In this document: positions 1 to 36,743 of the stretch, in pieces | Numbering within the stretch: the stretch's first letter is position 1 | Layout of the letters: every line of letters starts with the position of its first letter | Translations under genes and position numbers: made by a program | Notes under the pieces: model-generated | The model's database searches: none | What the model was told of the DNA's origin: nothing | Seen by the model: the letters and a program-made list of their open reading frames with translations, nothing else | Virus record (IMG/VR): IMGVR_UViG_3300047457_000542 | Location: 1 to 36,743 of that record | Direction: 5' to 3' (one strand) | DNA: 36,743 nucleotides | Source of the DNA: a virus

Positions 1-127
1 CTTCGCAGACGAATCAGGCAGAGGGGTGCCGTTACGAAACGATCCCAAGCGAGCCGCCTGCGTGGCATCCGCTGAAGATCCCGGCGGCGGTGCTGCAGAA
101 GAAGGCAAAGGACATCGAGTGCGGCGC
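1..127. repeat. Terminal direct repeat, left copy (circular join)
   Basis: Bases 1-127 are identical to 36617-36743. The reading frame of the large tail gene runs unbroken across the join. The simplest reading is a circular or circularly permuted genome of 36,616 bp with a 127-base assembler overlap, not a true terminal repeat of the virion DNA. Confidence 0.93.
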
Positions 128-3100
128 GTATCACTGCGTGGTGCGCCACTCTGACAACACGATTGCGTGCTGGGGATTGAACGCGATGGGCCAGTGCGAT
201 GTGCCCACGACGAGCAGTAAGGGCAACTTGACTGATCCGGCGAATGCCAACCTCAAGAAAATCGTCGGCTTGCACGCGGGCTATAGCACGACTGCCGTGA
301 CCTTCAACGATGGCACCGTGGTGTGCTGGGGCGACCCAGAGGTCGCTGATGTCGTCAACGGTTGGACTGATCTGGTGATGAGTCCACCGAAGCCGAGACG
401 CGATCCAGAGTCGAACGCAGTCGAAGACCTGCGCTATGTCGAGGGTGTCGATGCTGCGCAGCCGCAGTACTACAAGCCCGCGCTCGATGGCGCCTACAAC
501 GCGTCCGCTGATGTGACGACCTACAACCTCTACAACGATCGGCTGGAGGAGTGGCACAGCGGCGAGAAGCCTTGCCTCCCGATGTTCGACCTCGGCGTGG
601 AGACCGATCCGCACCTTCCGCTGGAGTTGAATGTCGAGGCTCGCACTCCGATCCCCGCCATCGGCACGCAGTTCCCACGCTTCACGCCAGACGACTTTCT
701 ATATGGCAGCGAAACTTGCGCGGACTGCGAAGCCGAAGATGGGCCATTCGATCCTGATGTCATCGAGAAGTGCTGGCGCGATTATGTCTTCAATGCGCAT
801 GAGCAGATGGGTGAGAAGTCATGCTGCGATCTGGAGATCAAGAAGGACTTTGCTGTCGGCATGCGTCGCACCGGGCAGGTCATCACGACGCGATCGACGA
901 ACCGCTATTCGTCGAATCCCAATCCATGTCCGACTGGCTATGCGGACGGCAGAAGCAACTGCCGCGACTGCTCTGGTGATTCCTACCTCAAGGTGTCCAC
1001 AGGTAATGTCTCGCACGACACTGGAGTCGGAAACCCGCCGCTTGAATGTCAATGTGACGCCGATCGCGTCTTCTATTACAAGCGAGCTGCTGATGCAGTA
1101 AGCCTCAACGCGTGTGTGCCTGTCGGTGGTTTCGGTGGCTTACAGGCGTTCATGTTCGAGGGCATCGGATGCGTCGGTGCGCATGTCGATACCGACGAGT
1201 TTGGCTATGACCCGAACTGGGCGAAGTCGGTGTTGAGCATGGCGGGCCGTTGGACAAGTGCCGAGCAAGTTCGCAACGGGAACCCCGCGTGGAACGGCGG
1301 CATGCAGTTTGGCTGGGCGAACTCACGCCATACCGTTCGCGACACGCTGCAGATTGAAGGCGAGCCGGCGCCCGACTGCATCACCGTGCATGAGTCAAAC
1401 AAGACTTGCAACCAACTGTGTCCATCGCACGCGCAGTACGACACGAGCGGCACGCTCAACAATGCTGACCGCAACTCGAAGTACTACTACCCGGTGCAGT
1501 TCTATTGCCAAGGCATTCAGGCGGGCACGAACACGACACACTGGAACAGCACGCCGCCTCAACTCTTCAAGAAGGGCCCGGCATTCGGTAACTGCGAGAA
1601 CGGCCAGACGCCCGCCGAGCGCAAGTGCCTGCCGTGCGGAGACAACCCAACACCGGGCGGAGGTGTTGGAGCGGTGTGCGGCCCGCAGAGGCAGTTGCAG
1701 ACACCGAACGGTGGCGTCTTCTCATACGGTTGCATCTACGCGCTGAACTTGGACAAGTACGGCTATGACAACTCGTGGAGAGCGCAGACGAACCAGTTCG
1801 ACATCATCAGCCGCTCGGGCACTTGCGCTGCGCTGCAGGTATTCGCTGTTCGATGGGGGCGCATGGGATCGAAGCCGTGGGGGCCGTATCACATGGGCGT
1901 CCGCAATGGCGTGGGCGATGCGTGGAACAGGAAGGGCAACGCCTGCCACTGCTGCGGCTGTGCAATAGCAGGACAAGATGGGCAGATCACGGCGAGCCCG
2001 GGCTATCCGGTCGTCGTCGCGCCAGATCAGCCAGACGGCAATGTGCATTCGATCAACGGATGGGAAGTGCTCGATGCCGTCATCGGCACCTACATGGGCA
2101 TGCCATACGAATACAACTGGATGCACACCGCTGATGCGCAACTCACGGAGTCGGGGCCGGGCTGCAGTCCAGACTGCTGGCATCATTGGGGGCAGGCTGG
2201 CCGCTGTTGTGTCAACCCAACTAATCAGGCATGCAACACGCAAACGCCAAGCCCGAACCCATATGTCGGCGCGTGCCCAGCAGCAGGCGGCGGCTACGAC
2301 TACTTCTTCTCGCAGGGTGAATCGTCATGGGGCGCGGTGTTTGGCATGTACCATCCGCCGCGATCAGTCGCCAGCGCCCGCATGGCTTTCGCCGTGATCC
2401 GTCCAGACCATCGCGCGATCGATCCTGCGACAGGTGAGCGAGCGATCAAGAATACGAACCTCATCGGCGTGCCGGGTCCAGCCGGAGTCGGAGGAGTGTT
2501 TGCTCGCGACCCCACGCAGTACCAGACCTGCAGTCTCGATCGCGATTGCCCGGGCACGACTGTCGATCCGCCGGGTGGCGAGTTCGATGATGTCTGCGCC
2601 TCGATGTGCGAAGACCCGCGCGATGCCTTTCAGCAGGGATGCGTGGAGCGACGGACGATCCACGCGTTGCATCTTTGGGGCTCGCTGTGGGATCCGTGTC
2701 CGCCGTGGCCGCGTCAGTGCGTCGGCAAGTGCTACACCGAGTTGGATGGGTTGGGTAACCCGCCCGACCCAGCGCAGACTGAGCCGTGCTGTGATCCGGC
2801 GCAGACCGACACCAATGCTCCCGACTTCTGCTGCGACGAAGAGCCGTGCGATTGCGACACGACCTACTGCTGCGATCCGGCGGTGGACGCGGCATGTCCA
2901 TGCAATCCCTCCGTCCACGGTGCTTGCGTCCCGTCATATCCGTCGTGGACACGCGTCCCGTCGCAGGTGCAGATCGGCTCCGGCGGGGCCATCCAGACCA
3001 ACACCGTCCGAACGAGTGCGAAGAACGGTTCGTGGGTCAAGGTCGGACTGCAATGGGTGCGGCGCTTCACCAACTTCTCGACGCCGTCATACCCAGCGCA

Positions 3101-3209
3101 GCCTGTGCTCTCGTCAGCCCTCTGCATCGACTGCACCGGGCATGAGCGCACATTCGAGACCTACGACAAAGAGACCTATCGCATCACCAACCCCTCGCCG
3201 ACCCCATGA
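3..3209 (+). CDS. Cysteine-rich tail-tip/receptor-type protein with RCC1-like repeats (3' part of a gene starting at 36493)
   Basis: This is the remainder of a gene whose ATG lies at 36493; across the circular join it encodes 1110 residues. Near the N-terminus (about residues 79-100 and 129-153 of the full protein) are two units with the pattern CGAYH.V.....N...CWG and HAGYS.......DG.V.CWGD, typical of RCC1 (beta-propeller) repeats. The rest matches no family I recognise. It contains dozens of cysteines in pairs and clusters, densest at about residues 920-975 (motifs such as EPCC, DFCCDEEPCDC, TYCC). It follows the tail genes and is the longest protein of the phage, so a tail fibre, tip or host-recognition role is inferred. 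Its stop overlaps the next start (ATGA at 3206-3209), so the two are translationally coupled. Confidence 0.72.
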   Translation, partial: SQTNQAEGCRYETIPSEPPAWHPLKIPAAVLQKKAKDIECGAYHCVVRHSDNTIACWGLNAMGQCDVPTTSSKGNLTDPANANLKKIVGLHAGYSTTAVTFNDGTVVCWGDPEVADVVNGWTDLVMSPPKPRRDPESNAVEDLRYVEGVDAAQPQYYKPALDGAYNASADVTTYNLYNDRLEEWHSGEKPCLPMFDLGVETDPHLPLELNVEARTPIPAIGTQFPRFTPDDFLYGSETCADCEAEDGPFDPDVIEKCWRDYVFNAHEQMGEKSCCDLEIKKDFAVGMRRTGQVITTRSTNRYSSNPNPCPTGYADGRSNCRDCSGDSYLKVSTGNVSHDTGVGNPPLECQCDADRVFYYKRAADAVSLNACVPVGGFGGLQAFMFEGIGCVGAHVDTDEFGYDPNWAKSVLSMAGRWTSAEQVRNGNPAWNGGMQFGWANSRHTVRDTLQIEGEPAPDCITVHESNKTCNQLCPSHAQYDTSGTLNNADRNSKYYYPVQFYCQGIQAGTNTTHWNSTPPQLFKKGPAFGNCENGQTPAERKCLPCGDNPTPGGGVGAVCGPQRQLQTPNGGVFSYGCIYALNLDKYGYDNSWRAQTNQFDIISRSGTCAALQVFAVRWGRMGSKPWGPYHMGVRNGVGDAWNRKGNACHCCGCAIAGQDGQITASPGYPVVVAPDQPDGNVHSINGWEVLDAVIGTYMGMPYEYNWMHTADAQLTESGPGCSPDCWHHWGQAGRCCVNPTNQACNTQTPSPNPYVGACPAAGGGYDYFFSQGESSWGAVFGMYHPPRSVASARMAFAVIRPDHRAIDPATGERAIKNTNLIGVPGPAGVGGVFARDPTQYQTCSLDRDCPGTTVDPPGGEFDDVCASMCEDPRDAFQQGCVERRTIHALHLWGSLWDPCPPWPRQCVGKCYTELDGLGNPPDPAQTEPCCDPAQTDTNAPDFCCDEEPCDCDTTYCCDPAVDAACPCNPSVHGACVPSYPSWTRVPSQVQIGSGGAIQTNTVRTSAKNGSWVKVGLQWVRRFTNFSTPSYPAQPVLSSALCIDCTGHERTFETYDKETYRITNPSPTP

Positions 3210-3742
3210 AGTCATTCGTCTACTACTACTCGCCTGCCCCGCCAGAGACCAAAGAGCATCGCGAGCAGGGCTTGAAGAATGTTCGGGAGAAGGAACTGAA
3301 CGCGCGCGAGTGGCATCGGAAGATGCGAGAAGCGGAACTGGCGCACACTGCGAAACGGCGGCGCAAAGCAGGTGCGCTCGCCTACGCAGCAACAGAGGCG
3401 CGCCATGCCGTGCAAGGCCCAGCGCCGACCTCCGTCATCGAGCAGCGAATCGCGATCTGCAGAGCGTGTCCGGGACGCGTCGATGTGTTCCACGGTGCCA
3501 CGGATGACGGCGGCGTGGGCTTCTGCACCAAGTGTGGATGTCCCGCGAGCCAGCGGTCGAAGTTATCGGTGAAGTTGACACTGGCCGGAGCGGCTTGTCC
3601 GATCGGAAAGTTTGGCGCGGTCGAGGGCACAGGCGGCTCTCTCAAGACGGCTGTTCAAGCCGTGAAGGGCATGGCGCAGACACTCGGAGCGATTGTCAAG
3701 CGGGCTGTCACTCGTGATGGCACGGAAGACGCGAAGCCGTAG
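3206..3742 (+). CDS. Zinc-ribbon-type phage protein, 178 aa
   Basis: The N-terminal half is highly charged and helical (residues 14-55). The C-terminal half carries six cysteines in the arrangement CRACP (C85, C88), FCTKCGCP (C107, C110, C112) and ACPIGKF (C131). This is the pattern of a small metal-binding module often found in phage tail regions and ending in CPxGKW/F. Its function is unknown. The start is fixed by the ATGA overlap with the giant tail gene upstream. A structural or tail-assembly accessory role is inferred only from position. Confidence 0.7.
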   Translation: MKSFVYYYSPAPPETKEHREQGLKNVREKELNAREWHRKMREAELAHTAKRRRKAGALAYAATEARHAVQGPAPTSVIEQRIAICRACPGRVDVFHGATDDGGVGFCTKCGCPASQRSKLSVKLTLAGAACPIGKFGAVEGTGGSLKTAVQAVKGMAQTLGAIVKRAVTRDGTEDAKP

Positions 3743-3751
3743 CATCCGGGA

Positions 3752-4024
3752 ATGAGCGAAGGCACAGCACAGTGGTCGCGAACGATCGCCGCGTGGGTTC
3801 AAGTCGCGGTGTTCGTCGTCGGCCTCGGCGGGCTCGCTGTGTCGCTTGGTCGCAAGGACGCGACCATCGACCAGCACTCCGGCCAACTTGCGGAACTGAA
3901 GTCAATCACGAGCGACCTAGTGCGCGCACAACTCGGGCTCGTCGGCAACGACCAAGTGACTTCGCAGCGCATTCAGGACTTGGAGCGCCGTCTTGCCTCG
4001 CTCGAAGCGCGCCAGTCCAAGTAA
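3752..4024 (+). CDS. Small membrane protein with coiled coil (holin-like candidate), 90 aa
   Basis: One hydrophobic segment at residues 13-32 (WVQVAVFVVGLGGLAVSLG) is followed by a hydrophilic, heptad-like helix from about residue 36 to the end, finishing LERRLASLEARQSK. A single span plus coiled coil is common in phage holin or holin-accessory proteins. I do not recognise a specific family. It begins a run of membrane-associated genes (3752, 5227, 5352), which supports a lysis-region role. The ribosome site is weak (GGGA directly before the ATG). It ends before the preferred start of the phosphoesterase gene. Confidence 0.62.
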   Translation: MSEGTAQWSRTIAAWVQVAVFVVGLGGLAVSLGRKDATIDQHSGQLAELKSITSDLVRAQLGLVGNDQVTSQRIQDLERRLASLEARQSK

Positions 4025-4076
4025 GCGCCTTCCGTTCCGAGTCCATCAGAAGGCTCGGAACATTCATGTCGTTGAG

Positions 4077-4928
4077 ATGCACGGCGATGTGCGATCTGGA
4101 TGGGAGCAGTGGTTCCTTCTTCGCTCTGATGCGCACCATGACAACCCGCACAGTGACCACGCGCTGCAGCGAAAGCATCTCCAGCAGTGCGTCGAGCGAA
4201 ACGCAGGCTGGATCGACGGAGGTGACCTGTTTTGCGCAATGGGCGGGCGTGCCGATCCGCGTCGTGCCAAGCACGGCGTAACACGACCAGAGCACGCGAC
4301 CGCAGGTGACTACTTCGATTCGCTCGTGCGTCATGCTGCAGACTTCCTCGAGCCTTACGCCGACCGTTGTGTTGTGTTGGGGCGCGGCAATCACGAGACA
4401 TCGGTGCTCAAGCAACAGGAGACGGATCTGACCGAGCGACTCGCCGAGCGACTTCGCGCAAAGACTGGCGCATCCATGTTCACCACTGGCTACGGCGGCT
4501 TCATTCAGTTCGCGTTCCACTACAAGAAGCAAGTGCACACGCTGACGATGGCCGTCTACCACGGCAGCGGCGGCGGCGGCATGATGACATTCGACACGCT
4601 CCGAGTCCGCCGACAAGCCTCGTTCCAGCCCGATGCAGACATCCTTGTGTGCGGTCATGTGCATGAGCGATGGTGGCTGCAGACGGCACGCTATCGCTTG
4701 CGAACCAAGAACGGCGACTATCGCGTGAGCGTGGAGCCGCAGCACCACATCCGCACCGGCACCTACAAACAGGAACTGGAGGACGGCTATGCGGGCTTCG
4801 CCGTAGAGCGTGGCATGCCGCCCAAGCCGATCGGCGCAATGTGGATGCGACTATTCATGCAGCACATCGCAAAGCAGGGAGGTCATTCCATCTGGAGGCT
4901 CGCGTGCGAGTTCCACGAGGCATCCTGA
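4077..4928 (+). CDS. Calcineurin-like metallophosphoesterase, 283 aa
   Basis: All five metallophosphoesterase blocks are present: SDAHHD (metal ligands D18 and H20, numbered from the 4077 start), GGDLF (49-50), RGNHE (104-107), a histidine at 162 before a Gly run, and CGHVHE (193-196). The enzyme should hydrolyse a phosphoester using two metal ions; the substrate is unknown. The frame is open upstream to a TTG at 3993, which would overlap the previous gene by 32 bp. I prefer ATG 4077 because the domain starts right after it, but no strong ribosome site separates the two. It sits among candidate lysis genes, where phage phosphoesterases of unclear role are sometimes found. Confidence 0.85.
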   Translation: MHGDVRSGWEQWFLLRSDAHHDNPHSDHALQRKHLQQCVERNAGWIDGGDLFCAMGGRADPRRAKHGVTRPEHATAGDYFDSLVRHAADFLEPYADRCVVLGRGNHETSVLKQQETDLTERLAERLRAKTGASMFTTGYGGFIQFAFHYKKQVHTLTMAVYHGSGGGGMMTFDTLRVRRQASFQPDADILVCGHVHERWWLQTARYRLRTKNGDYRVSVEPQHHIRTGTYKQELEDGYAGFAVERGMPPKPIGAMWMRLFMQHIAKQGGHSIWRLACEFHEAS

Positions 4929-5230
4929 CGCTGCGCGTTCGCATTCGCGACCGCACTTGGCGTGTGCGATTCATGCCAGCGCGGTACATGGGCAAGGACT
5001 GGGGTCGCTGCTATCACCCAGCGGGCCGGCATCCGCTGATCGAGATACGCCGATCCTTGCGCGGCAAGAATCTGATCGACACCATCATCCACGAACTGCT
5101 GCACGCACAGCATCCCGAGATGACAGAGGAGGCGGTTGACGCTACGGCTTGCATGGTCGCAAAATGCCTCTACGCTGCCGGGTGTCGAATCAGTCCACCT
5201 TCAACAAGGAAAGGAAGGCGCGCATCATGA
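4904..5230 (+). CDS. Small zincin-like metallopeptidase (HExxH), 108 aa
   Basis: The signature HELLHAQHPEMTEE lies at residues 63-76. H63, H67 and a downstream acidic residue (E75 or E76) would bind zinc, and E64 would be the catalytic base. The protein is short and nearly all of it is the catalytic core. The start is GTG 4904, chosen because TGGAGG at about 4892-4897 is well spaced and everything upstream overlaps the phosphoesterase in another frame; an open frame back to 4670 is not needed. It overlaps the phosphoesterase by 25 bp. No standard endolysin is visible in this genome, so this peptidase between membrane-protein genes is a candidate for that role. An SprT-like or other housekeeping peptidase is equally possible. 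Confidence 0.72.
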   Translation: MRVPRGILTLRVRIRDRTWRVRFMPARYMGKDWGRCYHPAGRHPLIEIRRSLRGKNLIDTIIHELLHAQHPEMTEEAVDATACMVAKCLYAAGCRISPPSTRKGRRAS

Positions 5231-5355
5231 TGCTTGCAACGATGAGTTCACTGCTTGGGTCGGTTTGGTTTGGTGTGATGCTTGCGCTCGGCGGCTACAT
5301 CGCCGGGCACATCATCCCAATGCAACGAGTGGCAGGGTGGTTCAGCAGGAAGTGA
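5227..5355 (+). CDS. Very short membrane protein, 42 aa
   Basis: The start ATG 5227 overlaps the zincin stop (ATGA) and is preceded by AAGGAAAGGAAGG ending about 9 bases upstream. The product MMLATMSSLLGSVWF... is one hydrophobic helix of about 25 residues with a short basic tail ending WFSRK. Its size and shape fit a minimal holin or a membrane-anchored lysis accessory, but there is no family match I can name. Its stop overlaps the start of the lipoprotein gene (GTGA, 5352-5355), so the three genes form one coupled unit. Confidence 0.6.
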   Translation: MMLATMSSLLGSVWFGVMLALGGYIAGHIIPMQRVAGWFSRK

Positions 5356-5894
5356 TCTGCCGCCCGCTCCTTTGCGTTGCAGCCCTCGTGGTCGTTTGCG
5401 CCACGAGTGGCTGCAGCGCGTCGCGCACGATCGCTCTGCGCGCGAACGCCATCCGCGATCGTGCTGACGAGATCATCACAGTCACGGATCGAATGGACGC
5501 CACATCTGCGGATGTGAAGCAGATTCGATCTAACGCAACACAGATCCGCGCAGCAGTCGCTGACATCCACGGCGTGCTGCCCTCTGTCGAGGATCAGACA
5601 CCTTGGTGGGCTACGCTGCTTGGATGGCTTGCGATCGCAGCTGCGGGCGTTGCGCTTGCGTGGATTCTTACGGCAAGCGGCGCGCTGTCAGCGTTGCGTG
5701 TCGCGTTTGGTTGGTTGCCGCGTCGCGCGGTGAATGAAGCAGAGATGGCAGCGAGCACGCTTGCGACTGATCGACCGGAGACTGTGCGCGAATGGATCGC
5801 GATGAAGCGATCGACCGACCGCGAGTTTGATGCCGCGTGGCGGCGACAGGCGCGCGGGAGAGCCCGGGCGCGTCCTGCCCCAAAGACACCCTGA
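5352..5894 (+). CDS. Lipoprotein with second membrane span (unimolecular-spanin-like candidate), 180 aa
   Basis: Starting at GTG 5352, the protein opens with a signal peptide (MICRPLLCVAALVVVCATSGC) with a lipobox and acceptor Cys21. Residues 25-80 form a polar, probably helical stretch without prolines. A strong membrane span follows at about 85-107 (WWATLLGWLAIAAAGVALAWI), then a basic tail of about 70 residues. An outer-membrane lipid anchor joined by a helix to an inner-membrane span is the plan of a unimolecular spanin, though the long C-terminal tail is unusual for that class. The start is decided by the lipobox and the GTGA overlap with the previous gene. A terminator-like hairpin follows 10 bases after the stop. 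Confidence 0.63.
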   Translation: MICRPLLCVAALVVVCATSGCSASRTIALRANAIRDRADEIITVTDRMDATSADVKQIRSNATQIRAAVADIHGVLPSVEDQTPWWATLLGWLAIAAAGVALAWILTASGALSALRVAFGWLPRRAVNEAEMAASTLATDRPETVREWIAMKRSTDREFDAAWRRQARGRARARPAPKTP

Positions 5895-5904
5895 AAACAA
5901 CCCT

Positions 5905-5932
5905 GAAACCCTCTAGCGCGAGAGAGGGTTTC
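5905..5932 (+). terminator. Hairpin after the late/lysis block
   Basis: A 10-bp perfect stem, GAAACCCTCT (5905-5914) with AGAGGGTTTC (5923-5932), encloses an 8-base loop just after the lipoprotein stop at 5894. There is no clean U tract, only CGCCCTATATTTG, so termination may be weak or the hairpin may protect an mRNA 3' end. It separates the late genes from the early leader region. Confidence 0.5.
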
Positions 5933-6342
5933 GCCCTATATTTGAGGGGTCAGGAATCGTCTTTGACAACCCGGCTGGAACGAACTGCACCGCCGCCCGG
6001 CGCTCCGACTAGCGCATCCGGGACAGGCGGGACGAACTGCACAGGACTTGCGAGCGTGAAGCGACGACCAAGCCCGGCAGACCGGAGACAGGATTGACCG
6101 CCAAGAGCGGACCACCTTCCCTCTCCTTGCGTCAAGCAGCCAGCCGGACAAGCCGACACGAGCCGACGCGCGCAGGATCGCGATAGCGGAGAGCAACGAC
6201 CCGCCCTGCAAGCCAACGCGAAGTGTCCAACAGAGTCCAACGCAGCAGTACCGCCAGCGCGATCGAGTCAGAGCCGATCGGTTGGGAGCGGGCAGAGACC
6301 TGCGGAGGACAGACGAGACCTAGACAAGACAGCGCGAAGACC

Positions 6343-6439
6343 AACCACGCCAGCCGTCGCAGTCACGACGGCTGGCTGGTTCTTGTTCGCGCGAACAAGA
6401 ATCCACACCAACAGCGGCAATCGCCGCAAGGAGATCACT
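6343..6439 (+). promoter_or_regulatory. Three-hairpin leader, copy 1
   Basis: Hairpin H1 (6343-6381) has stem CCAGCCGTC with GACGGCTGG and an outer AACCA with TGGTT. H2 (6381-6400) is TCTTGTTCG paired with CGAACAAGA, a different sequence from the other copies but with the same fold. H3 (6414-6427) is GCGGC, loop AATC, GCCGC. The ribosome site AAGGAG abuts H3 at 6428-6433 and the ATG is at 6440. The same order recurs before four other genes. Confidence 0.85.
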
Positions 6440-6778
6440 ATGTCTGCTCTCTACTGCACCATCAATGACTGCGCCGCCAAGAACAAGCCGACCGGACGCG
6501 GCCACCGCTCGATCGCTGCAACCGTCAAGGACTGGACGCACAGCGTCGAGGTCAGTCTCGACGCTGCGGAGAAGGGATCGGAGACTGGCACATGGGCGAC
6601 CATCACGCTGCGCAACCTTCGCACTGGCGAGGCAATCGAACTGGAGTCGGACGAACTGGAAATGATGTTCAACCGAGCCAAGCGCATGAAGGAAAAGCGC
6701 GAGCGTCAGATCGCCGCCGTTACATCTGCACTGCTCGACGACGAGGAGCGCGCATTCGCCCGACAGGCAATCGGCTGA
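6440..6778 (+). CDS. Early-type protein of unknown function, 112 aa
   Basis: The start ATG 6440 follows AAGGAG with 6 bases between. I do not recognise a family. The N-terminal third has a Cys/Lys/Arg-rich start (CTINDCAAKNK), the middle looks like beta strands (TWATITLRNLRTGEAIELESDELEMMF), and residues about 72-112 form a charged helix rich in Lys, Arg and Glu. It is the first gene after the long non-coding region and the first of five preceded by the three-hairpin leader, which suggests a common early regulon. Confidence 0.7.
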   Translation: MSALYCTINDCAAKNKPTGRGHRSIAATVKDWTHSVEVSLDAAEKGSETGTWATITLRNLRTGEAIELESDELEMMFNRAKRMKEKRERQIAAVTSALLDDEERAFARQAIG

Positions 6779-6790
6779 ACCACGACGCCA

Positions 6791-6876
6791 GCCACGCCAG
6801 CCGTCACGAGACGGCTGGCTGGCCTGCACCGTGCAGGACTCAACACCAACGCGGCACAGCCGCAGAAGGACTTGCC
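6791..6876 (+). promoter_or_regulatory. Three-hairpin leader, copy 2
   Basis: H1 (6791-6823) is GCCA, CG, CCAGCCGTC, loop ACGA, GACGGCTGG, C, TGGC. H2 (6823-6837) is CCTGCA, CCG, TGCAGG. H3 (6851-6863) is GCGGC, ACA, GCCGC. AGAAGGA follows at 6864-6870 and the ATG is at 6877. The H2 stem differs from copies 3-5 but stays fully paired. Confidence 0.87.
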
Positions 6877-7254
6877 ATGTCACTCAACTACAACCTGACC
6901 AAGATCAAGAACCACGACACCGTCTGCTTCCGCATCGACAGCGACGGTGAGGAGAGGATGCGGCCCGTCACGAACCTGCTCATCTGGAGCACGATGAGCG
7001 TCGACCTCGGAGAGATCACCGCCAAGAATGTGGACGAGTGGCTGTTCCGTCTGAAGGCGATCGGCCTGATCTATCAGGAGGAGAGCCAACTGAAGGTGAC
7101 TCGTGAGCAGTTGGTCGCACACATCGGCCTGACCACGAATGTCTTCCCGAACAAGACGCGAGCGCAGTTTCTCAAGAACTGCGCCGAGCGCATCAGCCGC
7201 CGGGCATCGGATCTCGTGCGCTACGCGAAGCCGGATGCGCAGGAAGTCGCCTGA
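6877..7254 (+). CDS. Early-type protein of unknown function, 125 aa
   Basis: The start ATG 6877 is fixed by AGAAGGA right after leader hairpin H3; an in-frame extension back to 6592 overlaps the previous gene. The protein begins MSLNYNLTKIKNHDTVCF. It has a compact mixed alpha/beta look, with a central segment LIWSTMSVDLGEITAKNVDEWLFRLKAIGL and a basic C-terminal helix. I recognise no family or catalytic motif. It forms its own leader-bearing unit between the genes at 6440 and 7363. Confidence 0.7.
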   Translation: MSLNYNLTKIKNHDTVCFRIDSDGEERMRPVTNLLIWSTMSVDLGEITAKNVDEWLFRLKAIGLIYQEESQLKVTREQLVAHIGLTTNVFPNKTRAQFLKNCAERISRRASDLVRYAKPDAQEVA

Positions 7255-7270
7255 CGCTCTGACGCAGTGC

Positions 7271-7362
7271 GCCACGCCAGCCGTCTTCGGACGGCTGGCT
7301 GGCCTGCCGCGTCGGCAGGATGTCACTACCAACCAACGCGGCAGAAGCCGCAGGAGTTTCTC
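7271..7362 (+). promoter_or_regulatory. Three-hairpin leader, copy 3
   Basis: H1 (7271-7303) has stem CCAGCCGTC with GACGGCTGG closed by a TTCG tetraloop, plus the outer GCCA with TGGC pairing. H2 (7303-7319) is CCTGCCG, CGT, CGGCAGG. H3 (7338-7351) is GCGGC, AGAA, GCCGC. CAGGAG follows at 7352-7356 and the ATG is at 7363. Confidence 0.87.
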
Positions 7363-7956
7363 ATGCTGTCACGAATCAAGAATCGTGTTCGTCGTTTCAT
7401 CGGCCAGAGCCTCTGTGCCGTCCTCGATGCGGATCGCCTCGACGATCTGATGCGCGAGTGTCTGCGCAGCGCGATGCAGGAGGCTGCAGAGGTAGCAGCG
7501 GATGATGCCAAGGTCGATGAGGATGATGTCATCGAGGCCATCGTCGGCAACTATCACATCAACGACGACGAGGTGCTGGAGCGCCTTGTGGACGGATATT
7601 CGCTGGATGACAGCGACATTGCAGAACGCATCGCGGAGAACATTGATCTGGATGCGGTGGTGGATGCAGTCAAGGACGAGATCGACGGCGATGACATTGC
7701 AGAGCGCGTCGAGGAGAGTCTGCATCGCGAGATCAAGCAGGAGGTCGTCGAGGGCTTGCTCGAAGACGGCCAACTGACTGCGAACATCACCGACGAGGCT
7801 GTCAAGGAGTTGTCCGAGGGCAAGCATCTTGCGGCTCTCGCTGTTCATGTTGCCGACATCCTTGAGCAGCGCGCGCTCGCACGGCAGCGGGCCGTCGAGG
7901 CACTTCGCACTGCTGCATCGGAAGTCATGCAGACTGCGCGAGAGGAGGCCCGCTGA
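7363..7956 (+). CDS. Acidic, all-helical repetitive protein, 197 aa
   Basis: The start ATG 7363 follows CAGGAG of leader copy 3. After a basic N-terminus (MLSRIKNRVRRFIGQ) the protein becomes very acidic, with degenerate units of about 15-17 residues at roughly 50-130, such as DDDVIEAIVGNY, DDEVLERLVDGY, DSDIAERIAENI and DGDDIAERVEES. The C-terminus is a basic helix. No family is recognised. An acidic repetitive surface could mimic nucleic acid or act as a scaffold, but this is only a guess. Its stop overlaps the next ATG by one base, so the sigma-4-like gene is translated from the same message. Confidence 0.72.
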   Translation: MLSRIKNRVRRFIGQSLCAVLDADRLDDLMRECLRSAMQEAAEVAADDAKVDEDDVIEAIVGNYHINDDEVLERLVDGYSLDDSDIAERIAENIDLDAVVDAVKDEIDGDDIAERVEESLHREIKQEVVEGLLEDGQLTANITDEAVKELSEGKHLAALAVHVADILEQRALARQRAVEALRTAASEVMQTAREEAR

Positions 7957-8210
7957 TGCGAGCCAACTTTGCAACAGGCGGCAGGGCAAGATTCCCGGCT
8001 GCACAGCGTCCGAGCAGCGCGGCGAATCCGTCGTGGTGGCACGAGCATCTCGCGCCACTGCGATCCATTCAGGAGGTTGCGCAGATGCTCGGCATGAATC
8101 CCAAGACAGTCGCGGCACACGAGAGCACGGCGATCCGCAAGTTGCGGCAAGCCATGCTCCTCATCGAAACCCATGCACCGAACGGGTACTCGTTCGGAAG
8201 GAGGCACTGA
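7956..8210 (+). CDS. Sigma-factor region-4-like helix-turn-helix protein, 84 aa
   Basis: Residues 36-64 (RSIQEVAQMLGMNPKTVAAHESTAIRKLR as a whole) follow the pattern of sigma-70 region 4.2: an initiating helix, a turn, and a recognition helix ending in E..A..KLR. There is no region 2 or 3, so this cannot be a complete sigma factor. It could be a promoter-specificity or transcription-takeover protein, or a simple HTH regulator. The ATG overlaps the previous stop by one base and is preceded by AGAGGAGG. The next gene starts on its stop codon, so three genes (7363, 7956, 8210) share one leader. Confidence 0.66.
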   Translation: MRANFATGGRARFPAAQRPSSAANPSWWHEHLAPLRSIQEVAQMLGMNPKTVAAHESTAIRKLRQAMLLIETHAPNGYSFGRRH

Positions 8211-8503
8211 TGTCATTCGGCAAGGCACATCTGCGGCACATCCAGCACTGCCTGCGTTCCAAGGCGAACAAGGATCTCAAGGCGAACGACCAGTACGCAG
8301 CGACCGCACTACGGCGCCTGCGCCTTGGTCGTGAGTGCGAGCGCATCATGTCGATGATCGAGGAGCGGGGCCACCTCCTCGAACCTCACGAGGTCGCCAC
8401 GGCACTTGGATGGACGCCGCCACTGATTGCTCTGGAGCCGCTCAACATCATCGCGCAGCGGTGGCTCGATCAGAGACACAGCGAGGAGGCAATCGAGGAG
8501 TGA
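8210..8503 (+). CDS. Small basic protein of unknown function, 97 aa
   Basis: The start ATG 8210 overlaps the previous stop by one base and follows GGAAGGAGG. The protein is mostly helical and basic at first (MSFGKAHLRHIQHCLRSKANKDLKAND), then ends in an acidic tail (RHSEEAIEE). No known domain is visible. It is the last gene of the unit led by copy 3, and leader copy 4 starts 9 bases after it. Confidence 0.66.
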   Translation: MSFGKAHLRHIQHCLRSKANKDLKANDQYAATALRRLRLGRECERIMSMIEERGHLLEPHEVATALGWTPPLIALEPLNIIAQRWLDQRHSEEAIEE

Positions 8504-8511
8504 CGCTACTC

Positions 8512-8600
8512 GCCACGCCCGCCGTCTACGGACGGCGGGCTGGCCTGCCGCGTCGGCAGGACTCAACACCAAACGCGGCACAGCCGCAGAAGGACTCGAC
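8512..8600 (+). promoter_or_regulatory. Three-hairpin leader, copy 4
   Basis: H1 (8512-8544) has stem CCCGCCGTC with GACGGCGGG and loop TACG. Compared with the other copies, A has become C on the 5' arm and T has become G on the 3' arm, so pairing is kept. H2 (8544-8560) is CCTGCCG, CGT, CGGCAGG. H3 (8575-8587) is GCGGC, ACA, GCCGC. AGAAGGA is at 8588-8594 and the ATG at 8601. Confidence 0.88.
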
Positions 8601-9155
8601 ATGAAACTCGCAACTCCGACACTCAACGCGTATGGCCTCGGACGATCACGCCGCACCGGACTGCGACAGGAGGCAGTCGGCAAGCGCAACCTCGGGATTC
8701 TGCAGACGCTCAAGGAGATGCAGGCCGTCACGCCCGGTGCCTGCATGATGCAGGCCACGATTCGGTACGACATGGAACGCGCCCCTCTCACAACCAACGC
8801 GGCGCAACTCGCCGAGATTGGCGTGGAATGCCTGCACGACAGGGAGAGCGACGATGTGCGCAACATCATCGCGCTCCTGCCGCAAGATGATGTCCGTCCG
8901 GCGCTCGTGAATCTGATCGAAGGGCTTGCGGACCTTGGCGTGTTCCTGCTGCACACCGATCACCTGACGGATCGAGAACTGCTGTCCGTCCTGATGCTCG
9001 ATGTCATTCGGCAAGAGGTGCGCGATCTGCCGCCGAGTCCCGGCGTGCATGAGTTCATCGACATCTCCGCATGTGCGGGCGCTCGGGGTCGGAGCGGCGT
9101 GACCGAGTGTGTGCGCGACACCTACCTGCCACAGCCCGCGAAGGTGTTGTCGTGA
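8601..9155 (+). CDS. Early-type protein of unknown function, 184 aa
   Basis: The start ATG 8601 follows AGAAGGA of leader copy 4; the frame is open further upstream but only through the leader and previous gene. The product is mainly helical, with a core at about residues 70-140 (LAEIGVECLHDRESDDVRNIIALLPQDDVRPALVNLIEGLADLG, positions only approximate). No known family or catalytic motif is visible. Its stop overlaps the start of the CxxCxxCC gene (GTGA at 9152-9155), so the two are coupled and may act together. Confidence 0.7.
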   Translation: MKLATPTLNAYGLGRSRRTGLRQEAVGKRNLGILQTLKEMQAVTPGACMMQATIRYDMERAPLTTNAAQLAEIGVECLHDRESDDVRNIIALLPQDDVRPALVNLIEGLADLGVFLLHTDHLTDRELLSVLMLDVIRQEVRDLPPSPGVHEFIDISACAGARGRSGVTECVRDTYLPQPAKVLS

Positions 9156-9577
9156 CATCGCTGTCGATCCTTCAGTCGAAGCGAGACTGCAACGGCTGCG
9201 CTGAGTGCTGCGTGACCATGAAGGTTGAGCGGCCCGACGGCTCATGGAAGGCATGCGGCGAAGACTGCGAGCATCTCGTCGGTACGGGCAAGCAGCGTGG
9301 CTGCGGCCAGTACGAGACGCGGTGGCCGGGCTGCAGAGACTTTGTGTGTGCGTGGGCGGCTGGCATCTTCCCAGAGGAGTTGTGGCCTGCGAAGACGCGA
9401 GTCGTTCCATCCTTCACGAAGGACGGCAACTCGCTCGTGCTCTACGAGCACATCGACAGACCCGGCGCGTTTCGTACCGGCAAACTTGCCGAGGTCATCG
9501 AGATCATGCGGCGCGAACTCAAGCGCGGCGTGCTCGTGGTTCGCGGCGACCATCGCACATACCTGCCGCCTCTGTAG
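9152..9577 (+). CDS. CxxCxxCC metal-binding protein (YkgJ/UPF0153-like), 141 aa
   Basis: The N-terminus carries CNGCAECC (C13, C16, C19, C20), the hallmark of the YkgJ/UPF0153 family of putative zinc- or iron-cluster-binding proteins. Further cysteines follow at 35, 39, 51, 61 and 66, within the length expected of that family. The role of these proteins is not well established. The start is GTG 9152, supported by GAAGG at 9140-9144 and by the GTGA overlap with the previous stop. A metal-cluster protein of this kind is unusual among phage early genes. Confidence 0.75.
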   Translation: MTSLSILQSKRDCNGCAECCVTMKVERPDGSWKACGEDCEHLVGTGKQRGCGQYETRWPGCRDFVCAWAAGIFPEELWPAKTRVVPSFTKDGNSLVLYEHIDRPGAFRTGKLAEVIEIMRRELKRGVLVVRGDHRTYLPPL

Positions 9578-9604
9578 GTCAGGACTGACCCACTGACGCT
9601 ACGA

Positions 9605-9695
9605 GCCACGCCAGCCGTCTTCGGACGGCTGGCTGGCCTGTCGCGTTGACAGGATCACTCTCTCAAACGCGGCACAGCCGCAGAAGGAGGCGACC
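9605..9695 (+). promoter_or_regulatory. Three-hairpin leader, copy 5
   Basis: H1 (9605-9637) has stem CCAGCCGTC with GACGGCTGG and a TTCG tetraloop. H2 (9637-9653) is CCTGTC, GCGTT, GACAGG; relative to copies 3 and 4 a C-G pair has become T-A on both arms. H3 (9669-9681) is GCGGC, ACA, GCCGC. AGAAGGAGG is at 9682-9690 and the ATG at 9696. Confidence 0.88.
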
Positions 9696-10553
9696 ATGGT
9701 CGCCATCGGAAACTCATCTTTGGTCATGCACGCAGGAGCGCACGCAGTCAGCCGCGAGGAAGTCTTCGCTGCTGCAACGCCTGACGCGACGGACACGCAC
9801 TTCCCGATCGCACATCGCAGCGTGCTGACTCATGTTCAGACCACGCTGGATGATCTCGGATGGAAGGTGACAGAGGAGGCGCACGCGATGCTTGGCGACG
9901 GACTGCGATACTTCGGGCTGCTCGCGATCGCGCGCTCGCACGGGTCTGCGGATTCGATCTACGGCACTGACAGCACCTACCAGTGGGTGCTCGGTATTCG
10001 CAACGCGCACGACAAGTCATTTGCGGCCGAAGCGATTCTCGGCACGCGCGTGTTCGTCTGCGACAACCTCGCCTTCAGCGGCAGCGGCCAGTCGGTGTTC
10101 CGCTTCAGCCGCAAGCACACGCGATTCATCGAGCGCGATATGCCCGGGCTCGTCGCAGGTGCGTTCGGTTCGATGGTGCAGGGCATGGCGATTGAGCAGA
10201 TGCGGATTGACGCGTACCGCAGTTGCAAGATCGACAGCGAGCCGCAGGTGCATGATTTGCTCGTGCGCGCGATGGATCGCCGAGCGATCACGCCGCAGAT
10301 GCTGCCTCATGTACTGCACGAGTGGCGACGCACGGATGGCCCGGGCGGTCTTGCAGAGGCGGCGCACGAGAAGGGCGACCACGCATTCGTTGATGCGACT
10401 GCGTGGCGTCTGCTCAACTGCGTCACCGAGGTCGAGAAGCGCAGCCCAAGTCCAATCGCAGCACCGAAGCGAAACAGTCGCTTGATCGGTCTGCTGGATG
10501 GTCTCGTCGGCGTCAGCGCGGGCGACGCCGTGCTTGACGAGTCTGCGGACTGA
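9696..10553 (+). CDS. DUF932 family protein, 285 aa
   Basis: The segment from about residue 36 to 145 matches the DUF932 pattern I know from phage and plasmid proteins: HFPIAHRSVL, GW.V.EEAHAMLGDGLRYFGLLAI, then LGIRNAHDKSFAAEAILGTRVFVCDNLAFSG and RKHT. The length is typical. The biochemical function of the family is unknown; members are common among early phage and plasmid accessory genes. The start follows AGAAGGAGG of leader copy 5. A 13-bp hairpin lies 17 bases after the stop, so this seems to close the leader-regulated block. Confidence 0.85.
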   Translation: MVAIGNSSLVMHAGAHAVSREEVFAAATPDATDTHFPIAHRSVLTHVQTTLDDLGWKVTEEAHAMLGDGLRYFGLLAIARSHGSADSIYGTDSTYQWVLGIRNAHDKSFAAEAILGTRVFVCDNLAFSGSGQSVFRFSRKHTRFIERDMPGLVAGAFGSMVQGMAIEQMRIDAYRSCKIDSEPQVHDLLVRAMDRRAITPQMLPHVLHEWRRTDGPGGLAEAAHEKGDHAFVDATAWRLLNCVTEVEKRSPSPIAAPKRNSRLIGLLDGLVGVSAGDAVLDESAD

Positions 10554-10569
10554 TTGATCGTGTAAGGGT

Positions 10570-10602
10570 GGGGCGGCGACTGCCGACAACAGTCGCCGCC
10601 CC
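10570..10602 (+). terminator. 13-bp perfect hairpin after the DUF932 gene
   Basis: GGGGCGGCGACTG (10570-10582) pairs perfectly with CAGTCGCCGCCCC (10590-10602) around loop CCGACAA. No U tract follows (TGCGAGC), so it may be a Rho-independent terminator of poor type, an mRNA end stabiliser or an RNase III site. It separates the leader-regulated block from the recombination genes. Confidence 0.5.
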
Positions 10603-10654
10603 TGCGAGCAAAGGACTCGACTTTCAAGGCTACCACTGAAGGAAACAACACACA

Positions 10655-10882
10655 ATGGCACACACGCACACATTCACAGAGCCACGGCGAGCCGTGGCTG
10701 TCATCATCGAACTGCAACACAATGGCGATCCATACGGGCGCGGGTTCACGGCGTCCGAGTCGCACGACGGCGGCGCGTCTTGGTTCTTTCGCGGCGACGC
10801 AGGCGCGCGGACGCGCGCATGGTGGCGTCATGAGGCACGACAGATCGGCGCAGTTCTGCGAGAAGTCGGAGGTCGCAAGTGA
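10655..10882 (+). CDS. Small hypothetical protein, 75 aa
   Basis: The start ATG 10655 is preceded by GAAGGAA at about 10638-10644. The protein begins MAHTHTFTEPRRAVAVIIEL, with a beta-like first half (VAVIIELQHNGDPYGRGFTASESHDGG) and a helical, Arg-rich second half. No family is recognised. Its stop codon overlaps the start region of the next gene (GTGATG at 10879-10884), which suggests co-translation with the small DNA-binding protein. Confidence 0.62.
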   Translation: MAHTHTFTEPRRAVAVIIELQHNGDPYGRGFTASESHDGGASWFFRGDAGARTRAWWRHEARQIGAVLREVGGRK

Positions 10883-11091
10883 TGCCGAAACTGTTACCGA
10901 CGCGACTTGTCGCCGACATCCTTGAGGTGTCGGTTTCCCGTGTATCGCAACTTGCGAAGGCACGGAATATCACGCCCACAGTTATTGCTGGTCGCAGGCT
11001 GTGGACAGAACAGCAAGTGTCTGATCTGCGACCGAAAAAGAATGGTAGACCACGGAAGGCCAAGCAGGCCGGAAAGGAAAGCGATCAATGA
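10882..11091 (+). CDS. Small MerR/AlpA/excisionase-like DNA-binding protein, 69 aa
   Basis: The first 45 residues, MPKLLPTRLVADILEVSVSR and onward to AGRRLWTEQQVSDL, have the form of a short winged-helix domain as in AlpA, Xis and MerR: a helix-turn-helix (VADILEVSVSRVSQLAKAR), a wing and a final helix. A basic tail (KKNGRPRKAKQAGK) follows. ATG 10882 has GGAGG at about 10868-10872; a GTG three bases earlier is also possible. No integrase is present, so a repressor or regulator is more likely than a true excisionase. Its stop overlaps the exonuclease start (ATGA). Confidence 0.7.
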   Translation: MPKLLPTRLVADILEVSVSRVSQLAKARNITPTVIAGRRLWTEQQVSDLRPKKNGRPRKAKQAGKESDQ

Positions 11092-11996
11092 TTACTGACA
11101 AGCAGCGCGACGAGCGCGCGAAGGGCATCGGCAGCAGCGAGGTCGCCACGATCCTGCGAATGAATCGGTGGCAGTCGCCGTTTGATCTGTGGGCAGTCAA
11201 GACGGGTCGCGCTCCAGCGATCGAAACCAATGACGCCATGCGACTTGGGCAGGTGCTGGAGCCGACGCTGCTGCAGTTAGCAGGCGAGCGACTTGGCCTG
11301 CGTGTGGTGCGACCGAGCACCACATTCGTCGGGCACAAGCCCATCTACCGCGCGAACATCGACGGCATGGTTGGTGAGGCGCGGCGCGGGTCTGACATCG
11401 TAGAGGTCAAGACCACAGGCGTGACAGACGGATGGGGCAAGGAGGGCACGAATGAAGTGCCCGCCTCTGTAATGTGCCAAGTCACCTATCAGATGGCTTG
11501 CAGTAGCAGCCATCTCGCTCATGTTGCGTGCCTGTCAGGCGCGTTTGGTCTCGCGTTCAAGTTGTATCGGGTCGAGTGGGACGCGGACTTGGCCGAGTAC
11601 ATCCTCGACAATGTGAACGCGTGGTGGGAGCGACACATCGTCAAGGATGAACCGCCCGAAGACACTGGCAGCCTCGACACGCTCAAGTCGCTTCATCGCA
11701 CTGACGAGGTGAAGGACATGAGCGGGCACTTGGAGAAGTTTCAGATCGAGGAAGCAGCGAAGTTGAAACTGGTGGACGCAGAGCGGCAGTACGAGCAGGC
11801 GAAGGCGTCGCTCGTGCAGGCTCTCGGCAACGCGCGACGCGGAGAGACCGGGCCGTACTCGGTCGCCGTGACAGAGGTGAGCACGGATCGTTTTGATCGA
11901 AAGGCATTTGAGGCAGAGCACGCGGAACTTGCCTCACGCTACATCGTGCCCGCTGGGTACAAGCGCATTGACATCCGCAAGCGAAAGGACGCATGA
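11088..11996 (+). CDS. YqaJ-type viral recombinase / lambda-exonuclease-fold nuclease, 302 aa
   Basis: The N-terminal 200 residues show the YqaJ nuclease pattern: GIGSSE (13-18), the conserved E58 in LGQVLEP, the metal-binding D92 in NIDG, EVKTT (106-110) and Q131 in QVTYQM. Such enzymes digest one strand of double-stranded DNA ends for recombination or replication restart. The C-terminal third is a charged helix (about residues 210-260). The gene directly after it encodes an ERF annealing protein, the usual partner. The start is fixed by the ATGA overlap with the upstream gene. Confidence 0.9.
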   Translation: MITDKQRDERAKGIGSSEVATILRMNRWQSPFDLWAVKTGRAPAIETNDAMRLGQVLEPTLLQLAGERLGLRVVRPSTTFVGHKPIYRANIDGMVGEARRGSDIVEVKTTGVTDGWGKEGTNEVPASVMCQVTYQMACSSSHLAHVACLSGAFGLAFKLYRVEWDADLAEYILDNVNAWWERHIVKDEPPEDTGSLDTLKSLHRTDEVKDMSGHLEKFQIEEAAKLKLVDAERQYEQAKASLVQALGNARRGETGPYSVAVTEVSTDRFDRKAFEAEHAELASRYIVPAGYKRIDIRKRKDA

Positions 11997-11997
11997 C

Positions 11998-12747
11998 ATG
12001 ACAAGCAGCAAGGACAAGATCGCACAGGCGATGATGACCGCAGCCGACGCCGACAAGGCGGCTGCTCGCGAGGAGATGGGTTGGCAGGCGCGGCTCGTTG
12101 CGGCGCAGATGGCGATGGCGAAGGTCACAAAGGACAGTCGCGTGGCATTCGGCAATCAACGCTACGCGTACACGAGTGCCGAAGACATGATCGGCGCGTG
12201 TCGCGAGGCGTTGCTTACGGCAGGGCTAGCACTGTTCAGGTCGTGGACACTGCAGCACACCGAGGCTGGATCGTTCGTCGTGTCTGACTTCACGCTGGCG
12301 TATCCGGGCGGCTCGCAGGTCGTCGGTGCGCTCGTGCCGTTTCCGATCGTGTCAACGAACGGCAAGGGCGAAGACAAGGCGGTCGCGACGGCGTTGACCT
12401 CAAGCCTTGGCTACTTCCTCCGAGACCTGCTACTTGTTCCGAAGGAGGATGACGCGCAGCAGACTGTGCGCGCACCGGAGATGGACGCGCGCGACGATCG
12501 CAAGGTGGTTGCGAAGCCACCGACGAAGGTCGAGCGACTCGGCTTGCAGAGCGCGGTCGATATCACCGCACGATGCAAGCGCGCAGGGACGACGATCGAG
12601 GCTCTTGCTGCAGCGATGAGAAAGGCAGGGCACGATGTCGGCAGTGAGGCGCACCAGTGGCCGGAAGCACTTCGCCCGCGCATCATGAAGTGGCTCGACT
12701 CGCTTGCTCCGCAGGTCGCAGTAGAGGAGGAGCCAGCACAAACCTAA
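11998..12747 (+). CDS. erf: ERF-family single-strand annealing protein, 249 aa
   Basis: The core (about residues 25-150) has the ERF signature: RYAYTSAEDMIGACREALL.AGLALF, then a P-rich loop and VATALTSSLGYFLRDLLLVPKEDD, where a conserved aromatic/glycine segment precedes the acidic end. ERF proteins anneal complementary single strands produced by the partner exonuclease. The C-terminal 90 residues are variable and may bind partners. ATG 11998 lies one base after the exonuclease stop, with a GAAAGGACG ribosome site at about 11983-11991; an upstream in-frame extension lies inside the nuclease gene. Confidence 0.85.
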   Translation: MTSSKDKIAQAMMTAADADKAAAREEMGWQARLVAAQMAMAKVTKDSRVAFGNQRYAYTSAEDMIGACREALLTAGLALFRSWTLQHTEAGSFVVSDFTLAYPGGSQVVGALVPFPIVSTNGKGEDKAVATALTSSLGYFLRDLLLVPKEDDAQQTVRAPEMDARDDRKVVAKPPTKVERLGLQSAVDITARCKRAGTTIEALAAAMRKAGHDVGSEAHQWPEALRPRIMKWLDSLAPQVAVEEEPAQT

Positions 12748-13152
12748 CTGTCCGACAAGACTTCCGCACTTTGCATAAGTAGCCTTTCGCTCGCGACTCC
12801 GGGAACGGGGTCGCGAGTGTTTCAAAAAGTATCGTTTGGCAGTCGTTACGATTCGCGCAACTCATCTGCCACGCTCGGAGGCAGCGACACCTGCGGGTGA
12901 ACGAGCAGCGCACCGACAGCGCTCTGATTCAGTCGATCGTGGCCGTGGCAGTTTGCACGGCAAGAGACAAGGACTCGCGACCTACCTTGTTCCGTGGCAT
13001 ACTTGCCGCGCACTCCAACCACGCAGGCGGTGGCTGCCGACACGAGCAGCGAAATGGCGAGATGCGTGGCACGACCGACGCTCACAGCGAAGGCGAGGCG
13101 ACCTGCGTTGGGTCGCACTCTCTCCGCTCTCGCGAATGAAGGGACTCACATC
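12748..13152. other. 405-bp region without a convincing gene
   Basis: The stretch after the ERF gene holds the hairpin at 12790-12817 and then about 330 bases without a credible gene. An 80-codon frame from GTG 12897 to 13139 has no properly spaced ribosome site and no domain. I searched by eye for -35/-10 pairs: TTGCAC (12953) and CATACT (12998) occur but are not well spaced with a partner. A promoter for the ParB-helicase-primase block is expected here but cannot be placed. Confidence 0.45.
12790..12822 (+). terminator. Terminator-like hairpin after the ERF gene
   Basis: CTCGCGACTCC (12790-12800) pairs with GGGGTCGCGAG (12807-12817), with one T-G wobble and loop GGGAAC, followed by TGTTTCAAAAAG. 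The stem is stable and lies 43 bases after the ERF stop, but the U-run is short. It is a probable intrinsic terminator for the recombination genes. Confidence 0.6.
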
Positions 13153-13959
13153 ATGCGAAAGATCAGACTGGAAGACATCGAACTAGCAGCGGCAATGCAA
13201 GCGCGAACAGCGATCAAGGAGGCAACCGTACAGGAGTACGCGGATGCGATGAAGAACGGCGCGAAGTTCCCGCCGATCACAGTGATGGCGATCGACGGCG
13301 CATCGAAGGCATTCTCTGTCATCGATGGATGGCATCGCGTTCAGGCTGCGAGACTCTTGGAGCGTAACACGATCGCTGCCGAGGTTATGACTGGCAGCAC
13401 GAACGCAGACGCGATGTGGGCGGCTGCGTCCATGAACATCGTGCACGGCTTGCGACGAACGAACGCCGACAAGGCGCGTGCTGTCACTCTCGCAATCGCT
13501 GCGCGACCCGATGCCACCTATGAACAGATCGCGTGCCAGTGCGGCGTAAGCGCAAGCATGGTCGCTGGCTACTTTGCGGCGCTGCAAGAGGTCGATCATG
13601 CGAACGCACAGCAGCCTGCGCCTGCTGTGGTTGAGCACGAGCGCGCAACACATCCCAAGGGGCGTGCGCGTCATGAGCAGAGAATGGCAGAGGCAGAGGC
13701 TCGCATTGGAACTGTGCTGCAGGAACTCGCTCGCGTGCATGACATGATCGCCGAGCTGGTCGAGCAGGATCATGGCGCGTACATCAACGCGCAGTCCGTG
13801 CTGTCGGATCTGACGAACGCCTCTGGTGCACTACAGCACGCGCGACCGCACAAGGTATGCCCGGTCTGCAACGGCGCAGGATGCGAGACCTGCAGAATGC
13901 TCGGATGGGTTAGCAAGAAACAGTGGCAACTGATCCCCGCAGCGATGCGCGGTCGATGA
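13153..13959 (+). CDS. ParB-like nuclease-domain protein with zinc knuckle, 268 aa
   Basis: Residues about 1-80 form a ParB/Srx-type domain (PPITVMAIDG...FSVIDGWHRVQAARLL, with the DGWHR box at 58-62). A helix-turn-helix follows at 103-140 (T.ADKARAVTLAIAARPDATYEQIACQCGVSASMV), as in KorB/ParB proteins. A long polar helix then leads to a C-terminal zinc knuckle (CPVC...C..C, residues 236-247). It should bind DNA; partition, plasmid-like replication control or host-DNA processing are possible. The start ATG 13153 has AAGGGA about 10 bases upstream; the frame is open to 12994, but that part looks non-coding. Confidence 0.8.
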   Translation: MRKIRLEDIELAAAMQARTAIKEATVQEYADAMKNGAKFPPITVMAIDGASKAFSVIDGWHRVQAARLLERNTIAAEVMTGSTNADAMWAAASMNIVHGLRRTNADKARAVTLAIAARPDATYEQIACQCGVSASMVAGYFAALQEVDHANAQQPAPAVVEHERATHPKGRARHEQRMAEAEARIGTVLQELARVHDMIAELVEQDHGAYINAQSVLSDLTNASGALQHARPHKVCPVCNGAGCETCRMLGWVSKKQWQLIPAAMRGR

Positions 13960-13978
13960 TGTGACAACACAGGAACAC

Positions 13979-14027
13979 GCGAGCGAGTGCTCGCACGAAC
14001 TTCGGGCGCGCCGCGTTGGCGCGCCCG
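13979..14027 (+). terminator. Two adjacent hairpins between ParB-like and helicase genes
   Basis: Hairpin one: GCGAGC (13979-13984), loop GAGT, GCTCGC (13989-13994). Hairpin two: CGGGCGCGCC (14003-14012), loop GCGTT, GGCGCGCCCG (14018-14027), followed by CTTTC. The second is very stable and lies 23 bases before the helicase ATG, so it may act as a partial terminator or control ribosome access. Confidence 0.5.
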
Positions 14028-14049
14028 CTTTCATATGCAAGGAGCAAAC

Positions 14050-15693
14050 ATGGAACTGCGTGACTATCAGGAACAGGCAGTGAGCGCGGCTATGACAGCG
14101 ATGCGCGGCGGAGGTTCGACGCTGCTGGTAATGGCGACAGGTCTCGGCAAGACGATTGTCTTTGCGGAGATCGTGCGGCGGTACATGACGCAGGGCACAG
14201 GTCGGCGCGCGCTGGTGCTGGCGCATCGGCAGGAGTTGATTCATCAGGCGGCAGACAAGATTCGCCGCGTGGTCGCCTGCGATGTCGAGATCGAGATGGG
14301 AGACATGAGAGCGCGCGAAGACTTCTACAACCGCTCGCCAGTCATCGTGTCGAGCGTGCAGACGCAGGTCGCGGGACGCGGCATCACGCAGCGGATGCAC
14401 AAGTTCAAGCCCGAGCAGTTCGGCATCGTCATCATCGACGAGGCGCACCACGCGGTCGGCGCGTCCTATCGCAAAGTGCTCGATCACTTCGCGCGCGGCG
14501 GTTGTCGCGTTCTCGGCGTGACGGCGACGCCTGATCGCGCAGACGAGGCAGCACTCGGAAGCATCTTCGATTCGGTCGCGTATGAGTTCGGCATACGCGA
14601 GGGCATCATAGGCGGCTGGCTTGTGCCGATCATGCAGCGACTGGTCAGTGTGACATCGCTGGACTTCAGCGCGTGCAGAACAACCGCAGGCGATCTGAAC
14701 GGCGCAGATCTCGATGGTGTTATGCAGTACGAGGAAACGCTGCACGGCATGGTCTATCCAACGCTGGAGATCGCAGGCGATCGACGCGGCATCATCTTTG
14801 CGGCGAGCGTCGCGCACGCCGAGCGCATCTGCGAGATCGTCAATCGACACAAGGCTGGCAGTGCGGTCTTTGTCTACGCGAGCACGCCTGCAGACGAGCG
14901 TCGGCAACTGTTCGCGGGCTTTGCAGAGGGGCGCTATCAGTGGCTGGTGAATGTCGGCATCGCGACCGAGGGGTGGGATGACGCGGCGCTGGACGGTCGA
15001 GGCGTTCAGGTGATTGCGATGATGCGACCGACCAAGAGTCGCTCGCTCTACTGTCAGATGATCGGTCGTGGCACGCGGCCCCTGCCGCGCACGGTCGATG
15101 GCATCGCGACAGCCGACGATCGTAGATCGGCAATCGCTGCGAGTGCAAAGGCGAGTCTCACCGTGCTTGACTTCTGCGGCAACGCAGGTCGGCACCGTCT
15201 TGTTCATGTTGCCGATGCGTTGGCTGGCAAGGATCCCGACGAGATCGCTGGCGACATTGCTCGCCGGCAGATGAATGAGCAGGCGCACGGGCAAGATGTC
15301 GATGCGCTTGCGTTGCTTACGCGCGCAGAGGTGCAGGCTGTCAAGGAGCGCGAAGCGCAAACGCGAAGAGGTCTTGTAGTCAAGGCTGGCTATCGATCGC
15401 AGGAGATCAACCCATTCGCGTTGATCGATCTCGCTCCGAATCGCGAGATGCAGACGAACGGCATTCCTGCAAGCGACAAGCAACTGGCAGTCCTGCGGCG
15501 ACTGCGCGTTGGAATCCCGGCAAACCTAACGAGGCGCGAAGCAAGTCAACTCATTGACGCAGCGATCGCAACGCCATCGCCTGCACAGGCGTACACGCTG
15601 CAAAAGCACGGGCTTGATCCCGCAGAGTTCACGCGACGCACTGCAAGCGAAGCGATCGACGCCATCAAGGCAGGAAGGCAGGTGCAGCGATGA
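14050..15693 (+). CDS. SF2 (DEAD/DEAH, UvrB/Rad25-like) helicase, 547 aa
   Basis: Clear superfamily-2 motifs are present: the Q/I region LRDYQEQAV, Walker A ATGLGKT (29-35), DEAH (130-133), TATP (158-161) and QMIGRGTR (motif VI, 336-343), giving two RecA-like domains over about 350 residues. The C-terminal 190 residues are an extra region of helices ending in SDKQLAVLRRL and related segments, as found in phage helicases of the RadD/YejH type. It should unwind or remodel DNA at replication or repair forks. ATG 14050 follows AAGGAG (14039-14044). The stop overlaps the CsrA-like start (ATGA). Confidence 0.9.
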   Translation: MELRDYQEQAVSAAMTAMRGGGSTLLVMATGLGKTIVFAEIVRRYMTQGTGRRALVLAHRQELIHQAADKIRRVVACDVEIEMGDMRAREDFYNRSPVIVSSVQTQVAGRGITQRMHKFKPEQFGIVIIDEAHHAVGASYRKVLDHFARGGCRVLGVTATPDRADEAALGSIFDSVAYEFGIREGIIGGWLVPIMQRLVSVTSLDFSACRTTAGDLNGADLDGVMQYEETLHGMVYPTLEIAGDRRGIIFAASVAHAERICEIVNRHKAGSAVFVYASTPADERRQLFAGFAEGRYQWLVNVGIATEGWDDAALDGRGVQVIAMMRPTKSRSLYCQMIGRGTRPLPRTVDGIATADDRRSAIAASAKASLTVLDFCGNAGRHRLVHVADALAGKDPDEIAGDIARRQMNEQAHGQDVDALALLTRAEVQAVKEREAQTRRGLVVKAGYRSQEINPFALIDLAPNREMQTNGIPASDKQLAVLRRLRVGIPANLTRREASQLIDAAIATPSPAQAYTLQKHGLDPAEFTRRTASEAIDAIKAGRQVQR

Positions 15694-15884
15694 ATGGGCT
15701 AGTTCTGACACGCCGCAGCGGCGAACGGATTCTGTTTCGTGATGGCAGCGGGCACATCGGCACGCTGACCATTGTCGCCGCAGAGTTGAATCGAGTCTCG
15801 ATCCAGTTGGAGTTTGGCAAGCACATCAGAATCGAACGCGCCGAAGTGGCGCAGAAGGGACGACAACTTGACAAGCGAGCATGA
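15690..15884 (+). CDS. csrA: CsrA/RsmA-family RNA-binding regulator, 64 aa
   Basis: The sequence opens LVLTRRSGERILFRDG, matching the CsrA N-terminal strand (consensus LILTRRxGExIxI), and continues with five short beta strands to IRIERAEV. Here R50 corresponds to the RNA-contacting Arg44 of bacterial CsrA, in the HREEI box. Size and strand pattern fit the family. CsrA dimers bind GGA motifs, often in hairpin loops over ribosome sites, and change translation or mRNA stability. In a phage this could redirect host metabolism or control the phage's own messages. It overlaps the helicase stop (ATGA) and the next gene starts inside it. Confidence 0.83.
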   Translation: MNGLVLTRRSGERILFRDGSGHIGTLTIVAAELNRVSIQLEFGKHIRIERAEVAQKGRQLDKRA

Positions 15885-16077
15885 GCGCGTGCAGGTCAAC
15901 GATCTCGTCTTTGTTCGTGCGCGATACATGGGCACGAAGGACGGCGACTGGCTGCTACAGCCCGTTGACGCGGCTGGGCGTGATGTGTTGACGGCAACCG
16001 TTTGGACGACACCTGCAGTGGTCGTCACTGCAGAGGAAGTCCGAGAGATCATCAAGTCGAAAGGAGCAAAGCGATGA
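15868..16077 (+). CDS. Small hypothetical protein, 69 aa (TTG start)
   Basis: I place the start at TTG 15868 because AGAAGGGA (15853-15860) lies seven bases before it; an earlier in-frame TTG at 15814 has no such site. The product has a beta-rich core (VQVNDLVFVRARYMGTKDGDWLL, then DVLTATVWTTPAVVVTAEEVREI) reminiscent of a small OB- or SH3-like fold, but no family can be named. It overlaps the CsrA-like gene by 17 bp and its stop overlaps the primase ATG (ATGA), so it belongs to the helicase-CsrA-primase operon. Confidence 0.6.
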   Translation: MTSEHERVQVNDLVFVRARYMGTKDGDWLLQPVDAAGRDVLTATVWTTPAVVVTAEEVREIIKSKGAKR

Positions 16078-16922
16078 GGTCGTTCCAACTGATCGACAAG
16101 CGAACCGGAGAGGTTGTCTTCGACGGCATCGAAGCGTCACGCAGGCAGCCGTGCTGGGTGTGTGAGCGCGAGCATGACACGCCGTCGTGGTGTCTGGTTG
16201 ATGTCGAGCGACGCGTGTGCATCTGCCCGAGAGTCGAGAGTGGCAAGCGCATCGGTGACGCAGGGTGGTGGCATGGCCCGGAGTCAAGCCCGGGCCGCGT
16301 GATCGAGTGGAAGCCGAGCGACACGCCAGCCGTCGACTTCACGCAGACATGGGAGAGATGTCGCGAGAAGGTCACGACGGTCGACTATGTGCAGCTCGCC
16401 GAGACTTTGGGGATGCGACCGATCGACTTCCCTGTGTGGGTCGATCTCGGTGCCTACGGCAACTCGTGGGCGTTCGCGATGCACGATCCGCACGGCAAGG
16501 TGTGCGGCATAAAGTTGCGACATCGAGACGGCAGCAAGTCCTGTGTGCGAGGGTCGAGGCTTGGGCTCATCAAGCCGCGCACTTTCGACGCAAGCAAACC
16601 GGAGGTGCTCGTGACGGAGGGCGAGTCGGATGCGCTTGTCGCTGCGTCTTGGGGATTCAACGCAGTGGCAAGACCGGGCGCGAAGTCATGCACCACGCAT
16701 CTTGAAACGCTGACGCGAGGCAAGGCGGTGACTCTCGTGGCAGATCGAGATCCAGCGGGCATGGACGGAGCAAGATTGCTGGCTGCGGATCTGCGAAAGC
16801 GATGCAAGGCGTGCAATATCGTGACGCCACCACCCGGCTACAAAGACTTGCGAGACTGGCACGGGGCGGGTGGAACCGCCGAGGATCTGGCGTGGTTGCT
16901 ACGCGCTGCACGAGGATGGTGA
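16074..16922 (+). CDS. Zinc-finger/TOPRIM primase-like protein, 282 aa
   Basis: The N-terminal 55 residues hold a cysteine cluster (C27, C30, C40, C49, C51) like a DnaG-type zinc-binding domain. The C-terminal half contains a TOPRIM fold: VLVTEGESDALVAA (catalytic E in TEGESD, 181-186) and LVADRDPAGMDGA (DRDPAG, 224-229). This fits a phage primase or a TOPRIM primase-like DNA-processing enzyme. No fused helicase domain is present; the separate SF2 helicase upstream may work with it. The start is fixed by AAAGGAG (16060s) and the ATGA overlap. A strong terminator follows immediately. Confidence 0.85.
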   Translation: MRSFQLIDKRTGEVVFDGIEASRRQPCWVCEREHDTPSWCLVDVERRVCICPRVESGKRIGDAGWWHGPESSPGRVIEWKPSDTPAVDFTQTWERCREKVTTVDYVQLAETLGMRPIDFPVWVDLGAYGNSWAFAMHDPHGKVCGIKLRHRDGSKSCVRGSRLGLIKPRTFDASKPEVLVTEGESDALVAASWGFNAVARPGAKSCTTHLETLTRGKAVTLVADRDPAGMDGARLLAADLRKRCKACNIVTPPPGYKDLRDWHGAGGTAEDLAWLLRAARGW

Positions 16923-16927
16923 TTCAA

Positions 16928-16960
16928 GGCTCACTGGCGAAAGCCAGTGGGCCTTTTTTT
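16928..16960 (+). terminator. Strong Rho-independent terminator after the primase gene
   Basis: GGCTCACTGGC (16928-16938) pairs with GCCAGTGGGCC (16943-16953) around a GAAA tetraloop, with a single T-G wobble, followed directly by seven T (16954-16960). This is the clearest intrinsic terminator in the window and it ends the helicase-CsrA-primase operon. Confidence 0.93.
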
Positions 16961-16974
16961 GTTTTCAGGTACGC

Positions 16975-17193
16975 TTGGCAAGCGTGGCAGACCCGCGCTG
17001 TGCCGAATGCGAAGCGAAACGCGCCGCCTGTGAAAAACGGGCGCAGCGTTGGATCTCATCGTTGTCGCGCACAGACGAGCAACTACGATTCCTTCTGAAT
17101 GTTCTCGATCATCACAGAGCACGCAACAAGCGACTCGCATGGGTCGAGCATCTGCGCGAGCGACTGCAGTGCCTGATCGACAATATCAACTAG
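16975..17193 (+). CDS. Small hypothetical protein with paired cysteines, 72 aa
   Basis: The frame is open well upstream, but a message starting after the terminator would use TTG 16975 (CAGG about 5 bases before) or GTG 16984. The protein has CAECEAKRAAC near its start and then one long charged helix (RSLSRTDEQLRF to RERLQCLIDNIN region). A cysteine pair plus helix could bind metal. The next gene begins three bases after the stop, which supports translation here, but neither the start nor the reality of the gene is secure. Confidence 0.45.
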   Translation: MASVADPRCAECEAKRAACEKRAQRWISSLSRTDEQLRFLLNVLDHHRARNKRLAWVEHLRERLQCLIDNIN

Positions 17194-17195
17194 CC

Positions 17196-17597
17196 GTGAC
17201 CGTATGGGGTCTGCCTGTCGCGCAGCCGCGTCATCGCGTGTCTTGTCGTGGCGGCTTCGCAAAGGTCTATCTACCTGCAGATCACGCGGTTCATGGGTGG
17301 AAGGAACTGATCGCAGAGGCTGCATCGGAGCAGATCGCAAAGGTCGGCGCAATGGAAGGCGCCTTGAGTGTCGAGTTGGACTTCATGTTCCCAGCGCCAA
17401 CTCGTCGCGCTGAAGGCACTTGGCGAGTCAAGAAGCCCGATCTCGACAATCTGACGAAGGCTGTCATGGACGCGTTGACCGACGCTGGCGCATGGCAGGA
17501 CGACGCGCAGGTGGCAGAGTTGCGAGCGCGCAAGAGATTCGGCAGCGGCAGCGGCGTCGACATCAAGATTGCTAGCCTCGACCTCAAGGTGACTTGA
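17196..17597 (+). CDS. rusA: RusA-type Holliday-junction resolvase, 133 aa
   Basis: The product begins VTVWGLPVAQPRHR, as RusA proteins do, and contains the acidic active-site region KPDLDNLTKAVMDALTDAGAWQDDAQV, which supplies the conserved aspartates (positions within about residues 85-115). RusA resolves four-way junctions made during recombination and before packaging. I prefer GTG 17196, just after the previous stop, because the family N-terminus starts there; the frame is open to ATG 17139 and beyond. The stop overlaps the HNH start by one base. Confidence 0.85.
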   Translation: MTVWGLPVAQPRHRVSCRGGFAKVYLPADHAVHGWKELIAEAASEQIAKVGAMEGALSVELDFMFPAPTRRAEGTWRVKKPDLDNLTKAVMDALTDAGAWQDDAQVAELRARKRFGSGSGVDIKIASLDLKVT

Positions 17598-18247
17598 TGC
17601 CTTGGAAGCCGCCAAGCGTGAACGCACGCAACAACCGACGATGGAGGCGGTTGAGTCAGCAAACGCGATCGGGCGAGCCATTGTGTCGGCTGTGTCTGTC
17701 TGCAGGCAAGATCGAGCCAGCGACGGTAGTGGATCACATCACGCCGATCGCCGAGGGCGGCACTCACGAGACCGACAATCTCATGCCGCTCTGCAAGCGA
17801 TGCCACGATGCAATCAAGACGCCTGCAGACAACGCGCGGATGACTCGCGCCATCCCAGTTGAGATCCGTCTGCTGTTCCCGTGTCTGCGCAGTGCATTGC
17901 CTGCCACGATCAATCTGGTCGAGTTACGATTCAGTCTCGCGCAGCGACTTGCGATTGCCACGGCGCATCAACTCGCCACAGCGGCTGCAGAAGGCGTCGC
18001 GAAAGCCTGTCGGGACGGTGCGATACAAAGCCGGGCCGTCGTGATTGTGCTGGACGATAGTCACCTTGCGGCGCGTCTCGTCTCCTGCTACGGTGCTTCG
18101 GTCGAGGAGATCGCGCACCATGCCGACGAAAAAGAGCAAGACGGGCCACACGCCGACTGGATTGAAGCGTTCAAGTCAACCGAGCGAGCAAGGCGAGCAG
18201 TCGAGCGGCGAGGAACGCAGGTCGATAGAGCGGGTTTCGTTAGTTGA
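17597..18247 (+). CDS. HNH endonuclease with long C-terminal extension, 216 aa
   Basis: Residues 30-72 form a classic HNH motif: CRLC (C30, C33), VVDHITPIAEGG (H47), NLMPLC (N61) and CKRCHD (C66, C69, H70). About 140 residues follow with no recognised domain. The last 43 codons (18120-18247) overlap the next gene in another frame. ATG 17597 has AAGG at 17586-17589. HNH enzymes in phages nick or cut DNA and often help packaging; this one lies between the resolvase and a DNA-modification cassette, 3.3 kb before the terminase. Confidence 0.85.
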   Translation: MPWKPPSVNARNNRRWRRLSQQTRSGEPLCRLCLSAGKIEPATVVDHITPIAEGGTHETDNLMPLCKRCHDAIKTPADNARMTRAIPVEIRLLFPCLRSALPATINLVELRFSLAQRLAIATAHQLATAAAEGVAKACRDGAIQSRAVVIVLDDSHLAARLVSCYGASVEEIAHHADEKEQDGPHADWIEAFKSTERARRAVERRGTQVDRAGFVS

Positions 18248-18701
18248 CTTGCGTCTTGACGATCGCAATGCCCGCGTTCACACGCCACGGAATCTTGAGG
18301 CGCTGGTCGCAAGTCTTCGGAGGTTTGGTCAGCAACGACTTCCCTTGGTTGATTGCGACGGAGTTGTGATTGCTGGTAACGGACTTGTCATGGCGGCTCG
18401 GCAACTCGGCTGGCTACATATTGACATTTTGCGCACTGACTTGCGTGGCGACGAAGCGCGTGCGTATGCAATCGCCGACAACCGAACAGCCGAACTTGCG
18501 GAATGGGATCGGCCGCAGCTGATCGACACGCTGCGCTCAATCGATGACCCTGACTTGATCGCTGCATCTGGATTTTCGGAACAGGAGTTCCGCGCCTTTC
18601 TTGCGAACATGGATCCGCCGACAGAGTTCAAGGATGTAAGTGAACCTGCCGCGCTCGACACAAAATGCCCCCGCTGCGGCTTTGACTTTCAGTCGTCATG
18701 A
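18120..18701 (+). CDS. ParB/Srx-like domain protein of the modification cassette, 193 aa
   Basis: A low-complexity basic start (MPTKKSKTGH...) of about 35 residues precedes a ParB-like domain (38-125): VSLVDLRLDDRNARVHTPRNLEAL, then LVDCDGVVIAGNGLVMAARQLGW (GNG box at 86-88) and DEARAYAIADNRTAELAEWD. The end carries CPRC (C183, C186). ParB-like domains of this GN-type are frequently encoded beside or fused to phage DNA methyltransferases. Its exact action is unknown: DNA targeting, nicking, or an ATP-dependent chemical step as in the related Srx fold. The start ATG 18120 has GAGGAG about 10 bases upstream. The stop overlaps the next start (ATGA). Confidence 0.78.
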   Translation: MPTKKSKTGHTPTGLKRSSQPSEQGEQSSGEERRSIERVSLVDLRLDDRNARVHTPRNLEALVASLRRFGQQRLPLVDCDGVVIAGNGLVMAARQLGWLHIDILRTDLRGDEARAYAIADNRTAELAEWDRPQLIDTLRSIDDPDLIAASGFSEQEFRAFLANMDPPTEFKDVSEPAALDTKCPRCGFDFQSS

Positions 18702-19492
18702 AGCCTGACATCAGGCGCGTCCTACTCGAGTGGGCGTATGCCATCAATCATCATGAATGTGCGGTGTTGCTTTCGGGCGGCGTCGATTCTGCTGCCGTGT
18801 GCTTTGCACTTCAGGAGGTCGGCAAGACCGTCGTCGCATACACATTCACTCTCGATGATCGCGAGAGTTCTGACTTTCTCGCCGCAAAGCAAGTTGCGAG
18901 AGTATTGCGATGCGCTTGGGTTCCAGTGCGCCTTCCGACTTCAATCAAGGCATTGCAAGAGGACATGATCCGACTGAGAGATCTCGGTGCAAAGTCGAAG
19001 ACTGATTTTGAATGCTCGTGGCCAATGATTTACGCATATCACGCAGCAGCACAGACAGTAGTTTGTTCTGGCATGGGTGCGGACGGACACTTCTGCATTT
19101 CAAAGAAAGGCATGATTCACTACCGCGATCGCATCGACGAGTTTCGGATGAAACTCTACGGCTCTCGGACATATGCGCAGCAGCACTTGCACCGTGCGCT
19201 TGCTAATGAACATCAGAAGGTTGCCGAACTACCGTTCCTGCTTGAAAAAATGAAAGCCGAGTTCATCGGCACAACTTGGGATCAACTGAACAAGCCAAAA
19301 CAAAAGCAGGCGCTGCTCGACGCCTTCCAGACTGAGTTCAAGAACATCAGAGTGCGTCCTCATACAAACTTGCAACTCGGAGACAGCGGCATCTCTGCGC
19401 ACATTGCGAAACTGCTTCGATCGGAGTGGAACTACCGTGGTCATCGTTCTGTAGTTGGCATTTTCAATCAACTGGTGGCGCGTGCATTATGA
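18698..19492 (+). CDS. Asparagine-synthetase-like PP-loop ATP pyrophosphatase, 264 aa
   Basis: The P-loop-like SGGVDS (26-31) identifies an adenylate-forming PP-loop enzyme. The later SGMGADGHF (124-132) corresponds to the SGxGxDExFGG box of asparagine synthetases, so I place it in that clade rather than with QueC, TilS or sulfurtransferases. The N-terminal glutaminase domain of AsnB, with its catalytic Cys2, is absent. The enzyme would adenylate a carboxylate and let ammonia or another amine attack. The second half is a charged helical region. ATG 18698 overlaps the previous stop (ATGA). Local GC is lower than in neighbouring structural genes, suggesting recent acquisition. In this cassette a carboxymethylated base is the plausible substrate. 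Confidence 0.82.
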   Translation: MKPDIRRVLLEWAYAINHHECAVLLSGGVDSAAVCFALQEVGKTVVAYTFTLDDRESSDFLAAKQVARVLRCAWVPVRLPTSIKALQEDMIRLRDLGAKSKTDFECSWPMIYAYHAAAQTVVCSGMGADGHFCISKKGMIHYRDRIDEFRMKLYGSRTYAQQHLHRALANEHQKVAELPFLLEKMKAEFIGTTWDQLNKPKQKQALLDAFQTEFKNIRVRPHTNLQLGDSGISAHIAKLLRSEWNYRGHRSVVGIFNQLVARAL

Positions 19493-20532
19493 AACCGACA
19501 TACGCGATTCCGACGATGGCTGAGATTCGACGGATTCCGTGGAACGGCTTGAAGGTTGTGAGTACCTTCAGTGGATGCGGCGGCTCATCGACGGGATACA
19601 AGATGGCTGGATGTCGCGTGCTTGGAGCGAGCGAGTTCATTCCGGTTGCGGCAGAAACCTATCGGGCAAATCATCCTGATACCTACCTCGACACGAACGA
19701 CATACGCACCTTGCAGGCTGACAAGTTCATGGACGCAATGAACCTGCAGCCCGGAACTCTTGACATTCTTGACGGATCGCCGCCGTGCTCGTCCTACAGC
19801 ACCGCTGGTAAGACAAGCGAAGGATGGGGCAAGGCGAAGTTATACAGCGGATCTGTCAAGCAACGAACTGATGATCTGTTTGATGAGTTCCTACGATTGC
19901 TCGCTGCGATTCAACCGCGCGCATTTGTAGTCGAGAATGTCGCTGGGCTCGTGCGCGGCGTAAGTCGCGGCGTCTTTTCGGAGGTCATCTCGGCAATGCG
20001 CGCAGCAGGCTACCGAGTCGCATGTCGGGTGCTCGATGCGCAATGGCTTGGCGTGCCACAACGGAGAGCGCGCACTATCTTCATTGGTCTGCGAACGGAT
20101 CTCGGGGTTGCGCCGCAGCATCCAAAGCCGTTCCCACATCGTTACACGCTCGCGGAAGCACTGGACTGCGACGCTGGCGATACATCCGACGCATCGATTG
20201 ATCGGTTTGCGATTGGGAGAGAGTGGGAGCGGCTCGGTCGGCCCGGGACACAAAGTGACAAATACTTCTCTCTTGTCCGCCCGCGACTTGATGAGCCATG
20301 CCCGACCTTCACGGCTGTGAGGCACGGTGCTGCGAAGGTTGTGCACCCGACAGAAAAACGAGGCTTCACGATCAACGAGCTGAAGCGCATCGCTGGCTTT
20401 CCCGCCGACTATGTCTTCACTGGTACATACGATGAGCAACAAGAGCGAATCGGCAGAGCAGTACCGCCTCTCATGATGAAGGCAATCGCTCTATCCGTCG
20501 CTGCACAACTGAAGGAGAGCAATCATGTCTGA
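19489..20532 (+). CDS. Cytosine-C5 DNA methyltransferase homologue with altered motif X (candidate carboxymethyltransferase), 347 aa
   Basis: The motifs of a C5-MTase are in order: I, FSGCGGSSTGYKMAG (28-41); IV, GSPPCSS with catalytic C100; VI, VVENVAGL (E149); VIII, QRRART (191-196); IX, TINELKRIAGFPADYVF; and X, GRAVPP (322-327). The target-recognition region between VIII and IX is short. Motif X is normally GNxVP; here R323 (codon 20455-20457) replaces the Asn that lies near the methionine part of SAM. An Arg there could bind the carboxylate of Cx-SAM. ATG 19489 overlaps the previous stop, and the next gene overlaps by 8 bp. An ordinary methyltransferase is the main alternative. Confidence 0.9.
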   Translation: MKPTYAIPTMAEIRRIPWNGLKVVSTFSGCGGSSTGYKMAGCRVLGASEFIPVAAETYRANHPDTYLDTNDIRTLQADKFMDAMNLQPGTLDILDGSPPCSSYSTAGKTSEGWGKAKLYSGSVKQRTDDLFDEFLRLLAAIQPRAFVVENVAGLVRGVSRGVFSEVISAMRAAGYRVACRVLDAQWLGVPQRRARTIFIGLRTDLGVAPQHPKPFPHRYTLAEALDCDAGDTSDASIDRFAIGREWERLGRPGTQSDKYFSLVRPRLDEPCPTFTAVRHGAAKVVHPTEKRGFTINELKRIAGFPADYVFTGTYDEQQERIGRAVPPLMMKAIALSVAAQLKESNHV

Positions 20533-21265
20533 CTCGCGAGATCATCAGGTTGACGGTCGCTGGGAGTTTGATGAGAAGGTCGGCATAGTCTTCGACGACA
20601 TGGTGCAGCGTTCTGTTCCGCTCTATGACCAGACGCTTGATCTGCTGGGGCGGATTGCAATGCGGCACTGTCCTGCGGGCTGCCAGTCAACGATCCTTGA
20701 TCTTGGATGCTCAAACGGTCAAGCCTTGCATCGCATCATGAGTGTCGCGGCAAACGAAGGTGCTGCAAAGACGCGCACGCTCCGATTCATTGGCGTGGAC
20801 TCGCAGGAACACATGCTGACGAGATTGAGTGGCAAGTTCGGATCCGCGATCGAAACGCACATGCACGACCTGCGCTATCCCTTGCCGTATCGGATCGCTT
20901 CGTGTAGCCCGCGCGTTGTTCTTCTGCTATGGACGGCGCAGTTCATACCGTTAGAGCATCGCGCACGACTGTTCGCAGAGATCCGAAAGACCATCGCTCC
21001 TGATGGATGCTTGCTCGTCGCTGAGAAGTTGCGCGGGCAGACTGCGGCGTTCCAAACCATGATGTCGCACGAGTATGCGATGTGGAAGCAGCGCGTTGGT
21101 GGTTACTCGGCAGAATCGGTCGAAGCCAAGGCACGATCGCTTGAAGGTGTGCTTGTGAGCCTGACGGCCCCAGAGATGAAGCAGAGCCTGCAAGCAGAAG
21201 GCTTCGCGGTCGAGGAGGTCACACGCTACTTGGGATTTGCTGCGTACTATGCGTTGCCCAAATGA
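20525..21265 (+). CDS. cmoA: CmoA-like carboxy-SAM synthase homologue, 246 aa
   Basis: The sequence aligns along nearly its full length with bacterial CmoA, by my recall of the E. coli protein. Matching segments are FDEKV..VFDDMVQRSVPLY (15-34), DLGCSNG (59-65), GVDSQ (90-94), the TAQF strand (138-140), a VAEK strand, GGYS and KARSLEGVL (202-210). The first segment is specific to CmoA rather than to general methyltransferases. CmoA converts SAM plus prephenate into Cx-SAM. In the ungapped C-terminal alignment the carboxylate-binding Arg199 of E. coli falls on Ala203, with Arg204 next to it, so activity must be tested. The start ATG 20525 has AAGGAGAG upstream. It is the last gene of the cassette. 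Confidence 0.85.
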   Translation: MSDSRDHQVDGRWEFDEKVGIVFDDMVQRSVPLYDQTLDLLGRIAMRHCPAGCQSTILDLGCSNGQALHRIMSVAANEGAAKTRTLRFIGVDSQEHMLTRLSGKFGSAIETHMHDLRYPLPYRIASCSPRVVLLLWTAQFIPLEHRARLFAEIRKTIAPDGCLLVAEKLRGQTAAFQTMMSHEYAMWKQRVGGYSAESVEAKARSLEGVLVSLTAPEMKQSLQAEGFAVEEVTRYLGFAAYYALPK

Positions 21266-21526
21266 CAACACGGATAGGGGTCTGGAAAGTATGTCCGCAG
21301 ATGTTGGAGACCGGCGCGCGCTCTCTCACGCGCGTATGCGCAGAACTTTCACTTTTCGGTCGCTGCGCCGACTAGCGCTGGCTCCCGGGCGCGACAAGCA
21401 CCACGCTGCCCTAGCAGGCACTCGCAAGCGCCGACGCGCCTACGGGCCTCCTACTGCGTCAGGCGGCCTGTGCCCGGAGAGGGTTTTGCACCGTGTGGAT
21501 CTCTTGCTCGTGAGAGAGGCTTTCGC
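21266..21526. other. 260-bp non-coding region before the terminase genes
   Basis: I find no gene with a ribosome site here. It includes a GC-rich inverted repeat (CGCGCG, loop CTCTCTCA, CGCGCG, near 21325-21344) and a C-rich stretch. Lying directly upstream of the small terminase gene, it is a reasonable place for a packaging site (pac or cos) and a late promoter, but no signature proves either. Confidence 0.4.
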
Positions 21527-22003
21527 ATGAACGGCAGACCGCCGAAGCCGCAGGCACTTGCCGCCCTGTCAGGTGATCGTCGCCGCAAGGGCAAGGGCAT
21601 GGACTTGCCGCTTGCTGTGCCCGATGTCCCTGACTGGTTGAGCGAGGAAGCCAAGACGGAGTGGGCCACGGTGACGCATCTGCTGTCCACGATGCGCGTG
21701 GTCAGCGAAGTCGATTCCATCGCGCTCGCGCAGTTGGCTGACTATATGGCGAAGTGGAAGCGAGCAGCCGAGCAGGTCAGCAAGATCGGCATGGTGATCC
21801 CGATTCGCGATGCTGCGGGCACTGTGACAGGCTTCCGACGCAACCCGTATGTGACGATGCACCTTGAGTACGGCTTGATGGTGCAGCGTTTGCTCTCGCA
21901 GTTTGGTATGACTCCCTCGGCTCGTGCAAGGTTGATGAATGGCGAAGCGCAAGCAACCGACAACATCTTCAGCCGGATCGCCAGCGTTCAAGTCTCCGGC
22001 TAG
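21527..22003 (+). CDS. terS: Small terminase subunit, P27 family, 158 aa
   Basis: The N-terminus MNGRPPKPQALAALSGDRRR matches the RPPKPTALKxLxGN opening of P27-type small terminases. The pattern of a Pro-rich segment (VPDVPDWLSEEAKTEWATVTHLL), central helices and an NPY.TMHLEYG.M...L..FGMTPSARARL C-terminal region is also typical. It recognises the packaging site and loads the large subunit. The start ATG 21527 has GAGAGG about 8 bases before it. The large terminase start lies inside its 3' end (65-bp overlap), a usual arrangement. Confidence 0.88.
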   Translation: MNGRPPKPQALAALSGDRRRKGKGMDLPLAVPDVPDWLSEEAKTEWATVTHLLSTMRVVSEVDSIALAQLADYMAKWKRAAEQVSKIGMVIPIRDAAGTVTGFRRNPYVTMHLEYGLMVQRLLSQFGMTPSARARLMNGEAQATDNIFSRIASVQVSG

Positions 22004-23600
22004 CGGCGCGCTCGCGTTCAATCGACTGCCGAACTACGACGCAATCGCGACGGCAGGTGATTGTGTCTGGTCAGAGGCATCGGCGCAGCACGCGCTGCGG
22101 TTCATCGAGTCGATGTGCAGGCACACGATGGGAGAGAAGACAGGCAGCGCGTTCAAGTTGCTTGACTGGCAGCGTTGCTTCGTGGCGAATCTGTACGGCT
22201 GGCTTCGACCGGACGGCTCGCGTCGATACAGACAGGCGCATCTGCTCGTGCCTCGCAAGTCTGGCAAGACAGAACTGGCTGCCGCGCTCGCGCTCTATCA
22301 CCTGCTAGCAGATGACGAGCCGACGCCTGAAGTCGTCGGCATCGCGCGCGATCGCGAGCAAGCGCGGCTCTGCTTCCAGCGTGCGTGTCGAATGGTCGAG
22401 CAGGAGCCGCGAATGCGTGAGCGCGTTGAGTTCTTCCAGTCGCGCGTGACAGCGCCAGCGACTCATGCGCTCTACAAGGTTCTTTCGAGCGACGCGCCCG
22501 GCGCGCACGGCTTGAATGTGTCAGCCTGTATCGCGGACGAGATTCACGCGATGGAGAATCGGCGCGATCTGTGGGAGGCAGTGATGACATCGATGGGCTC
22601 ACGAAGGCAGCCGATGATGGTCAGCATCACTACGGCTGGAACGCTTCGCGAGTCGCTGGAGTTCGATCTGTTCACCTACGCGCAGAAGGTCTGTCAGCGC
22701 GTCATCGACAACCCGTCTTTCCTGCCGTGTCTCTACTACGCCGATGCCGAAGCAGACTGGAAGTCGCCGGAGACATGGCACAAAGCAAATCCAAGTCTCG
22801 GCGTCACAGTGCGCCCTGACTGGTACGAGACTGAAGCGAAGCGCGCACAGGATCAACCGTCCTACGAGTCGCCATTCAGGACTTACTACCTCTGCCAGCA
22901 CATCACGACGAGCGAACGATGGCTGCGGATGAGCGATTGGGACGCCTGCGGTGATGTCATCGAGGAAACCGCGCTGGAGAATCTGCCGTGCTATCTCGGT
23001 CTCGATCTCGGGCAGACAAGCGATCTCTCCTGCATCGCAGGAGTGTGGATCGACGGCGAATCGTTGTATGTGAAAGTCTGGTCTTACGCGCCCGAGGAGG
23101 GTGCAATCGCGCGAGCGCGCCGCGACGGCGTGCCGTATCTCGACTGGTCGCGCGCGGGATGGCTGACGCTGACGCCGGGCGACACCACCGACTACGCCTA
23201 CATCCGGCAGCAGGTGCTGGACATTGCGAAGCGGCACAAGGTTCGCATGGTCGGGTTCGATCCCTACAACGCGCAGAACCTCGGCAACGAGCTGGACGCC
23301 AAGGGGCTGAAGGTTGTCCGCGTGCCACAGTCCTACCTCAACCTGTCAACGCCGACGCGAATGTGGGAACGCGCAGTTGTCGGTAAGACGCTGCGACACG
23401 ATCGCAACCCGGTACTCTCGTGGGCAATGAGCAATGTGGTCGTGGAGCAGGACTTTGCAGGCAACGCGCGCCCGAGCAAGCGCAAGAGCGTCGAGAAGAT
23501 CGACCCAGTGGTTGCTGCCGTTGTCGCGATCAGTGCAAGTCTTCACGACGAAAAGATGGCGGCAAGCCCCTACGAGAAGCGAGGACTGATATGGCTGTGA
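21939..23600 (+). CDS. terL: Large terminase subunit, HK97-like (Terminase_1), 553 aa
   Basis: The ATPase domain has Walker A PRKSGKT (105-111) and Walker B with catalytic acid in CIADEIHAM (198-205), followed by the coupling segment SITTAG. The nuclease domain begins about residue 355 with CYLGLDLGQTSDLS (metal-binding Asp) and continues to VGFDPYNAQNL and the final KIDPVVA. It cuts the concatemer and drives DNA into the prohead. ATG 21939 has AAGG seven bases upstream. The portal ATG overlaps its 3' end by 10 bp. Confidence 0.95.
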   Translation: MAKRKQPTTSSAGSPAFKSPASGALAFNRLPNYDAIATAGDCVWSEASAQHALRFIESMCRHTMGEKTGSAFKLLDWQRCFVANLYGWLRPDGSRRYRQAHLLVPRKSGKTELAAALALYHLLADDEPTPEVVGIARDREQARLCFQRACRMVEQEPRMRERVEFFQSRVTAPATHALYKVLSSDAPGAHGLNVSACIADEIHAMENRRDLWEAVMTSMGSRRQPMMVSITTAGTLRESLEFDLFTYAQKVCQRVIDNPSFLPCLYYADAEADWKSPETWHKANPSLGVTVRPDWYETEAKRAQDQPSYESPFRTYYLCQHITTSERWLRMSDWDACGDVIEETALENLPCYLGLDLGQTSDLSCIAGVWIDGESLYVKVWSYAPEEGAIARARRDGVPYLDWSRAGWLTLTPGDTTDYAYIRQQVLDIAKRHKVRMVGFDPYNAQNLGNELDAKGLKVVRVPQSYLNLSTPTRMWERAVVGKTLRHDRNPVLSWAMSNVVVEQDFAGNARPSKRKSVEKIDPVVAAVVAISASLHDEKMAASPYEKRGLIWL

Positions 23601-25195
23601 CACTCTGGCAAAGGTTCAAGTCGCTCCTGCAGCCCGGTCAGCCGATCGCCACGCCGCAGGTCTACACCGGGACATTCAGCGACACGGGACAGAATGTCAC
23701 GCCGACTGTGGCGATGACTTGCACCACGGTCAACGCTTGCGTGCAGGCGATTGCTACCGAGATCGCGAAGTTGCCTTGGAGCGTACTGAGCCTGCGAAAC
23801 AATGGGCGCGTCGTTGCGACAGATCACCCCGTTCACAACTTGCTGCGGCTCGCGGCCAACTCCGAGTGCACTGCGCTCATGTGGCGCGAACTGATGCTGT
23901 CGAGCGCATGCCTCACGGGAAACGGTTACTCGCTGATCGTGCGGGATGCCGCGGGGCGTCCGACTGCACTGCACTACCTGCGGCCCGATCTGATGCAGAT
24001 CGTTCGCATGGGCGGTGGCGAGATCGCTTACATCTACAGCGGCGCAGAAGGAAAGCAGGTGTTCAGCAGCATGGACATCTTCCACCTTATGTGGATGAGT
24101 CCGGACGGCCTGCTTGGCTATAGCCCGATCAGTCTTGCGCGGCAGGCCATTGGCCTCGCCATCGCGCAGGAGACTTTCGGCGCCTCCTACTATCGCAACG
24201 CGAGCAGACCTTCAGGTGCGCTTGTCACCGATCAAGAACTTTCGGCTGACGCCCTTCAGCGGATTCGTGAATCGTGGGAGCAGCGAATGCGTGGCGTCCA
24301 GCAGGCGGGCTCGGTCGCTGTCCTCGAAGGTGGCCTCAAGTGGCAGCCGATCAGTCTCTCGCCAGAGGATTCGCAGTGGTTGCAGTCGCGAGAGTTCCAG
24401 CGCGAGGAAATCTGTGCCATCTTCCGTGTGCCACCGAGCGTGCTCGGCATTGGACAGAAGCAGTCCTACGCAAGTGCAGAGCAGGCGAATCGCGAGTGGG
24501 TGTCGGGTTGTCTGTCTTCTTGGAGCGCGCGCCTTGAGGCTGAAGCACAGAGAAAGTTGTTGCGAGCAGACGAGCCCTTCTCGACCGAGATCAGTTTCGA
24601 CTCGCTGCTGAAGAGCGACTTGATGACTCGGTTCCAGACCTTCAGCATCGCGCGGCAGTTTGGCTTCTTGAGTGTGAACGAGATTCGGGCAGAGTTGGGC
24701 CGCGCCAGCATCGGGGAAGCGGGAGACGCATACCTGCAGCCCGTGAACATGGTCCCGGTGAGCAACGCCTTCGGCGGCGCACAGGTGCAACAGCCTCTGC
24801 CAGATGTCGAGGCATTGCCTGACGAGCCGGTCGAAGATGTGGAGGCACAGGACACCGAAGAGCGTGCGGACGGATTCAAGCCGACCGCCGGCATGGTGGC
24901 CGAAGCGAAACGCGGGCTGGCGTGGCGCAGCGAGTTCGGTAGGGGCGGCACGCCTGTCGGTATCGCACGGGCTCGCGACATCGTGAACGGGCGCAACCTG
25001 CCGCTCGCGACGGTCAAGCGGATGTTCAGTTTCTTCTCGCGCCACGAGGTCGACAAGCAGGGCAAGGGCTTCACGCCGGGCGACGGCTTCCCAAGTAATG
25101 GCCGCATTGCTTGGGCTCTCTGGGGCGGTGACGCAGGCTTCAGTTGGAGCCGCAAGATCGTTGAGTCTGCGGCTAGCAAGAAGAATGCGAAGTAG
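23591..25195 (+). CDS. HK97-family portal protein with extra C-terminal domain, 534 aa
   Basis: Residues about 1-400 are a typical HK97-type portal: an early VNACVQAIATEIAKLPWSV segment, HPVHNLLRL, GNGYSLIVRD, YLRPDLMQ, FHLMWMSPDGLLGYSP, and IFRVPPSVLG near residue 280. Residues 430-534 form a distinct module beginning KPTAGMVAEAKRGLAWRSEF and containing RHEVDKQGKGF and GRIAWALWGGD. I have the impression this segment exists as a free-standing or fused domain in other phages, with unknown function. The acidic linker at about 395-430 supports a separate domain. The start at 23591 overlaps the terminase end. Confidence 0.92.
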   Translation: MAVTLWQRFKSLLQPGQPIATPQVYTGTFSDTGQNVTPTVAMTCTTVNACVQAIATEIAKLPWSVLSLRNNGRVVATDHPVHNLLRLAANSECTALMWRELMLSSACLTGNGYSLIVRDAAGRPTALHYLRPDLMQIVRMGGGEIAYIYSGAEGKQVFSSMDIFHLMWMSPDGLLGYSPISLARQAIGLAIAQETFGASYYRNASRPSGALVTDQELSADALQRIRESWEQRMRGVQQAGSVAVLEGGLKWQPISLSPEDSQWLQSREFQREEICAIFRVPPSVLGIGQKQSYASAEQANREWVSGCLSSWSARLEAEAQRKLLRADEPFSTEISFDSLLKSDLMTRFQTFSIARQFGFLSVNEIRAELGRASIGEAGDAYLQPVNMVPVSNAFGGAQVQQPLPDVEALPDEPVEDVEAQDTEERADGFKPTAGMVAEAKRGLAWRSEFGRGGTPVGIARARDIVNGRNLPLATVKRMFSFFSRHEVDKQGKGFTPGDGFPSNGRIAWALWGGDAGFSWSRKIVESAASKKNAK

Positions 25196-25199
25196 TACC

Positions 25200-25808
25200 A
25201 TGCCAGCCATGCACGAGATCGAATATCGCGCCGCGCGTCAGATCGAACTGCGTGAAGCAGTCGAGGGCCAGCCGCTCGAACTGCTCGGCTATGCCTCCAC
25301 ATTCGATGCGCCCTATGAAGTCGACGGCATGACCGAGACGATCGCGCGTGGTGCGTTCGAGCGAACGCTTCGCGAGAAGCCTGATGTGTTCGCATTCATC
25401 GGGCACGATCCGAATCGCGTGATTGCACGCACGACGAATGGCTCGCTCGCGCTCCAGCAGGACGGGCATGGCCTCAAGGTCGTGCTGCGACCTGTCGATA
25501 CACAGGACGGGCGCGACGCCGCAACACTGGTCCGAACTGGCACGCTCGACTCGATGTCGTTCGGCTTCCTCGTCAAGGACGACTCGATCGAGATGCGAGA
25601 CGGTCGTCTGCATCGTGAGATTCGCGATGTCGAGTTGCATGAGGTGAGCATCGTTGCATTCCCTGCGAACGCGAATGCCCGCATCTCAACCCGAGCGCGC
25701 GAGCGGGCAGACGAACTGATTCGCGAACAGCGGAAGTCGAGTCGCAGGGTGTTCCTGCCGCCGTTCCCGCTTGCCGAACTGAGGAGCCCCACGAATGGCA
25801 CTGTCTAA
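25200..25808 (+). CDS. HK97-like prohead (capsid maturation) protease, 202 aa
   Basis: The family pattern is clear: LLGYASTFDAPYEVDGMTETIARGAF, FIGHDPNRVIART (H69 of the active site), GLKVVLRP, TGTLDSMSFGF (S118 or S120 as nucleophile) and HEVSIVAFPANANA. The enzyme cuts the N-terminal delta domain of the capsid protein during prohead maturation. The start ATG 25200 is five bases after the portal stop; ATG 25209 is possible. The C-terminus overlaps the next gene by 14 bp. Confidence 0.92.
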   Translation: MPAMHEIEYRAARQIELREAVEGQPLELLGYASTFDAPYEVDGMTETIARGAFERTLREKPDVFAFIGHDPNRVIARTTNGSLALQQDGHGLKVVLRPVDTQDGRDAATLVRTGTLDSMSFGFLVKDDSIEMRDGRLHREIRDVELHEVSIVAFPANANARISTRARERADELIREQRKSSRRVFLPPFPLAELRSPTNGTV

Positions 25809-26847
25809 CAACGCGAACCAGAGCGGCACTCACCTTGCTCCGCGAGCGATTGCGGAGCAGGTCTGGACTCGTCTCTATGACACCTTCCCGATGTCGCTCG
25901 TGAGTCGTGGTACTGGTCCGCGCGGATTCCGAGTCGCGACTACAGCAGCACCATCGAACGGCGCCCCAGATATTCCATCCAGCGAAGGCCAGTCGTTCGC
26001 CACGAACTTTGATCCAACCTTCGAGCAGGTCGCTTTCGATATGACAACCTATCGTGCGAAGGTTGTCATCTCCAACGAACTTGCTGCCGACAGTCGTGTC
26101 GTTGAGTTCATGACTACACGACTCGCAGGACAACTCGCCGAAGCAGTCGGCCAAGGCATCATCCAGACGATTGCCGCGACACTTCAAGGCGAGTCGCGAT
26201 ACACCGAGGCTGATCACTTCGATGTGGGCGAAGTGGGCGCAACCTCCGGCAACCCGAAGATTCTGAACCACAGCGGCTTCAGGTGCTTGTCGAACTTGAG
26301 CAACATTCACCGCTCGCGAGCCTGCTGGGTCTTCAGTCCAGACGGCTTCCGCAATTACGGCACGCAGGAAGGTCGCGGCAACTTGGTGACGCTCGGCATT
26401 CGGCAAGAGGACTACATTTATGGTCGCCTGATCGGTGAGGGCAGCGCGACTGCGAACGAAGTTGTCGTGCCGCTACAAGGCGGCGGTGGTGGTGGCGGCA
26501 AGGGTGGAATCGAAGGCGAAGGCGAACTCGCGAAGAACCTCGGGCTGCAACTGCGGTCGCGATTGGTTGGCCGCTCTCCGACCAGTGACTCATGGCACAC
26601 CGCCTACCTCGGCTGTCCGATCTACACCTCGACAGGTCTGGCGGACACGCACAACGCCAGCGACGGCGTGTGGGCCATGCTCGTCGATCTGTCGCAGTTC
26701 ATGCTCTTCGATCAGCCGCTGTCGGTGCATGTAGACACCGAGAGCCTCATCGCGAATAATCAGACCGTGGTGCACGCCATGTATCGCAACACGGGCCAAC
26801 TACTTGACCCAACCGCCGGATGGGGACTCGTGTCACCTTCCGTCTAA
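25795..26847 (+). CDS. HK97-fold capsid-type protein lacking a delta domain, 350 aa
   Basis: The protein resembles the mature part of HK97-type major capsid proteins. VVISNELAADS parallels LVSNELIADS of the next gene, RACWVFSPDGF parallels GACWVMSDEMF, and YLGCPIY parallels LLGYPVY. It starts directly at the capsid domain with no coiled-coil scaffold region. A glycine-rich insertion (residues about 228-240) interrupts it. With the 26869 gene this makes two tandem capsid-type proteins. It may form special capsomers, a hexamer/pentamer variant or a minor shell component. The ribosome site GAGGAG is at about 25781-25786. Confidence 0.82.
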   Translation: MALSNNANQSGTHLAPRAIAEQVWTRLYDTFPMSLVSRGTGPRGFRVATTAAPSNGAPDIPSSEGQSFATNFDPTFEQVAFDMTTYRAKVVISNELAADSRVVEFMTTRLAGQLAEAVGQGIIQTIAATLQGESRYTEADHFDVGEVGATSGNPKILNHSGFRCLSNLSNIHRSRACWVFSPDGFRNYGTQEGRGNLVTLGIRQEDYIYGRLIGEGSATANEVVVPLQGGGGGGGKGGIEGEGELAKNLGLQLRSRLVGRSPTSDSWHTAYLGCPIYTSTGLADTHNASDGVWAMLVDLSQFMLFDQPLSVHVDTESLIANNQTVVHAMYRNTGQLLDPTAGWGLVSPSV

Positions 26848-26868
26848 CACCCAAACAGAGGAACAGAA

Positions 26869-28206
26869 ATGCCACAGGACGGAATGACTGACGAGAAGAA
26901 GAAGATGAGCATCCGAGAGATCACTGACGCGATCGGCAGTCTCTACGAGAGCATGAAGGCCCTCGTGACCAACTCGCAGGACAACGGCGAGCCCATGACT
27001 GGCGAGCAGGAGGAGCAGTACGCGCGGATGAACTCGCGCCTGACCGACCTGATCAAGATGCGCGATCAGCACTACCGTCTTCTCGATGCCGCTACGCAGG
27101 CCCAGCGCGCGATCGACAAGTCTGTCGAGACGATCTCTCGCGAGCGCTCGACGAGCGACACTGGCAAGAAGCGCGGCGAGGCTCTTCGCAACTTCCTCCA
27201 GACCGAGGAGTATCGGAGCGCCTTCAACCGCTACCTGACCGTCGGCAACGACCTGCGACCGGACGAGGCTCGTGCGCTCTCGGAGGGCACGGACTCGGCG
27301 GGTGGCTACCTGCCTGCTCCCGAGTTCCTCTCGACGCTGATCGAACTGCGTTGGGAAAACAATGTCTTCCGTCAGATCAGCAATGTCATTCCGCTCGGCA
27401 CCTTCGAGACGGAGATCGTGCTGGAGGGTGGAACCTTCCCGGTGGCGACCTACGAGACCGAAGGCACGGCCAAGACCGCCAGCGATCCGAACTTCGCCAA
27501 CCTCGTGCTGACGCCGAAGACCATGCGCTGCTTCACGCTCGTGAGCAACGAACTGATCGCGGATTCGCCCACGCGTGGCCCGTCCTTCAACATCGAGTCG
27601 ATCCTCGCGCGTCAGTTTGGTCGCGTGATGGGCGCGAAGGAAGAAGTCTCGTTCGGCAACGGTAACGGCAGCGGTGCGAATCCGAAGGGGTTCTTCACAT
27701 ACACGGCCAATGGCGAGATCGGTGCCTACACGACGGCCGCAAAGAGCACCGTGACCATCGCGGATCTGCAGGGCATCGTGTCCTCCCTGAAGCGCCAGTA
27801 TCGCGATGGCGCGTGCTGGGTGATGTCCGATGAGATGTTCTGGAAGATCCGCAACTTCCTGATGGTCGGCACGGCTGGCACTCCGACTGGCGGCAATTAC
27901 GCGCCGTTCGCTTGGAGCCTTGGCGATGGTCGTCTGCAGGATGGCGAGCCCGATCGCCTGCTCGGCTATCCGGTCTACTGCTGCGCCACTGGCGCAGTCC
28001 CGGCCTACGCCGATGGCGCTGTCGTGGCTGGCTTCGGCAACTTCAAGGACTACTTCCACATCGGTGAGCGCGAAGGCATCTCGATCAAGGTGGCGCGCGA
28101 GACCTATCTCGCGAACAACCAGACGGGCTACTTCGCGTTCGCGCGGCACAACTGCGTGCCGTCGGTCTACGAAGCGTTCAAGCACCTGAAGATCAAGGCC
28201 TCCTGA
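26869..28206 (+). CDS. HK97-family major capsid protein with N-terminal delta domain, 445 aa
   Basis: Residues 1-135 are a charged coiled-coil scaffold (delta) region. The capsid domain follows: SEGTDSAGGYLPAPEF, FPVATYETEGT, LVSNELIADS, VSFGNGNGSGANPKGFF (the usual nucleotide-loop-like FGNG..P.G segment), DGACWVMSDEMFWKIR, and DRLLGYPVYCCATGAVP. The delta region should be removed by the upstream protease. ATG 26869 follows AGAGGAAC. A strong hairpin follows 20 bases after the stop, consistent with a highly expressed gene. Confidence 0.95.
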   Translation: MPQDGMTDEKKKMSIREITDAIGSLYESMKALVTNSQDNGEPMTGEQEEQYARMNSRLTDLIKMRDQHYRLLDAATQAQRAIDKSVETISRERSTSDTGKKRGEALRNFLQTEEYRSAFNRYLTVGNDLRPDEARALSEGTDSAGGYLPAPEFLSTLIELRWENNVFRQISNVIPLGTFETEIVLEGGTFPVATYETEGTAKTASDPNFANLVLTPKTMRCFTLVSNELIADSPTRGPSFNIESILARQFGRVMGAKEEVSFGNGNGSGANPKGFFTYTANGEIGAYTTAAKSTVTIADLQGIVSSLKRQYRDGACWVMSDEMFWKIRNFLMVGTAGTPTGGNYAPFAWSLGDGRLQDGEPDRLLGYPVYCCATGAVPAYADGAVVAGFGNFKDYFHIGEREGISIKVARETYLANNQTGYFAFARHNCVPSVYEAFKHLKIKAS

Positions 28207-28226
28207 GTCTGAGGATGACGCAACCT

Positions 28227-28263
28227 CGGCCCCGCTGTAGATCACACTGCAGCGGGGCCGTTT
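28227..28263 (+). terminator. Terminator-like hairpin after the major capsid gene
   Basis: CGGCCCCGCTG (28227-28237) pairs perfectly with CAGCGGGGCCG (28250-28260) around a 12-base loop, followed by TTTCAC. The stem is very stable but the U tract is short, so it probably reduces rather than abolishes transcription into the neck genes. It also overlaps the leader of the next small gene. Confidence 0.75.
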
Positions 28264-28267
28264 CACT

Positions 28268-28501
28268 ATGAGAGTCCGATTCAACGACGCCGCGATGCTC
28301 GATCTAACTGGTCTGCCGATGCTTGTGCAGGCAGGACAGACGGTGAACATCGACTCGTCGCTCGCGAAGCAACTGATTCGCAGCGGGCTTGCGGCAGCCA
28401 TTCCTGAGACGACCGACGCTCGAAGCGAAAGGAGCCACGCGTGTACGCCGTTCCAACAGTCCGATGCGCGGAGACAAGTGCGCCAGCGTCCGAGCCAGTA
28501 A
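28268..28501 (+). CDS. Small protein between capsid and connector genes, 77 aa
   Basis: The N-terminal 50 residues read like a compact domain (MRVRFNDAAMLDLTGLPMLV, QAGQTVNIDSSLAKQLIRSG, LAAAIPE). This style of short protein with a final G-L-A segment is frequent between capsid and connector genes. The last 20 codons (28441-28501) overlap the connector gene in another frame and are rich in Arg, Gln and Ser. There is no good ribosome site, and the gene starts right after the hairpin. Function is unknown. Confidence 0.55.
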   Translation: MRVRFNDAAMLDLTGLPMLVQAGQTVNIDSSLAKQLIRSGLAAAIPETTDARSERSHACTPFQQSDARRQVRQRPSQ

Positions 28502-29040
28502 CGCTGGCGGAAGCAAAGGCGCACCTGCGCGTCGACTACGCGACTGAGGATGCCTACATCTCAAGCCTGATCGTCGCGGCTCGCGAATACTGCGAGCAGA
28601 TCACGGGCCGAGCGTTCGCCCAGCGGAACTTCATCGCGACCCTCGACGAGTTTCCAGCGCGCGGCGCGGACATCGTTCTGCCTCGCGCTCCGCTCGTTAG
28701 CATCCTGACCTTTGTCTATCGCGATGGAAACGGCACGGCGATCACGATGACGGTGAACACTGATTACAGAGTGAGCACGAACATCATCCCGGGCCGCATC
28801 CGGCGTCCGCTGACGAGCACCTCATGGCCGACAGCGGCTCGCATTGACGACGCCGTGCAGATCACTTTCGTAGCCGGAGCCGCGTCTGCGCCTGCGACAG
28901 CCAAGCAGGCAATGCTGCTGCTAATCGGGCACTGGTTCGAGAATCGCGAGTCGGTTGTGCAGGGCACAATCTCGACCGCCGTGCAGACGACCACACGCGC
29001 GCTGCTGTCCGTGCTTCGGCTTGGAGATGTTGCGCCGTGA
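28441..29040 (+). CDS. Head-tail connector (HK97 gp6-like), 199 aa
   Basis: The opening [41 protein letters not shown] is the hallmark of the phage connector family (gp6-like, DNA-packaging adaptor). The C-terminal part has [32 protein letters not shown], also typical. It forms the ring beneath the portal. The start GTG 28441 has AAAGGAG (28428-28434). The stop overlaps the next start (GTGA). Confidence 0.88.
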   Translation: [199 protein letters not shown]

Positions 29041-29366
29041 AGTCTGGCGCGCTGAACAAGCAAATCGGCCTTGTCGCTCGAAGCACATCGGTCGATGTCT
29101 ATGGGCAGCGCGTGGAGTTGTCGGGCACGGAATACACGCGCTGGGCATCCGTCAAGGAACTGCCAGCCGAAGAGCGGCAGATTGCGGAGGGAACGGCGCG
29201 CATCAGGCGCATCGAGATCATCATTCGCGCTCCAATCTCTGACCTGCCGAACATCGACACACGCTGGCAGGTGTCTTACGACGGGCGCTACTACGACATC
29301 ACGAGCATCATCGATCCAGACGGCTACAACCGCGCTCGGCTCATTCATGCGGAGTCCGACCAGTGA
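29037..29366 (+). CDS. Head-closure / head-tail adaptor protein (SPP1 gp16-like), 109 aa
   Basis: The sequence has the small beta-barrel adaptor pattern: LNKQIGLVARSTSVDVYGQ, EYTRWASVKELPAEERQIAEGTARIRRIEIIIRA, WQVSYDGRYYDITSIIDPDG. The family seals the connector after packaging. Length and position (between the gp6-like and gp10-like genes) fit. GTG 29037 overlaps the previous stop and the next gene starts within its stop region. Confidence 0.85.
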   Translation: MKSGALNKQIGLVARSTSVDVYGQRVELSGTEYTRWASVKELPAEERQIAEGTARIRRIEIIIRAPISDLPNIDTRWQVSYDGRYYDITSIIDPDGYNRARLIHAESDQ

Positions 29367-29914
29367 ACCGCAACCCGCGAGCCATGAAAGGCATGTCGTC
29401 GGGTGAAGTGAACGCCCGCCTGACCGCTACGGTCTGGGGCGACGCCGAACTCATCAAGAAACTTGACGGCATACAGCCTCGAATGCACGAGCGGCTATTC
29501 AAGCGCGCCGTGAAGCCTGCTCTGACTGGCATGATGAAGGACGCGAAGAGCCGCGTGCGTGCGTTGCCCGTCAAGGTCGCGAGCAACCAAGTTCGCAAGG
29601 CCATCGCGAACAAGATCAGCATTCGAGTGAAGGGCCGATCCGGGAGTCGCTACAAGACACGCGGCAGGCTTGCCGTCTTCTATGGACAGAGCGCAAAGCA
29701 GCGAACCAAGACCGACTCTCCGAACCTACGCGCGACGCTGGCGCATCTGATCGAATACGGGTTCAGGCTGACGCATGTGTTCGGGCGAGCCATTCGAGCA
29801 CGCCGCATACCAGAGAAGCCGTTCATGCGGCCAGCGTTCGAGCAGAACAAGGCATCTGCTGAGGCGGCATTCCTGAAGGCAGTGCGTGACCAGATTCGCG
29901 AGGAGGGCATCTGA
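29363..29914 (+). CDS. HK97 gp10-like neck/tail protein, 183 aa
   Basis: The order TATVWGDAELIKKLDGIQPRMHERLFKRAVKPALTGMMKDAK, then a basic region, LAHLIEYGFRLTHVF and PEKPFMRPAFEQNKA is the gp10-family pattern (head-tail joining or tail completion). The start could be GTG 29363 (GGAG nine bases upstream) or ATG 29384; the former gives an overlap with the adaptor stop. The next gene begins on its stop. Confidence 0.83.
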   Translation: MNRNPRAMKGMSSGEVNARLTATVWGDAELIKKLDGIQPRMHERLFKRAVKPALTGMMKDAKSRVRALPVKVASNQVRKAIANKISIRVKGRSGSRYKTRGRLAVFYGQSAKQRTKTDSPNLRATLAHLIEYGFRLTHVFGRAIRARRIPEKPFMRPAFEQNKASAEAAFLKAVRDQIREEGI

Positions 29915-30402
29915 TGGCCGTCGTCCCACTCCAGCGAATGACTTACCAGTTGCTCTCCGGGAATGCTTTGCTATCCAATACGGTGTCGGGCCGGATCTAC
30001 CCAGAGGCGAGAGCGCAGGTGCAGCCGACGACTCAGATCGGACTGCTCCCCGCCATAATCTTCAGCGTCAACGAGGATGAGCCTGATGTCGCGCTGACGA
30101 CGGGCGCGATCAACTTCTACGCAGGCATCGTCGAGGTGCTCGTCATGGCGACCACAGCGAAGACGGCAGCCGAGGTCGGCCTGCTTGTCTTGCCTGTCCT
30201 GCACAATCGGAAAAATGTCGAGGTGGCTGGCGGTGGAAGTGGCCCGACACCTGATACGAGTGTCATCATGTTCAGTCGTCTGCAGAAGCAACTGACGGGC
30301 TATGTAGCCCCGCAGAATGGCGAGGCCACCGGAGTATTCACACACTCGATGCTGTTCCGCGTCATGTATTACGAGAAGCCAGACAACTCCCAACCGCAAT
30401 AA
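29914..30402 (+). CDS. Tail terminator/completion-type protein, 162 aa
   Basis: The N-terminus MTYQLLSGNALLSNTVSGRIYPEARAQVQPTTQIGLLPAIIFSV and the later KNVEVAGGG...MFSRLQKQLTGYV parallel tail-terminator or minor tail proteins that cap the tail tube. The identification rests mainly on its place between gp10-like and tail-tube genes. ATG 29914 overlaps the previous stop by one base and follows GAGGAG. Start and frame are secure, the function less so. Confidence 0.68.
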   Translation: MAVVPLQRMTYQLLSGNALLSNTVSGRIYPEARAQVQPTTQIGLLPAIIFSVNEDEPDVALTTGAINFYAGIVEVLVMATTAKTAAEVGLLVLPVLHNRKNVEVAGGGSGPTPDTSVIMFSRLQKQLTGYVAPQNGEATGVFTHSMLFRVMYYEKPDNSQPQ

Positions 30403-30411
30403 GGAAACGAC

Positions 30412-30855
30412 ATGGCAGCATTGCAAGGCGCGCAGTGGAATGACGGGACGCTCTTCCTGAACGGTATCGGCATCGTCGTCACATCAATGACGATGAACGG
30501 CTTTAGCACAAGCGACATCGAAACTGCGACGCTCAGTAGCACCTCGAAGGGCTATATCCAAGGCACTTTCGACGGCGGCACAATCGAGGTGCAGGGGTAT
30601 TCCATACCGCGTCCAGGTTTCAACGCGGGCGACCCGAAACTGGTGCTTCCGACGGCTGGCGACAAGACACCGACTCCATTTGAGTTCTTTCTCAGCAACC
30701 CCGAGGCACCAATCTCGGGTCAGTTCTATCCGCTCTTTGCCGGTGAAGCGTATGTGCAGTCACTTTCAATCGAAGCCACAGTCGACGATGTCGTGCGGCT
30801 GACATATGTCCTGCGAATCACGGGCGAACTCGTTCTCGATGTCTACTCAATCTGA
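30412..30855 (+). CDS. Tail-tube-type protein 1, 147 aa
   Basis: The protein is nearly all beta strand, with ...VVTSMTMNGFSTSDIETATL, YIQGTFDGGTIEVQG and a C-terminal VVRLTYVLRITGELVL. It parallels the next structural gene (STSEIDVTAL, GHLDGGTVEV, ITATYTLRISGTVTL), so the two are paralogues of the tube-forming fold. AAGGAAACGAC before ATG 30412 is a good ribosome site. Either the two proteins share the tube or one is a specialised tail component. Confidence 0.8.
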   Translation: MAALQGAQWNDGTLFLNGIGIVVTSMTMNGFSTSDIETATLSSTSKGYIQGTFDGGTIEVQGYSIPRPGFNAGDPKLVLPTAGDKTPTPFEFFLSNPEAPISGQFYPLFAGEAYVQSLSIEATVDDVVRLTYVLRITGELVLDVYSI

Positions 30856-30945
30856 TTCGTTGGCGGCCAGCGTGGACGCACAACGGTTGCAGCACTAATC
30901 TGATCTGCGGGCACAAGCGCCGCATCCAACTAGAAAAGGAAACCC

Positions 30946-31365
30946 ATGCCAGCCATCAGTAGCGTCGGAACATCGTTCACCACAGGCACCTCGGACATCA
31001 AGGGCTCTATCACCGCCATCAGCATCAGTGGCATCTCGACCTCCGAGATCGATGTCACGGCACTCAGCGACACGAACAAGACCTATGTCATGGGCCACCT
31101 TGACGGCGGTACGGTCGAAGTCACGGTGAACCTTGAAAGCGCAGCAGCAGGCCCGTTGGTGAGCATGCCTGTTGCGGGCGATGCGTCGCCAACCAATTTC
31201 GTCCTGAAGTTCGGTACTGGCGCTGCAAGCGCGTTGGTTCCGACTTTCACCTTCAGCGCCTTCATCCAGAATGTGAGCGTTGAAGCGAATGTGGACAGTC
31301 AGATCACGGCGACCTACACGCTGCGCATCAGCGGAACCGTGACGCTGGGCACCGCGTCCAACTGA
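30946..31365 (+). CDS. Tail-tube-type protein 2 (likely major tail protein), 139 aa
   Basis: It has the same fold and key motifs as the 30412 gene: ITAISISGISTSEIDVTALS, MGHLDGGTVEVTVNL and ITATYTLRISGTVTLG. Its length is typical of tube monomers. AAAAGGAAACCC precedes ATG 30946. It is directly followed by a strong terminator, as expected for an abundant structural gene, so I favour it as the main tube protein. A 90-bp gap between the two paralogues contains no feature I can name. Confidence 0.83.
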   Translation: MPAISSVGTSFTTGTSDIKGSITAISISGISTSEIDVTALSDTNKTYVMGHLDGGTVEVTVNLESAAAGPLVSMPVAGDASPTNFVLKFGTGAASALVPTFTFSAFIQNVSVEANVDSQITATYTLRISGTVTLGTASN

Positions 31366-31384
31366 CGAACGGACACCCCGGAAG

Positions 31385-31421
31385 GGCAGCGGCCAGTCTT
31401 CGGACTGGCTGCTGTCTTTTT
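31385..31421 (+). terminator. Rho-independent terminator after tail-tube gene 2
   Basis: GGCAGCGGCCAGTC (31385-31398) pairs with GACTGGCTGCTGTC (31403-31416) around a TTCG tetraloop, with two G-T wobbles, and is followed by five T (31417-31421). It lies 20 bases after the tube stop and before the chaperone gene. Confidence 0.9.
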
Positions 31422-31453
31422 CCCTGCTACCATGCCTGAAAGGAGACCGCACC

Positions 31454-31810
31454 ATGAACCTGAAAGACCAGTTCCTCGCGCTGCAGAACAAACTCAAGAT
31501 CGAGTCCGTCAAGGTGGACGGCATGACCGATCCGGTCTATGTCCGCACGCTGACGGGTCGAGAGCGCGATGCGTTCGAGGCGTCCTGCTTCCAGCAGAAG
31601 GGCAAGGATCGAGTGCTGAACACGGAGAACCTGCGTGCGAAACTTCTCGTGCGCTCGATCTGTGATGCCAGCGGAGAGCGGCTCTTCACTGACGCGGATG
31701 TCGTGCTGCTCGGCAACATGCCGTCGGATGTCCTTGACATCCTCTTCGCCAAGGCGCAGGAGTTGTCTGGCCTCGGCGCGAAAGATGTCGAGGAGATGGT
31801 GGGAAACTGA
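31454..31810 (+). CDS. Tail assembly chaperone (gpG-like), 118 aa
   Basis: The gene precedes the tape measure and ends in a slippery heptamer right at its stop. The product (MNLKDQFLALQNKLKIESVK...RTLTGRERDAFEASCF...LLVRSICDASGERLF...DILFAKAQELSGLG) has the usual chaperone look: VRTLTGRERD and the LFAKAQELSGLG end. ATG 31454 has AAAGGAG about 11 bases upstream. It holds the tape measure in a soluble form; a portion of ribosomes shift to make the longer gpGT. Confidence 0.85.
   Translation: MNLKDQFLALQNKLKIESVKVDGMTDPVYVRTLTGRERDAFEASCFQQKGKDRVLNTENLRAKLLVRSICDASGERLFTDADVVLLGNMPSDVLDILFAKAQELSGLGAKDVEEMVGN
31801..31807 (+). promoter_or_regulatory. Programmed -1 ribosomal frameshift site
   Basis: GGGAAAC is a standard slippery heptamer (X XXY YYZ). 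In the chaperone frame it reads G GGA AAC and the next codon, TGA at 31808, is the stop. A one-base slip continues in the -1 frame (CTG AAG CGC...) to 32148. This is the same position and logic as the lambda G-T site. Confidence 0.9.
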
Positions 31811-32148
31811 AGCGCGGGGGCAACCGACGCTTCCTGTTTCGGCTTGCTCTCGCACTAGGCTGCACCGTCGGAGAACTGCTCGATCGTGTCGACTCACGCG
31901 AGTTGACCGAGTGGATGGCTTTCGATGCTGTCGATCCGATCGGCGCATGGCGGACTGACTACAACTTCGGCCTGCTGTGTGCCATACAGGCCAACATGCA
32001 CCGCGCCAAGGGGAAGAAGGCACTCACTCCGCAGGACTTCATGCCGTTCATGCCAGACGACCCGGCAGAGAAGGAACGGAAGATGCAAGAAGAGTTCCTG
32101 AACTTTGTGCACTCATGGAATGCTGCACAGGCAAAGAAGAAGGGCTGA
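31807..32148 (+). CDS. Tail assembly chaperone T part (made as gpG-T fusion by -1 frameshift)
   Basis: The frame has no start of its own near 31807; it is reached by slipping at 31801-31807 and gives about 113 extra residues, for a fusion of about 231. The T part reads LKRGGNRRFLFRLALALGCT, ...SRELTEWMAFDAVDPIGAWRTDYNFGLLCAIQANMHRAKGK..., a pattern I know from gpT-like tail proteins. An internal ATG at 31912 (and TTG 31903) is present but lacks a strong ribosome site. The fusion should bind the tape measure during tail assembly. Confidence 0.85.
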   Translation: MKRGGNRRFLFRLALALGCTVGELLDRVDSRELTEWMAFDAVDPIGAWRTDYNFGLLCAIQANMHRAKGKKALTPQDFMPFMPDDPAEKERKMQEEFLNFVHSWNAAQAKKKG

Positions 32149-32192
32149 CGCAGGCCCTCGCGTTTCGTCGGTGAGAGAGGCATACTGCAAGC

Positions 32193-35033
32193 ATGGCAAC
32201 CGTCGGCAACCTGTTCGTCAACATCGGCGCGTCCTCGCGCGGAGTCGAGCAAGCCACGAAGCAGGCGAGCGCTGCCGTCCGCTCGATGAAGTCGGACATC
32301 GACGGTGCACTCGCGCAGGTCCCGGGCCTCGATCGCGCGCTCGGCCCGCTGAACTCTCTGCTGGGATTCATCAAGAAGATCAGCGGCGACAGCAAGGGCA
32401 TGGCGGCGCAGTTGAAAGTCGTCGCTGGCATCGAGAAGGACCTTGCTAGTGCGACGGACAAGGCAGCGAAGGCGCAGCACGATCTTGCTGCCGGGCAGAA
32501 GTATGCCGCGATGGTCGCCAAGCGGAGCGGCATGGAGGAGCACCTTCAGAAAGCCACTGCCGCAGTCAACAAGAATGTCGAAGCCTTCCGATCGTATGAG
32601 GCGCGCATCAATCGCTCTACGGTACGCGGCGCGGCCTACAACTCGATGCTGCGGAAGCAGGAACAGAACTTGCGCTTGCTGTCCGCGACACAGAGAGAAC
32701 TGTCTCGGCGGCAAGCGGAAGCCTCGGCGTCTGATTCCAAGATCGGGCGCATGCGAAAGGTACTGGAGCAGCGCGGCATAGCGGTGCGCAAGGATGGCGG
32801 CATCGATGTTGAAGCCCTGAAGTCGAAGGCAGCGAGCACGGCTGGTGCTGTCGAAGCGCTGCAGTCGAAACTCGTGGGCGCAAAGAATGCCCTGAAGCAG
32901 TTCGCCGCGCTGCCTGCAATGAGCGCGATGGGAATGGGACTGCTCGCTGCTGGATTCGTGGCGGCTGCTGGCGCTGCGATCGGATTCGCGATGTCGATGG
33001 CGAAGGTCGCATCGGATCTCTACGACCAAGCCTCAGCGCTCGGCATCACTGTGAGCCAGTACCAGAGACTTCGCGACACCTTCGCGGAGTTAGGCGTCGC
33101 GCCGGGCGTGGCCGAGAGTGCAATGCAGCGTCTACAGGCTGAGATGCAGACTGCCGTCGAAGGCAGTGAAGACGCCCAAGACAAGTTCCACCGCCTTGGC
33201 CTTGACTACAACGCGCTCGCAAAGATGGACGCGAGCCAAGCCTTTGACGCCGTGCTCACGCGGCTGCGCGCGCTCGGCTCGCAAGGTGAGAAGATGAAGT
33301 CACTGCGCGACCTGTTTGGCCGACAGGGCATGGGCATGGCTGCGGCTGTGAATGCCACCGCTGACGAACTCGCTCATGCAGCAGAAGTCGCAGAGAGCCT
33401 ACGACTGCCGGATGACCTGATCCGAGCACTCGACAACACGAACGATGGTGCGCACGCCATGTGGCGTGCCTTTGAAAACATCGGAATGCTGTTCGCTGGC
33501 GAACTCGTGCCTGTGGTCGATCTGCTTACGAAGTCGCTGCGCGAGGCTCTTACACAAGACACGCAGAGTCTGGTGACCGGATTCAAGGTCATGGCGCTCG
33601 GCGTTGCGATGGTCGTCGATGCAATCACTAGCGCCATTCGACAACTGACAGTCGTCTGGAACATCCTGCAGGCCATCGGCGGCGTGATTGTGTCTGCGAT
33701 TGCCGGCGCGCTCGCTCTCGTCATCGCGCCCATCGGCTACATCATCAAGGGTGTCGAGTGGCTGCTTGGTGCCTCCAGCGGCATCGGTGACGCGCTTGTC
33801 TCATCTGCGGATCTGCTTGGCAATGTCGCGCTCGAATCAATCAAGGGGGCTGGCGAAGACATTGCAGAAGGCTGGAATGCCGCTATGTCAGGCGGCTCGA
33901 AGGCAACGCGCGCCGTGCTCGAAAACATGTTCAACCAGTACGGTGACACCAAGCGGGCCATCGAGTCGCAGCCCATCGCGATCGCCGCCAAGGTAGACGA
34001 CGAGTCGATCAAGAAGATCGGCGAGAAGATGAAGGCGCTTCGCGATCGCGTTGCGACCTTCAACATGTCTGACGCTGAGAAGGAACTCTATGAACTGCGT
34101 GGCATGGGCGCAGACGATAGCGCACTCGCTTTCGCGGCAGCCCTGACGAAAGAGTTGGAGCAACTCGAAAAGCAAAAGAAGGCTCGCGAAGACATCAAGT
34201 CAATCATGGACGACCTGCAGGTGCAGGCAGACACGGCGCTGATGTCCGAAGAGCAGAAGTTGCAATACAAGTTGCGGCAACTCAGCGCAAGCGAAGCAGA
34301 ACTTGCCAAGGCGCGCGAACTGAGTGCGGCCATCAAGGAGCGCACCGAACTGATGAAGGCGCAGGAAGACAGCGCCCGCACGCTCGAGCAGTTGCGCGAG
34401 AAGGTTCGAGCGGCTCAGATTGGCGAAGACGCCTTCGCGCGAGAGCAGTTCAAGAAGGGCGCGACGGGTTCGCAGTTGGAAGAGTTCGATCGACTCACGA
34501 AGCAGTTGCAGGAGTTGGAGAAGCAGAAGCAGATGCAGGAAGAGATCAAGTCGATCATGGAAGACCTGCAGACACAGGCGGACACCGCGCTGATGACTGA
34601 GGAGGAGAAACTGCAGTACAAGTTGAAGCAGTTGAACGCGAGCGAGGAGGAACTTGCGCGGGCTCGCGAGTTGCAGGCGGCGATCAAGGAGCGAGGCGAA
34701 CTCCTCAAGGCGCAGGAGAAGAGCGTGCAGACGCTCGAAGACCTGCGCGAGAAGGTCAGGAAGAAGCAGATCGGAGAAGAAGCATTCGCACGAGAGCAGT
34801 TCGCAGCAGGTGCGACGGCGGCGCAGTTGGCTGAGTTCGACGCGCTGCAGCAGCAGTTGAAGATGCTGGAGGACCCGACTGCTGTGATGGACACTGCCGA
34901 CACTGCCTTCGGTTCGTTCAAGATGGCTGGCGATGTGAAGCAGAATGAGATGTTGAAAGAGGCGACGGCGCAGACCGATCTGCTGCAGATCATTGCGCGC
35001 AACACCCAAGGCATGACAGGAGTGCTGACCTAA
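32193..35033 (+). CDS. Tape measure protein, 946 aa
   Basis: This is the longest gene of the tail block, directly after the chaperones. It is rich in Ala, Lys and coiled coil, with hydrophobic segments near residues 245-270 (AMSAMGMGLLAAGFVAAAGAA) and in the middle (about 465-525). The family rule of about 0.15 nm per residue predicts a tail near 140 nm. The C-terminal third contains a tandem duplication of 117 residues. The ATG at 32193 has a weak ribosome site (GAGAGAGG, about 15 bases upstream). The stop overlaps the next ATG by one base. Confidence 0.95.
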   Translation: MATVGNLFVNIGASSRGVEQATKQASAAVRSMKSDIDGALAQVPGLDRALGPLNSLLGFIKKISGDSKGMAAQLKVVAGIEKDLASATDKAAKAQHDLAAGQKYAAMVAKRSGMEEHLQKATAAVNKNVEAFRSYEARINRSTVRGAAYNSMLRKQEQNLRLLSATQRELSRRQAEASASDSKIGRMRKVLEQRGIAVRKDGGIDVEALKSKAASTAGAVEALQSKLVGAKNALKQFAALPAMSAMGMGLLAAGFVAAAGAAIGFAMSMAKVASDLYDQASALGITVSQYQRLRDTFAELGVAPGVAESAMQRLQAEMQTAVEGSEDAQDKFHRLGLDYNALAKMDASQAFDAVLTRLRALGSQGEKMKSLRDLFGRQGMGMAAAVNATADELAHAAEVAESLRLPDDLIRALDNTNDGAHAMWRAFENIGMLFAGELVPVVDLLTKSLREALTQDTQSLVTGFKVMALGVAMVVDAITSAIRQLTVVWNILQAIGGVIVSAIAGALALVIAPIGYIIKGVEWLLGASSGIGDALVSSADLLGNVALESIKGAGEDIAEGWNAAMSGGSKATRAVLENMFNQYGDTKRAIESQPIAIAAKVDDESIKKIGEKMKALRDRVATFNMSDAEKELYELRGMGADDSALAFAAALTKELEQLEKQKKAREDIKSIMDDLQVQADTALMSEEQKLQYKLRQLSASEAELAKARELSAAIKERTELMKAQEDSARTLEQLREKVRAAQIGEDAFAREQFKKGATGSQLEEFDRLTKQLQELEKQKQMQEEIKSIMEDLQTQADTALMTEEEKLQYKLKQLNASEEELARARELQAAIKERGELLKAQEKSVQTLEDLREKVRKKQIGEEAFAREQFAAGATAAQLAEFDALQQQLKMLEDPTAVMDTADTAFGSFKMAGDVKQNEMLKEATAQTDLLQIIARNTQGMTGVLT
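34150..34851 (+). repeat. Tandem duplication inside the tape measure gene (period 351 bp)
   Basis: Two copies of about 351 bp follow each other. The segment coding IKSIMDDLQ at 34194 recurs as IKSIMEDLQ at 34545, and ADTALM.EE.KLQYKL.QL, KARELSAAIKER and FAREQF are also shared. A partial third unit begins near 34800. The repeats are close but not identical, so the duplication is not an assembly artefact of identical reads. It would lengthen the tail by about 117 residues. Confidence 0.85.
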
Positions 35034-35800
35034 TGGCAGACGGCAAACACAAGTCGAGTTCGTATAAGACGGGTGCGGAAGCGGATAGTCTGACAGAGCG
35101 CTGGATAATTACTGGCGCAGCGAGTGCCGCCGCTGCCTACACATGGCTTTCAAGCAACGGCCGCCAGTGGCAAGTCGACACCGAGAATGCGCCCGGTAGC
35201 GGTCGAGCGATGACGCTGCAGGAAGTGTCTCTGACATCATCAGAGGACGGCCCAGATATCTGGGAAGCCGATCTGACTTTCAGCACCAAGCAGTCGACAG
35301 CCGACTCGTACAGCCGTTCCGCCGACATCGGCGGCGAATACATCGATGTCTGGCGCACGGGCGTAAATCTATCCTTGCAGGGTGGATCTCCGTCATCGGC
35401 CACTGACATCAACGGCACGAAAGTCGATTCGGCTGGCGAGCCGGTGTCGCAGTTCCGCGTGCGATCCAACTTGCAGATCACGCGCGTGGTGAATGTCGCG
35501 CCGTTCTCAGCAATCTGGAACGCAATCGGTACAAGAAACAATGGAGTCTTTGAGGGCGCTGGCACGGGCACGCTGCTGTTCACTGGCGCGAAGGTCGCCA
35601 CGATTGAAGGCTGCTCATACGAGGTGACCTACAACTTCGTCAGCGACGAGTGGTATCACATGGTGCAGAGGCCGCGGCGTGAGGCTGATGGCAAAGTCGA
35701 ACTCAACAGCGACAAGCAGGCAGCCTTCGTCGCGTTCTTCCAGCCCTTCCCGAACACTTCCAATTTCTCCACACTTGTCGGCGGTTCAGATCCCTGCTGA
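35033..35800 (+). CDS. Distal tail-region protein, 255 aa
   Basis: The gene follows the tape measure, so it is in the position of a distal tail or minor tail protein. The product is beta-rich, Ser/Thr-rich in the first half (MADGKHKSSSYKTG...), contains YTWLSSNGRQWQVD and a C-terminal segment ending NTSNFSTLVGGSDPC. I recognise no specific family. The start overlaps the tape measure stop (TAATG) and the stop overlaps the next ATG. Confidence 0.65.
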   Translation: MADGKHKSSSYKTGAEADSLTERWIITGAASAAAAYTWLSSNGRQWQVDTENAPGSGRAMTLQEVSLTSSEDGPDIWEADLTFSTKQSTADSYSRSADIGGEYIDVWRTGVNLSLQGGSPSSATDINGTKVDSAGEPVSQFRVRSNLQITRVVNVAPFSAIWNAIGTRNNGVFEGAGTGTLLFTGAKVATIEGCSYEVTYNFVSDEWYHMVQRPRREADGKVELNSDKQAAFVAFFQPFPNTSNFSTLVGGSDPC

Positions 35801-36477
35801 TGTCCATCAAGCCGACCATCACGCGTGGACTCGGTGCGCTCGATCCATTCGCATGGAAAGAGATCGTAGCGGCTGCAGAGTTCATCCGAATCAATCGAAA
35901 GCGACTGACCGATCTCATCGGAGGTGACGCTGGCGAAGGCGAGCAGGTCGGCCTGTCGTTCCTTGCGAAGATCACGAGCAGTAGCCCGATGAGCGGCACA
36001 GGCACAGCGCCGAATGTGTATCGGTGGCGCTACGCGTGGGAGAAAGTGAAACTGACACAGAGCGAGTCGAGCGGCAACACCATCACGAGCATCAGCACAT
36101 ACGCTGGCGGCGAAGCGGGAGCACTCGCGGGCACGATTGCGAACGCGAACCCGAGCGCGAGTCCACCAGTGCTGGCGACTTGGGCGTTGAATCTTGCGGA
36201 GGTTGGCAATACTGCGTCGCTTCGCATGGGATACGCCACGGATCCGACTACGGGTTCGATTCTGGATGCCGACGCTGCGCCTGTTGTCGATTGGCTCGTC
36301 CGCGAGGTGCCGAACAATACAGTCGTCCTCATGTCAGCGATCCGAGCCGTCAACGGTCGGCTCCAATATGTGTTCACGCATCCCAATCCCATCAACGGTG
36401 TGTGTCCAGAGAACGCATTCGCGGCACCTCCACCAGAAGGCGGCGGCGGCGAAGAAGGCGGCGAGTTGCCGATCTAG
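35800..36477 (+). CDS. Tail/baseplate-region protein, 225 aa
   Basis: An N-terminal helical part (WKEIVAAAEFIRINRKRLTDLI) is followed by beta-rich sequence (YRWRYAWEKVKLTQSE) and a Gly/Glu-rich end (EGGGGEEGGELPI). No domain is recognised. It lies between the distal tail gene and the giant cysteine-rich protein, so a baseplate or tail-tip adaptor role is inferred from order only. The start overlaps the previous stop by one base. Confidence 0.62.
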   Translation: MSIKPTITRGLGALDPFAWKEIVAAAEFIRINRKRLTDLIGGDAGEGEQVGLSFLAKITSSSPMSGTGTAPNVYRWRYAWEKVKLTQSESSGNTITSISTYAGGEAGALAGTIANANPSASPPVLATWALNLAEVGNTASLRMGYATDPTTGSILDADAAPVVDWLVREVPNNTVVLMSAIRAVNGRLQYVFTHPNPINGVCPENAFAAPPPEGGGGEEGGELPI

Positions 36478-36492
36478 TGCTAGCATCGTCAC

Positions 36493-36743
36493 ATGGCCCT
36501 CCACCGAAAATGCTGCTGCACGATTGAGGAGGATCAGCCGCGTCTTGTGAAGGCAGGCTGGTATCACTTCCTGATGATGACCTCGCGCGGCTACCTGCAG
36601 GTCTTCGTCGGTGTCCCTTCGCAGACGAATCAGGCAGAGGGGTGCCGTTACGAAACGATCCCAAGCGAGCCGCCTGCGTGGCATCCGCTGAAGATCCCGG
36701 CGGCGGTGCTGCAGAAGAAGGCAAAGGACATCGAGTGCGGCGC
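36493..36743 (+). CDS. 5' part of the giant cysteine-rich tail protein (continues at base 3 after the join)
   Basis: ATG 36493 opens a frame reading MALHRKCCCTIEEDQPRLVK, AGWYHFLMMTSRGYLQVFVG and on, and it continues without a break into base 3 of the window. The early CCC and the many cysteines later mark the same protein. No good ribosome site is visible in the 15 bases between the previous stop (36477) and the ATG, so translational coupling is likely. Confidence 0.85.
   Translation, partial: MALHRKCCCTIEEDQPRLVKAGWYHFLMMTSRGYLQVFVGVPSQTNQAEGCRYETIPSEPPAWHPLKIPAAVLQKKAKDIECG
36617..36743. repeat. Terminal direct repeat, right copy (circular join)
   Basis: The 127 bases are the same as 1-127. 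Together the two copies show that the contig closes on itself. The join falls inside the giant tail gene rather than at a regulatory site, which fits a random assembly breakpoint on a circular or circularly permuted genome. Confidence 0.93.

Follow-up and report, generated by a model that had tools for sequence, protein, structure and literature searches.

The window, by which we mean the whole stretch of 36,743 nt that was analysed (IMG/VR record IMGVR_UViG_3300047457_000542), carries a 127-bp direct terminal repeat and therefore very probably represents the complete genome of a phage, ~36.6 kb in length. Pfam and PHROG profile matches define a head operon on the plus strand with the gene order TerS-TerL-portal-protease-CapA-CapB-adaptor, in which TerS (start 21470) was named by its position. 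TerL starts at 21939 and is followed by the portal protein (23420-25195; PF04860, 325 bits) and by a prohead (capsid maturation) serine protease of the S78 family (25098-25808; PF04586, 135.6 bits; phrog_80, E 3e-55) directly upstream of CapA. A head-tail adaptor (28441-29040; PF05135; phrog_442/phrog_40) lies downstream of the capsid pair, followed on the same strand by genes with profile matches to head closure (start 29037) and tail completion (start 29363) proteins. The neighbours of the capsid pair are thus terminase, portal, protease, adaptor and tail genes.

The capsid pair itself consists of two tandem open reading frames of 350 and 445 codons, found at exactly the positions given by the initial annotation (25795-28206). 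The first encodes CapA (25795-26847, plus strand; PF05065, 35.5 bits; phrog_10) and the second CapB (26869-28206, plus strand; PF05065, 140.6 bits; phrog_10, E 8e-63). The capA gene starts with ATG and shares its first 14 nt with the end of the protease gene; it has a good Shine-Dalgarno sequence (energy -8.4). Such sites precede both capA and capB, with similar energies that are uninformative on stoichiometry.

Other genes of the window and its relatives deserve mention. Two tandem genes of the major tail protein type (30412-30855 and 30946-31365, both phrog_158) are present in the window, so that a duplicated tail-tube gene stands beside a duplicated capsid gene; the tube gene is doubled in most relatives, and in contigs L020/L021 an additional tube-like ORF lies between the portal and protease genes (5009-5371 in L020). 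In L010/L011/L019 and L016 the portal reading frame is extended by several hundred residues between residue ~446 and the C-terminal domain, and further ORFs follow. In this region the motif NCGTGAGGFQPGN.CAKGG recurs in front of domains, one of which is, by eye, a putative ADP-ribosyltransferase. Upstream of the head operon the window encodes a C5-cytosine DNA methyltransferase (19489-20532) and a second methyltransferase (20525-21265); this pair is 99.6% identical in L013, though the capsid genes differ by 18-30%. A phrog_26038 protein with a weak QueC-like match (18698-19492) is possibly involved in nucleotide or DNA modification.

Both capsid proteins exceed the curated cut-off of the Pfam family PF05065 (Phage_capsid), which is 24.2 bits, and both match phrog_10, annotated as major head protein. 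Among the CapA relatives, those of L054 and L033 fall below the Pfam threshold when scored singly. A direct BLASTP comparison of CapA and CapB gave 30% identity over the SNEL..ACWV stretch (E 1e-6, single comparison) and a second segment with the pattern LG.P.Y...NNQT. Alignment of the CapA-family profile with the CapB-family profile covered 241 columns, essentially the full length, with an E value of 9.6e-11 and a probability of 97. The two proteins are ~21% identical over the aligned domain, and ten conserved columns are identical in both families (T, SNEL, D, G, E, N, R). The profile-profile match and the BLASTP segments therefore indicate that the common motifs, whose shared order had been noticed at the outset, reflect homology and not chance. 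By sequence, CapB has relatives in the PDB (6tb9/6tba, a GTA capsid) and CapB-type matches were found in 384 phage records. A search of PDB chains with CapA or the CapA profile gave no match, and neither the window copy nor two divergent copies of CapA gave a tblastn match among annotated phages (50,697 records for the window copy). A pattern scan of 84,980 bacterial and archaeal species genomes found no relatives of CapA or CapB.

The fold of CapA was examined with an AlphaFold2 model built from an alignment of 18 homologues; a single-sequence model (pLDDT 33) was useless and was discarded. The retained model has low confidence overall (mean pLDDT 52), with 103 residues at pLDDT 70-90. The confident parts are the N-terminal helix, the E-loop strands, a spine helix of 33 residues and the P-domain; the A-domain lacks confidence. 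Foldseek matches of this model are HK97-type capsids, namely HK97 Head II (E 6e-8), Mycofy1 (3e-8) and D3 (2e-7), all with probability 1.0 and with TM-scores of ~0.3-0.5, and they do not point to some other fold. Together with the profile evidence, the model strongly supports the view that CapA and CapB are adjacent HK97-fold capsid-type proteins.

The proteins differ in architecture, as the initial annotation had proposed. PF05065 covers residues 145-441 of CapB, preceded by an N-terminal delta-like (scaffold) part of approximately residues 1-105 (26869-27183, plus strand), which was delimited from the residues before the Pfam domain and from the alignment of short and long copies. In CapA the Pfam domain starts at residue 12, and alignment places the CapA start at or just inside the position that matches the mature N-terminus of CapB; the delta-type domain is absent from every member of the CapA family. 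The same annotation had described a glycine-rich insertion as confined to the first protein. This holds for the window, where alignments locate the insertion (GGGGGGGKGGIEGEG; 26479-26523, plus strand) in the A-domain-equivalent region before LGCPIY, but it does not hold for the family, since the stretch is lineage-specific, occurs with variable length only in a window-like subgroup of CapA and is absent in L027 and L029-L034. CapA as a family is not characterized by this insertion. Other CapA proteins carry inserts of ~60-75 amino acids at the tip of the E-loop, of two different kinds (one in L036 and L070, the other in L059 and L065-L067), for which no Pfam match above threshold was obtained.

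Related contigs were collected by scanning IMG/VR and reading the loci, and they were counted only where both gene positions were visible. In 33 of 33 such clade contigs, which include the near-copies L010/L011, L020/L021 and L004/L005, capA lies immediately upstream of capB. Where a contig shows just one gene of the pair (L014-L016, L019, L069, L071 and L072), it ends at that point. In L066, L067 and L068 the prohead protease is located ~3 kb downstream of capB and not directly upstream of capA; the capA-capB pair thus stays together while its neighbour moves. Going outward from the window by lineage, the identity of CapA drops from 72 to 54-57, 43 and 20-27%, whereas the values for CapB in the same lineages are 82, 60-63, 54 and 53-57%, the last figures in each series describing the comparison with L027-L034. 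Pairwise dN/dS ratios are 0.12-0.43 for CapA and 0.13-0.44 for CapB, which indicates that both capsid genes are under purifying selection. Conservation and dN/dS together argue that CapA is functional and has been retained, with a faster rate of evolution than CapB, and that it is no relic. Its faster divergence could in itself suggest a duplicate in decay or the remnant of a capsid gene that was replaced, but this is highly improbable: CapA is intact in every contig over a very wide divergence, its dN/dS is well below 1, the SNEL.AD and D.ES...NQ motifs are conserved, and capA has its own Shine-Dalgarno sequence. A reading of CapA as a relic or chimera was rejected on the basis of the 33 contigs with the pair and the dN/dS values.

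Conservation is unevenly distributed over CapA. Mean pairwise identity is 0.39 in the final part of the P-domain and 0.36 in the E-loop return and spine, and it is 0.17 in the A-domain, where the alignment among distant sequences is uncertain and the weak conservation could partly be misalignment. CapB is more even, with mean identities of 0.57-0.72 by region. In HK97-type shells the A-domain makes the contacts within capsomers and lines the capsomer axis; by this geometry the contacts at the axis would differ between CapA and CapB. Since CapA keeps the regions for lattice contacts and not the A-domain at the capsomer axis, the pattern suggests that CapA capsomers would be homomeric rather than freely mixed. 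The constraint on these lattice-contact regions, and the strict linkage of capA to capB inside the head operon, also speak against CapA acting outside the mature shell, for example as a decoy, as a regulator of assembly or as the product of a capsid gene retained for some other function. The absent delta domain would be compatible with an assembly regulator; still, we think such a non-virion or assembly-only role quite improbable.

CapA might instead be a minor HK97-fold component of the head, present in few copies, for example in a ring at the portal or in an outer decoration-like layer. Its fast divergence, the E-loop-tip inserts of L036, L070, L059 and L065-L067, which resemble surface-exposed accessory-type proteins, and the usual location of capA next to the portal and protease genes are in line with this possibility. 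Nevertheless, it is the P-domain and spine, which make lattice contacts, that CapA keeps best, and we know of no precedent for an HK97-fold protein that occurs solely at the portal vertex or as outer decoration. We consider a minor component unlikely.

Signs of recombination between the capsid genes bear on a further arrangement. The CapA of L003 is closer to that of L006 (94%) than to that of L004 (92%), whereas its CapB is closer to that of L004 (95%) than to that of L006 (90%), a sign that the two genes may have been exchanged separately. Such combinations of CapA and CapB alleles among close relatives would agree with a mixed shell in which the two proteins occur within the same capsomers, at a ratio that is either fixed or variable, in the manner of the two-component encapsulin of Streptomyces lydicus. 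However, the two proteins are only distantly related and differ most in the A-domain, the site of intra-capsomer contacts, and random tiling is probably tolerated less well by a head that must contain DNA under pressure. A mixed shell thus appears rather unlikely, if less easily dismissed than the roles discussed above.

On balance, and with some reserve, we consider it probable that the head is built from two paralogous HK97-fold subunits and that CapA, as a second shell protein, assembles together with CapB, by best guess in pentamers. In this scheme CapB would be the ordinary major capsid protein: its delta-type domain would act as the scaffold of the procapsid and would presumably be cleaved off by the upstream-encoded S78 protease, by analogy with the HK97 paradigm. 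CapA would be a scaffold-less, 'born mature' subunit that requires no processing and joins the procapsid lattice on the CapB scaffold. We infer that both proteins are present in the virion and that cleavage is confined to CapB. The positions taken up by CapA would be defined and in the minority, most likely those of the vertex pentamers, and its E-loop tip and A-domain would be free to vary. The vertex position is our best guess, favoured because of the precedent of T4 gp24 and the weak conservation of the A-domain. Against it, most phages build pentamers and hexamers from one major capsid protein, and nothing forces the use of a separate pentamer protein.

T4 is a large myophage with a prolate head and a separate scaffold protein. 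The present genome of ~36.6 kb differs in that it has head genes of the HK97/GTA type, a scaffold fused to CapB only, and capA between the protease gene and capB. The likeness lies in two distinct, distantly related HK97-fold proteins that are encoded by one phage: T4 gp24 forms homo-pentamers and gp23 homo-hexamers, with a reported identity of 17% (PMC12407261), as compared to ~21% for CapA and CapB. CapA may work like gp24, but we do not assign it to the gp24 family because neither the PDB search with CapA or its profile nor the tblastn search of the phage records gave a match. Co-assembly of two HK97-fold shell proteins is also established for Sl-Enc1 and Sl-Enc2 of S. lydicus, a Family 2B encapsulin (PMC12407261). 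These encapsulins resemble the present pair in that two HK97-fold shell genes are located in one operon; however, they form a cellular cargo compartment lacking portal, protease and DNA packaging, whereas phage head genes surround capA and capB. No encapsulin match was found among PDB chains with the sequence or profile of CapA.

Among single-capsid systems, HK97 gp5 and the GTA Rcc01687-type capsids share the fold and PF05065 with the pair, and CapB is detectably similar to Rcc01687 by sequence, but in these systems one gene product makes both pentamers and hexamers. The 'Ca. Heliusvirales' records PV036426, PV036460 and PV036414 are related in TerL, portal and major capsid protein, and have a CapB-type capsid protein with N-terminal domain, protease, portal and head-tail adaptor in the same order; they differ in that a single capsid gene directly follows the protease gene, without CapA. 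In the open literature that we searched, we found no phage besides T4 that carries a second HK97 major capsid gene or a duplicated capsid gene, and the two-component encapsulins were the only similar case otherwise.

More distant relatives in the collection show comparable gene pairs. Group II consists of six contigs (L075-L080) with CapB proteins 30-32% identical to that of the window, and its gene order matches that of the window: protease, short HK97 gene, long HK97 gene, the protease position of L080 being off the contig. At its start the short copy reads YAEIYRTYLRRGARGLTDVEARALS..GGT, which corresponds to EEYAAAFEKYLRNGEYTGPSEMRALS..GGT in its long neighbour, and it looks like the long gene minus its delta part. 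Group III (L090, L099, L113, L114/L115 and L120) likewise has a long copy beside a delta-less copy, but in reverse order, with the long copy first; the two are 43-47% identical in the cases measured. Many other relatives with visible flanks (e.g. L037, L081, L088, L089 and L101-L103) have a single HK97 gene.

In a tree of 70 rows, the CapA sequences form one side of a branch (99/97) and the CapB sequences do likewise (91/90). The two halves contain broadly matching sub-groups, which argues for co-inheritance of the genes. The group II copies join their short and long counterparts (96/94 and 99/99, respectively), while those of group III lie together elsewhere. An AU test rejects a single origin for all short copies (p 0.0115), and alternatives to the joining of the short copies of the window's clade (group I) with those of group II are not rejected (p 0.13-0.28). 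Because one origin of all short copies is rejected, the analysis indicates that a second capsid gene lacking the delta part arose independently at least twice, and the duplication in group III appears to be independent and more recent. As a tentative generalization, which we regard as not quite an even prospect, small tailed phages would have evolved two-subunit HK97 heads at least twice independently, by duplication of the capsid gene and removal of delta from one of the copies. The resulting 'born mature' subunit would occupy a defined position (the vertices) and be able to carry accessory domains at the E-loop tip.

The phage described here thus probably has a two-subunit head, an arrangement so far established mainly for T4. 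The second HK97-fold gene has been retained throughout a clade of small phages, and a comparable pair arose separately in a distant group. For genome annotation this means that automatic procedures can label either capsid gene 'major capsid protein'. The natural sets of paralogues may help to understand how a single fold is adapted to form either pentamers or hexamers, and why some subunits need a scaffold domain while others do not.
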